Positions 1 through 64,000 of a DNA stretch of 64,000 nucleotides are shown here, in pieces (within the stretch, counting starts at the first letter, position 1; each line of letters begins with the position of its first letter). A program made the position numbers and the translations under genes. Below the pieces are notes generated by a model. That model was not told where the DNA came from. It made no database searches and saw only the letters and a list, made by a program, of their open reading frames with translations. This DNA is from Methylocystis sp. ATCC 49242 (GTDB taxonomy: Bacteria > Pseudomonadota > Alphaproteobacteria > Rhizobiales > Beijerinckiaceae): contig NZ_KE124774.1 of NCBI RefSeq assembly GCF_000188155.2, positions 2,362,356 to 2,426,355 of the forward strand. The letters are read 5' to 3'.

Positions 1-504
1 CAGCACGAGGAGCGCCATCAACAGGCCGCCGCGCCGCACGGTGACGGTCGCCGCCGCCCCGATGGCGCCGATCAGCGTCAGCGCCGGCGTCCCGACGAGC
101 AGCGTCGCGACGACGCCGACGAGAGACGCCGTCTCCTGCTGCAGCATGAGGCCGAGGAAAGGAGCGGCGACGATCAACGGCAGGCCGGTCGCGGCCCAAT
201 GCGCCGCGCATTTCACCAGCACCGCGAGCTCCAGCGGCGTGTCGCCGAGGTGAAGCAGGTCGAGCGAGCCGTCCTCGGCGTCGGCCTGGAACAGCCGGTC
301 GAAGGCGAGCAGGCTCGCGAGCAACGCCGCGATCCAGAGGATCGCCGGGCCGATGCGGGCGAGGAGGTTCGGGTCCGGCCCGACCGCGAAGGGCACGATG
401 GTCACGAGCGTGAGGAAGAACACGACGCCCATGGCGCCCGAGCCGCCGACGCGACGGGCGATGCGCCATTCACGCAGGAAGAGAGAGGCGAGCGGCGACG
501 TCAC
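1..504 (-). CDS. ccmB: Heme exporter protein B, 3' part cut by window edge
   Basis: CcmB is the membrane subunit of the CcmAB(C) ABC exporter used in system I cytochrome c maturation, where it helps release holo-CcmE. The visible 168 residues start with GTG and show the family's N-terminal pattern (SPLASLFLREWRIA, then a hydrophobic helix with FFLTLVTIVPFAVGP, then the GSLDLLHLGDTPLEL segment), followed by two further membrane helices. The GTG overlaps the TGA of ccmA by four bases (GTGA), so the two are translationally coupled. The family is about 220 residues, so roughly 50 residues lie to the left of base 1. ccmC, ccmD and ccmG, which often follow, would be outside the window. Confidence 0.9.
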   Translation of the reverse strand, partial: MTSPLASLFLREWRIARRVGGSGAMGVVFFLTLVTIVPFAVGPDPNLLARIGPAILWIAALLASLLAFDRLFQADAEDGSLDLLHLGDTPLELAVLVKCAAHWAATGLPLIVAAPFLGLMLQQETASLVGVVATLLVGTPALTLIGAIGAAATVTVRRGGLLMALLVL

Positions 505-1163
505 TTCAATGCTCCCAGCGGCAGTTCGGCCGCTTCTTCGAGTCCCAATGGTTCGTGGGTCGCCGCGACGATGAGGCCGCCGAGCGCGCAATGGTCGCGC
601 ATGGCCTTGGCGAATTTCTCGCGCGAGCCGCGATCGAGGGCGGTCATCGGCTCGTCGAGGAGCCACAGTGGACGGAAGGCGACGAGGAGCCGCGCCAGCG
701 CCGCGCGCCGCTTCTGTCCCGCCGAGAGCGCCCCGAAGGGCGCGTCGAGCGCATGCGACAGCCCCACCACGGCGAGCGCGTCCGCCACCGAACGGCTGCG
801 CGGGTCGGGCTCGCGGGAGAGATAGCCCGCCCAGAAATCGAGATTTTCCGCCACGGTGAGCGCCGCCTTCATGCCGTCGGCATGGGCGAGATAATGGGTC
901 TGTTGCGCAAGTTCCGCCTCCGCCGCGCCACCCTCCAGCGCGACCGTTCCGCCGGCCTTGGGCAAAAGCCCGGCGATCGCGCGCAGCATTGTCGACTTGC
1001 CGACGCCGTTCCTGCCGGTCACGACCAGCGCCTCGCCGCCGGAAAGCGCGAAGCTCACCCCGTCCAACACCCGCCTGCCGCCGCGCGCGACTGCGAGATT
1101 CTCCACCCTCAGGCGGAGGGGCGAGTGAAAATCGGCGTGGGGGCGATGCGGCGAGTGTTCCAT
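501..1163 (-). CDS. ccmA: Heme exporter ATP-binding protein CcmA
   Basis: This is the ATPase of the CcmAB exporter, which drives release of heme-loaded CcmE in cytochrome c biogenesis at the inner membrane. It has all ABC motifs in order: Walker A GRNGVGKST, signature LSAGQKRRAALAR, Walker B LWLLDEPMTALD and a switch histidine in AATHEP. The length of 220 residues is normal. I chose the ATG giving MEHSPHRP; a TTG four codons upstream is in frame but less likely. It is the first gene of a minus-strand pair with ccmB. It is divergent from the sphingolipid-type operon, with about 190 bp between them. The remaining ccm genes of this window (ccmI, E, F, H) are about 23 kb away. Confidence 0.93.
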   Translation of the reverse strand: MEHSPHRPHADFHSPLRLRVENLAVARGGRRVLDGVSFALSGGEALVVTGRNGVGKSTMLRAIAGLLPKAGGTVALEGGAAEAELAQQTHYLAHADGMKAALTVAENLDFWAGYLSREPDPRSRSVADALAVVGLSHALDAPFGALSAGQKRRAALARLLVAFRPLWLLDEPMTALDRGSREKFAKAMRDHCALGGLIVAATHEPLGLEEAAELPLGALK

Positions 1164-1351
1164 TCGACAAGCCAATAGAGAAAGCCGCGCGCGAGCGCCA
1201 TAGGGGCGGCCGACGCCGGCACACTGGCGCCGACGGGGCGGGGGTGCTAAGGGACGCGATCATTCCTTGGGCGCCCGCCGACCGCGGCGCGCCCTTATCT
1301 TGAGCCGGCGAGCGCGCGACGCGGCCGGTCATGCAGGGACTGCGGATTTAA

Positions 1352-2590
1352 GTGACGAAGCACAGAAGCCTCTCGGACTATGCGTCGCGGAGATTCCGCC
1401 TCGCGGGCAACGCCCTGCTCGAGTTCAACAACCCCTTCTTCGCCCAGATCGACAAGCTGCGCGCCGATTTCGAGGCGCAGGGCACGCATTTCGTTAGCTT
1501 CGCCAATTACGACTATCTGGGCCTCGCGAATCACCCCCGCATCCGCGAGGAGGCCAAGCGCGAGGTCGACAATCTCGGCATTGGCGCCCTGGCGTCGCGG
1601 CTCGTCGGCGGCGAGCGCACGACCCACAAGCAGTTCGAGGCGGAGATCGCGAGATTCATCGGCATGGAGAGCGCGCTGGCGCTGGTCTCCGGCTATCTCG
1701 CCAATGTGACGACGATCGCCTATCTGATGAACGGCAAGCGCGACGCCATTTTCATCGACGAACTCGCGCACAACAGCATCGTCTACGGCGCCGAGGGCGC
1801 GCCCGCCCATGTCGTCAAGTTCCGCCACAACGACATGGATCACCTGGACCATCTGCTGGCGCGCCATCGCGAGGAATATCGCAATGTGCTCGTCGTGGTC
1901 GAAGGCGTCTACAGCATGGACGGCGACACCGCCGACCTGCCGCGTCTCTACGAGATCAAGGACAAATACAAGATCTGGCTGATGGTCGACGAGGCCCATT
2001 CGCTGGGCGTTCTCGGCGATCATGGCCGCGGCCTCGCCGAGCATCAGGGCGTCGATCCGCAGCGCATCGACATCATCGTCGGCACCATGTCGAAGAGTCT
2101 CGCCTCCTGCGGCGGCTATGTCTGCGCGAAGAAGGAGGTGATCGAGTGGTTTCGCTTCACCCTTCCCGGCTTCGTCTACAGCGTCGGCTTCTCGCCCGTC
2201 ATTCTCGCGGCGGCGCGTACGGCGCTCAAACTGATGCAGGAGGAGACCTGGCGTATCGGGAAACTCGCGCAGAACGCCGAGCTCTTCCGCCAGGTCGCGC
2301 ATGAGAACGGCTTTTCCACCGGCCCGGCCATCGGCCGCGGCGTGGTGCCGATCCTGTTCGAAAGCGACCTCGAGACCATGTGGGCGGCGCGCCATTTGCT
2401 CGAAAAGGGCTATTACGTGCCGCCCGTCGTGCGCATCGGCGTGCCCAAGGACGGCCCACGCCTTCGCTTCTTCTTCTCCGCCAATCACACCGAGGCCGAG
2501 ATTCGCGGCGTCATTCATGCATTGCGCGACATGCCTCCGGTGTCGGAGGAAGCCCAGCGGATCGTCGCCGCGGCGATGGCGGGCGCCTGA
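1352..2590 (+). CDS. Alpha-oxoamine synthase, serine palmitoyltransferase type
   Basis: This is a PLP-dependent alpha-oxoamine synthase, the family of serine palmitoyltransferase (SPT), KBL, BioF and HemA. It condenses an acyl thioester with an amino acid. Landmarks are DELAHNS (His140, stacks on PLP), VDEAHSLG (Asp213 and His216) and GTMSKSLAS, with Lys248 as the likely PLP lysine. Its 412 residues fit the family. The start is GTG; an in-frame TAA lies directly before it, so no upstream start is possible. The next three genes encode a ceramide-synthase-like acyltransferase and DES1- and FA2H-type enzymes, so SPT is the most economical role, making 3-ketosphinganine in the cytoplasm. BioF or another oxoamine synthase cannot be excluded by motif alone. 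No acyl carrier protein gene is adjacent, unlike some SPT loci. Confidence 0.8.
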   Translation: MTKHRSLSDYASRRFRLAGNALLEFNNPFFAQIDKLRADFEAQGTHFVSFANYDYLGLANHPRIREEAKREVDNLGIGALASRLVGGERTTHKQFEAEIARFIGMESALALVSGYLANVTTIAYLMNGKRDAIFIDELAHNSIVYGAEGAPAHVVKFRHNDMDHLDHLLARHREEYRNVLVVVEGVYSMDGDTADLPRLYEIKDKYKIWLMVDEAHSLGVLGDHGRGLAEHQGVDPQRIDIIVGTMSKSLASCGGYVCAKKEVIEWFRFTLPGFVYSVGFSPVILAAARTALKLMQEETWRIGKLAQNAELFRQVAHENGFSTGPAIGRGVVPILFESDLETMWAARHLLEKGYYVPPVVRIGVPKDGPRLRFFFSANHTEAEIRGVIHALRDMPPVSEEAQRIVAAAMAGA

Positions 2591-2667
2591 CACGCTTCGG
2601 CCGCGGGCTCGTCTCCGCGTCAATATGACGCTTTCGCGCGCGGCGTTTTGACCGATAGGACTTGTGC

Positions 2668-3870
2668 ATGGCGCGGATCGAGATTCTTCCCGTCGACGGA
2701 CTGTCGCGCTTCCTGGTCTTCTGCAAGCTGCCGCGCCTGATCTACGCGGGCGCGAAGGGCTTCGCGCCGCCGCTCGACCTCGAGCGCTGGACGCTTTTCG
2801 CCCATATGCTCAATCCGCATTACAAGCTGGTGGAGGACCAGAAATTCCTCGCCCGCCGCGACGGACAATGGGTCGGCCGCATCAGTGCGCATGTCTACAA
2901 GGACGGCATAACGCCCGTGGGGGCGAGCCCGGCGCAATTCGGCGCGCTCGACGCCATCGACGACCTCGAGGTGGTGCGCGCGCTGACGGAGGCGGCCGAG
3001 AACTGGCTGCGGGAAAAAGGCGCGACGCACGTCAACGGCCCCTTCTCGCCCACGATCAATGGCGAGTGCGGCATGCTGGTCGAGGGCTTCGAGGCGACGC
3101 CCATGATCTTCATGCCCTGGCATCCGCCCTATCTCTCGCGCCATCTCGAGGCGCTCGGCTATACAAAGGCGCAGGACCTCATCTCCTACCGCTTCGAGCT
3201 CGACGAAGGATTTCTCAACGAGGCTCCCCGCATCTCGAACCGCCGGGAATGGCGCGACCGGCTGAAGCTGCGGCCACTGAACATGGACGCGCTCAAGACC
3301 GGCGAGACGGCGCTGATGCAGGAGCTGTTCAACGACGGCTGGAGCGGCAACTGGGGCTTCGTGCCCTTCACCAAGGCCGAGTTCGACTCAACCGCCGACG
3401 CGCTGAAATTCGTCATGCCGCCGGAATTCGGCATCGTCGTCGAACTGGACGGCGTTCCCCAATCCTTCGTCATCGCGCTGCCCAATCTCTTCGAGATCGT
3501 GGCGGACATGGGTGGAAAGCTCTTCCCCTTCGGCCTGCCGCGTCTCATCTCGCGCATGCGCCATCACAAGTTCAACGCCGCGCGCATCGTGCTGCTCGGC
3601 ACGCGCAAGGCGCTTCAGAACAGCGCGACCGGCGGCGCCATTCTGCTCGCGATGATCGAGGAGATGCGCCGGCGCGGCGCTTCCGCCTCGATCAAGCATC
3701 TCGAAGCAGGATGGGTGCTCGAAAACAATCTCGCCATGCGCAAGCCGATCGAAATGTTCGGCGGCAAGGTCGACAAGATTCATCGCATTTACGAAAGACG
3801 GCTTTCCGGCGACGGCGAAGCCCTGCGTGCGCCCGACAGCGTTTCAGCAAATCCGCAAGCGACAGGATAA
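2668..3870 (+). CDS. GNAT-type N-acyltransferase, putative bacterial ceramide synthase (bCerS-like)
   Basis: This 400-residue protein has the features of the acyl-CoA N-acyltransferase-fold proteins that act as bacterial ceramide synthases in Caulobacter-type sphingolipid loci: FLVFCKLPRLIYA near the N terminus, GRISAHVYKDG, and the conserved middle stretch HVNGPFSPTINGECGML followed by PYLSRHLEALGYTKAQDLI. Such proteins are often mislabelled in databases. The expected reaction is N-acylation of a sphingoid base (or its 3-keto form). The start is the ATG seven bases after AGGA; a TTG two codons upstream is less likely. It lies 77 bp after the oxoamine synthase and four bases before the desaturase gene, so it belongs to the operon. 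The substrate assignment is inferred from family and context. Confidence 0.7.
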   Translation: MARIEILPVDGLSRFLVFCKLPRLIYAGAKGFAPPLDLERWTLFAHMLNPHYKLVEDQKFLARRDGQWVGRISAHVYKDGITPVGASPAQFGALDAIDDLEVVRALTEAAENWLREKGATHVNGPFSPTINGECGMLVEGFEATPMIFMPWHPPYLSRHLEALGYTKAQDLISYRFELDEGFLNEAPRISNRREWRDRLKLRPLNMDALKTGETALMQELFNDGWSGNWGFVPFTKAEFDSTADALKFVMPPEFGIVVELDGVPQSFVIALPNLFEIVADMGGKLFPFGLPRLISRMRHHKFNAARIVLLGTRKALQNSATGGAILLAMIEEMRRRGASASIKHLEAGWVLENNLAMRKPIEMFGGKVDKIHRIYERRLSGDGEALRAPDSVSANPQATG

Positions 3871-3874
3871 CATC

Positions 3875-4870
3875 ATGAACGGCATTTCGGTCACCGCAAA
3901 CGGCGCCGACCGCTCGCATGTCGAGCGTCGCCGGCTGATCCTCGAGAAATATCCGCAGGTGCGCGAGCTCTTCGGCAAGGACCCCGTCACCTTCAAGATC
4001 ACCGCCGGCATCTTCGTCGGCCAGCTCGTCATCGCCGCCTGGCTCGGCTGGCTCGGGCTTTCCTACTGGTGGCTGTCGCTGCTGATGGCGATCTGCGTCG
4101 GCGCCTTCGCCAATCACGCCAATTTCGTCATCATTCACGACGCCATTCACAATTGCGTCTTCGACAATCCGCTCGCCAACAAATGGACGGCGATCCTCGC
4201 GGACCTGCCCAACGCCTTCCCGACGGCGATGGGCTTTCGCTGCTATCACATCAAGCACCACTCGCATCTCTCGGCCTATGACTACGACGCCGACATTCCG
4301 AGCCAGTGGGAAGTCGAGTGGGTCGGCAACAGCACATGGCGCAAGGCGGCGTGGCTCTTCGGTTTTCCCGCGATCCAGCTCGCGCGCCTGTCGCGGCTGA
4401 AGGGCACGGTGCCGATCATGGGCAAATGGACCTATATCAACATCGCCGTGATCGCCGCCTTCGACATCTTCGTGCTCTGGGCCTTCGGGCCGAACGCCCT
4501 GCTCTATCTCTTCTTCTCCTTCTGGTTCTCGGTGGGCGGCCTGCATCCCCTCTCCGCACGCTGGGTGCAGGAGCATTTCGCCTTTGCGCCCGATCAGGGC
4601 ACCTTCGATTACTACGGGCCGCTGAACAAGCTCGCGCTCAATATCGGCTATCACAATGAGCATCACGACTTTCACGAAATTCCGTGGACGCGCCTCCCGC
4701 AGCTCACCGCCATGGCGCCGGAGTTCTATGACACGCTGCGCTGCCATCGCTCCTGGGTGGCTCTGCTCGTGACCTTCATCTTCGATCCCACCTATTCGCT
4801 CGGCACGCGCTCGGAAAATGTGACGCAGGCCGCCGAGCGCGCGGCCCCCGTCGCCGCGGCCGCGGAGTAA
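3875..4870 (+). CDS. Sphingolipid desaturase/hydroxylase, DES1 (dihydroceramide delta4-desaturase) family
   Basis: This is a membrane di-iron enzyme with the three histidine boxes HDAIH (88-92), HIKHH (125-129) and HNEHH (260-264). Beyond the general desaturase fold it carries the DES1/DEGS-specific tail: GGLHPLSARWVQEHF, then FDYYGPLNKLALNIGYHNEH, then LPQLTAMAPEFYDTL. It also has the N-terminal RRLILEKYP that matches eukaryotic dihydroceramide desaturases. Eukaryotic members introduce the 4,5-trans double bond or a C4 hydroxyl into the sphingoid base of ceramide. At 331 residues it has the eukaryotic length. Four hydrophobic stretches (about 42-80, 105-120, 185-220) support an inner-membrane protein. 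AGGA overlaps the end of the upstream gene, indicating coupling. Whether it desaturates or hydroxylates cannot be read from sequence. Confidence 0.87.
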   Translation: MNGISVTANGADRSHVERRRLILEKYPQVRELFGKDPVTFKITAGIFVGQLVIAAWLGWLGLSYWWLSLLMAICVGAFANHANFVIIHDAIHNCVFDNPLANKWTAILADLPNAFPTAMGFRCYHIKHHSHLSAYDYDADIPSQWEVEWVGNSTWRKAAWLFGFPAIQLARLSRLKGTVPIMGKWTYINIAVIAAFDIFVLWAFGPNALLYLFFSFWFSVGGLHPLSARWVQEHFAFAPDQGTFDYYGPLNKLALNIGYHNEHHDFHEIPWTRLPQLTAMAPEFYDTLRCHRSWVALLVTFIFDPTYSLGTRSENVTQAAERAAPVAAAAE

Positions 4871-4874
4871 GCCC

Positions 4875-5528
4875 ATGACGCAGGACATAAAGACCCAGGG
4901 CGAGCCGCTCGACGCCTCCCCGCGCCTTTTCGAGAACGATCTCCTCGACAAAATGTCGCGCGTGCATCACCTCACGCCGGTGATCGTCTATACGCCGATC
5001 TTTCTCGGCCTGGTCTTCTATTCGCTGACGCTGAACGGCGTCGCGCTGGTGCTGCTGGGCCTCGTGCTGGGCTATCTCGGCTGGACGCTGACCGAATATT
5101 TCGGCCACCGCTATCTGTTCCATACGGTGTTTCCGCTGCCCTTCGGGCTCGGCCCGCGTTTCCAGTTCCTCATCCACGGCGTGCATCACATCTATCCCAA
5201 CGACCCGCTGCGGCTCGTGATGCCGCCGCTGCTGTCGGCGCCGATCATGCTGATCGCGCTCGCCATCATCCGCGCGCTGTTCGGCGCGACATTCGCCTGG
5301 CCGGTGCTCGCGGGCTTCATGGGGGGCTATGTGATCTACGACTGCGTGCACTACTGGACGCATCACGGCCAGCCGACGTCGGAGTTCGGCAAGATGGTGA
5401 AGCGGCTGCACATGCTGCACCACTTCCGCGACGCGGAGAAGGGTTTTGGCGTGCACGCGATCTGGTGGGATTACGTGTTCGGCACCGCCTACAAAAAGGG
5501 TGAAACGCCGGGGTCGAAGGCGGTTTGA
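4875..5528 (+). CDS. Fatty-acid 2-hydroxylase (FA2H/Scs7-type sterol desaturase superfamily)
   Basis: This is an integral-membrane di-metal hydroxylase. It opens with RLFENDLLDKMS, close to the start of the yeast Scs7 catalytic domain, and shows the histidine clusters HRYLFH (78-83), HGVHH (101-105), HYWTHH (159-164) and HMLHH (179-183). It also has the FA2H-like PLRLVMPP and GFGVHAIWWDYVFGT. FA2H enzymes place a 2-hydroxyl on the N-acyl chain of ceramide. At 217 residues it is the catalytic domain only; the N-terminal cytochrome b5 domain of eukaryotic FA2H is absent, so electrons must come from elsewhere. It begins four bases after the desaturase stop, with GGAG in the spacer region, and is the last gene of the operon. 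Confidence 0.85.
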   Translation: MTQDIKTQGEPLDASPRLFENDLLDKMSRVHHLTPVIVYTPIFLGLVFYSLTLNGVALVLLGLVLGYLGWTLTEYFGHRYLFHTVFPLPFGLGPRFQFLIHGVHHIYPNDPLRLVMPPLLSAPIMLIALAIIRALFGATFAWPVLAGFMGGYVIYDCVHYWTHHGQPTSEFGKMVKRLHMLHHFRDAEKGFGVHAIWWDYVFGTAYKKGETPGSKAV

Positions 5529-5545
5529 ACTAAATGGGGTTGACG

Positions 5546-5594
5546 CCCCTCGTGCTTCGAGACGCCCGCTTCGCAGGCTCCTCAGCATGAGGGG
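5546..5594. repeat. Palindromic dispersed repeat, copy 1
   Basis: This is a hairpin with 11-base arms CCCCTCGTGCT and AGCATGAGGGG (one mismatch) around a core containing TTCGAGACGC and CTCCTCAG. It is the same family as the element 29 bp downstream, which lies in the opposite orientation. Similar palindromes are scattered between genes in many Hyphomicrobiales genomes. Sitting between two convergent genes, it may act as a transcription end point. Confidence 0.75.
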
Positions 5595-5622
5595 CTTCTT
5601 TTCCGGGCGTCAGACACTCAGG

Positions 5623-5667
5623 CCTCACCCTGAGGAGCGAGCGAAGCTCGCGTCTCGAAGGGCGAGG
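5623..5667. repeat. Palindromic dispersed repeat, copy 2 (inverted relative to copy 1)
   Basis: The arms are CCTCACCCT and AGGGCGAGG. Read on the minus strand it aligns with copy 1 through CTTCGAGACGC, GCTTCGC and GCTCCTCAG. The pair therefore forms two individual hairpins and can also pair as one large inverted repeat, between the FA2H-type gene and ligA, which end facing each other. Confidence 0.75.
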
Positions 5668-5679
5668 CCGCCTCGACCG

Positions 5680-7902
<2,223 letters not shown>

Positions 7903-7931
7903 CTAACCCGCCTTGCGGACGGAGGGAATGC

Positions 7932-10808
7932 TTACGCCGCCTCAGGCGCCGCGCCCACGAGCCGGCGCGCCTCCTGCGAGCTGATCGGACGGCCGAAGGC
8001 GTAGCCCTGCGCGTAGCCGCAGCCGAGCTGGTAAAGCTCGATCGCGTCCGACTCGGTCTCGGCGCCTTCCGCCACGACATCCATGCCGAGATCCTGCGCC
8101 AGCGCGATGATCGAGCGCAGGATGACGGGGCGCGCGCCCTTGCCGCTCTGCTTCACGAAGGAGCGGTCGATCTTGATCGTGTCGAAGGGGAAACGCTGCA
8201 GATAGGCGAGCGAGGAATAGCCCGTGCCGAAATCGTCGAGCGAGAGCCCGGCGCCGAGCTCCTTTATGCGCGCCAGCATCTGCGCCGCATATTCGGGATT
8301 CTCCATCACGAGGCTTTCCGTGAGTTCGAGCTTGAGGCTGCCCTTCACGATGTCGTGGCGCATCAGCACGCTCTTTACGTCGCGCAGCAGATCATGTCGC
8401 AGCAATTGCCGAGATGAGACGTTCACAGAGGCGAAAATCGGCGGATCGACGGCGAGCGCGCGCTGCCAGGCGGCGAGTTCACGCGCGGTCCGCTCCAGCG
8501 CCAGCAGGCCGAAATCGATAATGAGGCCCGTCTGCTCGGCGATCGGAATGAATTGCGAGGGCTCGAGGCGCCCGAGGCGCGGGTGGTCCCAGCGCAGCAG
8601 CGCCTCGAAACCGGCGATGGTGCGGTCTTCGAGACGCACGATCGGTTGAAAGAAGACCTTGACCTCGCCGCGCTCCAGCGCCCGGCGCATGTCGGCCTCG
8701 AGCGTCAGACGGTCGGAACGCTGCGCGCGCATCGCCGGGCGGAAGACCTCGATGCGATTGCCGCCGCTGCGCTTGGCGTGGCGCATGGCGATCTCGGCGT
8801 CCTCGAGCATGTCGTCGGCGCCGGGGTGCATCTGCTGGTCATAGAGCGCGATGCCGATGGAGGCGAAAAGCGCGATCTCGCGGTCGGTGAAGCGCACCGG
8901 CGTCGCCAGCGAGCGGCGCACGGAATCGGCGAGCGTGATGACGTGATCGGCGTGCGTCTCGGACACGAGGATGATGGCGAATGCGTCGCCGTTGAGCCGC
9001 GCCAGCGTGTCCTGCGGCTGCAGCAACCGCGTGAGGCGATGCGCGACAGTCAGCAGGATGCTGTCGCCCATGGCGATGCCGACCTGCTCGTTGATCTGCT
9101 TGAAGCGGTCGATGTCGATGACGAGCACCGTGGGGCGCACGTCCTTGTCCATGCGCGCGAAGACCAGGGCGGCTTCGAGACGGTCGAAGAAAAGTTCTCG
9201 ATTGGGCAGGCCCGTCAGATTGTCATGCACCGCGTCATGCAGCAGACGCTCCTGCGCGTTGCGCTCGTCCGTGACGTCGGTGAGCGTGCCGACGACGCGG
9301 ATGACCTCGCCGTCCGGCCCGACGACGGGACGCGCCCGCAGCCTGTAGCAGAGATAGTGCCCGTCGGCCGCGCGCAGGCGGAACTCCTGGTTGATGCGGC
9401 CGCGGCGCTGCTCCAACAGCGCGTCGAGGCAGGCGCGGTAACGGTCCTGCTCGAAGGGATGCAGAAGGTCGAGCCAGGAGGAGGCGGCGCCTTCCAGCCC
9501 GCCGCGATCGAGGCCGAGCGCGGCCTCGGCTTCGGGGCTGACGTAGATATGGTCGGAGGGCACGTCCCAGTCAAAGACGATCTCATTGGCGCCGGTCATG
9601 GCCAGCGCCTTGCGCTCCACGTCGCTGATCGCTCCATGGGAGAGACCGCCTGTCGCGAAGGCGTTCTGCATCACGGTGAAGCCGATCAGCATGACGATGA
9701 GGACGAGGCCGCCGACGAGCGCCGGCGAGACGAGGTCGTTCGTCATCCATCCCGCGACCGCGAAACCCGCCGTCGCCACCCAGACGACGAGCAGGAACCA
9801 GGTGGGGATGAGCATAATCGCGCGCTCGAAGCCGTGCGACGCGAGATAGAGCACAAGCACGAAGCCGACGACGGCGATCGTCGCGAGCGAGATGCGCGCG
9901 ACGCCTGCCGCCACGGGCGCGTCGAACATGGCGAGGCCGATGAGGTCGGCGAGGATCAACAGCCACAGCGCCGCCACATGCCAGGCGCGCACATGCCAGC
10001 GGTTGAGATTGAGATAGGCGAAGAGGAAGACGACCAGAGTCGCGGAGAGAACCGTCTCCGCGCCGGCGCGCCAGATGCGGTCGGTGTTGGCGTCGGAGCC
10101 GAAAATCTTGTCCCAGAAACCGAAGTCGATGACGACATAGGCGAGCACCGCCCAGGCCAGCGCGGCTGCGGCCGGGAAGATGACCGCGCCCTTCACCACG
10201 AAGACGATGGTGAGGAAAAGCGCCAGAAGTCCCGCGATGCCGATGACGATGCCCTTGTAAAGGGTCAGGCTCGTCACCTTGTCCTTGTAGGCTTCGGGCT
10301 CCCAGAGATAGAGCTGCGGAAGGTTCGGCGTGCGCAGCTCCGCCACATAAGTGACGGTGGTGCCGGGATCGAGGGTCAGCCTGAAGACGTCGGCGTCGGC
10401 GCTGTCCTCCGCTTCGGGCGGAAAGCCCTGACTGGCGGTGATGGCGTTGATGCGCGTGGAGCCGAGGTCCGGCCATATGACGCCCGAGCCCTGAAGCCGG
10501 AAATGCGGGGCGACGATCAGGCGCTCGATCTGCTCGTCAGTGTCGTTCGTCAGCGCGAAGACGATCCAGTTGGGGCGGCTGCCTGCCTCGCGGGCGCCCA
10601 CCTCGATGCGGCGGACGATGCCGTCGGAGCCCGGCGCGGTCGAAACCTGCAGGCGGTCGCCCTGCGAGGAGTGCTTCTCGACGACATGGGTGAGGTCGAT
10701 CGCCCGCGCGCCCTGCGGCACGCGCACCGACTCCATGGCAAGGACCGCCGTCGCAGAGACGAACAGCAGAAAAAGGGCGGTCAGAAAGGTCTGGAGACGC
10801 ACATTCAC
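7932..10808 (-). CDS. Membrane c-di-GMP phosphodiesterase with PAS and degenerate GGDEF domains
   Basis: A signal-like N terminus (1-25) leads to a periplasmic segment (about 26-180), then seven or so membrane helices (about 185-385), a layout like 7TM sensor proteins. This is followed by a PAS domain (about 400-520), GGDEF (about 525-690) and EAL (about 700-945). The GGDEF signature reads LNGDAF (606-610), so cyclase activity is unlikely. The EAL domain keeps its metal and catalytic residues: Glu735 in EALLRW, Asn796, Glu829, Asp858-Asp859 in DDFGTGYSS, Lys879, Glu914 and Gln934. It should therefore hydrolyse c-di-GMP in response to an unknown periplasmic or membrane signal. It stands alone on the minus strand. 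Confidence 0.9.
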
Positions 10809-11183
10809 TTCTCGATTACGGGCTCTATCCGATAGCGAACCGCCAAAGACGTCAAAAGCGTGGCGGGGACGCGTCTCGCTCCCGCAGCGCCCGCGCGTGG
10901 CGGCCGCAGGCGCGCGCCCGGACCCGCCCGGCGGGCGTCGAACATGCCGGACAGATGGTAAAAATCAGTAGAGCCTTCGGCGTCGATCCGCAAGTCGATT
11001 CAATCCGGCCCAAAATCCGGTATGGTCCTTGCGTGCGAAAGTCGGCAGCGCTTGCGGAGGGCCGACGGCGCCAATATACGCTTCAGGACAGGCTGCGGCG
11101 CGGCGGCGCGGGATTCCTCAGGCGACATTCATTTTCGCGACGGTCCGTCCGCCGGCGGCGCCATGTAAACGGGAACGGATCTG
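10809..11183. other. 375-bp divergent intergenic region, no gene recognised
   Basis: This stretch separates the EAL gene (minus) from ptsP (plus), so it must carry both promoters. I see no convincing coding sequence, tRNA or riboswitch. The part nearest ptsP contains the short repeated element AATCCGG about 20 bases apart. In many relatives the aspartokinase gene lysC sits just before ptsP; it is absent here. Confidence 0.6.
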
Positions 11184-13448
11184 ATGCGTAGCGCTCTTGG
11201 CGGCCCCCGCCTTTTGCTGCGCCGGCTGCGCGAAATCAGCGCGGAGTCGGTGAGCGCGCAGGCGCGTCTCGACAAGATCGTGGTGCAGATCGCCGCGAAC
11301 ATGGTCGCCGAGGTCTGCTCCGTCTACGTGCTGCGCGCCGACCAGCGTCTCGAACTTTACGCCACCGAAGGCCTCAATCGCGAGGCCGTGCATCAGACCA
11401 CCATGCACTCGGGCGAAGGCCTCGTCGGCCTCATCGCCAAGAGCGCCGAGCCGCTGGCGCTCTCCGAGGCGCAGGAGCATCCGGCCTTCGCCTACAAGCC
11501 GGAGACGGGCGAAGAAGTCTACCACTCCTTCCTCGGCGTACCGATCCTGCGCGGCGGCAACACGCTCGGCGTGCTCGTCGTCCAGAACAAGGTTCGCCGC
11601 GTCTATTCCGAGGAGGAAATCGAGGCGCTTCAGACGACGGCGATGCTCCTCGCCGAACTCATCGCCTCGGGCGAGCTGCAGGCGATAGAGGACCCCCGCG
11701 ACCTCGCGCTCTACCGTCCCGCCACGCTCAGGGGTTCGCCGATGGTCGAGGGCGTCGGCCTCGGCCATGTGCTGCTCCACGAGCCGCGCGTCGTCGTCAA
11801 GCAGCTCGTGGCCGAGGACATCTCCGGCGAACTCGGGCGGCTGGAGCAGGCGATCGACGCCATGCGCGCCGCGATCGACGAACTCGTCGCCCATGGCGAC
11901 CGCATGGGCGCCGGCGAGCATCGCGAAGTGCTCCAGACCGTCCGCATGGTCGCAAACGACCGCGGCTGGGTGCGCCGCCTTCGCGAGGCGGTGATGTCCG
12001 GCCTGACCGCGGAGGCCGCCGTCGAGCGCGTCCAGAACGACGCCCGCGCGCGCATGCAGCGCCAGACCGACCCCTATCTGCGCGACCGGCTGCATGATCT
12101 CGACGACATCGCCAATCGGCTGCTGCACCAGCTCACCGGTCAGAGCTATGTCGCCGACCGCGAGAGCGTGCCGGAAAACGCGATCATCGTCGCCCGCACC
12201 ATGGGGCCGGCGGCGCTGCTCGACTACGACCGCAAGCGGCTGCGCGGGCTGGTGCTCGAGGAGGGCGGGCCGACGAGCCATGTCGCCATCGTGGCCCGGG
12301 CGCTCGGCGTCGCGACCGTCGGCCTCGTGCCGGGCCTCATCGACATCGTCGAGACGGGCGATCCGATCATCGTCGACGGCTCCACCGGCGAAGTCCATGT
12401 GCGGCCGCAGCCCGACGTTCAGAGCGCCTATGCCGAAAAGGCGCGGCTGCGGGCAAGGCGTCAGGAGCAATACGCCAGGCTGCGGGACGTTCCCGCCATC
12501 ACGAAAGACGGGGTGCAGATCGCGCTGCACATGAACGCCGGCCTCGCCATCGACATGCCGCATGTCCACGAGACCGGCGCGGCGTCGGTCGGCCTCTTCC
12601 GCACGGAGCTGCAATTCATGCTCGCGCCGCGCTTTCCGCGCATGGACGAGCAGCACCGCTTTTACAAGGCCGTGCTCGACGCCGCCCCCGACCGGCCGAT
12701 AACATTCCGCACGCTCGACATCGGCTCGGACAAGATTCTTCCCTACATGGCGAAGATCGAGGAGGAGAATCCGGCGCTCGGCTGGCGCGCCATCCGCATC
12801 GGCCTCGACCGTCCCGGCCTGCTGCGGATGCAGATACGCGCCATGCTGAAGGCGGGCGCCGACCGCGACCTGCGCATCATGTTCCCGATGATCGCCAATG
12901 TCGCGGAGTTCGAGGCGGCCAGAGCCATCGCCCTGCGCGAGCTCGATCACATAAAGCGCCACGACTACTCGCCGCCGCGGTCGCTGCGGCTCGGCGCCAT
13001 GGTGGAGGTGCCGTCGCTCCTTTGGGAGCTCGACCTCATCGCGGAGCGCGCGGATTTTCTGTCGGTCGGCTCCAACGACCTCGTCCAGTACATGTATGCG
13101 GCGGACCGCGACAACACGCGCGTCTCCAAGCGCTATGACAATCTCTCGCCGCCCGTGCTGCGCGCGCTGGAGCGCGTCGCCGAAGCAGGACGGCGCGCGA
13201 ACACGCCCGTCACTCTTTGCGGCGAAATGGGCGGGCGCCCGCTCGAGGCGCTGGCCCTGCTCGCCATCGGCTATCGCTCGCTATCCATGTCGCCCTCCGC
13301 CATCGGCCCGGTGAAGTCGATGATCCTCAATGTCGATCTCGACGAGGCGCAGGTGTTTCTGGCGACGCTGCTCGCGGCCGACGACGGCGCGCCCTCGGTG
13401 CGCGAAAAGCTGCGCGATTATGCGCTTTCGCGCAACATTCCCTTGTAG
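11184..13448 (+). CDS. ptsP: PEP-protein phosphotransferase of the nitrogen PTS (EI-Ntr)
   Basis: PtsP passes phosphate from phosphoenolpyruvate to NPr and onward to EIIA-Ntr, a regulatory chain linked to nitrogen and potassium status. An N-terminal GAF domain (about 20-165) precedes the EI domains. The phosphorylated histidine is His366 in GGPTSHVAIVAR. The PEP-binding domain shows LFRTELQFM, FRTLDIGSDK and SVGSNDLVQY, and the C-terminal active-site cysteine is Cys679 in VTLCGEMGG. At 754 residues it is full length. ATG is preceded by GGGAACGGATCTG. It is 54 bp upstream of prfA and the pair probably forms an operon. Confidence 0.96.
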   Translation: MRSALGGPRLLLRRLREISAESVSAQARLDKIVVQIAANMVAEVCSVYVLRADQRLELYATEGLNREAVHQTTMHSGEGLVGLIAKSAEPLALSEAQEHPAFAYKPETGEEVYHSFLGVPILRGGNTLGVLVVQNKVRRVYSEEEIEALQTTAMLLAELIASGELQAIEDPRDLALYRPATLRGSPMVEGVGLGHVLLHEPRVVVKQLVAEDISGELGRLEQAIDAMRAAIDELVAHGDRMGAGEHREVLQTVRMVANDRGWVRRLREAVMSGLTAEAAVERVQNDARARMQRQTDPYLRDRLHDLDDIANRLLHQLTGQSYVADRESVPENAIIVARTMGPAALLDYDRKRLRGLVLEEGGPTSHVAIVARALGVATVGLVPGLIDIVETGDPIIVDGSTGEVHVRPQPDVQSAYAEKARLRARRQEQYARLRDVPAITKDGVQIALHMNAGLAIDMPHVHETGAASVGLFRTELQFMLAPRFPRMDEQHRFYKAVLDAAPDRPITFRTLDIGSDKILPYMAKIEEENPALGWRAIRIGLDRPGLLRMQIRAMLKAGADRDLRIMFPMIANVAEFEAARAIALRELDHIKRHDYSPPRSLRLGAMVEVPSLLWELDLIAERADFLSVGSNDLVQYMYAADRDNTRVSKRYDNLSPPVLRALERVAEAGRRANTPVTLCGEMGGRPLEALALLAIGYRSLSMSPSAIGPVKSMILNVDLDEAQVFLATLLAADDGAPSVREKLRDYALSRNIPL

Positions 13449-13502
13449 CGACGCTCTTCCGCCTTTTCGTCGCTCGCCCGCACCCTCACGAATCCGATCC
13501 GC

Positions 13503-14573
13503 ATGTTCGCACAAGACAAGCTCGACCTCATTCTGCGCCGTTATGACGAAATCGGCGAGAAACTCGCCGGCGGCGCCGACGGACAGACATTCGTCGCCCT
13601 CTCGCGCGAGCGCGCCACGCTCGACGACGTCGTCGACGCCATCCGCGCCTGGCGCGACGCGCAGCGCGAAGTCGACGATCTCGCCGCCATGCTGGCCGAC
13701 TCTTCGCTCGACCCCGAGATGCGCGCGCTGGCGGAATCCGAAACCGACGGCGCGCGCGAAAAACTGGAGGCCGCCGCAAACACGCTGCGACTCGCCCTGC
13801 TGCCGAAGGACGAAGCCGACGAGAAGGGCGTCATTCTCGAAGTGCGCGCCGGCACGGGCGGGGACGAGGCCGCGCTTTTCGCCGGCGATCTCTTCCGCGC
13901 CTATCAGAAATACGCGGCGCTCAAGGGCTGGCGCGTTGAGCTCGTCTCGGAGAGCCCCGGCGCGCTCGGCGGCTTCAAGGAAATCGTCGCCGAAATCATC
14001 GGGCGCGGCGTCTATGGAAGGCTGAAATTCGAATCCGGCGTGCATCGCGTGCAGCGTGTGCCGGAGACGGAGACGCAGGGCCGGATCCACACTTCCGCCG
14101 CCACGGTCGCCGTGCTGCCGCAAGCCGAAGACGTCGACATCGACATCGACGAAAAGGATTTGCAGATCGACACCATGCGCGCCCAGGGCGCCGGCGGCCA
14201 GCACGTCAACAAGACGGAATCGGCGATCCGCATCACCCATATTCCCTCGGGCATCGTGGTGATGATGCAGGAGGAGCGCTCGCAGCATCGCAACAAGGCG
14301 AAAGCCATGAATGTGTTGCGCTCACGCCTCTATGACGCCGAGCGCCAGCGCCTCGACAAGGAGCGCTCCGACGACCGCAAGCAACAGGTCGGCTCAGGCG
14401 ACCGCTCGGAACGCATCCGCACCTATAATTTTCCGCAAGGGCGCGTCACCGACCATCGCATCAATCTCACGCTCTACAAGCTCGATCGCGTGATGGAAGG
14501 CGAGTTCGACGAGATCATCGACGCGCTGACGACCGATCACCAGCAGAAGCTGCTCGCGCAGAGCGAGGCGTAA
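13503..14573 (+). CDS. prfA: Peptide chain release factor 1
   Basis: RF1 recognises UAA and UAG and triggers peptide release on the ribosome. The GGQ catalytic motif is at 231-233 in [15 protein letters not shown]. The anticodon-like PxT region is represented by the segment [20 protein letters not shown]. At 356 residues it is complete. The GGQ glutamine methyltransferase gene prmC, which commonly follows prfA in relatives, is not next to it here; instead a small exported protein follows after 119 bp. Confidence 0.97.
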
Positions 14574-14692
14574 AACATCCTCTTTCCTCGCGCGTTCGTC
14601 ATGTGCGTTCGCGTACAAACGCGGGCGAAGACGCGCCTTAAGTTGCTCTCATTCGCGAAACGGAAATCGCGAAACAACCAAAGGAGAGCATC

Positions 14693-14956
14693 ATGTCCAC
14701 ATCGAAGAAGATCGTCACCACGACCATCGCCGCCGCTGTTCTTGCCGGTTCGGTCGCGAGCGCCACGCCGGCCCTCGCCTGGCATCATCACCATGGTTAC
14801 GGCTGGGGCCCCTATGCGGCCGGCGCAGTCGGCGCTCTTGCGATCGGCGCAATCGCCGCGGGCGTCGCCGCGAGCGACGGCTGCTATTACGAAAGCCGCC
14901 CGATCTTCAATCGCTGGGGCGATGTCGTCGGCTACCGCCGCTATCCCGTGTGCTGA
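14693..14956 (+). CDS. Small exported protein of unknown function
   Basis: This is an 87-residue protein. Residues 1-28 form a clear signal peptide (KKIVTTTIAAAVLAGSVASA, cleavage near ALA). The mature part begins WHHHHGYGWGP, continues with an Ala/Gly helix and ends YRRYPVC, with cysteines at CYY and the C terminus. A strong AAAGGAG lies eight bases before the ATG. Similar short His/Gly-rich secreted proteins are frequent in Hyphomicrobiales but I cannot assign a role. It has its own gap upstream and a hairpin downstream, so it is likely a single-gene unit. Confidence 0.75.
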   Translation: MSTSKKIVTTTIAAAVLAGSVASATPALAWHHHHGYGWGPYAAGAVGALAIGAIAAGVAASDGCYYESRPIFNRWGDVVGYRRYPVC

Positions 14957-14984
14957 GCGCGGCCGAAATGGTGAAAAGGGAAGA

Positions 14985-15006
14985 AGGGCTGGCGGCCGCC
15001 GGCCCT
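14985..15006 (+). terminator. Possible hairpin terminator after the small exported protein
   Basis: AGGGCTGGCG pairs with CGCCGGCCCT with one mismatch around a two-base loop, then TGTCTTC. The T-tract is poor, so intrinsic termination is only possible. It lies between two convergent genes. Confidence 0.4.
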
Positions 15007-15039
15007 GTCTTCATGCAATGAGCAATCCCTTACGGCGAC

Positions 15040-15363
15040 TCACCAGCCGTCGAAGACGCTGCCATATTCCGAATAGCGCAGCGGGTCCTGGTCGGCGAAA
15101 TCCTGCTGCTCGAGGAAATAACGGTCATTGGCTCGGGCGTTCGGCCGCAGCTTTCCCTGCGCCGCCGCCGAAGCGGCGCCGTCGTCGAGCCAGTCCTTGT
15201 TGGTCGTGAGATTCTTCGGCAGGGCGATTGGAAAATCGTCTTCGTTGTTGGCGGCGACCTGACCGGCGGGCGCCGGCTGCTTGCGGGATTTCGCAAGCGC
15301 GTCTCCCGAGGCAAGCGCACAAAGCAGGGCGAGACCCAGTGAGATTTTCAGCGCGCGACGCAT
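15040..15363 (-). CDS. Small exported protein of unknown function
   Basis: This is a 107-residue protein beginning MRRALKISLGLALLCALASG, a signal peptide ending near ALA, followed by a polar mature region (NNEDDFPIALPKNL, NDRYFLEQQDFADQDPLRYS, ending VFDGW). GGGGGAG stands six to twelve bases before this ATG, which decides the start; the in-frame TTG five codons upstream overlaps that ribosome site. It is convergent with the preceding small gene and lies just downstream of purH on the same strand, 60 bp away. I recognise no domain. The tyrosine- and aspartate-rich C terminus is its main visible trait. Confidence 0.65.
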   Translation of the reverse strand: MRRALKISLGLALLCALASGDALAKSRKQPAPAGQVAANNEDDFPIALPKNLTTNKDWLDDGAASAAAQGKLRPNARANDRYFLEQQDFADQDPLRYSEYGSVFDGW

Positions 15364-15423
15364 TTTCAACTCCCCCAAAACTCCCGATAGAAACTCACCT
15401 TAGCCACAACCAGCATCGCCTGG

Positions 15424-17016
15424 CTAGTGCCGGAAGTGCCTTACGCCGGTGAAGACCATTGCGAGGCCTTTCTCGTCCGCCGCGGCGATCACGTCCTTGT
15501 CGTTGATCGAGCCGCCCGGTTGAATGACCGCCGTAGTGCCGGCCGCCGCCGCCGCGAGGAGCCCGTCGGGGAAGGGAAAGAAGGCGTCCGACGCGACGAC
15601 CGAGCCTTTCGCGAGACTTTCGGCAAGGCCCGCCGCCTGCGCCGCCTCGCCCGCCTTGTGCGCGGCGGTGCGCGAGGAATCCACACGCGACATCTGTCCC
15701 GCGCCAATCCCCACCGTGGCGAGATCCTTGGCGTAAACGATGGCGTTGGACTTCACATGCTTGACGACGCGATAGGCGAATTTCATGTCCGCCAGCTCCT
15801 GCGCGGTCGGCTGGCGCTTCGTGACGACCTTCAGATCCATGTCGTCGACGACGGCGTTGTCGCGCGACTGCGCAAGAAATCCGCCCGCGACGCTGCGGAA
15901 AGTGACGCCACCCGCGCGCGGGTCCGGCAGGCCGCCGGTCAGGAGCAGGCGCAGATTCTTCTTTGCGCCGACGATCTCGATCGCCTCCGCCTCGGCGTCG
16001 GGCGCTATGATGACTTCCGTGAAGACTTTCACGATCTCGCGCGCGGCCTCGGCGTCGAGCCTGCGATTGAGCGCCACGATGCCGCCGAAGGCGGAAACCG
16101 GATCGCAGCGCAGCGCCTTGAGATAGGCCTCCTCCAGCGTCGCGCCCTCCGCGACCCCGCAGGGATTGGCGTGCTTGACGATCGCCACGGCCGCCGTGCG
16201 CGCGGGATCGAATTCCGAGACGCATTCGAAAGCGGCGTCCGTGTCGTTGACATTGTTGTAGGAGAGCTGCTTGCCCTGCGCCTGCCGGGCCGTCGCGACG
16301 CCGGGGCGCGCCTCGCCCGTGAGATAGAAGCCCGCCGACTGATGCGGATTTTCGCCGTAGCGCATGGGCTCCGACAGGCGCCCGCCGAAGGCGCGCACGG
16401 GCGGCGAGGCTTCGCCAAGCTCCTTTGCAAGCCAGTTGGAGATCGCCGAGTCATAGGCCGCGGTGCGCGCGAAGGCTTTCTGCGCGAGGCGGCGGCGGGT
16501 CGCGAGACTCGTCGCGCCGCCGATTGCGGCCATCTCCGCGGTCACGGCGGCGTAATCGGAAGGATCGACGACGACGGCGACGTCGTCATGATTTTTCGAC
16601 GCGGCCCGGATCATCGCAGGCCCGCCGATGTCGATGTTTTCCACGCATTCCTCGAAGGGCGCACCCTTCGCCAGCGTCGCTTCGAAGGGATAGAGATTGA
16701 CGACGAGAAGATCGATCGGACGGATGTCATGGGCGAGCATGGCCGCCTCATGTTCCGGATTCTCGCGGATCGCGAGGAGGCCGCCATGCACTTTGGGGTG
16801 CAGCGTCTTGAGCCGCCCATCCATCATTTCAGGGAAATGGGTGAGGTCGGAAATGTCCTTCACCGCGAGGCCGGCGTCGGCGAGCGCCTTGCGCGTGCCG
16901 CCCGTGGAAACCAGCTCGACCCCGTGATCCGCGAGGGCGCGCGCAAATTCGACGAGGCCCGTCTTGTCGGAGACGGAGAGAAGCGCGCGCGCGATTTTGC
17001 GGTGATCGACCGGCAT
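15424..17016 (-). CDS. purH: Bifunctional AICAR transformylase/IMP cyclohydrolase
   Basis: PurH catalyses the last two steps of IMP synthesis. The N-terminal MGS-like cyclohydrolase domain starts [18 protein letters not shown] and contains STGGTRKAL and [16 protein letters not shown]. The transformylase domain has LRYGENPHQ-like [23 protein letters not shown] and the C-terminal [11 protein letters not shown] and [10 protein letters not shown]. At 530 residues it is normal. I chose the ATG giving MPVDHRK because AAGGA precedes it; an in-frame ATG five codons upstream (MKDSS) is an alternative. Heparinase-like and purH adjacency is typical of Hyphomicrobiales. Two hairpins lie just upstream. 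Confidence 0.97.
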
Positions 17017-17043
17017 GGAGCTGTCCTTCATGAAAACCGGCGG

Positions 17044-17127
17044 CTTTCCGGTCCGGCGGAGCCGGAAAGGTTCGCGATTCCCTTGGGTCTTGTGGCGTTT
17101 TCTTCGAGCGAACCGGTTTCGCTCGAA
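17044..17127 (-). promoter_or_regulatory. Two hairpins in the purH 5' region
   Basis: Hairpin one has arms CTTTCCGG (17044-17051) and CCGGAAAG (17062-17069). Hairpin two has perfect ten-base arms TTCGAGCGAA (17103-17112) and TTCGCTCGAA (17118-17127) around a five-base loop. Both lie in the 133-bp gap between the heparinase-like gene and purH. They could mark the end of the upstream message or control purH. The phrase GGCGGCTTTCCG is shared with the dispersed repeat at 63781, so part of this may be a decayed repeat copy. Confidence 0.5.
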
Positions 17128-17149
17128 ACCGCTTCTCGCGCCGCGCTTA

Positions 17150-18844
17150 TCACACATCCCCCGCCAGCGGAACCGGCGGAAGCGCCTCGACGCGCTGAAG
17201 GGACCAGCGCACCTCGGCCTGCGGCGAGGCGTAGCCGCGCAGAACGATCTGGGCGCATCGGCGCGCCCCGCCCGGATTGGCGAAGAAGATGCTCTCCTCG
17301 ACGAGCGGCCGGGCGCCGACGGCTTCGAAAAGCAATGTCTCGCCATTGGCGAGCGTCAGCTCCACATCCGCCCCGCGCGGCGCCGCGCGAACACGGGGAT
17401 GCAGGTGAAAGCGGATCTCGAACTCGGTCGGAGCGGCCCGGGGCGTGGCGTTCTCGGCGACAAGAAGACGGTCGCGGCCCGCCACGGTGGTCGCGTCATG
17501 GGTCAGCGTCAGCTCTCGCGCGTGGACGAGGCCGAAATCGCGTCGATAGCCGTCATGCGACATGACGAGCGTCGTCTCGTCCTCGAGCTGGCGCCGTTCG
17601 ACCGAAACGACGCGCGGCCCGTCGAGAATGCGGCCCGCGGCCCAACGCCCGGCGCCGCGCGGACCGATGCGCGCCGAGGACATGTCGCCGAGCACAAGGG
17701 TTGAATGCGCCGCAGTGGCGCGGGCCAGCTCGCGGGCGTCTTCGTGCTGGGGCGCGGGAGCGCCGCAATTCACGACGACGCGCTCGAAGCCGAGCGAAAA
17801 TTCGAAGGAGAGACATCCCGCATGGGCGCCGCGCGAGAATTCCGGCGGCGGCGGGGGGCCCGCGTCGACAATGACGAGCGCGTCCCGCGCCTCGAGGCGC
17901 TGATAGCCCGAATATGGCGCGTTCGCCGGCGCCGCGCCGCGCGAATCCTCATAGGCGAGGACATTGGCGAGACGGTCCAGCGCCGTCGCGCCCATGCCGT
18001 TGAAGAGCGCCAGCGAGCCGTCGCCATGCTGCAGCATCCGCAGGGTCGGCATCATTCGGTCGATCGAGCGCAGCATCGACTCCGGCGTCTGCAGGCCACG
18101 CGCGGCGATGACCTGGCGCAGGGGGAGAAGATCGAGCAGCAGATCGACCGCGACCTGCGGATTGCGGCTGATATGGCCGCCGTCGCTCAGAATCTGGCGG
18201 TCGAGTTCGGCGGAAAGGGCGTGCGTCACCTGCGGGCCGATCTTGCGGCCATTGTCGGCGCAGACGGCGTATTGGGCGAGGGCGACGGCGCAGAACATGC
18301 GATCGGCCCCGCGCGCCTCGCCGGACGCCAGCGCCCGCCACAGAAGTCGCGCGCTATGCGCCAGGGACCGCATGAAAGCGTCGTAGAAATCGGCGTCGGC
18401 GCCGTCGAGCAGCACGGGCGACTGGGTGAGGAAGGACAGCAGGCGTCGCGCGATGACGGCCGGCTCCATCGCCGGATCGCGCCGGGGGAGCCCGCGCAGG
18501 GACAGGAAATCGGCGACGAGCGCCCGGGCGTTCGCCTGCGCCAGCGCCCTGTCGGCGGCGCGCAAATGGCGCAGCCAGGAGAAACCCGCGAGCGCGCGCC
18601 GCCATCCGGGCGTGGGCGCCGACAGGCCGAAGGGCGAGGCGCCGTGAGTCTGGACGGTTTTGCCCTCGAAGGAAAAATAGCCCGCGTAAATCTCGTCGGC
18701 GACGGTCGAATCCGTCGTGCGGATTTCCGGCGGCGCGACCCGCAGCCGCTCGGGCGGCGCGATCGCCATGGACTTCACGAGATGATAAGGCGCGGCCGCG
18801 CGGCGCGCGAGCGCGCGCGCGGCGGAGACGCCAGCCAGCCGCAT
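17150..18844 (-). CDS. Heparinase II/III family protein
   Basis: This 564-residue protein has the all-alpha N-terminal region ([20 protein letters not shown], then [20 protein letters not shown] with the catalytic-region asparagine) and a C-terminal beta domain with the conserved [15 protein letters not shown] and the [13 protein letters not shown] histidine segment. Family members are polysaccharide lyases, but this Hyphomicrobiales branch next to purH is uncharacterised and its substrate is unknown. No clear signal peptide is seen. I use the ATG; an in-frame TTG is five codons upstream. It precedes purH on the minus strand and starts opposite the gamma-carbonic-anhydrase-like gene. Confidence 0.88.
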
Positions 18845-19117
18845 CCGATCGCGTAACAATCCGCCGCTCAGGGCGCGCCCTCCGTTTCAGTGATTCGTCA
18901 GGCGAGGCGCCGGCGAAGCGCGGCCCGCCAACCGCGTCTCCGCCCGAATGACGAAACCGACACAAGCGCTTATAGCGCATTTTCGCCCGCGCTCCGAATG
19001 AGCGGCGGAGAAGACGCCAGTCCGGCGCCAGCGCGCGGGCGCCTTTGCGCCAGCGCGCGGAAATGGCTATGTCGCAGACACGCCGAAGGCAAGCTGGACC
19101 AGAGGAGACCGCTTCGC

Positions 19118-19651
19118 ATGCCGCTTTACAAGCTCGACGGAACCGCCCCGCGCCTGCCCGCCCCCGGACGCTTTTTCGTGGCGCCGGGCGCGCATCTCAT
19201 CGGAAGGGTGGAGCTGCAGGAAGACGCCAATGTCTGGTTCGGCTGCGTCCTGCGCGGCGACAATGAGTGGATCACCATCGGCGCGCGCAGCAACATTCAG
19301 GACAACAGCGTTCTCCATACCGACATGGGCTTCCCGCTGACCATCGGGGCGGATTGCACCATCGGCCACAATGTCATCCTGCACGGCTGCACGATTGGAG
19401 AGGGCAGCCTGATCGGCATGGGCGCGACGATCCTCAACGGCGCCAGGATCGGCAGGAACTGCCTCGTCGGCGCCAATGCGCTCGTCACCGAAGGCAAGGA
19501 ATTTCCAGACAATTCGCTGATCGTCGGCTCGCCCGCGAAGGTCATCCGCGAACTCGGCGACGACGCGCGCCTCCGCCATCTCGAATCAGCGAAACATTAT
19601 GTCGAAAACGGCCGGCGCTATGCGAAGGGGCTGGAGTCGATCGCCGATTGA
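19118..19651 (+). CDS. Gamma-carbonic-anhydrase-like left-handed beta-helix protein
   Basis: This 177-residue protein of the LbetaH hexapeptide family is related to gamma-carbonic anhydrases and the CaiE/PaaY/YrdA group. Three histidines at the classic metal positions are present: His67 in SVLHTD, then His84 and His89 in IGHNVILHG. Hexapeptide turns include [12 protein letters not shown] and [15 protein letters not shown]. The start is fixed by AGAGGAGA nine bases before the ATG. It is probably a trimeric cytoplasmic zinc protein; whether it hydrates CO2 is not known for this subfamily. It is convergent with the first cysteine peptidase, with six bases between the stops. Confidence 0.92.
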
Positions 19652-19657
19652 CGCCTC

Positions 19658-20281
19658 TTACTTCGACACATACATCGGCGCGCTCGTAGGCGCGCCGATT
19701 GAGACCCAGACATTCGGGCTCGCCTGCGACTGACGCTTCACGAAACGATAGGGCGCGCTCGACCAGGGCTTCACGCCGCCCGTGAGATTGTCGAGCACAT
19801 AATCGCCGCGATCCGTCCTCACCGTCAGGATCGAATGGCCGTCGCCATGCTCGTCCTTGACGACCGTGAGCAGCAGCGCCCCGGACGGAAAGCCGTCCTC
19901 GATCAGCATGCGGCGCTTCAGCAGCGCGTAATCCTCGCAATCGCCCTTGCCGTCGGTGGGATAGTCCCACTCGTCCACGACGCCCCAATGATCCCTGTCG
20001 GAGACGGGATCGATGTTCCTGTTCACCCAGGCGTTGATCTTCTCGATCCGTCGGCGCGCGGCGTCCGTCCATTCGATCTCGCGCGCGCCGCCGTCGCCCT
20101 CGCGGCATTCGGATGCGTAGCGCTGGCAGAAATCGACCCAGCCGAAGGGCACGCTGGTTTCGGGCCCGACCGGGGCGTAGGTCGCCGCCGCCGGGCGGGC
20201 GATGACCCCGGAAGCGGCGAGGCAGAGAAGCCCGGCGGCGAGACCGAGGCTTTTCAATGCGCGACGCGAGAAGACCGACAT
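19658..20281 (-). CDS. Transglutaminase-like cysteine peptidase (C93), paralogue 1
   Basis: This 207-residue exported protein has a signal peptide over about residues 1-33 (LGLAAGLLCLAASGVIA). The fold's catalytic triad is visible: Cys115 in KGDCEDYALLK, His149 in GDGHSILTV and Asp164 in YVLDNL. ETSVPFGWVDFCQRY and NRNIDPVSDRDHWG are further family marks. Members are bacterial transglutaminase-like cysteine proteinases of the periplasm; in some bacteria related proteins process adhesins under c-di-GMP control, but no partner is seen here. It aligns without gaps to its neighbour 93 bp upstream, so the pair arose by tandem duplication. Confidence 0.92.
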   Translation of the reverse strand: MSVFSRRALKSLGLAAGLLCLAASGVIARPAAATYAPVGPETSVPFGWVDFCQRYASECREGDGGAREIEWTDAARRRIEKINAWVNRNIDPVSDRDHWGVVDEWDYPTDGKGDCEDYALLKRRMLIEDGFPSGALLLTVVKDEHGDGHSILTVRTDRGDYVLDNLTGGVKPWSSAPYRFVKRQSQASPNVWVSIGAPTSAPMYVSK

Positions 20282-20313
20282 CTTGACGCAACCTTACTCG
20301 ACGAACCCAACCG

Positions 20314-20329
20314 TTAATAAATCATTAAC
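20314..20329. promoter_or_regulatory. Candidate CtrA binding site
   Basis: The sequence TTAA, seven bases, TTAAC matches the CtrA full-site consensus TTAA-N7-TTAA(C). It sits within a perfect seven-base inverted repeat (CGTTAAT/ATTAACG) in an AT-rich island about 33 bp upstream of paralogue 1. CtrA is the alphaproteobacterial cell-cycle response regulator. No CtrA gene is in the window, so the assignment rests on the motif alone. Confidence 0.5.
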
Positions 20330-20373
20330 GATTGTGTCCGCCTTGCCAAGATGTGCGCCGCCGCCTTCTCCGA

Positions 20374-21003
20374 TTATGGTTTATTCGAGACGTAGAGGGG
20401 GGCGGTCGTCGGCGCGCCGATCGAGACCCACACATTGGGATTCTCCTGCGACTGACGCTTCACGAAGCGGTAGGGGGCGGCGGTCCAGGGCTTCACTTGA
20501 TCGGCGAGATTGTCGAGCACGAACTCGCCGCGGTTGGTCTTGATCGTGAGGACCGAGTGGCCGTCGCCGTTCTTCTCCTTCACGACCGTGAGCAACAGGG
20601 CCTCGGCCGGAAATCCCGCCTCGATCAGCATGCGGCGCTTCAGGAGGGCGTAATCCTCGCAATCGCCCTTGCCGTCGGTCGGATAGTCCCAGGCGTCGAC
20701 CGCGCCCCAGTGGTCCGTGTCGGAGACGGGGTCGATGTTCCTGTTCACCCAGCTGTTGATGCGGGCGATCTTGCGGAACGCCGCCGGCGTCAGCTCGATG
20801 TCGCGCGCCTCATGCGTCGTTTCCTGACATTCGCCGCGATAGCGCTGGCAGAAATCGACCCAGCCATAGGGGACGCTCGTCTCGGCGCCCGTCGCGGCGA
20901 AGGTCGCGGCCTCCACGCCGGCGAAGCTGGTCTCATTGACGGCGACGAGCGCCACGCCCGCCAGTCCGAGAGCCGCAACCGCTTTGCCGATGATGCCGAA
21001 CAT
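20374..21003 (-). CDS. Transglutaminase-like cysteine peptidase (C93), paralogue 2
   Basis: This 209-residue protein has a hydrophobic N-terminal signal (AVAALGLAGVALVAV). It has the same numbering as paralogue 1 for Cys115 (KGDCEDYALLKRRMLIE), His149 (GDGHSVLTI) and Asp164 (FVLDNL). Differences cluster in the signal region and around residues 56-80. It is predicted periplasmic. It is upstream of paralogue 1 in the same direction; the AT-rich spacer with a CtrA-like box suggests that paralogue 1 also has its own promoter. Upstream of paralogue 2 is a long AT-rich divergent region shared with the PsiF-like gene. Confidence 0.92.
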   Translation of the reverse strand: MFGIIGKAVAALGLAGVALVAVNETSFAGVEAATFAATGAETSVPYGWVDFCQRYRGECQETTHEARDIELTPAAFRKIARINSWVNRNIDPVSDTDHWGAVDAWDYPTDGKGDCEDYALLKRRMLIEAGFPAEALLLTVVKEKNGDGHSVLTIKTNRGEFVLDNLADQVKPWTAAPYRFVKRQSQENPNVWVSIGAPTTAPLYVSNKP

Positions 21004-21413
21004 AACCCGCCTCCGTCTGATGAGGCGAGATTAGGTTTCTTGTTTTGCCGTCACTGAAAGTAATTCGGCCGCATTTTACGCGAACCACTTCAGATTTGAG
21101 CAGACAGAAGGTAAGTATAATTCTTCGCAAGGAAAATCCGTAAAATTCGACGCTTTTGCACATATTGCTGTTTTTTAATGACTTTTTTGCGGGACATTCG
21201 ATAAAATAGCTCAGCTCACGCAATGGCGCCTTTAACTTTCGCCTCAAACTGGTAAATTTTGCCGGGGCACACTGGTTAATGCGGCCGCCGCCGGTATAAT
21301 TTTTGTGGCGAAGGCCGGGTCGGGTCGGCGCGATCGAGGCGCCATTCGGACGCAAATCCGCCACAGATATTGCTGCTATTGATACCGCTTTCTCACGGGC
21401 GAGACAGGAAAGA
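21004..21413. other. 410-bp AT-rich divergent intergenic region
   Basis: No convincing gene is visible. Composition is far more AT-rich than elsewhere in the window, with tracts such as TTTTTTAATGACTTTTTT, GGTAAATTTTG and GTATAATTTTTG. It lies between two divergent genes for exported proteins, so it must contain promoters for both. GTATAAT at about 21294-21300 resembles a -10 element for the plus-strand gene. I see no tRNA, sRNA hairpin or riboswitch that I can defend. Confidence 0.5.
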
Positions 21414-21818
21414 ATGAAACCGATTTTTCCCCTTCCCGCCTTGATTCGCTTCAATGTTCTCGGCGCTTGCGCCTATCTCGCCTGCGTGGGCGCCGCCTTG
21501 GCCGACACGCGTCCATCCCCCGCGACGCCGGCGCCCGCCGCCGCGAGCGCGCCAAATTCAGGCCATGATTCATCCCGCCGCATTTCGAAATTCGAGGCGC
21601 GACGGATCCGACACGCCTGCCGCGACCGCGCCAACGAGCACAGTCTCAAGGGCCCCGAGCGCGACGCTTTTCTTACGAAATGCTTTTTCGGCCGCGCTTC
21701 TCATCGCGCTGTGCGCCACGAATGCGCCCGCGAAGGCGAGGCGAAGGGGCTCGACAAGGCGGCGCTGCGCGACTTCACGCGCGAATGCGTGAAGGAACGC
21801 ACGCGCCAGAAAGACTGA
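21414..21818 (+). CDS. PsiF-repeat-like exported protein
   Basis: This 134-residue protein has an N-terminal signal peptide (RFNVLGACAYLACVGAALA) and an Ala/Pro-rich spacer. Two cysteine-bearing repeats follow: CRDRANEHSLKGPERDAFLTKCF and CAREGEAKGLDKAALRDFTREC, the second a clear PsiF-like pattern of C, about 8 residues, GL, then DF/AF and C. PsiF is a phosphate-starvation-induced periplasmic protein of unknown function in E. coli. GACAGGAAAG precedes the chosen ATG; the frame is open further upstream, but that part lacks features of a protein. It is convergent with the MipA/OmpV gene, five bases apart. Confidence 0.72.
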   Translation: MKPIFPLPALIRFNVLGACAYLACVGAALADTRPSPATPAPAAASAPNSGHDSSRRISKFEARRIRHACRDRANEHSLKGPERDAFLTKCFFGRASHRAVRHECAREGEAKGLDKAALRDFTRECVKERTRQKD

Positions 21819-21823
21819 ATCGC

Positions 21824-22652
21824 TCAGAACGGAAACGGATTGCGCACCTCGAAGGAGCGCGCGACCGAGAGGCCGGCGGTGTATTGGCTGCGGGAGCCGA
21901 TGAGGTTCGGAATGGGGCTTCCCCCGACGCCGCCAAGCAGACGCTGGCCTCCGCCGAAGACCGAGACGCTGGTCCATTCGTCGAAATCGTAGCGCACCGT
22001 CGCCATTCCGCCCGCGGAGGTGAATCCGCCCGTGGCGTTGTAGGGCGTAAGTCGCCCGTTGATCAGCGCCTCGAACGGCGTCACCGAGAAATAGGCGTTG
22101 GCGTAGCTATTGTCGCCGAAGTTCAGCCGCGGGCCGGCGGAAACGCGAAAACGCCCGAAACTCTGATAGGCGTCGGCATAAAGCGCTGCGACGAAGCCGC
22201 GATGGCCGTCGACGCCCTGGCGAAGCTCCGCGCGAAGGCGGACATGCTCGAGCGGATTGACCTCGATGAAGCCGCCCACCTCATGCGTGAGCCCAATCCG
22301 GCGCAGGCCGAAGAGCCCGTCCCGCTGGCCGCGCTGGAACACGAAGTTCGCCACCGGCCCGGCGCGCAGATAGCCGAGATCGAGCAGCGCCAGACCGAAA
22401 CCCTCGTCGGGCGTCGAGAAAAGCTCCGGCTCGCCTACCTTGCGGAAGGAAACCGAGGGAAAGGGATAAGGCCGCATCTGGCCCGAGCCCGGAAAGCTCG
22501 GCGCGACCGCGCCCGTGACGCTGACCGTGACGATCCAGCCATTGGCGTCGGTTTTTGGCGGTGGGGTCAGTTCGGTCGCGCTCGCTGCGCCGATGAGCCA
22601 GCAGAAAGCGGCGAACACACGCCGTAAAAGTCTCAAGCCGCTGATCCGCAAT
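21824..22652 (-). CDS. MipA/OmpV family outer-membrane protein
   Basis: This beta-barrel protein of about 275 residues has MipA/OmpV family traits: TVSVTGAVAPSFPGSG at the start of the mature part, PYPFPSVSFRK, LDLGYLRAGPVANF, GGFIEVNPLEHVRLRAELRQ, and a terminal SRSQYTAGLSVARSF with a final phenylalanine (RNPFPF). The signal peptide is LRLLRRVFAAFCWLIGAASA. I place the start at a TTG just before it, since no ATG is available; this start is uncertain, as a GTG ten codons further in is also possible. Members are scaffold or porin-like outer-membrane proteins. No regulatory partner is adjacent. Confidence 0.82.
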
Positions 22653-22853
22653 GCCGAATTCCGCTCGCCCGTCGAATCTTGACAGTTTCTTAACAAGCCG
22701 CGCGCCGGCTGGCCAGCGCCTGCACAGCTGAAGCTCTGGCAAAACCGGCGCTCGGTCTCCGGCCTTGCCGCGCTGATGCGGATTTCGCGCGGCCCCTGCA
22801 TCAGGCGCGTCATCGCCGTGAGGCGCGGCGGCGCCAGAAAGAGCTGACGAGCC

Positions 22854-24038
22854 TTACCGGTAGAGCCAGGCGTTGCGCGCGAGCATGCCGCGCCCGCCGA
22901 GAGCGCGGATGGCGAGATCGCGGGCGAAGGCCGCCGGACCGCCCATGTGGAAATATTCGCCCTGGCGGCGCGAGGCGCGCACCACCTGCGAGGCGCGGAC
23001 GATGCGGGCGCGCTCATAGGCGGCGAAGGCCGTCTCCGCCGTCGCGCCGAGCTGCGTGAAGGCGCGGCCCAGCGCGTCGGCGTCCTCGATCGCCTGCGCG
23101 GCGCCCTGCGCCAGAAAGGGCATCATGGGGTGCGCGGCGTCGCCGAGCAGGGTCACCGCGCCGCGACTCCAGCTCTTGAGCGGCGGGCGGGCGAAAAGCG
23201 GCCAGTGCCGCCAGACGGCCCCCGCCTCCACCAGTTCGCGCAGCATCGGCGCCGAGCGCAGCCGATCCAGTTCGCGCGCCAGCGACGGCCCGTCGAGCGA
23301 GAGGATGGAGGCGCCGTCCTGCTGCCGCGGCGGCTCCTCGACGATCACGACGACATTTATGATCGAGCCGTCGCGAAGCGGGTAATGCACGACATGCGCG
23401 CCCGGCGACAGCCAGAGATTGCTCTCCCGCGCCCGCAGCGGCGCAGGCGCCAGTTCGGCCGGCACCAACGCGCGCCAGGCGGTGGCGCCGGAATAGATGG
23501 GCGCGTCGCGCTCTGTGCGATGCAGATGCGCGCGCACGGCGGAGCGCTGACCATCGGCGCCGACGAGGCCGGAGGCGTCGATCTGCTCCAGCCCCCCGGA
23601 TGTGTGGACGCGCAGCGAGACGACGCCGGAGCGATCCTCGAAATCGCCGACCCGCGCGCCTGTGCGGATCTCGACGAGCTCCTCCGCGAGCGCGCCCTGC
23701 AACAGTATCTGCTGGAGATCGGCGCGATGGAAAACACGGAAAGGCGCGCCCCAGCGCTCGCGCGCGCCGGAAAGATCGAGCCGGGCCAGAACGGCGCCGT
23801 CGCGCCCGCGGCGGATGTTGATCGCCTGCGGCTCCAGCGCCGCCGCCGCGAGCATCGGCTCGAGGCCGAGACCGGCCAGAACCCGCCCGGCGTTGGGCGC
23901 GATCTGAAACCCCGCGCCGACTTCCTCGATTTTCGCCGCGCGCTCCAGAACCAGCGCTCGTCTGCCCGCGCGCGCCAGCGACAATGCGGCGGTCAGCCCG
24001 CCGACGCCGGCGCCCGCGATGACGATGGGCGCGCTCAC
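22854..24038 (-). CDS. FAD-dependent aromatic-ring monooxygenase (salicylate hydroxylase-like)
   Basis: This class A flavoprotein monooxygenase has 394 residues. It has the N-terminal Rossmann motif GAGVGGLTAALSLARAG, the second FAD motif GLVGADGQRSAVR and the ribityl-binding LLGDAAHPMMPFLAQGAAQA. It resembles salicylate hydroxylase and UbiH-type enzymes; the substrate is unknown. The start is a GTG with TGAGGA about ten bases upstream, and that TGA is the stop of the preceding zinc-ribbon gene, so the two are coupled. An in-frame ATG 50 codons upstream would overlap the whole end of the neighbour and is unlikely. Confidence 0.88.
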   Translation of the reverse strand: MSAPIVIAGAGVGGLTAALSLARAGRRALVLERAAKIEEVGAGFQIAPNAGRVLAGLGLEPMLAAAALEPQAINIRRGRDGAVLARLDLSGARERWGAPFRVFHRADLQQILLQGALAEELVEIRTGARVGDFEDRSGVVSLRVHTSGGLEQIDASGLVGADGQRSAVRAHLHRTERDAPIYSGATAWRALVPAELAPAPLRARESNLWLSPGAHVVHYPLRDGSIINVVVIVEEPPRQQDGASILSLDGPSLARELDRLRSAPMLRELVEAGAVWRHWPLFARPPLKSWSRGAVTLLGDAAHPMMPFLAQGAAQAIEDADALGRAFTQLGATAETAFAAYERARIVRASQVVRASRRQGEYFHMGGPAAFARDLAIRALGGRGMLARNAWLYR

Positions 24039-24051
24039 GCCGGCCCGGTCC

Positions 24052-24300
24052 TCAGGCGGCTTCTTCGGTCGCGTGATAGACGCATTCCGCCGGGTCGGCG
24101 CCGCCGTGCAGCGAGGCGTCGTAGACGAAAAGGGTCGAGCAATAGGGGCAGACCGCCTGCGAATCCGCGCCCATGTCGAGATAGACATGCGGATGGTCGA
24201 ACGGCGGCAGCGCGCCGATGCACATGAACTCCTTCGCCCCCACGCGAATCTGGGCGACGCCGGGCGTATTGTGGAAATGGGGCGTGGAATGTTCGGCCAT
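24052..24300 (-). CDS. Zinc-finger domain protein (zf-CHCC, NDUFS6-like)
   Basis: This 82-residue protein carries the zf-CHCC ligands: Cys in KEFMCIGA, His in FDHPHVYLDMG, and two Cys in AVCPYCSTLFVYD. The same zinc ribbon forms the C-terminal part of the mitochondrial complex I subunit NDUFS6, and free-standing bacterial versions are common in alphaproteobacteria, where an accessory role in complex I has been suggested. It lies directly upstream of the flavin monooxygenase with 13 bases between stop and start, so the two are co-transcribed. No complex I gene is in the window. Confidence 0.87.
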   Translation of the reverse strand: MAEHSTPHFHNTPGVAQIRVGAKEFMCIGALPPFDHPHVYLDMGADSQAVCPYCSTLFVYDASLHGGADPAECVYHATEEAA

Positions 24301-24392
24301 GGTCCGCTCTTTCGTGACGCCGCGCAGGCGGCTCAGGATAGCTCCCGCCCCCTATATTGCAGCGCGCGCGCCTTGGATAGGGGTTGCGGGGC

Positions 24393-24860
24393 TCACTCTT
24401 TCGGGTCGACGCCCAGCGCCTTCAGCCGCTCGCGCTCCTGCGCCGTCAGGGCGGCGGGCGCAAGGGTGGCGCGACGGTTGCGTCGGGCGGCGGTCCAGAC
24501 GGCGGCCGCCCCGGCCAGCAGCGCGATAAGCGGCGCCGTCCACAGCAGGATTGTCCCCATCTTCAACGGTGGACGCAGCAGGACGAAGTCGCCGTAGCGG
24601 GCGTGCACATATTCCTTCACCTCGGCGTCGCTCATGCCTTCCTTGAGCTTCTCGCGCACGAGAACCCGCAGGTCTTTCGCAAGCGAGGCGTCGGAATCGT
24701 CGATCGACTGGTTCTGGCAGACGAGGCAGCGCAACTCGCCGGTGATGACGCGGGCACGGGCCTCGAGCGCGGGGTCGGAGAGCATTTCGCCCGGCGTGAC
24801 GGCGTGGGCGGCGAGCGGCGCGATGACGAGCGCGGCCGCGATAATGTAACGACACTTCAT
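24393..24860 (-). CDS. ccmH: Cytochrome c maturation protein CcmH (CycL)
   Basis: CcmH is a membrane-anchored thiol protein that keeps apocytochrome c cysteines reduced for heme ligation. This 155-residue protein has a signal (1-20), the redox motif in GELRCLVCQNQSI (Cys45 and Cys48), the conserved YGDFVLLRPPLK segment and one C-terminal membrane helix (about 104-124). The ATG overlaps the ccmF stop (ATGA). It is the last gene of the ccmI-ccmE-ccmF-ccmH set, in the order known as cycHJKL in rhizobia. Confidence 0.96.
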   Translation of the reverse strand: MKCRYIIAAALVIAPLAAHAVTPGEMLSDPALEARARVITGELRCLVCQNQSIDDSDASLAKDLRVLVREKLKEGMSDAEVKEYVHARYGDFVLLRPPLKMGTILLWTAPLIALLAGAAAVWTAARRNRRATLAPAALTAQERERLKALGVDPKE

Positions 24861-26833
24861 TCCGCAGCCTCCGGCAGGGCGCCCGCCGCCGCGCGTCTCG
24901 CGACGCCGATGCGCAGGCGCCGGTCGGCCAGCGAGCAGACGCCGCCGAAAGCCATGACGAGCGCGCCGATCCAGATCAGCGTCACGAGCGGCTTCCAGTA
25001 GAGACGCGCGTCGATCGTGCCGTCGCCATGCGACTCGCCGATGGCCGCATAGACCTGCCCCAGACCGAGCGTGACGATGCCGGCTTCGGAACGCTGCATC
25101 TTGCGCGCCTGATAGAAGCGCTTGGCGGGTTCGATCGTCGCGATCGTTTCGCCGCCCTTTCGCACCGCCATCACGGCGTAAATTTCCGAATAGTTCGGCC
25201 CCTGCCGCGGCGAGACTTCCTCGATTCCCAGCTTGTAGGGCCCGACGTCGTAGTAATCGCCGGGTTTCATCGCGAGGATGTTCTCGACGCCCCAACCCGT
25301 CGCAGCGAGGCCGAGCAGCGTCAGCCCCATGCCGGCGTGCGAGATCGACGTGCCCCATGCGGACAGCGGCAGGCCGAGGAGGCGCGAGAAGACCGAACGC
25401 GACGAGGCCGCGCGGTAGGTCACGCGCTGGGCGATGTCTGTCACGCCGCCAACGATGAGATAGATCGCAATGCCGGCGGTGACGATGGAAAGAAACGGCG
25501 TGCCGTACCAGGCGCCGAAGGCCGCCGCGCCAACGACGCCGACCGCGAAGGCGACGCGCAGGCGCTGCATGGCGGCGCCGAGGTCGCCGCGCTTCCAAGC
25601 CAGCATCTGGCCGATCGGCATCAGCAGCGCGAGCGGCAGGGCGATGGGGATCAGCACCGTATTGAAGAAGGGCGCGCCGACCGAAATCTTCTCCCCCGTC
25701 AGCGCCTCCAGCGCCAGCGGATAGAGCGTGCCGATGACCACCGTCGCGCAGCTCGCCGAGAGCAGAAGGTTGTTCACGACCAGAGCGCCCTCGCGCGAAA
25801 TGGGCGAGAACAGCCCGCCCACCGGCAGGGAGCCGGCGCGGATCGCGAAGAGCGCCAGCGCGCCGCCGATGAAAAAGACGAGGATGGCGAGGATGAATAC
25901 GCCGCGCTCGGGATCGCTCGCGAAGGCGTGCACGGAGGTGAGCACGCCCGAACGCACGAGGAAGGTGCCGAGGAGCGACAGCGAAAAGGCGAGGATCGAC
26001 AGGAAGATCGTCCAGACCTTGAGCGCCTCGCGCTTCTCCATCACCGCCGCGCTGTGCAGCAGGGCCGTGCCCGCGATCCAGGGCATGAGCGAGGCGTTCT
26101 CGACCGGGTCCCAGAACCAGAAACCGCCCCAGCCGAGCGTGTAATAGGCCCAATAGGAGCCCATCGCGATGCCGAGCGTCAGGGCGATCCATGCGAATAG
26201 CGTCCATGGCCGGGCGACCCGCGCCCAGGCGGCGTCTATGCGCCCGCCGATGAGCGCCGCCGCCGCGAAGGAGAAGACCACCGAGAATCCGACATAGCCA
26301 AGGTAGAGCAGCGGAGGATGAATCGCGAGGCCGGGGTCCTGAAGGATCGGATTGAGGTCGCGGCCTTCCCACGGCGCCTGCGCGACGCGCGCGAAGGGAT
26401 TGGACGTCAGCAGGATGAAGAGAAGGAAGGCGGCGCCGAGCAGCCCCTGCACGGAAAGCGCGTCGGCGCGCAGCTTGTCGGGAATGGCCGAGGAAAAGAG
26501 CGCGATGAGCGCGCCGCAGAGCGACAGCACCAGCACCCAGAGCAGCATGGAGCCTTCGTGATTTCCCCAGACGCCGGAGATTTTATAGATGAAGGGCTTC
26601 AGCGAATGCGAATTCTCGATGACGTTCACGAGCGAGAAGTCGGAGACGACATGCGCATAGGTGAGCGCGCCATAGGCCAGCGCGATCAGAAGAAACTGCG
26701 CGATGGCGGTCGGGCGCGCGACGCGCATCAGCGCCGCGTCGTTGAGGCGGGCGCCGGCGAAAGGAATGACGAATTGCGCGAGAGCGAGCGCGAGCGCGAG
26801 GACGAGCGCGTAATGTCCGGTTTCGACGATCAT
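24857..26833 (-). CDS. ccmF: Cytochrome c heme lyase subunit CcmF (CycK)
   Basis: CcmF takes heme from CcmE and, with CcmH and CcmI, attaches it to apocytochrome c on the periplasmic side. This 658-residue protein has about 14 membrane helices. It shows the tryptophan-rich WWD-type motif GWGGFWFWDPVENASLMPW, family motifs such as WGNHEGSMLLW and HPPLLYLGYVG, and the conserved periplasmic histidines. The ATG giving MIVETGHYALVL is chosen; it follows ccmE by seven bases with AAGTGAG-like spacing. It overlaps ccmH at the 3' end by four bases. Confidence 0.97.
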   Translation of the reverse strand: MIVETGHYALVLALALALAQFVIPFAGARLNDAALMRVARPTAIAQFLLIALAYGALTYAHVVSDFSLVNVIENSHSLKPFIYKISGVWGNHEGSMLLWVLVLSLCGALIALFSSAIPDKLRADALSVQGLLGAAFLLFILLTSNPFARVAQAPWEGRDLNPILQDPGLAIHPPLLYLGYVGFSVVFSFAAAALIGGRIDAAWARVARPWTLFAWIALTLGIAMGSYWAYYTLGWGGFWFWDPVENASLMPWIAGTALLHSAAVMEKREALKVWTIFLSILAFSLSLLGTFLVRSGVLTSVHAFASDPERGVFILAILVFFIGGALALFAIRAGSLPVGGLFSPISREGALVVNNLLLSASCATVVIGTLYPLALEALTGEKISVGAPFFNTVLIPIALPLALLMPIGQMLAWKRGDLGAAMQRLRVAFAVGVVGAAAFGAWYGTPFLSIVTAGIAIYLIVGGVTDIAQRVTYRAASSRSVFSRLLGLPLSAWGTSISHAGMGLTLLGLAATGWGVENILAMKPGDYYDVGPYKLGIEEVSPRQGPNYSEIYAVMAVRKGGETIATIEPAKRFYQARKMQRSEAGIVTLGLGQVYAAIGESHGDGTIDARLYWKPLVTLIWIGALVMAFGGVCSLADRRLRIGVARRAAAGALPEAAE

Positions 26834-26840
26834 TCGGGAC

Positions 26841-27278
26841 TCACTTCTTTTCGCCCTGCCACACGCCCTGCTTCTTGAGCGCGTCGGCGACGTCGCGCGG
26901 CATGTAGCGTTCATCGTGCTTGGCCAGCACGCTGTCCGCCTTGAACTTTCCGTCCGGCTTCAGAAGCCCGTCGACGACGACGCCCTGCCCCTCGCGGAAG
27001 AGATCGGGCAGCAGACCCGTATAGGCGACGTCGAGGTCCTTCGTCCGGTCGGTGACGGTGAAGGTCACATCCTTGCCGCTCTTCACGACGCTGCCCTCCT
27101 TCACGAGACCGCCGATGCGCAGCCGCGCGCCCGGCGCGACCTGTTTCTGGGCGAGTTCAGAGGGCGTGTAGAAAAAGACGATATTGTCGCGCAGCGCGAA
27201 CAGCATCAGTCCGGCCGCGAGGCCGAGAACCGCCAGCGCCCCGATGATCAAGGTCAGTCGCTTACCCTTGCGCGTCAT
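26841..27278 (-). CDS. ccmE: Heme chaperone CcmE (CycJ)
   Basis: CcmE binds heme covalently in the periplasm and carries it to CcmF. This 145-residue protein has one N-terminal membrane anchor ([20 protein letters not shown]) and an OB-fold domain. The heme-binding His121 and Tyr125 stand in [10 protein letters not shown], the canonical HxxxY motif. VFFYTPSEL and [10 protein letters not shown] are other family marks. It is seven bases upstream of ccmF. Between ccmI and ccmE there is an unusual gap of 177 bases with no visible gene. Confidence 0.97.
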
Positions 27279-27455
27279 TGTGCTCTCTTTTCGAACGGCG
27301 CGGCCGACGCCCGCCGGAGACCACGGATGTAGAGGTTCGGCGCGGCCTTTGGAAGTGCCGCGTCCGGCGCCGGTCCCGGCGGCTCTGGCGCCACGGCTGC
27401 CAGAAAATCCGGATCGGCGCGCGGGCTGCGACCATCGCGCCGGGCGGTTACGCGG

Positions 27456-28580
27456 CTATCCGCCGATGTTCAGCTCTTTCGCCAGCGCCTCGATGCGGGC
27501 GACGTCATCCTGCTTTTCCGCCAGCGCCTTGCGGGCGTCGGCCAGAGCCTTTTTCGCCTTCTCGGTTTCCGCGAGCACGCTGTAGGCGCGGATGAGCTTC
27601 AGCCAGCCCTCGACATCGTCGCCCTTGGCCTCGAGGCGCGACGCGAGACGGTCCACCATGGTGCGGATCGCCGCCTGACGCTCCTGCGCCGGCATGGCGG
27701 CGATGGCCTTGCCCTGCTCGCTCGCCGGCCCCTGCGCGGCCGCGGGCGGCGGGGCGGGTTCGGCCTCGCCGCGCAGCATGGCGAGCTGGCCCCTGACCGC
27801 CTTGAGATAGGCGGCGTCCTCCGGGGCCTCGGCCGCCATTTTCTCGAAAATCCCGATCGCCTTGTCCTTGTCGCCAGCCTGCGCGGCGGCGACGCCGAGG
27901 TAATAGCGCGCGACCACATTGTCGGCTTCGAGCGCGAGCGCCGCCTCGAAATCCTTCTTTGCCTCTGGCGTCACCGTTCCCTGGGCGACGATCATGCGGG
28001 CTTCGCCGAGCGCGGCGTGACGGGCCGCCGTGGGCCCCAGAAGCTTCAGCGCCTGCGAATAAGCGTTGATCGCGTCGTCGCCGCGGCCCGTGCGCAGGTA
28101 ATAGGGCGCAACGACCTCGAAGCCGCGGCCATCCTCGGGATGCTCGCGCAAATGCTGCTCGATGCGGGCGACGGCGCCGGCGAGATCGTTGTGATCCGGC
28201 GCGGAGTCGAGCCGCGCGGTCAGCGGCATGTCGGGCATGCCGACATTGCCGAGTCGCCAGTAAAGCGTGAGCGCCAGCGCGGGAATTGCGACGATTGCGA
28301 GAAGCGCCGCAGCCAGCGCCGCCTTGCGCGAGCGCGCGGCCCTCGCCCTGGGCGCCGCCTCGGCGCGCAGCAGGCGGCGGGCGGCCTCAGTCTTCGCAGC
28401 CTCGGCCTCGGCGGGGTCCAACCGCCCCTCGGCGGCCTCTCGCTCGATTTCGGCGATCTGCTCCTCGAAGAAGGCGATGTCTGAGGCGCTGGCGTCCATG
28501 ACTTCGCCGCGCATGGCGAGCGGCGCGAGCACGGCCATTACGGCGGCGCCGGTGAGAAGGGCGAACACGAGCCAGATCAT
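27456..28580 (-). CDS. ccmI: Cytochrome c maturation protein CcmI (CycH)
   Basis: CcmI is the apocytochrome c chaperone that presents the heme-binding C terminus of the substrate to CcmF/H. This 374-residue protein has a first membrane helix (2-24), a cytoplasmic leucine-zipper-like segment (FFEEQIAEIEREAAEGRLDP), a second helix (about 92-110) and a periplasmic TPR region (repeats near GRGDDAINAYSQAL and AGDKDKAIGIFEKM). It is the first gene of the minus-strand ccm operon. A 150-bp gap holding an inverted repeat separates it from the divergent DUF2721 gene. Confidence 0.93.
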   Translation of the reverse strand: MIWLVFALLTGAAVMAVLAPLAMRGEVMDASASDIAFFEEQIAEIEREAAEGRLDPAEAEAAKTEAARRLLRAEAAPRARAARSRKAALAAALLAIVAIPALALTLYWRLGNVGMPDMPLTARLDSAPDHNDLAGAVARIEQHLREHPEDGRGFEVVAPYYLRTGRGDDAINAYSQALKLLGPTAARHAALGEARMIVAQGTVTPEAKKDFEAALALEADNVVARYYLGVAAAQAGDKDKAIGIFEKMAAEAPEDAAYLKAVRGQLAMLRGEAEPAPPPAAAQGPASEQGKAIAAMPAQERQAAIRTMVDRLASRLEAKGDDVEGWLKLIRAYSVLAETEKAKKALADARKALAEKQDDVARIEALAKELNIGG

Positions 28581-28676
28581 GGAGCGCTGTTTAAGGCTTT
28601 GCGCCCGTCATTGGAAGAGACATGCGCCGGGCGCGCCATCGGACCAGTTGATCGAATGCCGCGACGGATGCGCTGA

Positions 28677-28695
28677 ATTACATATTCAATGTAAT
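28677..28695. promoter_or_regulatory. AT-rich inverted repeat, candidate operator
   Basis: ATTACAT and ATGTAAT form perfect seven-base arms around ATTCA, in an AT-rich patch of a GC-rich region. It is centred about 45 bp before the DUF2721 start and about 105 bp before ccmI on the other strand. Symmetry and spacing fit a dimeric repressor or activator site. The regulator is unknown. Confidence 0.45.
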
Positions 28696-28730
28696 ATGGG
28701 CGAAGGCTTCACCTTGTTGCGAGACGCGCG

Positions 28731-29192
28731 ATGCTGATCAACACGCCCTCGATCGAACAGCTTTCTAATGTGATTTCGGAAGTTACCGGCCCCGCCTTTC
28801 TGCTTGCGGCGGAGGCGCAGCTCCTGGCGGCGCTGGTCTCGCGGCTCGATCGCATCATCGACCGTTCGCGGTCGATGGGCGATCAGGAGGCAGGAGATCG
28901 CGAGAGCGAGCTGCGGGTCTTGAGGCGGCGCGCCGACCTTATGCACCGCGCCATCTATTGGGGCGTGGCGAGTTGCATCGTCACCAGCCTTCTCGTCATT
29001 GTCAGTTTTGCGGCCGCGTTCTTCCATATTCCCCACGAATATGGAGCGGGCCTCCTTTTCGCTCTGGCGATGGCGCCCTTCACGGCCGCCCTCATCGCCT
29101 TCGCGCGGGAGGTGCGGCTCGGCTATTGGGAGATCGACGCGCAGCCTATGCTTCGCCGAACACCCGCCGGAAAATCGTATCCACATGCTTGA
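28731..29192 (+). CDS. DUF2721 family membrane protein
   Basis: This 153-residue protein fits DUF2721: an N-terminal helix starting in the membrane (ISEVTGPAFLLAAEAQLLAAL), a charged coiled segment (RSMGDQEAGDRESELRVLRRRADL) and two further helices (VASCIVTSLLVIVSFAAAF and GAGLLFALAMAPFTAALIA), closing with REVRLGYWEID. Function is unknown. Its last 47 bases overlap the 3' end of purB on the opposite strand, so the two messages are antisense at their ends. The inverted repeat upstream may control it. Confidence 0.8.
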   Translation: MLINTPSIEQLSNVISEVTGPAFLLAAEAQLLAALVSRLDRIIDRSRSMGDQEAGDRESELRVLRRRADLMHRAIYWGVASCIVTSLLVIVSFAAAFFHIPHEYGAGLLFALAMAPFTAALIAFAREVRLGYWEIDAQPMLRRTPAGKSYPHA

Positions 29193-30453
29193 AGTGGTAC
29201 GAGAGGTCGAACAGTTCGTCGAGTTCGACGGGCGTGAGCTTCGCGCTCACGTCCTTGTCCTGCCCCAGCAGCGTGCGGAACTCGCCCTCGCCGCGCCACA
29301 CCGGCATGGCGTTTCGCTGCACCATCGCATAGGCGTCCTCGCGCGAGACGCCCTTTTGCGTCAGCGCCAGAAGCACGCGCTGCGAATGGACGAGCCCGCC
29401 GAGCCTGTCGAGATTCTTCTGCATGTTCTCGGGATAGACGAGCAGATTGTCGATGACGTTGGTGAGCCGCACGAGCGCGAAGTCGAGTGTCACCGTCGCG
29501 TCGGGGCCGATCATGCGCTCGACGGAGGAGTGGGAAATGTCGCGCTCGTGCCAGAGCGCCACATTCTCCATGGCCGGAATGGCCATGCCGCGCACGAGGC
29601 GCGCAAGGCCGGTGAGGTTTTCCGTGAGCACGGGATTGCGCTTGTGCGGCATGGCGGAAGAGCCCTTTTGGCCGGCCGAGAAATATTCCTCGGCCTCCAG
29701 CACTTCCGTGCGCTGCAGATGACGGATTTCAATCGCGAGCCGCTCGATGGACGAGGCGACAACGCCGAGCGTGGCGAAGAAGGCGGCGTGACGGTCGCGG
29801 GGGATCACCTGCGTCGAAACGGGCTCGGGAACGAGCCCCATCTTGTGGGCGACATATTCCTCGACACGCGGATCGATATTGGCGAAAGTGCCCACTGCGC
29901 CGGAAATGGCGCAGGTCGCGATCTCCTTGCGGGCGTGGACGAGGCGCTCGCGGTTGCGGATGAACTCGGCGTAGGCCTGCGCCATTTTCAGCCCGAAGGT
30001 GACCGGCTCGGCGTGAATGCCATGCGAGCGGCCGATGGTCGGCGTGAATTTATGCTCGAGGGCGCGCCTCCTGATCGCGGCCAGCAGCGCGTCCACGTCG
30101 GCGATGAGCAGGTCCGCCGCGCGCGAGAGCTGGACGGCGAGGCAGGTGTCGAGCACGTCGGAAGACGTCATGCCCTGATGCACGAAGCGCGAATCCGGCC
30201 CGATGAATTCCGCGAGATGGGTCAGGAAGGCGATGACGTCATGCTTCGTCACGCGCTCGATCTCGTCGATGCGGGCGACGTCGAACTCGACGAAATCCGC
30301 CTTGTCCCAGATGTTTTTCGCGCTTTCCCTGGGGATGACGCCGAGCTCCGCGAGCGCGTCGCAGGCGTAGGCCTCGATCTCGAACCAGATCCGGAAACGG
30401 GTCTGGGGCTCCCAGATGACGGTCATTTCCGGACGGGAATAGCGGGGGATCAT
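29146..30453 (-). CDS. purB: Adenylosuccinate lyase
   Basis: PurB cleaves SAICAR and adenylosuccinate in purine synthesis. This 435-residue protein has the fumarate-lyase signature GSSAMPHKRNPVLTENL, the catalytic histidine region MTSSDVLDTCLAVQL, and TIGRSHGIHAEPVTFGLK. It starts MIPRYSRPEM, the standard N terminus; the frame is open further upstream without family similarity. It is not linked to purH, which lies 12 kb away on the same strand. The 3' end overlaps the DUF2721 gene tail-to-tail. Confidence 0.97.
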   Translation of the reverse strand: MIPRYSRPEMTVIWEPQTRFRIWFEIEAYACDALAELGVIPRESAKNIWDKADFVEFDVARIDEIERVTKHDVIAFLTHLAEFIGPDSRFVHQGMTSSDVLDTCLAVQLSRAADLLIADVDALLAAIRRRALEHKFTPTIGRSHGIHAEPVTFGLKMAQAYAEFIRNRERLVHARKEIATCAISGAVGTFANIDPRVEEYVAHKMGLVPEPVSTQVIPRDRHAAFFATLGVVASSIERLAIEIRHLQRTEVLEAEEYFSAGQKGSSAMPHKRNPVLTENLTGLARLVRGMAIPAMENVALWHERDISHSSVERMIGPDATVTLDFALVRLTNVIDNLLVYPENMQKNLDRLGGLVHSQRVLLALTQKGVSREDAYAMVQRNAMPVWRGEGEFRTLLGQDKDVSAKLTPVELDELFDLSYHFKHVDTIFRRVFGEA

Positions 30454-30548
30454 GGGGCCTCGACGGATACGAACATGAAAGCAGGCCGCCGCGAGCGCTC
30501 TCGCGCCGGCGGCGATAAGACCTCGGTTCGCAAATTCGCGGGCCGCGG

Positions 30549-30926
30549 TCAATCCGGCAGGCGCCAGACCCAGATGGCGAGTGGAACGAGCGTGATCTCC
30601 ATGGCGGCGTAGACGAGAAGCAATGTCGCCGGCGTTCCGTCCGCGAACAGGCTCACGATGCGCCCGGCCACGAGGCCGCCCGAGAAAACGGCCGTCGTCA
30701 GCACGGCCGTGTTCCGGCAGGCGTCATTGAAGGCCGCGTAGAGCCAGAAAAAGCCGAGAGCCAGATAAAGGCCCATGACGGCCCGAAGGATATGCGCAAG
30801 GTCGGGATCGAGTTCGTCGACGCCGAGAAAGGCGGCGGCGAACCAGCGGGGCGACACCCCATAGAGCAAGGCGATGGCGGAAACCGTCACGAAAGCGAAA
30901 ATGAGAAAATATTTCTTTGTCTGCAT
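30549..30926 (-). CDS. DUF4345 family small membrane protein
   Basis: This is a 125-residue protein with four predicted helices: FLIFAFVTVSAIALLYGVSP, ILRAVMGLYLALGFFWLYAAF, TAVLTTAVFSGGLVAGRIVSL and LLLVYAAMEITLVPLAIWVW. The RAVMGLYLALG and GRIVSL segments are typical of DUF4345. Function is unknown. The ATG giving MQTKKYF has AGCAGG in front; an in-frame ATG five codons upstream is possible. It precedes purB by 95 bp on the same strand and is divergent from the oxidase gene. Confidence 0.75.
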   Translation of the reverse strand: MQTKKYFLIFAFVTVSAIALLYGVSPRWFAAAFLGVDELDPDLAHILRAVMGLYLALGFFWLYAAFNDACRNTAVLTTAVFSGGLVAGRIVSLFADGTPATLLLVYAAMEITLVPLAIWVWRLPD

Positions 30927-31080
30927 TTCGCGCCTGCTCATATCTGCGGTTGCATCACTACGCACAACTAGCACAGGCGTTGCATGAGGCCATCAGCCGC
31001 GCAAATTCGCCGCGGCCCGGAAAGTTGCGAATGAGCCCATCGGACGCATATGTCCGGAAGGGCGGTATATCGGGGACGTC

Positions 31081-32325
31081 ATGCAAAAGGCGGATGTTGT
31101 CATTCTCGGCGCCGGAATGGTGGGCGTGTCGGCGGCGCTGCATCTGCAAGCGCGGGGACGCGACGCGGTGCTCATCGACCGGCGCGGCGGGGCCGGGCTC
31201 GAGACGAGCTTCGGCAACGCCGGGCTGATCGAGCGGTCGTCGATTTTCCCTTATCTTTTCCCGCGCGATCCCGCCCGGCTCGTCAAATATGCGCTCAACC
31301 TGCTTCCGGAGGCGCATTATCATGTTTCGGCCCTGCCCTCCGTCGGACCGTGGCTGATGCGCTATTGGCGCGAGAGTTCGCCCGAGCGCGTGCTCAGGAA
31401 CATCGAGGCGCGCCGCCCGCTGATCGAAAACAGCCTTGCCGAGCATGAAAAGCTGATTCAACAGGCAGGCGCCGGGGCCCTCCTGCGAAAAACCGGCTGG
31501 ATGAAGCTCTTTCGCAGCGACGCCTCGCTCGCGAGGGGCATGGCTGACGTAGAAAAGCTGCGCGCCTACGGCCTTCACATCGACGTGCTGGACACGGCCG
31601 GCGTCGCGGCGCGGGAGCCCGACCTCGCCGCTGTGGCGGGCGCGGCGCATTTTCTCGACACGGCCTCCGTCGTCGATCCCGGCGCCCTGTCGAAAGCCTA
31701 TGCCGATCTCTTCGCCGCGCGCGGCGGGCGCTTTCGCGCCGGAGACGCGCTGAGCCTGCTGCAGACCGGCGACGGCCGCTGGAGCGTCGAGACCGAGGAA
31801 GGGCCCGTGATCGCCCGCGACGCCGTCGTCGCGCTCGGCCCCTGGTCCGACCAGATTTTCCATGCGCTCGGCTACAATCTGCCGCTGGGCTGGAAGCGCG
31901 GCTATCATATGCATTACGCTGCGCGCGAGGGCGCGAGACTCAACCATCCGGTCCTCGACGTGGATGTCGGCTATCTGCTCGCGCCGATGGCGCGCGGGAT
32001 AAGGCTGACCAGCGGCGCGGAGTTCGCTCCCCGCGACGCGCCGCCCACGCCGGTGCAGATCGAGGTGTGCGAGCCTATTGCACGCAAGATGTTTCCGCTC
32101 GGCGAGCGCCTCGACCCCTCGCCCTGGCGCGGCGCGCGGCCCTGCCTGCCCGACATGCTGCCGGCGCTGGGCCCCGCTCCGCGCCACAAGGGACTGTGGT
32201 TCGATTTCGGCCACGCCCATCACGGATTGACGCTCGGCCCGGTCACAGGCCGTTTGCTCGCCGAGATGATGACCGGCGAGACGCCCTTCATCGACCCGCG
32301 CCCCTATCGCGTAGACAGGTTCTAG
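31081..32325 (+). CDS. FAD-dependent D-amino-acid dehydrogenase-like oxidoreductase (DadA/DAO family)
   Basis: This 414-residue flavoprotein has the FAD motif ILGAGMVGVSAALHL (9-14 GAGMVG) and ARGRDAVLIDRRGG. It ends in the family's second FAD contact DFGHAHHGLTLGPVTG. ETSFGNAGLIERSSIFPY resembles DadA proteins that oxidatively deaminate D-amino acids and feed electrons to quinones. It may act on another amine; the specificity residues cannot be judged by eye. It stands alone, with no alanine racemase nearby. A dispersed repeat follows the gene. Confidence 0.85.
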   Translation: MQKADVVILGAGMVGVSAALHLQARGRDAVLIDRRGGAGLETSFGNAGLIERSSIFPYLFPRDPARLVKYALNLLPEAHYHVSALPSVGPWLMRYWRESSPERVLRNIEARRPLIENSLAEHEKLIQQAGAGALLRKTGWMKLFRSDASLARGMADVEKLRAYGLHIDVLDTAGVAAREPDLAAVAGAAHFLDTASVVDPGALSKAYADLFAARGGRFRAGDALSLLQTGDGRWSVETEEGPVIARDAVVALGPWSDQIFHALGYNLPLGWKRGYHMHYAAREGARLNHPVLDVDVGYLLAPMARGIRLTSGAEFAPRDAPPTPVQIEVCEPIARKMFPLGERLDPSPWRGARPCLPDMLPALGPAPRHKGLWFDFGHAHHGLTLGPVTGRLLAEMMTGETPFIDPRPYRVDRF

Positions 32326-32385
32326 AGTCTTTCCGCTTCATGATTAACCTGAAGGACCCCGGAACTCCCTGTCCAGGCGCGCCTT

Positions 32386-32450
32386 AAAGCGCGTTCAGGA
32401 AAAATGTATGCGGTTTTCCGTTTGAACGCGCGACAAGATGTGAAGCGAGC
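32386..32450. repeat. Dispersed intergenic repeat, copy A
   Basis: It begins AAAGCGCGTTCAGGAAAAAT and continues GCGGTTTTCCGTTTGAACGC, giving inverted segments GCGTTCAGGAAAA and TTTTCCGTTTGAACGC. A second copy at 63781-63846 matches over most of its length, down to the trailing TGAAGCG-GAGC. It is a diverged mobile or REP-like element of a type common in Hyphomicrobiales. Confidence 0.75.
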
Positions 32451-32543
32451 GCCTCATCGCCTCGCAAGGACGGCGAAACCTCCCTCCGCTACAGCTTCCT
32501 GAAACTTGTCGGGAAGCGCTCGGGCGCACGGGTGGGTCATTTC

Positions 32544-33677
32544 ATGCGGGCGCAGAACAGAATTGCCTATATCGACGGATGGCGGGCGCTCGCGATGCTG
32601 CTCGTCTTCTGCGACCACCTCGGCATGAACAGGGAGATCGGCGCCATCTATGCCAAGAGCCCGATCGGCGTCGTCTCCGAATATGGCGAAACCGGCGTTT
32701 TCATTTTCTTTTTCATCAGCGGATATGTCGTCAGCCTGATATGCCTGAAGGAAATCGAGACCTCCGGAGATTTTTGCGCGCCAGCCTTCTACGCCCGCCG
32801 CCTGTTCAGGATCGTTCCGCCCCTGATGCTCTATCTCTTTGTCTGCCTGTCGCTGGGCGCAGGCGGCGTCATCGACTTCTCTCTCGATAATTTTTTCAGT
32901 TCGGCTTTCTATCTGTGCAATTCGACGGCTCCTTTCGTGTCCTGCAACTGGTATGTCGGCCATACATGGAGCCTCGCCTTCGAGGAGCAGTTTTACCTGC
33001 TGTTTCCCCTCGTTCTATCCTTTGTCGAACTGCGAAGGGCGCCGAAGATCATCGTCGCCGCGAGCGCGACGCTGGTCGCGTCCATTCCCTTCGTCTTCAC
33101 GATCTGGTGGATCGGCAAAACGGGATTTTTCATCGCCTACGGGCTGTTCTTCGCCGGTTACGCGGCGGCGAAACATGGCGAGCGCTTCATCGTCGGCGTG
33201 AGAACATACGGGAACGCTGCGCTGATCGTCTCGGCGCTCATCGTCTTTCTGCCCAGAAGCGTCATCGCTTCATTCGGCGATGATGAACGCGCCCGCGCAG
33301 AATTGATCGACTGTTACAGATTCCTGTATGTCGCCGCGATTCCGACGATGGTTCTGCTTTCGGGCGTCGCGAAGACTCCATTACACGACGCGCTGTCCAG
33401 CGGCGTCCTCGCCTATCTCGGTCGGGCGAGCTATTCGATCTATCTCTGGCAGCAATTGTGCAACGGCCCGGTCTTCAACGGCCTCGGCGTTTATGCGCAG
33501 CTCGGCCTGCTGTCGTGCACGGTCTTCTTCTGCATCGCCTTGTTCGAGACAATTGAAAGGAGACTGATCGAACGGGGGCGCGCGCTTTCCGGACGGCTGC
33601 GGCTTCGAGGGCGGCTCCCTCGCGGCGACGCGACGGCCCGACTCCAGTCGGCGACTGGAACGCCGGGCCGCTGCTGA
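32544..33677 (+). CDS. Acyltransferase 3 family membrane protein
   Basis: This 377-residue protein of the acyltransferase-3 (OafA/NodX-like) family has about ten membrane helices. The catalytic-region motif is RIAYIDGWRALAMLLVFCDH, with the histidine of the R-X10-H motif. FFISGYVVSL and FYARRLFRIVPPL follow, then TWSLAFEEQFYLLFPL. Such proteins O-acylate cell-surface sugars using acyl-CoA. The start ATG gives MRAQNRIAY; a GTG four codons earlier is equally open. Codon use is slightly less GC-biased than its neighbours, which may hint at acquisition. It is convergent with the FecR-barrel gene, only two bases between stops. Confidence 0.88.
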   Translation: MRAQNRIAYIDGWRALAMLLVFCDHLGMNREIGAIYAKSPIGVVSEYGETGVFIFFFISGYVVSLICLKEIETSGDFCAPAFYARRLFRIVPPLMLYLFVCLSLGAGGVIDFSLDNFFSSAFYLCNSTAPFVSCNWYVGHTWSLAFEEQFYLLFPLVLSFVELRRAPKIIVAASATLVASIPFVFTIWWIGKTGFFIAYGLFFAGYAAAKHGERFIVGVRTYGNAALIVSALIVFLPRSVIASFGDDERARAELIDCYRFLYVAAIPTMVLLSGVAKTPLHDALSSGVLAYLGRASYSIYLWQQLCNGPVFNGLGVYAQLGLLSCTVFFCIALFETIERRLIERGRALSGRLRLRGRLPRGDATARLQSATGTPGRC

Positions 33678-33679
33678 GC

Positions 33680-34996
33680 CTATCGCCCCGGCGCTCCCGA
33701 GAAGAGATCCGTCAGCGAGAAGCCGTAGCTGACGCCGGCGCGAATGCTGTGCAATCCGCTCATGTTGCAGATCGGGACCGGATAGAGCGCGACATTGGTC
33801 GCATAGGTCGGATAGTCGTGCTGCAGTTTCACGTAGAGATATTCGGCCTTCACCGAAATATTGCTGGTGAGCGCGAATTGCACGCCGCCGCCGACCGTCC
33901 ATCCCGCCAGGAACGGATTGTTCTGGCTGGTTCCAAAAGCGTAGGCCGGGCCGAGCAGATTGGCGCCCGAGAAAGTCCTGGGCGCGATGATGTGACCATA
34001 GGCCAGACCGCCCGTTCCATAGACGAGCCAGCGGTTGAATGCATAGCCGAGCCGGCCGCGGAAGGTGCCCAGATAGCCGCCGCGCGTGCTGGACACCGTG
34101 CCGTGGCCGTTGGTCGAGCCACCGATTTCACTGCGATATTCGGCGTCCGTCTCGAAGCCCGCGACGATGTTCGGCAGGACTTGCCAGTTGTATCCGAGTT
34201 TCAGGCCGCCGAGAAAGCCCACGCCGTTCATCGGGACCGGATCGGCGAATTCGGCGTTGCCGATCGCCGTGCCGACGTTGAAGCCAATGGAGAGGCCGCC
34301 CCAGTTGACCGGGACGGAGCCGAGGTCGAAGGGGGAAGAGCCCCCCGGCGGGACATCGCCGGGCGGGGGCGGCGGAACGTCGTTTCCGCCCGGACCGGGC
34401 GGGGGCGCGCCCTTGCAGGTCTTGTCGAAACTCCAGTCCTTTTTGCCGACCGTTCTCGGCGCCGAAACGCCCGCGTCGGTGACCGTGACGGTCGTGCAGG
34501 GCTTGTCGAGGATACGGCAATTGGCCCCCGAGGCCTGACAGACCTCGATCACGCCGCCGTAAAGCACGGCGTCCGTGCTGCCCTGCCTCGCGCGCACGCC
34601 GAAGGCGGTGCCGCGCACGCCGATCGTCGCAGTGGGCGTGCGCACTTCATAATTCTTGTGGGCCGGCGAGCTGACGAAGCGGAAGGCGCCCTTCGCGGCG
34701 CTGAAGGCGACGCCGTTATTGCCCGCATAAACGAAGCTGTCGAGTCTGACCTTCGAGGACGGCCCCATCTGCAGATTGGTGCGGTCGTCGAAGTTGAATT
34801 TGCCGCGGCTTGCCGCGCCGGTCGTCAGCACTTCCTCGAAATAGACTTCGTCCCCGGCCCTCAGCTTCATGCTGCGGTCGGTGGTCGCTCCATGAACGTC
34901 CTTCTCGATTGTCGAGGCGCTGCCGATCTTCTGCTCGGCAAAGGAGGGAGCGGCAAGGGCGCAAAGCGCCGTAATGGAAATTGCTGTTCTACGCAT
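33680..34996 (-). CDS. FecR-domain protein fused to an outer-membrane beta-barrel
   Basis: This 438-residue protein begins with a signal peptide (RRTAISITALCALAAPSFA). Residues about 25-150 form a FecR domain (DRTNLQMGPSSKVRLDSFVY, then KGAFRFVSS and TPTATIGVRGTAFGV). A Pro/Gly-rich linker lies near 200-225. The C-terminal 210 residues look like a small Opa/OmpA-type barrel of the Hyphomicrobiales Omp25 kind (GGLKLGYNWQVLPNIVAGFE, GRLGYAFNRWLVYGTGGLAY, KAEYLYVKL, IRAGVSYGF). FecR domains usually bind peptidoglycan or sense signals in the periplasm, so this may tether the barrel or act as a surface-display protein. The combination is unusual. Confidence 0.83.
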   Translation of the reverse strand: MRRTAISITALCALAAPSFAEQKIGSASTIEKDVHGATTDRSMKLRAGDEVYFEEVLTTGAASRGKFNFDDRTNLQMGPSSKVRLDSFVYAGNNGVAFSAAKGAFRFVSSPAHKNYEVRTPTATIGVRGTAFGVRARQGSTDAVLYGGVIEVCQASGANCRILDKPCTTVTVTDAGVSAPRTVGKKDWSFDKTCKGAPPPGPGGNDVPPPPPGDVPPGGSSPFDLGSVPVNWGGLSIGFNVGTAIGNAEFADPVPMNGVGFLGGLKLGYNWQVLPNIVAGFETDAEYRSEIGGSTNGHGTVSSTRGGYLGTFRGRLGYAFNRWLVYGTGGLAYGHIIAPRTFSGANLLGPAYAFGTSQNNPFLAGWTVGGGVQFALTSNISVKAEYLYVKLQHDYPTYATNVALYPVPICNMSGLHSIRAGVSYGFSLTDLFSGAPGR

Positions 34997-35191
34997 GAGG
35001 CGCCCCGAAGCTGATGCGACGAAATGGATTGCGAAACGCAAGAAAACGCCGGCCGCGCGAGCCGATGGTAAACAGCTACAGCAGCGGGGCTCGGGGACGC
35101 AACGGGACTGGCCGAAAAGAAATGTATTAATGATCGCGAGTGGCTTTCGCGCCACAGTTGTAAGACATGACGATCGCGACCAGAGCAGCTC

Positions 35192-35797
35192 TTACAGCCT
35201 CACCCTCTCGTCGAGCTCGCCCTCCGCGAAAGGCACCTCGAACTCCGCGACGAAACCGCCGTCGACGAGGCGAACGACCTTCGCGGCCTTCGATCCGACC
35301 ATGACGCGGCCCCCCACGAGCGGGCGTGCGTTCACCTCGACGCTGACGCCGGAGAGCGAAATGTCGTTGATCTTGGCGGTCTTCTCCTTGCCGTTCGACA
35401 GGCGCACGATCGTCCATTGCAGCATCGGCACGATGCGTTTGTGGCGGCGGTTTTCGGGCAGATCCAGCACGTCGCGGTTGGCGAACCACACGAGTTGCTC
35501 GGCCAGTTTCCGGTGCTTCATCTCGGTCAGCTTCAGGCCGATGGCGAAGCCCTCGCCCTCGTGGCGCGAGACGCCGCCCTCGAAGCGGCCGAGCTCCGCG
35601 ATATAGACGATGACCTTTTCGCCGAGCCGCGGCCGAACGGGTGTGGAAAACAGCATCTCGCCCGTGGACATTGCGACGATCCGGCAGGGGTGTTCCGCCC
35701 CCGACGCGAGCATGAACCGGCCCTCGAGATCGACCTCGACAGAATTGTGGATACGCTCCCGCGCAGCGCCTGGCCCGAAATCCGACTGCAAAGACAT
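35192..35797 (-). CDS. Tandem PilZ-domain protein, putative c-di-GMP effector
   Basis: This 201-residue cytoplasmic protein has two PilZ-like domains. The second (about 115-190) has the c-di-GMP motifs RRHKR (117-121) and DISLSG (145-150). The first (about 12-95) has GRFMLASGAEHPCRI and GGVSRHEGEGFAIGL, but its RxxxR and DxSxxG motifs are degenerate, so it is probably structural. The start is uncertain: I use the ATG giving MSLQSDFG; an in-frame GTG 19 codons upstream is possible. It is a natural partner for c-di-GMP enzymes, but the only one in the window is the EAL protein 25 kb away. It is divergent from ccdA. Confidence 0.83.
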   Translation of the reverse strand: MSLQSDFGPGAARERIHNSVEVDLEGRFMLASGAEHPCRIVAMSTGEMLFSTPVRPRLGEKVIVYIAELGRFEGGVSRHEGEGFAIGLKLTEMKHRKLAEQLVWFANRDVLDLPENRRHKRIVPMLQWTIVRLSNGKEKTAKINDISLSGVSVEVNARPLVGGRVMVGSKAAKVVRLVDGGFVAEFEVPFAEGELDERVRL

Positions 35798-35964
35798 GAT
35801 GAAGAGAGTCCGTTGCTGATTTTCAGCAATGGAGATTGCATACAAACTCCTCACGCAGTCTTAATTGTCGACAAGGCCCGCGCGTTAACCGACAGTAAGG
35901 ACTGCAGCCTTTGCGCCCGGGCCCCGCCTGTGGCAGAAACGTGCGGAAGCACACGAGGACCATC

Positions 35965-36696
35965 ATGGCGGCGGACGTCACATTTCCTGCGGCTGCGGCT
36001 GCGGGCTTGCTGTCTTTTCTCTCCCCCTGCGTGCTGCCGCTGGTGCCGCCCTATCTGACCTATCTGGCCGGCGTCAGCATGGAGGATCTCGAAATCGAGA
36101 CACGCTCGGCGGCGCGGCGCGACGTGCTCCTTTCCGCGTTTCTGTTCGTCCTCGGCTTTTCCACGGTCTTCGTGGCTCTCGGCGCGACGGCGAGCGCCTT
36201 CGGCGCGGTGATCCGCGCCAATCTGCAAATCCTGTCCTGGGTCGCCGGCGGCGTCATAATATTGATGGGCCTGCACTTCCTCGGCATACTCAAGGTCGGG
36301 CTTCTCTATCGCGAGAAGCGCGCCGAAATCACCAAGCCCATGGGGCTTTTCGGCTCCTATGTGATGGGGCTCGCCTTCGCCTTTGGCTGGACGCCCTGCA
36401 TCGGGCCCATCCTCGCAGCGATCCTCGCCGTCGCGGGCGCGCAGGAGACCGTGGCGCGAGGGGCCTTGCTGCTCGCAACCTATTCGCTCGGCCTGGGGCT
36501 GCCCTTCATCGTCGCGGGATTCGCGCTGGGACGCTTCCTCGCTTTCGTCGCCCGCTTCCGCAAGCATTTCGGCAAGGTCGAGAAGGTCGTCGGCGTGCTG
36601 CTGATCTTCACGGGCGTCGCCTTCCTCACCGGCGGCGTGCAGGAGATGTCCTTCTGGTTGCTGGAGATGTTCCCCGGCCTGGCGACGCTGGGATGA
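35965..36696 (+). CDS. ccdA: Thiol-disulfide interchange transmembrane protein CcdA
   Basis: CcdA carries reductant from cytoplasmic thioredoxin across the membrane to the cytochrome c maturation thiol proteins. This 243-residue protein has six helices, with the redox cysteines Cys22 in LSFLSPCVLPLVPPYLTYLAG and Cys145 in AFAFGWTPCIGP. ACGAGGACC precedes the ATG. It is separate from both ccm clusters of the window but serves the same pathway. Its stop overlaps the next gene by four bases (ATGA), indicating one message. Confidence 0.95.
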   Translation: MAADVTFPAAAAAGLLSFLSPCVLPLVPPYLTYLAGVSMEDLEIETRSAARRDVLLSAFLFVLGFSTVFVALGATASAFGAVIRANLQILSWVAGGVIILMGLHFLGILKVGLLYREKRAEITKPMGLFGSYVMGLAFAFGWTPCIGPILAAILAVAGAQETVARGALLLATYSLGLGLPFIVAGFALGRFLAFVARFRKHFGKVEKVVGVLLIFTGVAFLTGGVQEMSFWLLEMFPGLATLG

Positions 36697-37874
36697 CCGC
36701 GGGCGCCGGCGAGGAGCGCGTCGAGGAGCGCCGCCTGCCGGAGGTCGACAGGCTGCGCGGCCTCGTCATGGTGATCATGGCGCTGGACCATATGCGGGAC
36801 TTCTTCGACGCGGACGCCATCCGCTTCAGCCCGACTGATTTGGCGCACACATATCCGTTTCTGTTCTTCACCCGCTTCATCACCCATTTCTGCGCGCCGA
36901 CCTTCGCCCTGCTCGCGGGCGTCGGCGCGTTCCTCTATGGCGCGCGCCAGCAAAACCCTCGCAAGCTCTCGCTGTTTCTGGCCTCGCGCGGCCTTTGGCT
37001 GATCTTTCTGGACGCCGTCCTCATCAGCCCGATCTGGAGCATGGGCTCGGGAAAGATCGAATTCGGCACGCTTTACGCCATAGGCTGCGGCCTGCTGGCG
37101 CTTTCGGCGCTGTCCCGGCTGCCGGCGCGCGCCGTGCTCGCCATCGGCGCTGCGATCATTCTCGGACACAATCTGCTCGATGGAATCCACGCCGCCGATC
37201 TCGGCGCCTGGGGTCCATGGTGGCGACTGCTGCATGAGCCGGGGCCCCTTCCGCTCGCCATTCCCGGCGGGGTGATCTATCCGGCGCTGCCCTGGATCGG
37301 CGTCGTCGCCTTCGGCTATGGAATCGGGCCGCTCTTCCAGCGCGCGGCCGGCGAGCGCGATCGCATCCTGCGGATCGGCGGGCTTGCGGCGCTGGCGCTG
37401 TTCCTCGCGCTGCGCAGCGGCAATTTTTACGGCGACCCGAAAGGCTGGGCCACGCAGCGCGACGCGGTCTTTTCCGCGCTTTCGTTTCTGAACGTGACGA
37501 AATATCCGCCCTCTCTGCTCTATCTGCTCGTCACCCTCGGCGGCGCCATGCTGGTCCTGCCCCTGCTGGAGAAGGTGAGAGGCGCGGCCGGAAAGGCGCT
37601 GGTCATCTTCGGCCGAACGCCCCTCTTCTTTTACGTCCTGCACCTTTACCTCGGAGTCGCCGCGGCGCTGGCGCTCGCGCTCGGGCGCGGCTATTCGCTT
37701 GCGCAAATCGGCGAATTCGCGAAGTCCGGCGCGCCGCCGCCGGAATTCGGCGCGGGGTTGGCGGGCGCCTATGTCGCGTGGATCGCCGTGGTGCTCGCGC
37801 TTTTCCCGCTGTGCCGCTGGTTCGCGGAACTCAAGCGCCGTCGCGCCGACTGGTGGTGGCTCAGTTATCTGTAA
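36693..37874 (+). CDS. HGSNAT/DUF1624-type membrane acyltransferase-like protein
   Basis: This 393-residue protein has about ten helices and opens with RLRGLVMVIMALDHMRDFF, the signature of the heparan-alpha-glucosaminide N-acetyltransferase catalytic domain (DUF1624). THFCAPTFALLAGVGAFL, ALPWIGVVAFGYGIGPLF and IFGRTPLFFYVLHLYLG are further family segments. Members may transfer acetyl groups from cytoplasmic acetyl-CoA to extracytoplasmic glycans, but bacterial substrates are unknown. It is translationally coupled to ccdA. Confidence 0.86.
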   Translation: MTAGAGEERVEERRLPEVDRLRGLVMVIMALDHMRDFFDADAIRFSPTDLAHTYPFLFFTRFITHFCAPTFALLAGVGAFLYGARQQNPRKLSLFLASRGLWLIFLDAVLISPIWSMGSGKIEFGTLYAIGCGLLALSALSRLPARAVLAIGAAIILGHNLLDGIHAADLGAWGPWWRLLHEPGPLPLAIPGGVIYPALPWIGVVAFGYGIGPLFQRAAGERDRILRIGGLAALALFLALRSGNFYGDPKGWATQRDAVFSALSFLNVTKYPPSLLYLLVTLGGAMLVLPLLEKVRGAAGKALVIFGRTPLFFYVLHLYLGVAAALALALGRGYSLAQIGEFAKSGAPPPEFGAGLAGAYVAWIAVVLALFPLCRWFAELKRRRADWWWLSYL

Positions 37875-38021
37875 CCCGGCCCAGCGTCAAATTGTCGCAT
37901 GGACGCCCGTCGGCAACGCCGTCTTGGTCGCGGCGCGGCGCGCTTGTATAGAAGAGCCGAACTTCAAAGGCGGTCCTTCTGATCCGCAGAATGTCTTAAC
38001 GCGAGGGTTCGGGGAAACGGA

Positions 38022-40625
38022 ATGCTGGAAAAACTGGTCGCCTTCTGTCTCCGCTGGCCCTGGACCGTCGTTTTTCTCACACTCGCGCTGACCGGCGGGG
38101 GCGTTTTTCTCACCGTCGACCGCTTCCAGATCGACACGGACACGGCTCATCTTTTCTCCGCCGACATCCCCTGGCGGAAAAACGAGGCGGCGATGTATCG
38201 CGCTTTTCCGGCGCTGGAGGATATCATCGTCGCAGTGATCGACGCGCCGACAGGCGAGGAGGCGGACGACGCCGCCCGCCGCCTGAACGACGCGCTTCAG
38301 AATCGCCCGCTCATCTCCCGGTCCTGGCGGCCCGACGATCACGAATTCTTCCGCAAGAACGGCCTGCTCTACCTGCCCACGGCGGAGGTCGAGAAGACCG
38401 TCGGCATGATGATGGGCCAGCGCGACGTGCTGACGCCGCTGGCGGAGGACCCGAGCCTGAGGGGCCTCTCCAACGTCCTGCTGGGCAATCTGAAATCCGC
38501 CTCCGTCAGCGAGCGCATTTTCACCCGCTACCTCGCCGGCCTCGACGAGTTCTCGCGCGTCTTCGAGGAGACGCTCGCCGGCCGCAGCACAGAGGTCGAC
38601 TGGGGCAAGCTGCTTTCCGGCGGCGGGAGCGCCGGGCCGACGACGCCCGCGCTCGAAAAGCGCCGCATGGTGCTCATCAAGCCGGTGATCGACTATTCGG
38701 CCCTGCAGCCCGGCGCCGACGCCATCGAGCTGGTTCGCTCGACAGCCGCCGACGTCGGAATCACGAAGGATAAGGGCGTCACACTCCGCCTCACCGGACA
38801 GGTGCCGCTCGCCGATGAGGAATTCGCCACGATCTCCGAGAACATGGCGCTCAACACCACGGCGACCCTGGTCGTCGTGACGCTCATCCTTTTCGCCGCG
38901 TTGCGCTCGCCCAAGCTCATCCTCGCGGTGCTCATCACGCTCCTCGCCGGTCTCGCCATCACCTCCGGCCTCGGCATCCTTCTCATCGGCCGCTTCAACA
39001 TGATTTCGGTCGCCTTTGCGGCCCTTTTCATCGGTCTCGGCGTCGATTTCGGCATCCAGTTCGCGACCCGCTATCGCGAGGAGCGTCACACCGACAACGA
39101 CCTCGAGCGCGCGATCATGGCCGCGACGCGCGGCATCGGCGGCTCCCTCACGCTCGCCGCCGTCTCGCTGCTCGCGGGTTTCTTCTGCTTCCTGCCGACG
39201 CCTTTCCTCGGCGTGTCCGAGCTCGGCCTCATCGCCGGCATCGGAATGATCGTCGCCTATCTCGCGACGCTCACCTTCCTGCCGGCGGCCATCAAGCTGA
39301 TGCGCCCGCGCCCGGAACATGTGCCGATCGCCACTGCCTCGCTCGCGGCGGTGGACCACTGGATCGAGGGGCACCGCAAGCTCGTGCTGATCCTCACGGC
39401 GCTGGCCGTCCTCGCCGGAACGCCCTTCCTGTTGCGCCTGCATTTCGATTCCAATCCGATGAATCTGCGCAATCAGCAGGTCGAATCGGTCGCGACCTTC
39501 CTCGACCTGTCGAAAGACCCGAGGACCGCGCCCAACAAGATCGAGGTGCTCGCCCCCTCGCTGGAGGCCGCGCGCGAACTCGAGAAGAAGCTTCTCGCCC
39601 TGCCGGAAGTGGACCACATCGACTCGATCGACTCGCTCATTCCCAAAGACCAGGACGAGAAGCTCGCGCTGATCGAGCGCGCGCGCTCGGAGCTGCGGGG
39701 CGCGCTTGAACCCAGGAAGAAGCCCGCGCCCACGGAGGCCGAAACCGTAAAGGCGCTGACGGCCGCCACCAAAGCGCTTCGCGGCGCAGTAAAGAGCCTC
39801 AAGAAGCCGGCGCCCGCGGTCGCGCGCTTCGCCGACAATCTCGACGCGCTCGCCAAGGCGAGCCCCGAGATCCGCGCAAGGGCGCGGGCGGCGATCTTCG
39901 ACGGTTTCGAGAAAATGCTGGGCGAAATCCGGCAGGCTCTCGGCGCCGAGCGCGTCACGCCGGAATCGCTGCCGCAGGATCTGCGTGGCGACTGGATTTC
40001 CAACACGGGCCTGGTGCGGCTCGAAGTCACGCCGAAGGGCGACAGCAACGACCGCATCGTCATGACGAAATTCGCCGACGCCGTGATGGCGGTGGCGCCC
40101 GACGCGAGTGGACCCCCGATCATCGTCTCGGAGGCGAGCAGGACGGTGACGAAGGCTTTCCTGCAGGCGGGCTTTTATGCGCTTGTCTCAATCTTCATTA
40201 TTCTGGCGGTGGCCCTGCGCAATCCGATCGACGTCGCCCTGACGCTCGGACCGCTGGTGCTCGCCGGAATCATGAGCCTGCAGGCGGCGGAGGCGCTGGG
40301 CGTATCGCTGAATTTCGCCAATATCATCGCCTTGCCGCTGATGTTCGGCGTCGGCGTCGCCTTCCACATCTACTATGTCATCGCCTGGCGGGCGGGCATG
40401 GTGGACATGCTGGCCTCGAGCCTGACGCGCGCGATCTTCTTCAGCTCGCTGACGACCGGGACGGCTTTCGGCAGCCTGTTCATGTCCAGCCATCCGGGAA
40501 CCGCGAGCATGGGTGAATTTCTCGTGATTTCCCTGTTCTTTACGTTGCTCGCGGCCTTCATCATCGTGCCGGCCTTCCTCGGGCCGCCGCGCGTTCCGGC
40601 CAGGAAAGCCTCAGATGCGACTTGA
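38022..40625 (+). CDS. hpnN: Hopanoid-associated RND transporter HpnN
   Basis: HpnN moves hopanoids from the inner to the outer membrane. The protein of 867 residues has the two-fold RND layout with 12 helices, and the N terminus MLEKLVAFCLRWPWTVV followed by FQIDTDTAHLFSADIPWR, the typical HpnN start. RND helix motifs include AALFIGLGVDFGIQFATRYREE and FGVGVAFHIYYVIAWRAG. The Ala/Lys-rich segment near 565-600 (EPRKKPAPTEAETVKALT) is part of a periplasmic coiled region. No squalene-hopene cyclase gene or other hpn gene is next to it, so hpnN is orphaned here. It implies the organism makes hopanoids. Confidence 0.92.
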   Translation: MLEKLVAFCLRWPWTVVFLTLALTGGGVFLTVDRFQIDTDTAHLFSADIPWRKNEAAMYRAFPALEDIIVAVIDAPTGEEADDAARRLNDALQNRPLISRSWRPDDHEFFRKNGLLYLPTAEVEKTVGMMMGQRDVLTPLAEDPSLRGLSNVLLGNLKSASVSERIFTRYLAGLDEFSRVFEETLAGRSTEVDWGKLLSGGGSAGPTTPALEKRRMVLIKPVIDYSALQPGADAIELVRSTAADVGITKDKGVTLRLTGQVPLADEEFATISENMALNTTATLVVVTLILFAALRSPKLILAVLITLLAGLAITSGLGILLIGRFNMISVAFAALFIGLGVDFGIQFATRYREERHTDNDLERAIMAATRGIGGSLTLAAVSLLAGFFCFLPTPFLGVSELGLIAGIGMIVAYLATLTFLPAAIKLMRPRPEHVPIATASLAAVDHWIEGHRKLVLILTALAVLAGTPFLLRLHFDSNPMNLRNQQVESVATFLDLSKDPRTAPNKIEVLAPSLEAARELEKKLLALPEVDHIDSIDSLIPKDQDEKLALIERARSELRGALEPRKKPAPTEAETVKALTAATKALRGAVKSLKKPAPAVARFADNLDALAKASPEIRARARAAIFDGFEKMLGEIRQALGAERVTPESLPQDLRGDWISNTGLVRLEVTPKGDSNDRIVMTKFADAVMAVAPDASGPPIIVSEASRTVTKAFLQAGFYALVSIFIILAVALRNPIDVALTLGPLVLAGIMSLQAAEALGVSLNFANIIALPLMFGVGVAFHIYYVIAWRAGMVDMLASSLTRAIFFSSLTTGTAFGSLFMSSHPGTASMGEFLVISLFFTLLAAFIIVPAFLGPPRVPARKASDAT

Positions 40626-40698
40626 CGACCATCGCCTTTCGGCCTTTCGCTATGGCCGAAACGCTTCCGCGCAAATTATGATTCAGGGGTCCGGCTTC

Positions 40699-41295
40699 AT
40701 GAGAATGGGAAAGAATTTTCTGCACATCCTCGCCGCGACGGCCCTGTGGGCTCCGATCGCCGCCCATGCCGCCGACTCGATCTTTGGCGTCTGGGTGCGC
40801 GACGGCCATCCGACCGACAAGCTCGAATTCTACGACTGCTCGGGAAAGCTCTGCGCCAAGGGCATCCTGCCGATGCTCGACGGTTCGCCCGCGCCGCAGA
40901 TCCTGCGCAGCGCCGCCAAGACGGGGCCGAACAGCTGGAAGGGCGATCTGTTCAACCCGGAGGACGGCAAGACCTACACCGGCAAGATCACCTATGACTC
41001 GCCGACCAAGCTGACCCTGACGGGATGCCTCGTGGCCTTCCTGTGCCAGAGCGAGACCTGGACGCGCGTTTCCGGCCCGCCCAAACCCGCCGCGGCGGAG
41101 GCGAAGCCCGCGGGTAAGGGCGCGCCCGCGCACGAGGGCGAAAAGGAAAAAGAGAAGGCTCCGGAAAAGGAGAACTCGAAATCCGTCGAACAGCCCGCCA
41201 AGACGACCCCGGCGAAGCCGAAGTCGGGAGCGGCGCCCGCCGCGGGGAAACCCGCCGCGCCGAAGCACCCGGCGCCCGAGGATGCGGACGAATAG
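40699..41295 (+). CDS. DUF2147 family exported protein with charged tail
   Basis: This 198-residue protein has a signal peptide (NFLHILAATALWAPIAAHA) and a DUF2147 lipocalin-like domain (about 26-125): SIFGVWVRDGHPTDKLEFYD, then CSGKLCAKGILPM, NPEDGKTYTGKI and the closing GCLVAFLCQSETWTRV. Two cysteine pairs may be oxidised. After residue 130 comes a low-complexity Ala/Lys/Pro/Glu tail typical of envelope-spanning or peptidoglycan-contacting regions. Function is unknown. The ATG giving MRMGKNF follows CAGGGG. It lies 74 bp after hpnN. Confidence 0.85.
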   Translation: MRMGKNFLHILAATALWAPIAAHAADSIFGVWVRDGHPTDKLEFYDCSGKLCAKGILPMLDGSPAPQILRSAAKTGPNSWKGDLFNPEDGKTYTGKITYDSPTKLTLTGCLVAFLCQSETWTRVSGPPKPAAAEAKPAGKGAPAHEGEKEKEKAPEKENSKSVEQPAKTTPAKPKSGAAPAAGKPAAPKHPAPEDADE

Positions 41296-41553
41296 GATTT
41301 TTCAGGGGATTCCCCGTTGGTTAAACGATCGGTAACTTGACGCTTCTCTCGCGGCGCGAGAGCTTGCAGAGATTGATTCACGCGCGTCGCGCGGCCTCGC
41401 GCGCGCATCCAGCCGCAGCGCAACATTCCGGCGTCCGCCGAGGACAAGCGGGCGGCGAAGGGAGCTCGGGCTCGCCGACGCTTCCTTGTCGAGCGCCGCC
41501 GCAACGATCTGAACGCGACCCCTGGTCCGTGGCGAATCGGAGATGACGTTCTG

Positions 41554-43104
41554 TTGACCGGCCTCGCCTACTTCCCCTTCTTTCAGCGCATCGCGCGGAC
41601 AGCCTCGGTCTGCGCGGCGTCGATCGCGCTCATCGGCTGCGATCTGGAGTGGGAGAAGCCCGACCTCGCAACCCCGCCGCCGGAGCGTTTTCGCGAGGCC
41701 AGGCCCGCATCCGCCGCGCCGATCCCGGCGGGGAAGGACTTCGCGGCCAAGTTCGGCTCCAAGGAGCTCACGGCGCTCGTCGAAAAGGCGCTGGCGGACA
41801 ATCTCGACATCGCCGCCGCCGTGGCGCGCATCGACGAGGCGGATGCGCAGGCGCGGGTCGCCAGCGCCGCCTTGTGGCCGAGCATTTCGATGCTGGACGT
41901 CGCGCGCACGACCCGCATTCCCGGCACGACGCTCAATATCGCCTCGGCCAGCACCGGCGCAAATCCGGCGACCCAGGGAACGACGACGACGGCCACGGGC
42001 TTCAAGGCGCGGCATTTCGGCTTCTTCCAGCTCGGCCTCAACGCCAGTTACGAGATCGACTTCTGGGGCAAGAACGAGGACGCCTCCAACGCCGCGCGTC
42101 TCCTCGCCAACGCCAGCCGCTTCGATCGCGACACCGTCGAGATCGCGACGGTCGCGGCGGTGATGAACGCCTATTTCCAGGTGCTGACCGCGCAGGACCG
42201 CGTGCGCATCGCCCGCAGCAATGTCGCCATCGCCGAGAAGGTGAACGACGCGATCCAGGCGCGTTTCACCGTCGGCACCGCCAGCGCGCTCGACACCGCG
42301 CAGCAGGAAACCGTCCTCGCCCAGCAGCGGGCCGCCATCCCGCCCCTCGAGCAGACGCTGCTGCAAACGAAAAACGTCCTTGCCGTCCTGCTCGGCCGCA
42401 CGCCGGAAAGCGTCAATGTGAAGGGCGGTTCGCTCACGAAGCTGACCTTCCCCAAGATTGCGCCGGGCCTGCCGTCGGAGGTGCTGCTGCGCCGTCCGGA
42501 CGTCGCCAACGCCGAAGCGCAACTCGCCTCGCAGGAATTCTCGGTGTTGCAGGCGCGCGCCGCCTTCTTCCCGTCCGTGACGCTCACCGGACAGTATGGG
42601 GTGCAGACCGCGCTGCTGCGCAATCTCATCCGCCCGGAGGCGATCGCCTGGCAGGCGGCCACGAATCTCGCGCAGCCCCTTTTCGACGGCTACAATCTGC
42701 AGGGCCAGTACGAGTTGCAAAAGGGTCGCTACGCCGAACTCGCCTCCCTATATCGCAAGCAAATCCTCACGGCGCTGTCGGACGTGGAGAACGCCCTGAT
42801 CGCGGTGCGTGAGACGGCGCAGCAGCTGAAGCTGCAGGGAGCCGCCGTGAACGCTGCGCGCCGGGCCTATGACGCCGCCTTCATGCGGCTGCAGGAAGGG
42901 ACGATCGACATCATCACCCTGTCGACGACGGAGCGGGATCTGTTCACGACCCAGGAGGCCGAAGCGGTCGTGCGGCTGAATTATTTCCAGGCGGCGACGA
43001 GCCTCTATCAGGCGCTCGGCGGCGGCTGGTCGCCGACCACGCGCAACGACGAAATCGCGCGCGCCGCCGCGGCTTACGAGGCCGACAAAGGGCCCTGGCC
43101 ATGA
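41554..43104 (+). CDS. NodT-family outer-membrane efflux lipoprotein
   Basis: This is the outer-membrane channel of a tripartite RND pump. It has 516 residues, a lipoprotein signal with lipobox LIGC (Cys29), and two OEP repeats with the NodT pattern: NLDIAAAVARIDEADAQARVA, LGLNASYEIDFWGKNEDA, LLRRPDVANAEAQLASQEFSV and the C-terminal FMRLQEGTIDIITLSTTERDL. The start is TTG; no ATG is in frame nearby and GGAG lies about 12 bases upstream. A 258-bp gap precedes it, likely with the operon promoter. The stop overlaps the ATG of the next gene (ATGA). Confidence 0.93.
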   Translation: MTGLAYFPFFQRIARTASVCAASIALIGCDLEWEKPDLATPPPERFREARPASAAPIPAGKDFAAKFGSKELTALVEKALADNLDIAAAVARIDEADAQARVASAALWPSISMLDVARTTRIPGTTLNIASASTGANPATQGTTTTATGFKARHFGFFQLGLNASYEIDFWGKNEDASNAARLLANASRFDRDTVEIATVAAVMNAYFQVLTAQDRVRIARSNVAIAEKVNDAIQARFTVGTASALDTAQQETVLAQQRAAIPPLEQTLLQTKNVLAVLLGRTPESVNVKGGSLTKLTFPKIAPGLPSEVLLRRPDVANAEAQLASQEFSVLQARAAFFPSVTLTGQYGVQTALLRNLIRPEAIAWQAATNLAQPLFDGYNLQGQYELQKGRYAELASLYRKQILTALSDVENALIAVRETAQQLKLQGAAVNAARRAYDAAFMRLQEGTIDIITLSTTERDLFTTQEAEAVVRLNYFQAATSLYQALGGGWSPTTRNDEIARAAAAYEADKGPWP

Positions 43105-44348
43105 TCCGCGCCGACCGGCGAATTCTGATGGCGGTCGCCGCGCTGGCGATTGCGCTGGGGGCGGGCTGGGCCTATCGCGCCGGCTGGTTTCCGGGCGCCT
43201 CCCGCGGCGAGAAGGAGACGACCGAGGGCCGGCGCGGCGCGCCGCGCGGCGACGCGCCGGTCACCGTGACGACGGCGCAGGCGAAAATCTCGGACGTGCC
43301 GGTCACGATCGACGCGGTCGGGACGGTGCAGGCGCTCAACACCGTCATGATCCGCACGCAGGTCGACGGGCGACTGGTGCGTCTCGGCTTCACCGAGGGC
43401 CAGGACGTGCGCAAGGACGACATCCTCGCCGAGATCGACCCGTCGCTCTACCGGGCGCAATATGAGCAGGCGGTCGCGAAAAAGGTCCAGGACGAGGCCA
43501 ATCTCGCCAACGCCCGCGTCGATCTCCTGCGCTACGAGAAGCTCGTCGCCGGAAAATTCGCCTCCGTTCAGCAATACGCCACGCAAAAGGCGCTCGTGGA
43601 GCAGCTGGCGGCGCAGGTTCGCGCCGATCAGGCCGCGATCGACAGCGCCAAAACGACGCTCGATTATGCGACGATCCGATCCCCGATCGACGGGCGCGCC
43701 GGCATCCGTCTCGTCGACGTCGGCAATATCCTGCATCCGTCGGACCAGAGCGGAATTGTTGTAATCACGCAGCTCAAACCCATCTATATCGTATTCACGC
43801 TGCCGCAGCAGGCGCTGCCGGCGGTGCAGAAGGCGCAACGCGACGGCCCTCCGAAGGTCGTCGCGCTGGGACCGGACAATGCGACGGCGATCGCCAGCGG
43901 CGAACTGACGGTGATCGACAATCAGATCGACCAGCTGACGGGCACAGTGCGGCTGAAGGCCACGTTTCCCAACGCGGATCTGACGCTCTGGCCCGGACAG
44001 TTCGTCAATGTGCGACTGATGCTCGACACGATCCGGGACGCGATCGTGACGCCTAGCCCCGCCGTGCAGCGCGGCCCGAGCGACGCCTTCGTCTATGTGC
44101 TGGGCGACGACGGCTTGGCGCATATGCGGCCGGTGAAGACCGGGCGCCAGGACGAGGCGATCGTCGTGGTCACCGACGGTCTCAGGGCCGGGGAGACGGT
44201 CATAACGAGCGGCTTCTCGCGACTCTTCGACGGCGCGAAGACACACGTCGTCAATTCGACGTCCGACGTCAAAGAGGCGCCGGATTCCGGTAAGAATGTC
44301 TCCCCGCCGCCCGAGGGCGCCCCGCGGGAGCGAGGCAGGCGGCACTAG
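43101..44348 (+). CDS. RND efflux membrane-fusion protein (MdtA-like)
   Basis: This periplasmic adaptor has 415 residues, an N-terminal anchor (RILMAVAALAIALGAGWAYR), a charged linker and the MdtA-like body: lipoyl domain DAVGTVQALNTVMIRTQVDG, alpha-hairpin (RAQYEQAVAKKVQDEANLAN), then GRAGIRLVDVGNILHPSD and VFTLPQQALPAVQKAQ. It links the NodT channel to the inner-membrane pumps that follow. It overlaps the NodT gene by four bases and precedes the first RND gene by 29. It is complete. Confidence 0.94.
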   Translation: MIRADRRILMAVAALAIALGAGWAYRAGWFPGASRGEKETTEGRRGAPRGDAPVTVTTAQAKISDVPVTIDAVGTVQALNTVMIRTQVDGRLVRLGFTEGQDVRKDDILAEIDPSLYRAQYEQAVAKKVQDEANLANARVDLLRYEKLVAGKFASVQQYATQKALVEQLAAQVRADQAAIDSAKTTLDYATIRSPIDGRAGIRLVDVGNILHPSDQSGIVVITQLKPIYIVFTLPQQALPAVQKAQRDGPPKVVALGPDNATAIASGELTVIDNQIDQLTGTVRLKATFPNADLTLWPGQFVNVRLMLDTIRDAIVTPSPAVQRGPSDAFVYVLGDDGLAHMRPVKTGRQDEAIVVVTDGLRAGETVITSGFSRLFDGAKTHVVNSTSDVKEAPDSGKNVSPPPEGAPRERGRRH

Positions 44349-44377
44349 GGCGCTCCGAAGAAGTGATCTGACGCGGC

Positions 44378-47300
44378 ATGAATGTTTCGGCGCCCTTCAT
44401 CAAACGGCCGGTGGCCACCTCGCTGATGGCCTTCGCCCTGCTGCTGTTCGGCGTGCTGGGCTACATGCGCCTGTCCATCTCGCCGCTGCCGCAGGTCGAC
44501 TTCCCGACAATTCAGGTCACGACGCAGCTTCCCGGCGCCAACCCCGATACGATCGCCTCCCTCGTGACGGCCTCGCTCGAACGCCAGTTCGGGCAGATAC
44601 CGTCGCTGACGAGCATGTCGTCGCAGAGCTCCTTCGGCCTGTCGCAGATCACCTTGCAATTCGATCTCGACCGCGACATCGACGCCGCCGCGCAGGACGT
44701 GCAATCGGCGATCAACGCCGCCGCCTCGACGCTGCCGAAAAATCTGCCCTATCCGCCCGTTTACGCGAAGGTTAACCCCGCCGACACGCCGGTGCTGACG
44801 CTGACGCTGCGCTCGAAGACCGCGACGCTGCGCGATTTGAGCGATCTCGCCGACACGCTGATCGCGCCGCAGCTGTCGCAGGTCACGGGCGTCGGCCGCG
44901 TCGCGGTTCAGGGCGGCGTTCGCCCCGCCGTGCGCATCGAGGCGGACCTCGCGCGGCTCGCGGCGAACCGGATCGGCCTCGAGGATCTGCGCGAGGCCAT
45001 CGCCGCCGCCAATATCGCCGGCGCCAAGGGCTCGCTCGACGGCAGCCGCCAGTCCTATACGCTCGACGCCAACGACCAGATCCTGAAGGCCGATCAATAC
45101 AAGACGATCGTCGTCGCCTGGCGCAACAAGGCGCCGGTGATGCTGAGCGACGTCGCCAATGTGGTCGAGGGCCTCGAGAACGCCCGCGTCGGCGGCTGGT
45201 ACAACGGCGAGCAGTCGATCGTGCTCGACGTGATGCGCCAGCCCGGCGCCAATATCATCAGCACCGTCGAACTGGTGAAAAAGGAGCTGCCGCAACTGCG
45301 CGGCGCGCTGCCCGCCGGCATGGCGCTCGACATCGTCAACGACCGGACGGACACGATCCGCGCCTCGATCCACGAGGTTGAACTCACCCTCGTGATCGCG
45401 GCGGCGCTCGTCGTATTCGTCGTCCTGATGTTCCTGCGCAGCTGGCGCGCGACGATCATCGCCGGCGTCAGCCTGCCGCTCTCCATCATTGCGACCTTCG
45501 CGATAATGTGGGCCGCCGGGTTTTCGCTCGACAATCTTTCGTTGATGGCGCTAACCATCGGCACCGGCTTCATCGTCGACGACGCGATCGTCATGATCGA
45601 GAACATCGTGCGCAACATAGAGGGCGGCAAGAAGCCGCTCCAGGCGGCGCTCGACGGCGCGCGCGAGATCGGCTTCACGGTCGTGTCGCTCACCGTGTCG
45701 CTCATCGCGGTGTTCATCCCGCTGCTATTCATGACCGGCGTCGTCGGACGCATGTTCCGCGAATTTGCGCTGACTCTGACGATCGCCGTCGTCGTCTCGG
45801 CGGTGATTTCCCTCACGCTGACGCCGATGCTCTGCGCGACGCTGCTGCGCCACGCCCCCGCGCGCACGCACACGGGGTGGGAAATCTTCTCGCTGTGGCT
45901 GGACCGCGCCTATTATCGTTCGCTCGACTGGGCGCTGAAGCACGAGCGTTTCATGCTTGCCCTGACCGGCGCCACGCTCGCCCTCACCATGGTCCTTTTC
46001 GCGACGATTCCGAAAGGCTTCCTGCCGCGGCAGGACACGAGCCTGCTCAGCGTCGTGCTGGAAGCCTCGGCCGACACGTCCTTCGAGCGCATGAAACATT
46101 TGCAGGGCGAGGTGACAAAAGTCTTCCGGCGCGATCCGGAGGTGACGGGCGTCATCTCCGTTCTGGGCGTCGGGCCGCTCAACGCCACGACCAATGTCGG
46201 CCGCCTGACGGTGACATTGCGCAGCCGCGACGAGCGCACGACGGGCGCGGACGCAATCGCCGACAGGCTGAAGGCGGCGGGCGAGCGCGTCCCCGGCGTC
46301 ACGCTCTATGTCGAGCCGGTGCAGGACATTCAGATCACGACGCGGCCGAGCCGCTCGCAATATCAATACACCCTCACCGCGGCCGACGCCGGCGAACTGC
46401 TGACATGGTCGAACCGTCTCCTCGACCAGCTGCGCAAGACGCCGGGGCTGCGCAATGTCGCGGCCGAGACGCAGGACGGCGGCCTGCGCGCGCTGATGCG
46501 CATTGATCGGGAGAAGATGGGCCGTCTCGGGATCTCGGCGCAGAACGTCGACGACGTGCTCAACGACGCTTTCGGTCAGCGGCAGATTTCGACGATCTAT
46601 ACGCAGTCGAACCAGTATCGCGTGATCCTCGAGGCCGCGCAACAATATCTGCGCAACGCCTCGGCGCTGGAGAAGCTCTATGTCGCGCCGGTGGGCGGCG
46701 GACCGCAGACGCCGCTCGCGGCCTTCGTGCATATCGACCAGGTCGCCGCGCCGCTCTCCGTTTCCCATCAGGACCAGTTCCCGGCCTCGACCATCAGCTT
46801 CGACCTGTCCGAGGGTGTGGCGCTCGGCGACGCCGTGAAGTTGATCGCGAAGGCCCAGACCGCGATCGGCATGCCGGAGTCGATCATGGGCGTGTTCAGC
46901 GCCGACGCGGCCGAGTTCAACAAGTCGCTGGCGAGCGAGCCCTGGCTCATTCTGGCGGCGATCGTCGCCATCTATGTCGTTCTCGGCGTGCTCTACGAGA
47001 GCTTTGCGCATCCCTTCACCGTGCTCACCACCCTGCCGTCGGCTGGCGTCGGCGCCTTGCTGGCGCTCATGCTGTTTCGCATCGACCTGTCGATCGTCGC
47101 GCTGATCGGCGTCGTGCTTCTGATGGGCATCGTAAAGAAAAACGCGATCATGATGATCGACTTCGCGCTCGAGGCCGAACGCGTCGACGGGCTCTCGCCG
47201 CGCGACTCGATCATCCGGGCCGCGCATATGCGCTTCCGTCCCATCATGATGACGACGCTCGCTGCGCTCTTCGGCGCCCTGCCGCTCGCGCTCGCCCATG

Positions 47301-47521
47301 GTCCCGGCAGCGAGCTGCGCATCCCGCTCGGCGTGTCGATCATCGGCGGCCTGCTGCTCAGCCAGGCGCTGACGCTTTACACCACGCCGGTCATTTATCT
47401 CGCCGTCGATCGCCTGCGCCGGCGTTTCCTGCCGGCCCCCGAGCCCGCGGCGCCGGTCATCGTGTCGGACCGCACGCCGCAAACATCGCCGGAGGCGGGC
47501 CGGCGCGAGGCGGCGGAATGA
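44378..47521 (+). CDS. RND multidrug efflux permease 1 (MdtB-like)
   Basis: This proton-driven pump has 1047 residues and 12 helices, opening NVSAPFIKRPVATSLMAFAL, the MdtB/MdtC-type N terminus. The helix-4 proton-relay aspartates are in GFIVDDAIVMIENIVRNIEG and the helix-10 lysine in LLMGIVKKNAIMMIDFAL. Large periplasmic porter and docking loops are complete. MdtB and MdtC of E. coli form a mixed trimer with both subunits needed, and the next gene encodes the partner. Typical MdtABC substrates are bile salts, novobiocin and metals; the substrate here is unknown. The stop overlaps the next start (ATGA). Confidence 0.94.
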   Translation: MNVSAPFIKRPVATSLMAFALLLFGVLGYMRLSISPLPQVDFPTIQVTTQLPGANPDTIASLVTASLERQFGQIPSLTSMSSQSSFGLSQITLQFDLDRDIDAAAQDVQSAINAAASTLPKNLPYPPVYAKVNPADTPVLTLTLRSKTATLRDLSDLADTLIAPQLSQVTGVGRVAVQGGVRPAVRIEADLARLAANRIGLEDLREAIAAANIAGAKGSLDGSRQSYTLDANDQILKADQYKTIVVAWRNKAPVMLSDVANVVEGLENARVGGWYNGEQSIVLDVMRQPGANIISTVELVKKELPQLRGALPAGMALDIVNDRTDTIRASIHEVELTLVIAAALVVFVVLMFLRSWRATIIAGVSLPLSIIATFAIMWAAGFSLDNLSLMALTIGTGFIVDDAIVMIENIVRNIEGGKKPLQAALDGAREIGFTVVSLTVSLIAVFIPLLFMTGVVGRMFREFALTLTIAVVVSAVISLTLTPMLCATLLRHAPARTHTGWEIFSLWLDRAYYRSLDWALKHERFMLALTGATLALTMVLFATIPKGFLPRQDTSLLSVVLEASADTSFERMKHLQGEVTKVFRRDPEVTGVISVLGVGPLNATTNVGRLTVTLRSRDERTTGADAIADRLKAAGERVPGVTLYVEPVQDIQITTRPSRSQYQYTLTAADAGELLTWSNRLLDQLRKTPGLRNVAAETQDGGLRALMRIDREKMGRLGISAQNVDDVLNDAFGQRQISTIYTQSNQYRVILEAAQQYLRNASALEKLYVAPVGGGPQTPLAAFVHIDQVAAPLSVSHQDQFPASTISFDLSEGVALGDAVKLIAKAQTAIGMPESIMGVFSADAAEFNKSLASEPWLILAAIVAIYVVLGVLYESFAHPFTVLTTLPSAGVGALLALMLFRIDLSIVALIGVVLLMGIVKKNAIMMIDFALEAERVDGLSPRDSIIRAAHMRFRPIMMTTLAALFGALPLALAHGPGSELRIPLGVSIIGGLLLSQALTLYTTPVIYLAVDRLRRRFLPAPEPAAPVIVSDRTPQTSPEAGRREAAE

Positions 47522-50500
47522 ACGTTTCCGCTCCCTTCATCCGACGGCCGGTCGGAACGACCCTTCTCGCGTTGTCGCTGTTTCTCCTGGGCGCGATCGC
47601 CTATTTCTTCCTGCCGGTCGCAAGCCTGCCCGCGATCGATTTCCCGATTGTCAGCGTCAGCGCCATGCGTCCCGGGGCAGATCCCGAGACGATGGCGGCG
47701 TCCGTCGCGGCGCCGCTGGAGCGCCGCCTCTCGGGCATCGCCGGGCTCAATGAGCTGACCTCGACGAATTCGCTCGGCGCCACGCAGATCATGCTGCAAT
47801 TCGACATTGACCGTAATGTCGACAACGCCGCGCGCGACGTGCAGGCTGCGATCAACGCCGCCATTCCCGATCTCCCGACCGACCTGCCGATGGCGCCGAC
47901 CTTCCGCAAGGCGAGTCAGTCGGGCATGCCGGTGCTGGTGCTGGCTCTCACCTCCGACACGCTGCCGACGAGCGCGATCTTCGACGCGACCGACTCGATC
48001 ATCGCCCAGCGCATATCGCAGGTGTCCGGCGTCGCCGAGGCGCGCATCGCAGGCGCCGAACAGCCGGCGATCCGCGTGCAGGTCGACTCCGCCCGGCTCG
48101 CGGCGATGAATCTGGGCGTCGACGAGGTGGCGCGCGCGCTTTACGCCGCCAACGCCCATTCCGCCGTTGGCGCGCTCGCGGGAACGACGCAGGAGATCAC
48201 GCTGGCGACGACCGATCAGCTGTCGACGCCCGAAGATTATCGCAACATCGTCATCGCTTCGCGCAATGGGGCGGTCGTCAAGCTCGGCGACGTCGCAAAG
48301 GTCGAGCGCGGCGTGCGCAACCGCATGTCGGCGGGGTGGTTCAATGGAAAGCCGGCGGTGCTGGTGATCGTCACCAAGCAGCCGAACGCCAATGTCATCG
48401 AGACGGTCGATCAGATCAAGGCGATGCTGCCGCAGCTTCAGAAATGGATTCCGTCGGGCATCCAGATCAATGTGCTGTCGGATCGCACGCAAACGATCCG
48501 CGCGAGCATACACGACATTCAGTTCACGCTGACAATCTCGGTCATCCTCGTGATGATGGTCGTCTTCGTCTTCCTGCGCCGCGCGACGCCGGTCATTGCG
48601 GCGGGCATCACCGTGCCGCTGTCGCTCGTCGGCACCTGCGCGGCGATGTGGGCCGCGGGCTTTTCGATCGACAATCTTTCGCTGATGGCGCTCACGATTT
48701 CGGTGGGTTTCGTCGTCGACGACGCAATCGTCATGATCGAGAACATCGAGAGCTTCAGGGAACGCGGCTTGAGCCGCCTGGAGGCGGCGCTCGCGGGGTC
48801 GAAGCAGATCGCCTTCACCGTCGTCTCGATCAGCCTGTCGCTCATCGCCGTGTTCATCCCGCTGCTCTTCATGGAAGGCGTGATGGGCCGGCTTTTGCGG
48901 GAATTCTCCTTCACGCTGACATTCGCGATCCTCATCTCCACTGTCGTCTCGCTGACCGTGACGCCGATGGTCTGCGCCTGGCTACCCGCGCAGAAACACA
49001 AGCCCCCGACACGTTTCGACCGCCTGATCGAAGGCGCGGTCGACAGCGTCACGGCCTTTTACGCGCGAAGCCTGCGGCCCGTCGTCGATCATCCCTGGGC
49101 CACGCTCGTCGTCATCCTCGTCACCGTCGTCTGGACCGTGCAGCTCTACCGAACGATCCCGAAAGGCAATCTGCCGCAGGACGACATCGGCCTCATCAAC
49201 GGCACGACGGAAGCTTCCGCCGACGTTTCCTTCACCGAAATGTCGCGGCTGCAGAAGCTCGCCACGGAAGTCCTGCTGAACGATCCCGATGTCGCGAATG
49301 TCGGCTCCTTCATCGGCGCCACCAATCTCACGGCCTCCGCCAATCAGGGCCGCCTCTTCGTCGCGCTGAAGCCGGCCGGCGAGCGCAAGGCCTCGAGCAA
49401 GGAGGTGATCGCGCGGTTGCGGAAGGAATTCGCCAAGATCGCCGGCTTGAGCGTCTTCATGGTGCCCTCGCAGGACCTGCGCAGCGGGGGACGCCAGAGC
49501 AAGGCGCAATATCAGTTCACCCTCTCCGACGCCTCGCTGGAGGAGCTGGAGGAATGGCGCGGCAAGATCATCGCGCGCCTGAAGCAGCTGCCCGAGCTCG
49601 CCGACGTCACGAGCGACAAGGAACAGGGCGGCCTGAAGGCGCAGGTGGTCATCGACCGCAACGCCGCTTCGCGCATGAACGTGCCGATCGCGGCGATCGA
49701 CGCCGCACTCAACAGCGCCTTCGGCCAGCGGCAGGACACGATCATCTACACGCAGCGCAATCAGTATCGCGTCATTTTCGAGACCCCGCAGTCCCGACAG
49801 CGCGACATTCGCGACCTTGCCGGCGTCTATGTGTCGAGCACGACGGGAATGCAGGTGCCGCTCACGGCGCTGGCGCATATCGAGCGCGGCTCCATGCCGC
49901 TTGTCGTCAACCATCAGGGCGTGTTGCCGGCCATCACCATCTCCTACAATATCGCTTTGGGCTCGACGCTCGACGCGGCGACTCAGGCAATCGAGACGAC
50001 CATCGCAGAGATGAACCCGCCGGGCGGGCTGCACGCCGCCTTCGCAGGAGACGCCGCGGATTTCAGGAAAGTGGCGGCTGGCCTCGCGACGCTGATTCTC
50101 GCGGCGCTGCTCGCCGTCTACGTCATCCTCGGCATTCTATACGAAAGCCTCGTGCACCCTGTGACGATCATTTCGACGCTGCCTTCCGCCGGACTCGGCG
50201 CGCTGCTGTCGCTCGAACTTTTCAATGTCGAATTCACGGTGATCGCCTTCATCGGCATTCTGCTACTGATCGGCATTGTGAAGAAAAACGGCATCATGCT
50301 CGTCGACTTCGCGCTCCAGGGCGAGCGCGAGCATGGACTTTCCATCCACGATTCGGCGCTCGAGGCCGCGCGCGAACGTTTCCGCCCGATCCTGATGACG
50401 ACCCTCGCCGCGATGTTCGGCGCCTTGCCGCTCGCTTTCGCGACCGGCATCGGCGCGGAGCTGCGCCGTCCGCTCGGCATCACCATCATCGGCGGCCTGC

Positions 50501-50616
50501 TGCTCAGCCAGGCGCTGACGCTCTACACCACGCCGGTGATCTATCTTCTGATGAGCAAGCTGCGCCGCAAGCCGCGGGAGGCGACGGAAGAAGGCGGTCG
50601 CGCGGCGCCCGCCTGA
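47518..50616 (+). CDS. RND multidrug efflux permease 2 (MdtC-like)
   Basis: This second pump subunit has 1032 residues, starting NVSAPFIRRPVGTTLLALSL. It retains the relay residues GFVVDDAIVMIENIESFRER and LLIGIVKKNGIMLVDFALQG. It is clearly paralogous to the preceding gene (shared SVGFVVDD/TIGTGFIVDD and GGLLLSQALTLYTTPVIYL) but diverged, as expected for a heteromeric MdtBC pair. It ends the efflux operon. A small unrelated minus-strand gene follows, 29 bases after its stop. Confidence 0.94.
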   Translation: MNVSAPFIRRPVGTTLLALSLFLLGAIAYFFLPVASLPAIDFPIVSVSAMRPGADPETMAASVAAPLERRLSGIAGLNELTSTNSLGATQIMLQFDIDRNVDNAARDVQAAINAAIPDLPTDLPMAPTFRKASQSGMPVLVLALTSDTLPTSAIFDATDSIIAQRISQVSGVAEARIAGAEQPAIRVQVDSARLAAMNLGVDEVARALYAANAHSAVGALAGTTQEITLATTDQLSTPEDYRNIVIASRNGAVVKLGDVAKVERGVRNRMSAGWFNGKPAVLVIVTKQPNANVIETVDQIKAMLPQLQKWIPSGIQINVLSDRTQTIRASIHDIQFTLTISVILVMMVVFVFLRRATPVIAAGITVPLSLVGTCAAMWAAGFSIDNLSLMALTISVGFVVDDAIVMIENIESFRERGLSRLEAALAGSKQIAFTVVSISLSLIAVFIPLLFMEGVMGRLLREFSFTLTFAILISTVVSLTVTPMVCAWLPAQKHKPPTRFDRLIEGAVDSVTAFYARSLRPVVDHPWATLVVILVTVVWTVQLYRTIPKGNLPQDDIGLINGTTEASADVSFTEMSRLQKLATEVLLNDPDVANVGSFIGATNLTASANQGRLFVALKPAGERKASSKEVIARLRKEFAKIAGLSVFMVPSQDLRSGGRQSKAQYQFTLSDASLEELEEWRGKIIARLKQLPELADVTSDKEQGGLKAQVVIDRNAASRMNVPIAAIDAALNSAFGQRQDTIIYTQRNQYRVIFETPQSRQRDIRDLAGVYVSSTTGMQVPLTALAHIERGSMPLVVNHQGVLPAITISYNIALGSTLDAATQAIETTIAEMNPPGGLHAAFAGDAADFRKVAAGLATLILAALLAVYVILGILYESLVHPVTIISTLPSAGLGALLSLELFNVEFTVIAFIGILLLIGIVKKNGIMLVDFALQGEREHGLSIHDSALEAARERFRPILMTTLAAMFGALPLAFATGIGAELRRPLGITIIGGLLLSQALTLYTTPVIYLLMSKLRRKPREATEEGGRAAPA

Positions 50617-50645
50617 GTCTCTGGGGAGGAGTCTTCAGGATCTAA

Positions 50646-50933
50646 TTAATGCGCCTGCGTATCGGGCGCCTCGAAGAAGAAGCGCAGGACCTGCGCCTTG
50701 CCGCAGTCCTCGATCGGCACATGCCAGAATTTCGAGTCCATGAAGGGGAACCGCTCCATCGGCAGATGGATTTCGGTCAGTCGCGCGTGATTGTCGAAGC
50801 CGCGCAACATCGCCCGTTCGAGGAGCCTGAGAAGCTCCTCCTCGCAATCTGGAACTTCCGTCACGGTTAGGGTCGCGCCGCTGTCGAGCGGGAAAGCCTT
50901 TTCGAAGAACTGTTCGAAGTTTGTCGCCGCCAT
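50646..50933 (-). CDS. Small acidic protein of unknown function
   Basis: This is a 95-residue protein with no signal peptide or membrane segment. It opens MAATNFEQFFEKAFPLDSGA and contains CEEELLRLLERAML (an amphipathic helix) and FPFMDSKFWHVPIEDCGKAQ. GGAGA about ten bases before the ATG supports this start; a longer in-frame version with 25 more residues lacks family-like sequence. I recognise no domain. It is convergent with the efflux operon and 150 bp downstream of bluB on the same strand. Confidence 0.6.
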   Translation of the reverse strand: MAATNFEQFFEKAFPLDSGATLTVTEVPDCEEELLRLLERAMLRGFDNHARLTEIHLPMERFPFMDSKFWHVPIEDCGKAQVLRFFFEAPDTQAH

Positions 50934-51085
50934 GATCTGCGTCTCCGCCGCTCCCCTGCATGGAGCTTGTCGACTATCGATCGACTCGGCGTTCAGCTCA
51001 AGCTTCATCGGCTGCGAGGCTTAAGAGGCTGTTGAAAGCCGATCGAATGGTCGTCATTCAATGGTCACGAAGCTTTAAGGCGGAG

Positions 51086-52814
<1,729 letters not shown>

Positions 52815-52818
<4 letters not shown>

Positions 52819-54272
52819 CGCGCAATCTCCCACAGCGCGTCGAGATCGATATGTTTCTCGCAATGCGCCGCGAGCGCGTCGAGGGTCGCCTCGATCGACT
52901 CCTCGAAGCGAAGCGCGGAGATTTCGGCGCCGAACTCGCGAAGGAACGCCGCGCGCAAAGTATCGTCCGTGAAGAGTCCATGCACATAGGCGCCGCTGAC
53001 GCGCCCGTCGCGGGAAACGGCGCCATCGGCGCGCCCGTCGTCGAAGCGCAGCACCGGCCGCGCGCAATCGGCGCCGGACGTTTCGCCGACATGCATCTCA
53101 TAGCCGCTGAAGGGAGCGTCGGATTGCAACGCGCGGCCGGAGACGCGCGTGAGCGTCTTCCTGTCGGTCAGCGTCGTTTCGATGTCGAGAAGTCCGAGAC
53201 CCGGCGCTTCCGCCACATCGCCCTCCATGCCGTGCGGATCACGGATCATGCGCCCGAGCATCTGATAGCCGCCGCAGATTCCAAAGACTCGTCCACCGCG
53301 GCGCAGATGTGCGAGAATGTCAATGTCCCAGCCATTGGCGCGCAGCGAGGCGAGATCGGCGATGGTCGCCTTCGAGCCGGGCAGAATGACGAGTTGCGCA
53401 TCGGCGGGCAAAGGCTCGCCCGGCTGCACGAAAACGACGTCGACGCCCGGCTCCGCCTTCAGCGGATCGAGATCGTCGAAATTGGCGATATGCGGCAGCA
53501 GCGGAACCGCAACCACGGCGCCTTGTCGTCGCGTATCGCGTTGCGCGCGCAGACCGAAGGCGTCCTCCGCCGGCAGACGCGACGCGGCCTCGAAATAGGG
53601 CACGAGACCCAGCGCGCGCCAGCCCGTGCGTTCGGCGACGAAGCGCATGCCCTCGTCGAAGAGCGAAGCGTCGCCGCGAAATTTATTGACGATGAAGCCT
53701 TCGATCATCGCCGCGTCGTCCTCGTCGAGCACGGCCTTGCAGCCGACGAGCTGCGCGATGACGCCGCCGCGGTCGATGTCGCCGACGAGCACCACGGGCG
53801 CGTCGGCCTCGCGCGCGAAACCCATATTGGCGATGTCGTTCGCGCGCAGATTGATTTCGGCCGCGCTGCCTGCGCCCTCGACGATGACGAGATCGCTCGC
53901 CGCCCTGAGGCGCGCGAAGCTTTCCATCACGGCGGGTTTCAGACGCGGCTTCCAGTGCTGATAGTCACGCGCCTTCGCCTGCCCCGCGACGACGCCGCGC
54001 ACGACGACCTGCGAGCCATTGCCGCCTTGCGGCTTCAGCAACACGGGATTTATGTCCACGCACGGCGCCAGTCGCGCAGCGCGCGCCTGAAGGGCCTGCG
54101 CGCGGCCGATTTCGCCGCCGTCCGCCGTCACCGCGGCGTTGTTCGACATGTTCTGCGGCTTGAAGGGCGCGACCTTGAGCCCGCGATTGACGAAGGCGCG
54201 CGCAAGCCCCGCGACGACGAGCGACTTGCCGACGTCGGACCCCGTGCCCTGAATCATCAGCGTGCGGCTCAT
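52815..54272 (-). CDS. cobQ: Cobyric acid synthase CobQ
   Basis: CobQ amidates four side chains of adenosylcobyrinic a,c-diamide using glutamine and ATP. This 485-residue protein has the N-terminal P-loop-like domain [20 protein letters not shown] and [12 protein letters not shown]. The glutamine amidotransferase domain has its nucleophile Cys in [12 protein letters not shown] and the catalytic His in [12 protein letters not shown]. The start overlaps the cobK stop by four bases. It is the second gene of the operon. Confidence 0.96.
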
Positions 54273-55054
54273 GACGCGAGAAAGGCCATTGCCGCGTCGA
54301 GATCATGCGCAATCGCGACGCCCGGCCGCTCGGGCGGCCGGATCATCACGACAGTGAGGCCAAGCTCGCGCGCAGCCTCGATCTTGGCGTGCGTAAGCGC
54401 GCCGCCGCTGTTCTTGCTGACGACGAGATCGATGCGTCTTTCACGCATCAGCGCAATTTCCTCTTCGCGCGTGAAAGGCCCGCGCGCAAAGGTCACCTCG
54501 CATTTCGGCGGCAGTTCCTCCGCGCGCGGCGGCTCGATCACGCGCAGCAGGTAATCGTGCCAAGGCGCGGCGCGAAAATCGGCTGCGCCCTGGCGGCCGA
54601 TCGTCAGAAACACGCGGCGCGGCGTTTCGCCCAGCGCGCGCGCGGCGGCGGCGTTGTCTTCGACCTCGATCCAGCGGTCGCCCTGCTCCGGACGCCATGG
54701 CTCCCGCGCGTAAACGAGCAATGGAATTCCCAACGCCTCGCAGGCCATGCGCGCATTCTCGGAGATTTGCGCGGCGAAGGGATGCGTCGCGTCGATGACG
54801 CGCTCCACTCGCTCCTCGGCGAGATAACGCATCAGCCCCTCGGCGCCGCCAAATCCGCCGACGCGCGTCGGCAAGGCCAGGGTCATCGGCGCGCTGGTGC
54901 GCCCGGCAAGAGACGCCACACCCTCGTAGCGCGGATCGGCCGCGATGCGTCCGGCAAGGGCCCGGCCTTCGCTCGTGCCGCCGAGCAGCAGCACGCGACG
55001 GCGCGGCGCGACGGCGGCGCGCGTGAGGGGCGAGGGCTGTTGCAGGACTGTCAC
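54269..55054 (-). CDS. cobK: Precorrin-6A reductase CobK
   Basis: CobK uses NADPH to reduce precorrin-6A. This 261-residue protein has [20 protein letters not shown] near the N terminus, the conserved [16 protein letters not shown] and the C-terminal [21 protein letters not shown]. The ATG gives [10 protein letters not shown]. It is the first gene of the cob operon and begins 21 bases after the stop of the indolepyruvate oxidoreductase gene on the same strand, so read-through is possible. I find no cobalamin riboswitch in front. Confidence 0.95.
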
Positions 55055-55075
55055 GGCTTCATTTTGTGGCGCGGC

Positions 55076-58000
55076 TCACTCGGCCGCAAGCTTCACCGAC
55101 GCCGGCTGACGGAACTCGGCGAGGAGGCGTTCGCGCTCGGCGTCCGCCGTCGCGATATGACGCGCCTTGATGTGGCCGAAGCCGCGGATCTTCTCCGGCA
55201 GCCGCGCAAGCGCGACAGCCGCCGCATGATTGTCCACCGTGAGCGAGGCGAGAAATTCGTCGAGCAGCGCCTCGTAATCCGCAAGCAGCCGGCGCTCCAC
55301 GACGCGGTCGTGATCGAAGCGGAAGAGATCGAGCCAGGTGTTGCGCAGCCCCTTCAGCCGAGCGAGCGCCTTCAGCACCTTGAACATCCACGGGCCGAAG
55401 GTGATTTTCCGCGAGCCGCCGAAGTCTGTCTTGGTCTGCAGCGAGGGGAGGTTCGGCGCGAGATGCAATTCCAGGCGCAGGTCGCCCTCGAAAGTCTCTT
55501 CGAGCTGGCGCTGGAAGGCGCCGTCCGTGTAAAGACGCGCGACTTCGTAATAGTCCTTGGCGGCCATCAGCTTGAAGAGATAGCGCGCGACGGCTTCCGT
55601 GAGTTCGCGCGAACCCGGGACGCGCGCCTTCTCCAGCTTCGCAATTTCTTCCACGCGGTTGCGATAGCGGGCGGCGTAAGCCTCGTTCTGGTAATCGACG
55701 AGGAAGGCCGCGCGCCGCTCGATGATCTCCTCCAGCGTCGTCGATCTCTTGCGCACGTCGGAAGGGCGGCGAAGCGACTCGACGACGGCCTCGACGCTCT
55801 TCATGTCATGCGCGGCGCGCCGGCCCCAGAGAAAGGCCGAGAGATTCATCGGCACCGATTCGCCATTGAGTTCGATGGCGCGCAGGAGAGAGGCCTCGGT
55901 AAGCGGCAGATAGCCCTTCTGCCAGGCGTAGCCGAGAATGAAGATATTTGCGGCGATGGAGTCGCCGAGCAGCGCCTGCGCCAGCGCGGTCGTGTCGATG
56001 AAGGTCGACTCCGGCCCGCCCGCGCGGCGGATTGCCTGCTTGATGTCGTCCGACGGCAGGACGAAATCGGGATTGCGCTCGATGTCGCCGGGGAAGACCT
56101 CGGCGCTATTGACGAGCACGGCCGTCTTGCCCTGCTCGACGGCCGCGAGCACATGCTTGGCGCCGGCGACGACGAGATCGCAGCCGAGCATCAGATTGGC
56201 CTCGCCGGCGGCGATGCGGATGGCGTGCACCTCGTCCGGGCTGCGGCCGATCTTCACATGGCAATAGACGGCGCCGCCCTTCTGCGCGAGGCCGGCCATG
56301 TCGATGACGCCGACGCCCTTGCCCTCGAGATGCGCCGCCATGCCGAGAATGGCCGAGACGGTCACGACGCCCGTGCCGCCCAGACCCGCAATGAGAATGC
56401 CATAGGGCGTCGCGCCGATCCCGGCGATCTTCGGTTCGGGCAGGGCGGGCTGGCCGCGCGCATCCTCTTTCGACGGCAGCGGCGCCTTCTTCATGCGCGC
56501 GCCATGCACGGTCACGAAGCTCGGGCAGAAGCCTTCGAGGCAGGAGAAATCCTTGTTGCAGGCCGACTGGTCGATGCGGCGCTTGCGGCCGAATTCGGTC
56601 TCGACCGGCTGCACCGCGACGCAGTTCGACGCCGTGCCGCAGTCTCCGCAGCCTTCGCAGACCAGCTCGTTGATGATGACGCGCGCATCCGGGTCGGGAA
56701 ACAGTCCGCGTTTGCGCAGGCGGCGTTTCTCGGTCGCGCAGGTCTGGTCGTAGATCAGGACGGTCACGCCCTCGATCTGCGCAAGCTCGCGCTGCACCTC
56801 GTTGATGACGTTGCGGTGGTGGATCGTCAGGCCCGGCGGCCAGGTTACGGTCGGCGGATATTTGCCGGGCTCGTCCGTGACGAGCGCAATCTTCCTGACG
56901 CCTTCCGCCGCGACCTGATGCACGATGGCTTCAACCGTCAATTCGCCTTCATGCTTCTGGCCGCCGGTCATGGCGACGACGCCGTTATAGAGAATCTTGA
57001 AAGTGATGTTGGTGTTCGCAGCGACGGCGAAGCGGATGGCGAGGGAGCCGGAATGATTGTAGGTTCCGTCGCCGAGATTCTGGAACATGTGCTTGCGCGT
57101 CGAGAAGGGCGCCTCGCCGATCCAGTTTGCGCCTTCGCCCCCCATATGGGTGTAGCCCTCGGTCGAGCGGCCCATCCATTGCGCCATGTAATGGCAGCCG
57201 ATGCCCGTGTAAGCGCGCGAGCCCTCGGGAACATGCGTCGAGGTGGAGTGCGGGCAGCCGGCGCAGAAATGCGGGACGCGCACGGTGACGTCGGACATCG
57301 TGCGGCGGCGATCCTGAAGGCGCTCCAGACGCGCGACCCGCGCCCGCAGATCCTCGAGCGGGTGATATTTCAGCAGGCGGCGGCCGATGGCGATGGAGAT
57401 GTCATTGGCGTCGAGCGCGCCCTTGACCGGGAAGAGCCACTCGCCGCGCTCGTCCTTCTTGCCGACGCAAACCGGCTGATGCGCCGCGCCATAGAGTTCT
57501 TCGCGCAGCTGCACTTCGATGAGCGAGCGCTTCTCCTCCACCACCATGATGAGGTCGAGGCCGCGCGCGAATTCGTGCAGACCCTTCGGCTCCAGCGGCC
57601 AGGGCGCGGCGATCTTGTAGAGGCGCAGGCCGAGGTCGTTGGCCTTTACCTCGTCGATCCCCAGATCGTCCATCGCCTGCCGCACGTCGAGATAGGACTT
57701 GCCGACCGTGATGACGCCGATCTTCGGGTTCTGGCCGCCCGAGGTGATGATCCGGTTGAGGCGATTGGCGCGGATGAAGGCGAGCATCGCGTCGCGCTTG
57801 CTCTCCTGCAGCCGTTCCTCCTGCGCCAGCACCGGGTCTCCGGGGCGTATGTTGAGACCGCCAGGCGGCATCGCGAAGTCGGCCGGAATGACCGGCCGCA
57901 CGCGGTCGAGCGAACCGTCGATCGAGGCTGTCGACTCCACCGTGTCCTTGAGCAGCTTCAGGCCGACCCAGACGCCCGCGAAGCGCGACATGGCGAAGCC

Positions 58001-58591
58001 ATAGAGACCATAGTCGAGGATCTCCTGCACGCCGGCCGGCGACAGGATCGGCATCATCACATCGACGAAATGATAGTCGGACTGATGCGCCGTGGTGGAG
58101 GATTCGGCCGTGTGGTCGTCGCCCATCAGAGCGAGCGCCCCGCCGTAGCGGGAGGTGCCGGCGAGATTGACGTGGCGCAGCGCGTCGCCGCTACGGTCTA
58201 CGCCCGGACCCTTGCCGTACCAGATCGAGAAGACGCCATCATATTTGCCTTCGCCGCGCATCTCGGCCTGCTGCGCGCCCCAGATGGCGGTTGCGGCGAG
58301 GTCCTCGTTGAGGCCGGGCATGAAGAGGATGTCGTTGGCCTCGAACAGCGGCCGGGCCTTGTGCATCTGCGCGTCGACGCCGCCGAGCGGCGAGCCGCGA
58401 TAGCCGGTGATGAAGCCCGCCGTATTGAGGCCCGCCCGCCGGTCGCGCTCCTTCTGCATCAGCAGCAGACGGACGATCGCCTGCGTGCCGGTCATCAGCA
58501 CGCGCGTGTGGGCGAGATCGAAACGATCGGACAGTCTCGCCTCGCCATAGGCGGAGCCGGTTCTGGTTAAGCCGGCGTCAGAGTCCGCCAT
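55076..58591 (-). CDS. Indolepyruvate ferredoxin oxidoreductase, fused form
   Basis: This is a 1171-residue fused 2-ketoacid oxidoreductase. Its parts in order are an N-terminal PFOR-like domain (GFITGYRGSPLGGVDAQM), a TPP-binding domain (GIGCHYMAQWMG and MGGEGANWIGEAPF), an iron-sulfur segment (CEGCGDCGTASNC, later CNKDFSCLEGFCPSF), a gamma-type domain (GLGGTGVVTVSAILGMAAHL) and a C-terminal DUF6537-like region. Such proteins oxidise arylpyruvates (indolepyruvate, phenylpyruvate) from amino-acid breakdown to acyl-CoA, passing electrons to ferredoxin. It is a single gene instead of iorA plus iorB, as usual in proteobacteria. Confidence 0.93.
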   Translation of the reverse strand: MADSDAGLTRTGSAYGEARLSDRFDLAHTRVLMTGTQAIVRLLLMQKERDRRAGLNTAGFITGYRGSPLGGVDAQMHKARPLFEANDILFMPGLNEDLAATAIWGAQQAEMRGEGKYDGVFSIWYGKGPGVDRSGDALRHVNLAGTSRYGGALALMGDDHTAESSTTAHQSDYHFVDVMMPILSPAGVQEILDYGLYGFAMSRFAGVWVGLKLLKDTVESTASIDGSLDRVRPVIPADFAMPPGGLNIRPGDPVLAQEERLQESKRDAMLAFIRANRLNRIITSGGQNPKIGVITVGKSYLDVRQAMDDLGIDEVKANDLGLRLYKIAAPWPLEPKGLHEFARGLDLIMVVEEKRSLIEVQLREELYGAAHQPVCVGKKDERGEWLFPVKGALDANDISIAIGRRLLKYHPLEDLRARVARLERLQDRRRTMSDVTVRVPHFCAGCPHSTSTHVPEGSRAYTGIGCHYMAQWMGRSTEGYTHMGGEGANWIGEAPFSTRKHMFQNLGDGTYNHSGSLAIRFAVAANTNITFKILYNGVVAMTGGQKHEGELTVEAIVHQVAAEGVRKIALVTDEPGKYPPTVTWPPGLTIHHRNVINEVQRELAQIEGVTVLIYDQTCATEKRRLRKRGLFPDPDARVIINELVCEGCGDCGTASNCVAVQPVETEFGRKRRIDQSACNKDFSCLEGFCPSFVTVHGARMKKAPLPSKEDARGQPALPEPKIAGIGATPYGILIAGLGGTGVVTVSAILGMAAHLEGKGVGVIDMAGLAQKGGAVYCHVKIGRSPDEVHAIRIAAGEANLMLGCDLVVAGAKHVLAAVEQGKTAVLVNSAEVFPGDIERNPDFVLPSDDIKQAIRRAGGPESTFIDTTALAQALLGDSIAANIFILGYAWQKGYLPLTEASLLRAIELNGESVPMNLSAFLWGRRAAHDMKSVEAVVESLRRPSDVRKRSTTLEEIIERRAAFLVDYQNEAYAARYRNRVEEIAKLEKARVPGSRELTEAVARYLFKLMAAKDYYEVARLYTDGAFQRQLEETFEGDLRLELHLAPNLPSLQTKTDFGGSRKITFGPWMFKVLKALARLKGLRNTWLDLFRFDHDRVVERRLLADYEALLDEFLASLTVDNHAAAVALARLPEKIRGFGHIKARHIATADAERERLLAEFRQPASVKLAAE

Positions 58592-59139
58592 TCCCGATCT
58601 CTCCCGAGCGAAGCGACCTGCTTCCTGCGCTGCGATATGTCGAGCGCCCGTAGGCGAGTTTGTTCGACGCGTTCAATGTCACTCTAAGAAGCCTGGCGGA
58701 GCCCGCTGCGATTAGCGCCGTTCGTAGGAGGCCGGCCCTGTCGACTGGCGCGCTCCCCCAAAAATGCGTCTTCGTTACACGCCGGCGCGTCACCCGCCAA
58801 TGCATCGGCCGCGTGAATCGCTCCTGTACCGTCTGCAACAATAAGCGAACAAAGCAGGCGCTTTCAAGACAGGGCAAGCACGAGCCTTGCAACGATCCAG
58901 CGACTTATTCCCAGATTTTTGCGCGCGCCGTCAATCGGCTAGCTGGGATCGCCCGTCTGGTCCAGCCGCGTTTCGCCGCGCGACGCCGGGAGGCGCGCCC
59001 CGCGATGCGTCCCGGCGTGCGCGGGATTGCCCTGAGATCGAGGTCATATCCTGGTGAAAATCAAAGATATTTCTGTTGCGTATACATATTTTCACACTCT
59101 AATCTGTCGCTGGAGCATTACTTGATCAGGGGCTGTTTA
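58592..59139. other. 548-bp divergent intergenic region, no gene recognised
   Basis: It separates the indolepyruvate oxidoreductase (minus) from the secreted protein (plus). The plus frame is open through much of it, but the encoded residues are Arg/Ala-rich without domain or ribosome site, so I do not call a gene. The last 80 bases turn AT-rich (AAAATCAAAGATATTTCTG, GTATACATATTTTCACAC) and probably hold the promoter of the secreted protein. No tRNA or terminator is evident. Confidence 0.5.
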
Positions 59140-60153
59140 ATGCAAGATAATCTTTTTGACGCATCGACCCGCCGGGCTTTGGCGGTTTTTCTTTGGCTCG
59201 CCGCGCCAGCCGCCGCCTGCGCCCAACAGGGCGGCGCAGCGCCCGCCACAGGCGCGACGAAGGCCGCAGCTCCGCTCGCCATCGTCTCCCCCGTCCAGCC
59301 AAGCTTCAGCTTCACCAGCGCGCAATATGCGACGGCGGGCGTCCCCCTTCGCAACCGCCGCATCGGGGCGATCCAGATCACGGGCGTCGCAGCCCCCGTC
59401 AAACGCGCCCTTCTGTACTGGGCCTATCTCTTCGGCCCCACCGCGCCCCCTCCCGCCAGCCAGGCGATCACCTTCTGCAATACTGCAGGCTCCTCGGCGC
59501 TCGAAACAAGCTGCCGGGCCGTGACCGGGACGAAAATCGCAACGGGGTCGGATGTTTGCTGGGGCAGCTCCGGAATCGCCGTCTACCGCGCGAATGTGAC
59601 GAACTACGTTCGGGCGAGCGGCCTCTACCAGGTTGTGCTCTCCGGAGCGCAATCCGCCGTGGGCAATGGCTCGGATCCCTGGGGCGAGCGCGTGGTCTTT
59701 CCGGCGGCCGAGGGCGCGTCGCTCGTCGTTGTGGGCGCCGGAACGCGGAAGGTCGCGATCTACGACGCCGGCCTCGCCGGCCAGAGCTTCCGCGGTGCCG
59801 TCACCTATTCGCTCGCGCTTCCTGGCGGCGTGTCGTCCACGCCAATGCTGTGGGACAGCATCGTCGCTGACGGGCAGACGGGCAACGGCCGCATCGCTGG
59901 ACTCGCCAGAGAGACAACTTATATCAACAACATCAAGATCGGGGGCCCGGGCGCGAATCTCGACCAGGGCGTTACCGACGGCGATTTCGACGGAAGCGCC
60001 GGCTGGCCGCTGCCCCAGTTGTGGGACGTGACGGGTCACGCGCTGAAGCTTCCGGTCGTTCACCTGGGCGCGACGACACTGCCGGTGAAGGTCACTTCCT
60101 CGGGAACGAGCGTCGACTGCCTGAGTCCGATCGCGAATGTGACGGCCTACTGA
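59140..60153 (+). CDS. Secreted protein of unknown function, beta-rich
   Basis: This 337-residue protein has a signal peptide (RRALAVFLWLAAPAAACA, cleavage near AQQ). AGGGG eight bases before the ATG fixes the start. The mature part is Gly/Ala/Ser/Thr-rich with alternating beta-strand patterns: VKRALLYWAYLFGP, IAVYRANVTNYVRASGLYQV, and GASLVVVGAG followed by RKVAIYDAG. The pattern of LYW, then a Y-ANVT-YV strand, then LVVV recalls DUF3344-like surface domains, but I would not assert the family. Two cysteine pairs are possible. It lies before the DUF1007/NicO pair, 83 bp away, without proof of co-transcription. Confidence 0.7.
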   Translation: MQDNLFDASTRRALAVFLWLAAPAAACAQQGGAAPATGATKAAAPLAIVSPVQPSFSFTSAQYATAGVPLRNRRIGAIQITGVAAPVKRALLYWAYLFGPTAPPPASQAITFCNTAGSSALETSCRAVTGTKIATGSDVCWGSSGIAVYRANVTNYVRASGLYQVVLSGAQSAVGNGSDPWGERVVFPAAEGASLVVVGAGTRKVAIYDAGLAGQSFRGAVTYSLALPGGVSSTPMLWDSIVADGQTGNGRIAGLARETTYINNIKIGGPGANLDQGVTDGDFDGSAGWPLPQLWDVTGHALKLPVVHLGATTLPVKVTSSGTSVDCLSPIANVTAY

Positions 60154-60236
60154 CGTTCGCCGCTCTTCGAAAGGCCGCAGGCAGGCGGGAGAACGCGCCA
60201 AGTTTTCGCCGCCTTGCGGCCTTATCGGCTTTGCCC

Positions 60237-60881
60237 ATGAAGCTCCGTCTCGCGCCGCCGCTCGTCATCCTTGCGACGCTGTTTTTCACTCTCCCCGCCC
60301 GGGCGCATCCTCACGTGTGGGTGGCTGTCCGCAGCGAAGTCGTCTTCGGCAAGGACGGCAAGGTTCTCGGCGTGCGCCACGCCTGGGAATTCGACGAAAT
60401 GTATTCGGCCTTCGCCGTGCAGGGACTCGGCAAGGACGGCAAGCGGCCCACGAAGGAAGAGCTGGCCCCGCTCGCAAAGACCAATGTCGAGTCGCTCGCC
60501 GAGTTCGACTATTTCACCTATGCGAAGCAGAACAACGCGAAGGCGGCGTTCAAGGCCCCGGAGGACGTGACTCTCGAGGCCAATGACAAGAAGATCGTGA
60601 CCCTGCGCTTCTTTCTGCCGCTGGAGACGCCGGTCGCAGCCAAAAAGCCCTTCTCCTTTCAGGTCTACGACCCGACCTATTTCGTCTCCTTCGGCATGGA
60701 GAAGAAAGATCCGGTCACCATGGCGCAGGCCCCGGCGGGTTGCTCGGTGAGCCTGATGGAGCCCGCCCCGCTCGTCGCCACGGACAACCAGAAACTGAGC
60801 GAAGCCTTCTTCCAGAACATGTCGCCGGGAGCGGATTTCGGCGTGAAGCTGGCGACGCGCGTGATCGTGGCCTGCCCGTGA
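60237..60881 (+). CDS. DUF1007 family periplasmic protein
   Basis: This 214-residue protein has a signal peptide (LAPPLVILATLFFTLPARA) directly followed by HPHVWVAVRSEVVF, the DUF1007 hallmark, then RHAWEFDEMYSAF and, near the C terminus, FGMEKKDPV and GCSVSL. DUF1007 proteins occur beside nickel/cobalt or zinc transport genes and may bind metal through the N-terminal His-Pro-His. The frame overlaps the following transporter by four bases (GTGA), so the two form one unit. The chosen ATG is the one in front of the signal peptide. Confidence 0.9.
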   Translation: MKLRLAPPLVILATLFFTLPARAHPHVWVAVRSEVVFGKDGKVLGVRHAWEFDEMYSAFAVQGLGKDGKRPTKEELAPLAKTNVESLAEFDYFTYAKQNNAKAAFKAPEDVTLEANDKKIVTLRFFLPLETPVAAKKPFSFQVYDPTYFVSFGMEKKDPVTMAQAPAGCSVSLMEPAPLVATDNQKLSEAFFQNMSPGADFGVKLATRVIVACP

Positions 60882-61876
60882 GTCCAGCCCGGCTGGGTTT
60901 CTGGGCGCTCGCCATAGCGGCGCTCGTCTGTCTCGCCGCCGATCCGGCGCTGGCGCAACGCCATCCCTTCGCCGTCGGCGGACATGAGGCCGTCGGCGCG
61001 ACCGGCGGCCTCGCCGGCCTCATCCTCGCCTGGCAGAACAAGTTCCATGCGGAATTGCAAACGGCGGTCCGCGCGCTCAGGACCGGCCGCTCGGCCTTTT
61101 TCATCCTCGCCGCCGCCAGTTTCGCTTATGGCGTCTTTCACGCCGCCGGGCCGGGGCACGGCAAGGCGGTGCTCGCCTCCTACATGATCGCCAATGAGAC
61201 GGCCCTGAAGCGCGGGCTCCTGCTCGCCGCGCTCGCCGCGCTGCTGCAGGGCGTCGTCGCGATCGTGGTCGTCGCTCTCGCGGCGCTCGTTTTCAACGCC
61301 ACCGCCGCGCGAATGACCGACGCGGCCCGCATGATCGAAATTGCGAGCTATGCGGCGATCGCCGCTCTGGGCGCGCGGCTTGTCTGGACAAAGGGCGGAG
61401 CCTTTCTGGACGCTCTGCGCTCGCCCGCGCCCGCCCCTTCGAGCCGTTTCATGTGCGAAGCGATCGACGATCCGTCCCATATTCACGGCCCCGGCTGCGG
61501 CCACGCCCATGCGCCTGATCCGGCCACGCTGACCGGCCCCTCTTTCCGCTGGGGCGACGCCATCGCCACTGTCGTCGCCGCCGGCCTGCGGCCCTGCTCG
61601 GGCGCGATTCTCGTGCTGGTGTTCACACTGTCGCAGGGACTTTTCGCAGCCGGAATCGCCGCCGTGTTCGCAATGTCGGCCGGCACGGCGATCACCACCG
61701 GCGCACTGGCGGCGACGGCGGTCTATGCGAAGAGCGCCGCCATGCGCTGGAGCGGGCGCGACTCGCGGCGCGCGCTCGTCCTCGGACGCGGGGCGGAACT
61801 CGGGGCCGCCGTTCTCGTGCTGTGTCTGGGTCTCGCCCTCCTCGCCGGCTTTGGCCTGTCCGGCGCGGCCGCGTAA
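60878..61876 (+). CDS. NicO-family nickel/cobalt transporter
   Basis: This 332-residue membrane protein of the NicO/RcnA-related family starts with GTG and a signal-like helix (LGFWALAIAALVCLAADPALA). It has the signature HAAGPGHGKAVLASY, a His/Cys-rich loop (HIHGPGCGHAHAPD) for metal binding, and GLRPCSGAILVLVFTLSQG. Members move Ni or Co in or out across the inner membrane. Coupled to DUF1007 and 6 kb from a B12 operon, cobalt uptake is plausible, but export or nickel are equally possible. Confidence 0.9.
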   Translation: MSPARLGFWALAIAALVCLAADPALAQRHPFAVGGHEAVGATGGLAGLILAWQNKFHAELQTAVRALRTGRSAFFILAAASFAYGVFHAAGPGHGKAVLASYMIANETALKRGLLLAALAALLQGVVAIVVVALAALVFNATAARMTDAARMIEIASYAAIAALGARLVWTKGGAFLDALRSPAPAPSSRFMCEAIDDPSHIHGPGCGHAHAPDPATLTGPSFRWGDAIATVVAAGLRPCSGAILVLVFTLSQGLFAAGIAAVFAMSAGTAITTGALAATAVYAKSAAMRWSGRDSRRALVLGRGAELGAAVLVLCLGLALLAGFGLSGAAA

Positions 61877-62020
61877 ATAACCGTCTTCTCGCAACGCAAA
61901 AATAATCACGTCACGCGGATGCCGTTTAATTCGGGCCAGACGCGCTATCTTGAGTAGCATGTCGATTCGGAGGCTTTCGCCGTCCGAAGTCTCAACGAGC
62001 GGTGTGTCGCGAGGCGAAAA

Positions 62021-63781
62021 ATGACGAGCATTGAGCGGCGGGACGATCCCTATGCGGCGCGGCCCTGGCTCGCCTCCTATCCGGAGGGCGCGCCAGCGGA
62101 TATCGAAGAGTCGGACTATTCGACGCTCGTCGACATGTTTCGCGCGAGCGTCGGGAAATATGCGTCGAATCCGGCGATGGAGAGTTTCGGCGCCTCGCTC
62201 GACTATAAGGAGCTGGCGCGCGCCGCCGATTCCGTCGCCGCCTGGCTGCAGTCGCGGGGGATCAGGAAGGGCGACCGCATCGCGATCATGTCGCCCAATG
62301 TGCTCGCCTATCCGGCGATCCTCTTCGGCGTGCTGATCGCCGGCGGCGTGGTGGTGAATGTCAATCCGCTCTACACGCCCGGCGAACTCGAACATCAGAT
62401 CAACGACTCGGGCGCGCGGTTCCTGTTCGTTTTCGAGAATTTCGCCCATACGGCTGAAGCCGCGTGGAGCAGTATGAAAGTCGAGCGCGCGATCATCATC
62501 AGGCCCGGCGACCTGATGGGCCTGAAGGGCCTCGTCGTGAATTTCGTCTCCCGTTACGTAAAGCGCATGGTTCCCGCCTATACGCTGCCGGGCGCCGTGC
62601 CCTTCACCCAGGTGTTGCAGGCGGGCGCGGAAGAGCGCTTCACGCCCGTGCAGATCGCGCGCGAGGACATCGCCTTCCTGCAATACACCGGCGGAACGAC
62701 CGGCGTCGCCAAAGGCGCCGTTCTGCTTCACGGCAATGTCGCCGCCAATGTGGCGCAGACCTGGGCGTGGCTGAAGCGTCATCTCGGACCAAGCAGCCCT
62801 CATCGCATACTGACGCCCCTTCCCCTCTACCACATCTTCGGACTGACGGCCTGCTGCCTTCTGTCGGTCATGACCGGCGGCTGCTGCATCCTGATCGCAA
62901 ATCCCCGGGATCTCGACGGCATGATCGCAACCATGCGGCGCACGCCCTTCACGATCTTCTCGGGCGTCAACACGTTATACGCGGCGCTCGTCGATCACCC
63001 GAAGATCAAGACCGTCGACTTCTCGAAACTCCTTTTCTGCATCGCGGGCGGCATGGCCACCCAGGAAACCGTCGCGCGCGAATGGAAGGCGCTGACGGGC
63101 AAGGCGATCGTGGAGGGATACGGGCTCTCGGAAACCTCGCCGATCCTTACGGTCAACCATCCGGATATCGAGGACTTCACGGGTTCGATCGGCTATCCGC
63201 TGCCGTCGACCGACGTTTCATTGCGCATGGAGGATGGCGGCGTCGCCCCCTTCGGAGAGCGCGGCGAACTCGTGGCGAAAGGCCCTCAGGTGATGCCGGG
63301 CTATTGGCGCCGCCCAGACGAAACCGCCAGGGTGATGACGGCGGACGGATTTTTCAGAACCGGCGACATCGCGGTCATGACGCCCGACGGCAAATTCAAG
63401 ATCGTCGACCGGCTGAAGGACATGATTCTCGTTTCCGGCTTCAACGTTTATCCCAATGAAGTCGAAGCCGTGCTGATTGAACATCCGAAAGTGAAAGAAG
63501 TCGCCGTCATCGGCGTGCCGAACGAACATTCGGGCGAGGCGCCCATGGCATTCATCGTCGCGCGCGATCCGAGCCTGACACGGGATGAGCTGCGCAAATT
63601 CGCACATGAGCGGCTGACAGCTTACAAGATTCCGCGCCACTATGAATTTCGCGACAGCCTACCGAAAACGAATGTCGGGAAGGTTTTGCGCCGCGCCTTG
63701 AGAGAAGAATATCTCGCGCGCGCCAGAACCGCCCCCGACGAAGGCCGCGGCATGAGCGTCAAGACGGAAATCCGGAGTTAG
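62021..63781 (+). CDS. fadD: Long-chain fatty-acid-CoA ligase (FadD-like)
   Basis: This AMP-forming ligase activates long-chain fatty acids to acyl-CoA at the inner membrane. It has 586 residues, the P-loop YTGGTTGVAKGAV, the A5 motif EGYGLSETSP, the hinge region DRLKDMILVSGFNVYPNEVE and the catalytic C-terminal lysine in TNVGKVLRRALRE. It starts MTSIERRDDPYAARPW, like FadD. It stands alone; no beta-oxidation gene is adjacent. Its acyl-CoA could supply an N-acyltransferase such as the one in the 1-5 kb operon, though no genetic link is visible. A dispersed repeat begins at its stop. Confidence 0.93.
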   Translation: MTSIERRDDPYAARPWLASYPEGAPADIEESDYSTLVDMFRASVGKYASNPAMESFGASLDYKELARAADSVAAWLQSRGIRKGDRIAIMSPNVLAYPAILFGVLIAGGVVVNVNPLYTPGELEHQINDSGARFLFVFENFAHTAEAAWSSMKVERAIIIRPGDLMGLKGLVVNFVSRYVKRMVPAYTLPGAVPFTQVLQAGAEERFTPVQIAREDIAFLQYTGGTTGVAKGAVLLHGNVAANVAQTWAWLKRHLGPSSPHRILTPLPLYHIFGLTACCLLSVMTGGCCILIANPRDLDGMIATMRRTPFTIFSGVNTLYAALVDHPKIKTVDFSKLLFCIAGGMATQETVAREWKALTGKAIVEGYGLSETSPILTVNHPDIEDFTGSIGYPLPSTDVSLRMEDGGVAPFGERGELVAKGPQVMPGYWRRPDETARVMTADGFFRTGDIAVMTPDGKFKIVDRLKDMILVSGFNVYPNEVEAVLIEHPKVKEVAVIGVPNEHSGEAPMAFIVARDPSLTRDELRKFAHERLTAYKIPRHYEFRDSLPKTNVGKVLRRALREEYLARARTAPDEGRGMSVKTEIRS

Positions 63782-63846
63782 AGCGCGTTCGGGAAAAGTG
63801 TAGGCGGCTTTCCGTTCAAACACGCGGCAGACTATGAAGCGGGAGC
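63781..63846. repeat. Dispersed intergenic repeat, copy B
   Basis: It begins GAGCGCGTTCGGGAAAAGTG and continues GGCGGCTTTCCGTTCAAACA, with inverted segments around GGAAAA and TTTCCG. It aligns with copy A at 32386-32450 with scattered substitutions, ending TATGAAGCGGGAGC in place of TGTGAAGCGAGC. It starts on the last base of fadD, suggesting it could serve as a 3' hairpin. Confidence 0.75.
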
Positions 63847-63879
63847 AAATTCGGCGCATTTGAATTCGCCGAATTTTCT

Positions 63880-64000
63880 TCAGCGCGCGGCGCCAAACTC
63901 GTCGGCCGCCTCGTCGATCGCCGTATAGGCGAGATCGAGTTCTCCACCGGTGACGCAGTAGGGCGGCAGCACATAGATCGTCGGACCCAATGGGCGCAGC
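63880..64000 (-). CDS. bioA: BioA-like class III aminotransferase, C-terminal end only
   Basis: Only the last 40 codons are inside the window. They read LRPLGPTIYVLPPYCVTGGE, then LDLAYTAIDEAADEF and a stop, which fits the C terminus of adenosylmethionine-8-amino-7-oxononanoate aminotransferase (the RPLGxxIYxxPPY pattern). BioA makes 7,8-diaminononanoate in biotin synthesis. Other class III aminotransferases share this ending, so the assignment is tentative. It runs on the minus strand, convergent with fadD. Confidence 0.65.
   Translation of the reverse strand, partial: LRPLGPTIYVLPPYCVTGGELDLAYTAIDEAADEFGAAR

Follow-up and report, generated by a model that had tools for sequence, protein, structure and literature searches.

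Sphingolipid synthesis in Caulobacter crescentus and Escherichia coli BL21, which draws on spt, acpR, aasR, cerR/epi, and cerS/aca (yghO), has at its core an alpha-oxoamine synthase (AOS) and an N-acyltransferase of the YghO family. YghO (aca, ECD_02850) and CC_1154 have been assigned the N-acyltransferase step of dihydroceramide synthesis, and AcpR and AasR were found wherever the rhodobacterial serine palmitoyltransferase (SPT) occurs (PMC9386255). Caulobacter also 2-hydroxylates its sphingolipids (PMC11324152) and, according to the available text of PMC6445935, glycosylates ceramide; by the same text, it is a known exception to the chemotaxonomic view, expressed in the available part of PMC7179689, that alphaproteobacterial sphingolipids are apparently restricted to the Sphingomonadales. 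In Pseudomonas fluorescens MYb115, SgaAB is described in the accessible portion of PMC12134224 as an AOS with SPT activity that is fed by a dedicated synthase, the type I polyketide synthase (PKS) SgaA. Finally, a plasmid of Roseomonas mucosa carries an SPT cluster in which a gene of the sterol desaturase (FAH) family immediately precedes a YghO-family gene.

Here, we describe an operon of Methylocystis sp. ATCC 49242 that lies in a window of 64,000 nucleotides (contig NZ_KE124774.1, positions 2,362,356 to 2,426,355). Like the Caulobacter and E. coli systems, it combines an AOS with a YghO-family protein, but its AOS falls outside the canonical SPT clade. DES1- and FA2H-type genes are part of the core operon, whereas Caulobacter relies for N-acyl hydroxylation on the unlinked DesA-family gene CCNA_00202 (PMC11324152). 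The glycosyltransferases that we associate with the operon are a GT21 and a GT2, in contrast to Sgt1 and Sgt2 of Caulobacter, which the available text of PMC6445935 describes as GT-4 family enzymes. In place of a type I PKS, a split ACP/KAS/MaoC/SDR block is the candidate source of acyl chains, and SgaAB is described, as far as the accessible account goes, without DES, FAH, or GT21 (PMC12134224). Since the R. mucosa cluster unites FAH and YghO-family genes, the combination of core and FAH is not unique to the Methylocystis window; that cluster, however, has no DES annotated. Its SPT is canonical and is accompanied by ACP, fatty acyl-AMP ligase, and SDR, and its head-group genes (CDP-alcohol phosphatidyltransferase and nucleotidyltransferase) are of the phospho type. 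Among eukaryotic enzymes, DES1/DEGS, Scs7/FA2H, and ceramide glucosyltransferase have apparent counterparts in gene 3 (through Lipid_DES), gene 4, and the linked GT21. Yet, gene 4 is a hydroxylase alone, with 217 amino acids compared to 392 in Scs7 (4zr0), N-acylation is predicted to proceed via a GNAT and not a eukaryotic ceramide synthase, and gene 1 stands alone.

Results

The preliminary description of this DNA had reported four same-strand genes separated by gaps of 77, 4, and 4 bases, and re-derivation of the open reading frames (ORFs) gave exactly these values (Table 1). Judged by conservation across the genus, the four ORFs are real genes. An ortholog of gene 3 occurs in 36 of 37 same-genus genomes, including its own, the exception being G022; genes 2, 3, and 4 are present in all 19 short same-genus loci that we opened (L014 to L032); and four longer ones (L034 to L037) hold all four genes in identical order with 60 to 84% identity. 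Within the operon there is no ketoreductase, carrier protein, or head-group enzyme. Scans for promoters and tRNAs returned nothing, while a terminator scan gave four terminator-like sequences, all on the minus strand, versus 3.6 expected.

Table 1. The four genes of the operon, with positions counted from the first letter of the window.
Gene	Family	Coordinates	Strand	Start codon	Length (aa)
1	AOS of non-canonical SPT-like lineage	1352..2590	+	GTG	412
2	Tandem-GNAT protein of YghO/bCerS (cerS, aca) family	2668..3870	+	ATG	400
3	DES1-type membrane desaturase/hydroxylase	3875..4870	+		331
4	FA2H/Scs7-type fatty acid hydroxylase	4875..5528	+		217

The family labels first given to the genes held up, with one qualification: profiles and phylogeny identify gene 1 as an AOS but not as a canonical SPT. 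Gene 1 matches PF00155 (168.2 bits, cut-off 19.7) and carries the motifs LAHNS (138), DEAH (213), and TMSK (245). Its top PDB matches are SPTs (3a2b and 8guh, E = 2e-61), with Kbl (1fc4, E = 1.5e-60) close behind. It scores below every curated SPT equivalog cut-off (NF047599, 295.1 versus 500; NF047600, 284.2 versus 640; NF047603, 208.4 versus 670), and its top-scoring NCBIfam model is bioF, for which it is also below the cut-off (341.7 versus 426.45). After removal of 12 redundant entries from the 52 sequences collected, the AOS tree comprised 40 rows; its sources included SPT loci (11 of 23 collected) and plasmids (13 regions drawn from 570 plasmid records with AOS matches), and SgaB is absent from the tree. 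Gene 1 belongs to a clade of 13 rows (100/99), shared with a PKS-fused AOS of Streptomyces and separate from the canonical SPT clade (10 rows, 100/100). Twelve rows of BioF, Kbl, ALAS, and B. glumae part from the other 28 at 97/96, and the tree rules out that gene 1 is simply a BioF, a Kbl, or an ALAS. A constrained tree uniting the gene 1 clade with canonical SPT was not rejected (p = 0.394); uniting it with BioF costs 17.5 lnL, and this arrangement too escapes formal rejection (p = 0.0725). A poorly supported branch (68/16) of the best tree has the gene 1 clade and BioF/Kbl/ALAS on the same side. These analyses place gene 1 as an AOS of its own deep lineage, together with the PKS-fused enzyme, and not as a canonical SPT. 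Two other AOS genes of the same genome fall elsewhere, one with ALAS (C6:2963k, 98/92) and one in a weakly supported BioF group (C6:2428k, 87/70).

Gene 2 has no Pfam match at E 0.001, and it is homologous over its full length to YghO of E. coli BL21 (36% identity over 381 amino acids, E = 1e-80). The GNAT label holds because the top PDB structure matches of its AlphaFold model (pLDDT 76.9) are tandem GNATs (E = 2e-12) and because a verrucomicrobial relative passes PF00583. Members of this family adjoin SPT genes in E. coli, Pseudomonas veronii, and Roseomonas, and we propose gene 2 as a putative N-acyltransferase (ceramide synthase) of the bCerS family. With gene 1 outside BioF/Kbl/ALAS and gene 2 in the bCerS family, neither of the placements that the preliminary description had named as speaking against it came true.

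Gene 3 passes PF00487 (FA_desaturase; 78.6 bits, cut-off 29.7) as well as PF08557 (Lipid_DES, the sphingolipid Delta4-desaturase model; 35.7 bits, cut-off 23). Lipid_DES is rare in the phylum (4 of 299 sampled genomes, its own included), and a PF08557 match in genome G108 (locus L051) has no similarity to gene 3 at E 1e-3. Three histidine boxes (H88xxxH92, H125xxHH129, and H260NEHH264) are invariant across 16 sequences from three phyla. A PDB search by sequence returned nothing at E 0.1; with the structure model, a single PDB entry matched at E ≤ 0.001 and AlkB at 0.017. Searches for DES gave no match in plasmids and 56 pattern matches in viral contigs, none of which was confirmed. We propose gene 3 as a candidate enzyme for desaturating the long-chain base at the 4,5 position or hydroxylating it at C4.

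Gene 4 passes PF04116 (59.2 bits, cut-off 31), and its sole PDB matches at E 0.1 are to Scs7 (4zr0 and 4zr1, E = 3e-23, residues 38 to 212). Yeast Scs7 has an N-terminal cytochrome b5 domain; gene 4 has neither an N-terminal extension nor that domain, and its match begins at residue 205 of 4zr0. It is proposed as a candidate 2-hydroxylase of the N-acyl chain.

The gene-neighborhood search suggested in the preliminary description covered loci around the best 80 of 243 relatives of gene 3, with coordinates for locus distances transcribed by hand. Relatives of genes 1 and 2 are also found at 65 of these 80 loci, and 47 of the 80 hold all four families; the loci span two phyla and show two gene orders. 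The co-location of the four families exceeds chance. AOS-GNAT-DES recurs in the Beijerinckiaceae, and soil Verrucomicrobia have the same four families in a different order. Within the same scan, among the 32 Pseudomonadota loci from outside Methylocystis, gene 4 is near in just 9; gene 3 occurs without the other three in all three Bacteroidota loci examined, as it does in genome G055. An Acidisoma plasmid brings together GNAT-SDR-AOS-sterol desaturase family-GT.

Steps absent from the operon have candidates elsewhere, which goes beyond the earlier account. A comparison of shared neighbors took in 20 of the 80 loci, leaving out a recurring antisense ORF family as a high-G+C artifact. In relatives, a block of ACP-ketosynthase-small protein-MaoC-SDR-glycosyltransferase adjoins AOS-GNAT-DES; across the 32 Pseudomonadota loci just mentioned, from the best 80 of 243, GT is near in 17, KAS in 12, and ACP in 10. 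The Methylocystis genome has an equal block in the same order about 50 kb upstream of the operon, outside the window, along with an ACP of the Beijerinckiaceae type. This block also holds a GT21 that matches PF13506 (Glyco_transf_21; 146.5 bits, cut-off 21.7, E = 7e-43), has ceramide glucosyltransferase (26qf/26qs, E = 1.8e-31) as its sole significant PDB match, and remains below the HpnI model cut-off (155.7 versus 310). A second GT21-like gene elsewhere in the genome is 29% identical to it. The GT21 of the block has an ortholog in 36 of 37 genomes of the genus, and G022, a genome only 89% complete, lacks gene 1, gene 3, and GT21 jointly. Inside the block, GT21 was seen in the Methylocystis genome and in locus L100; L114, L120, and L124 have no space for it between GT and SDR.

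In a further difference from Caulobacter and E. coli, the genome has no clear ortholog of CerR or AasR. The best CerR match (31%, E = 3e-11) is an epimerase-like ORF at another locus, presumably HpnA-like, and was ruled out as CerR. The best AasR match (35%, E = 7e-90) lies inside a multidomain protein of 951 amino acids and was ruled out as AasR.

Discussion

Our results suggest, with a probability of roughly three in four, that the operon encodes half of a sphingolipid pathway split between two places in the genome, whose product would be a glycosylated, C4-modified, and 2-hydroxylated bacterial ceramide. In the order of steps that we infer, gene 1 would condense an acyl thioester with an amino acid (serine being the likeliest), giving a 3-keto long-chain base, which gene 2 would N-acylate. 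The SDR encoded about 50 kb upstream would reduce the 3-keto group, gene 3 would either desaturate the 4,5 position or hydroxylate C4, gene 4 would place a 2-hydroxyl on the N-acyl chain, and sugar would be attached to C1 by glycosyltransferases encoded in the upstream block (GT21 and GT2). Synthesis, elongation, or carriage of the acyl chain used by gene 1 or gene 2 may fall to the same block, through its dedicated ACP, ketosynthase, and MaoC-type dehydratase; the predicted ceramide pathway is perhaps supplied by its own type II fatty-acid synthase. The split pathway is favored by the membership of gene 2 in the bCerS family, the Lipid_DES match of gene 3 with its rarity in the phylum, and the similarity of gene 4 to Scs7, as well as by the co-location of the four families and of the block in relatives, the GT21 match, the joint absence in G022, and the grouping on the Acidisoma plasmid. 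It is weakened by the bioF model topping the gene 1 profiles with no SPT cut-off reached, by the weak branch and the p value for grouping with BioF, by the missing AasR and CerR orthologs, the incompleteness of the G022 genome, and the lack of space for GT21 at three loci, and by gene 4 being near in a minority of the other Pseudomonadota loci and gene 3 alone in Bacteroidota and G055.

The position of gene 1 bears on a different outcome. BioF uses alanine and Kbl glycine; if gene 1 did likewise, instead of taking serine, the product tailored by genes 2 to 4 would be a 1-deoxy ceramide-type lipid. We consider this unlikely: GT21 and GT2 are linked to the pathway, and the C1 hydroxyl is the position at which ceramide glucosyltransferases of GT21 add their sugar. 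The scores of gene 1 under all SPT cut-offs, with bioF as best model and Kbl close in the PDB, do fit such a product, and the available text of PMC11334938 discusses bacterial products with 1-deoxy ceramide backbones. Substrate breadth in the desaturase and FAH superfamilies raises another alternative, in which genes 1 and 2 make an N-acyl aminoketone while genes 3 and 4 serve phospholipids or hopanoids and are linked to them only by membrane-lipid regulation. According to the accessible part of PMC6460317, a role as hopanoid desaturases has been suggested for FAH-family proteins in a methanotroph. Yet, the Lipid_DES model is curated as sphingolipid-specific, Scs7 is the sole solved relative of gene 4, and Verrucomicrobia unite the four families in a different order, which makes this arrangement quite improbable. 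That the product is a secreted secondary metabolite (a free amino alcohol or N-acyl base) seems very improbable, even though gene 1 clusters with the Streptomyces PKS-fused AOS, the upstream block looks like a type II synthase, and SgaAB makes PKS-derived sphingolipids as secondary metabolites in the available account (PMC12134224), since conservation throughout nearly all of the genus, two tailoring enzymes, and GT21 suit a membrane lipid better.

Returning to the split ceramide pathway, a broader proposal can be put forward only tentatively, at somewhat short of even odds. It may represent a third bacterial route to sphingolipids, defined by a distinct AOS lineage with its own ACP-KAS-MaoC-SDR block, a bCerS, DES1-type and Scs7-type enzymes, and GT21. 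Methanotrophs and other Beijerinckiaceae would then obtain glucosylceramide-like lipids resembling those of plants and fungi, while soil Verrucomicrobia would combine the same tailoring pair with another SPT and a head group of phospho type.

If true, our findings would widen the range of bacteria known to make sphingolipids decorated like those of plants, fungi, and animals. The predicted pathway would provide candidate genes for the C4 modification of bacterial ceramides and would permit tests of the origin or exchange of eukaryote-style ceramide tailoring. Its presence in Methylocystis, Methylosinus, Methylocapsa, Methylocella, and Beijerinckia would give major methane consumers another class of membrane lipid.

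Conservation of the operon and its gene families

The four genes of the operon were found again at exactly the positions first described, on a single strand and with gaps of 77, 4 and 4 bases. An ortholog of gene 3 occurs in 36 of 37 same-genus genomes; genes 2 and 4 accompany it in 19 of 19 short same-genus loci, and the complete set is present in all four longer ones. Judged by their translations, the gene on one side would encode a CcmA-type ABC ATPase and that on the other an NAD-dependent DNA ligase, which would place the operon between housekeeping-type genes. By eye, a short G+C-rich repeat recurs in the intergenic DNA beyond gene 4, its copies being related and partly inverted.

Locations of the operon and related features
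Feature	Location	Strand	Remarks
Gene 1 (AOS)	window 1352-2590	+	window ORF
Gene 2 (GNAT/bCerS)	window 2668-3870	+	window ORF; 77-base gap from gene 1
Gene 3 (DES1-type)	window 3875-4870	+	window ORF; 4-base gap from gene 2
Gene 4 (FA2H/Scs7-type)	window 4875-5528	+	window ORF; 4-base gap from gene 3
Presumed CcmA-type ABC ATPase	window 501-1175	-	operon flank
Presumed NAD-dependent DNA ligase	window 5680-7797	-	other operon flank
Repeat copies	window 5536-5665		intergenic, 3' of gene 4
Own-genome block	C6:2308434-2313985 = L151:5435-10986	-	same order as in relatives; ~50 kb upstream of gene 1, outside window
AOS-like frame, own genome	C6:25443-26474 (L011, L054)		broken by one TAA
Soil Verrucomicrobia sets	L127:3735-11446; L131:6001-12790; L129:1012-7401		DES, FAH, SPT-like AOS, CDP-alcohol phosphotransferase, GNAT
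Acidisoma sp. PAMC 29798 plasmid	L179:11882-17072		GNAT, SDR, AOS, sterol desaturase family protein, glycosyltransferase adjacent
Streptomyces anthocyanicus plasmid	L180:5299-10122		1607 aa protein

The families proposed for genes 2, 3 and 4 in the preliminary description were borne out. Gene 2, assigned to the GNAT-type bCerS family, had no Pfam match at 0.001; it aligned with YghO of Escherichia coli BL21 over 381 residues (36% identity, E 1e-80), and its predicted model (mean pLDDT 76.9) matched tandem GNAT structures (E 2e-12). YghO (ECD_02850) and Caulobacter CC_1154 are reported as N-acyltransferases of dihydroceramide synthesis (PMC9386255), and the neighbors of yghO in BL21 encode a fatty acyl-AMP ligase, an epimerase, an acyl carrier protein (ACP) and SPT. 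Gene 3, described as DES1-type, exceeded the cut-offs of both FA_desaturase and the sphingolipid-specific Lipid_DES, a family that is rare in the phylum (4 of 299 sampled genomes, its own counted and one doubtful); all eight of its box histidines are invariant across 16 sequences that span Pseudomonadota, Verrucomicrobiota and Bacteroidota. Gene 4, described as FA2H-type, passed the FA_hydroxylase cut-off, and its only PDB match at E 0.1 was Scs7, which hydroxylates ceramide in yeast (E 3e-23). In another genome (G305; loci L049 and L166), an SPT above the family cut-off and a DES-type gene 41% identical to gene 3 lie far apart on the same contig.

An oxoamine synthase outside the canonical SPT clade

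The SPT label given to gene 1 stood only in part. It is an alpha-oxoamine synthase (AOS) by its PF00155 match, and serine palmitoyltransferases are its top PDB relatives (2e-61), with a slim lead over Kbl (1.5e-60), but it scored below every curated NCBIfam cut-off for SPT, bioF and Kbl. A simple SPT label is weakened because the highest of these scores was for bioF. In a 40-row AOS tree, several of whose long branches were flagged by the program, gene 1 did not fall within BioF/Kbl, the position that had been raised against the SPT reading: 12 rows (BioF, Kbl, ALAS and a Burkholderia glumae AOS) separated from the other 28 with support of 97/96. The larger side holds canonical SPTs, Verrucomicrobial SPT-like proteins and a 13-row clade (100/99) that includes gene 1 and lies outside the canonical SPT clade. 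Its members come from Methylocystis (Sn-Cys being the nearest named relative, 95% identity), Methylosinus, other Beijerinckiaceae and the Acidisoma plasmid, together with a PKS-fused AOS from Streptomyces. Joining this clade to the canonical SPTs was not rejected (p 0.394), and joining it to BioF cost 17.5 lnL (p 0.0725); the best tree unites it with BioF/Kbl/ALAS through a weak branch (68/16).

SPT activity has been reported for SgaB, a PKS-linked AOS that is not among the 40 rows (PMC12134224). The S. anthocyanicus protein has a C-terminal AOS 44% identical to gene 1, and its start reads as a polyketide ketosynthase. The interrupted AOS-like frame in the own genome looks like a paralogue, either decayed or damaged in sequencing.

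Co-occurrence across relatives

A scan of named genomes by gene-3 alignment yielded 243 relatives, and the best 80 were kept. As the preliminary description had proposed, we searched their neighborhoods for the four families: relatives of genes 1 and 2 were present in 65 of the 80 loci and all four families in 47, these and the following counts being lower bounds because several loci end at contig ends. The closest loci are from Methylocystis, and among the 29 Methylocystis/Methylosinus-like loci gene 4 was always present and genes 1 and 2 were missing only from one (L094), which begins at a contig end. Genes 1 and 2 also occurred in 27 of 32 other Pseudomonadota loci, with gene 4 in nine. Among 16 Verrucomicrobiota loci, 13 had an AOS, 15 a hydroxylase (FAH) and 10 all four. 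Gene 3 stood without the others in the Bacteroidota loci (relatives of genes 1, 2 and 4 near it in 0 of 3), in L142 and L144, and in genome G055.

Two Verrucomicrobiota loci (L127, its proteins assigned by Pfam, and L131) share the order DES-FAH-SPT-CDP-alcohol phosphotransferase-GNAT, and the soil Verrucomicrobia set as a whole suggests a phospho-type head group. An MMPL protein precedes DES in L127, and additional CDP-alcohol transferases lie close by in L129 and L131.

A candidate second half of the pathway

A ketoreductase, a carrier protein and a head-group enzyme are all missing from the operon itself. Within the 32 other Pseudomonadota loci, we found a glycosyltransferase (GT) in 17, a ketosynthase (KAS) in 12 and an ACP in 10. 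The complete block (e.g., L114, L120 and L124) runs ACP-ketosynthase-small protein-MaoC-SDR-GT, convergent with AOS-GNAT-DES, and its small protein has no family match. Methylocystis sp. ATCC 49242 carries a block of its own, a candidate for the second half of the pathway, which encodes an ACP, a FabF-like ketosynthase, a 132 aa protein that matched no family, MaoC, an SDR, GT21 and GT2. Identity to the relatives' block is 67% for ACP, 62% for KAS, 57% for SDR, 51% for GT, 41% for MaoC and 33% for the small protein.

GT21 is an extra gene between SDR and GT2, shared with L100; none occupies that position in L114, L120 or L124. It matched PF13506 (E 7e-43), its sole significant PDB match was ceramide glucosyltransferase (26qf, 26qs; E 1.8e-31), and it scored 155.7 of 310 against the HpnI model, under the cut-off. 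A second GT21-like gene elsewhere in the genome is 29% identical. Of the 37 genus genomes, 36 have a GT21 ortholog (55-77% identical); the exception, G022, is 89% complete and also lacks genes 3 and 1. Where gene 3 and GT21 share a contig (19 genomes), they lie 43-82 kb apart in 15 and 165 kb to 2.8 Mb apart in four. The FAS-like genes of the block could serve some other product.

With the block as second half, the most likely pathway would proceed from AOS through N-acylation, reduction, C4 modification and 2-hydroxylation to glycosylation. The dedicated ACP would supply an acyl chain for gene 1 to condense with serine, gene 2 would N-acylate the product, the SDR would carry out the reduction, gene 3 would modify C4 by either desaturation or hydroxylation, gene 4 would perform the 2-hydroxylation, and GT21 and GT2 would glycosylate. 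GT21 enzymes act on the C1 hydroxyl, and serine is therefore favored over alanine or glycine. Gene 2 and the SDR may act in either order, since acylation is reported ahead of reduction in Caulobacter (PMC11087976).

Relation to known systems

The preliminary description knew of no earlier account of the core and both tailoring enzymes together in one compact bacterial operon. A Roseomonas SPT cluster already pairs FAH with an adjacent YghO-family gene. The Acidisoma plasmid set, whose AOS is 49% identical to gene 1, lacks DES, and N-acyl chain hydroxylation in Caulobacter is attributed to an unlinked DesA-family protein (PMC11324152). A d18:1 ceramide has been reported in Caulobacter (PMC6445935). 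Given these precedents, what is distinctive is that a DES1-type gene sits in the operon, that the AOS is non-canonical and that a block of FAS-like genes and GT21 is linked to the operon. Counting against the proposed pathway, clear orthologs of AasR and CerR were absent from the own genome, and gene 3 also stands apart from the others in the loci named above. Among the matches listed in the open-access literature, we found no report of sphingolipids or such an operon in Methylocystis or Beijerinckiaceae, nor of any bacterial sphingolipid cluster that includes a DES1-type gene.

The original interpretation is partly supported and extended, its gene families standing with the SPT label of gene 1 qualified. 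Sphingolipids in Alphaproteobacteria have been called apparently restricted to Sphingomonadales (PMC7179689). From these genes, we infer that Methylocystis sp. ATCC 49242 may carry out bacterial sphingolipid synthesis of a new form.
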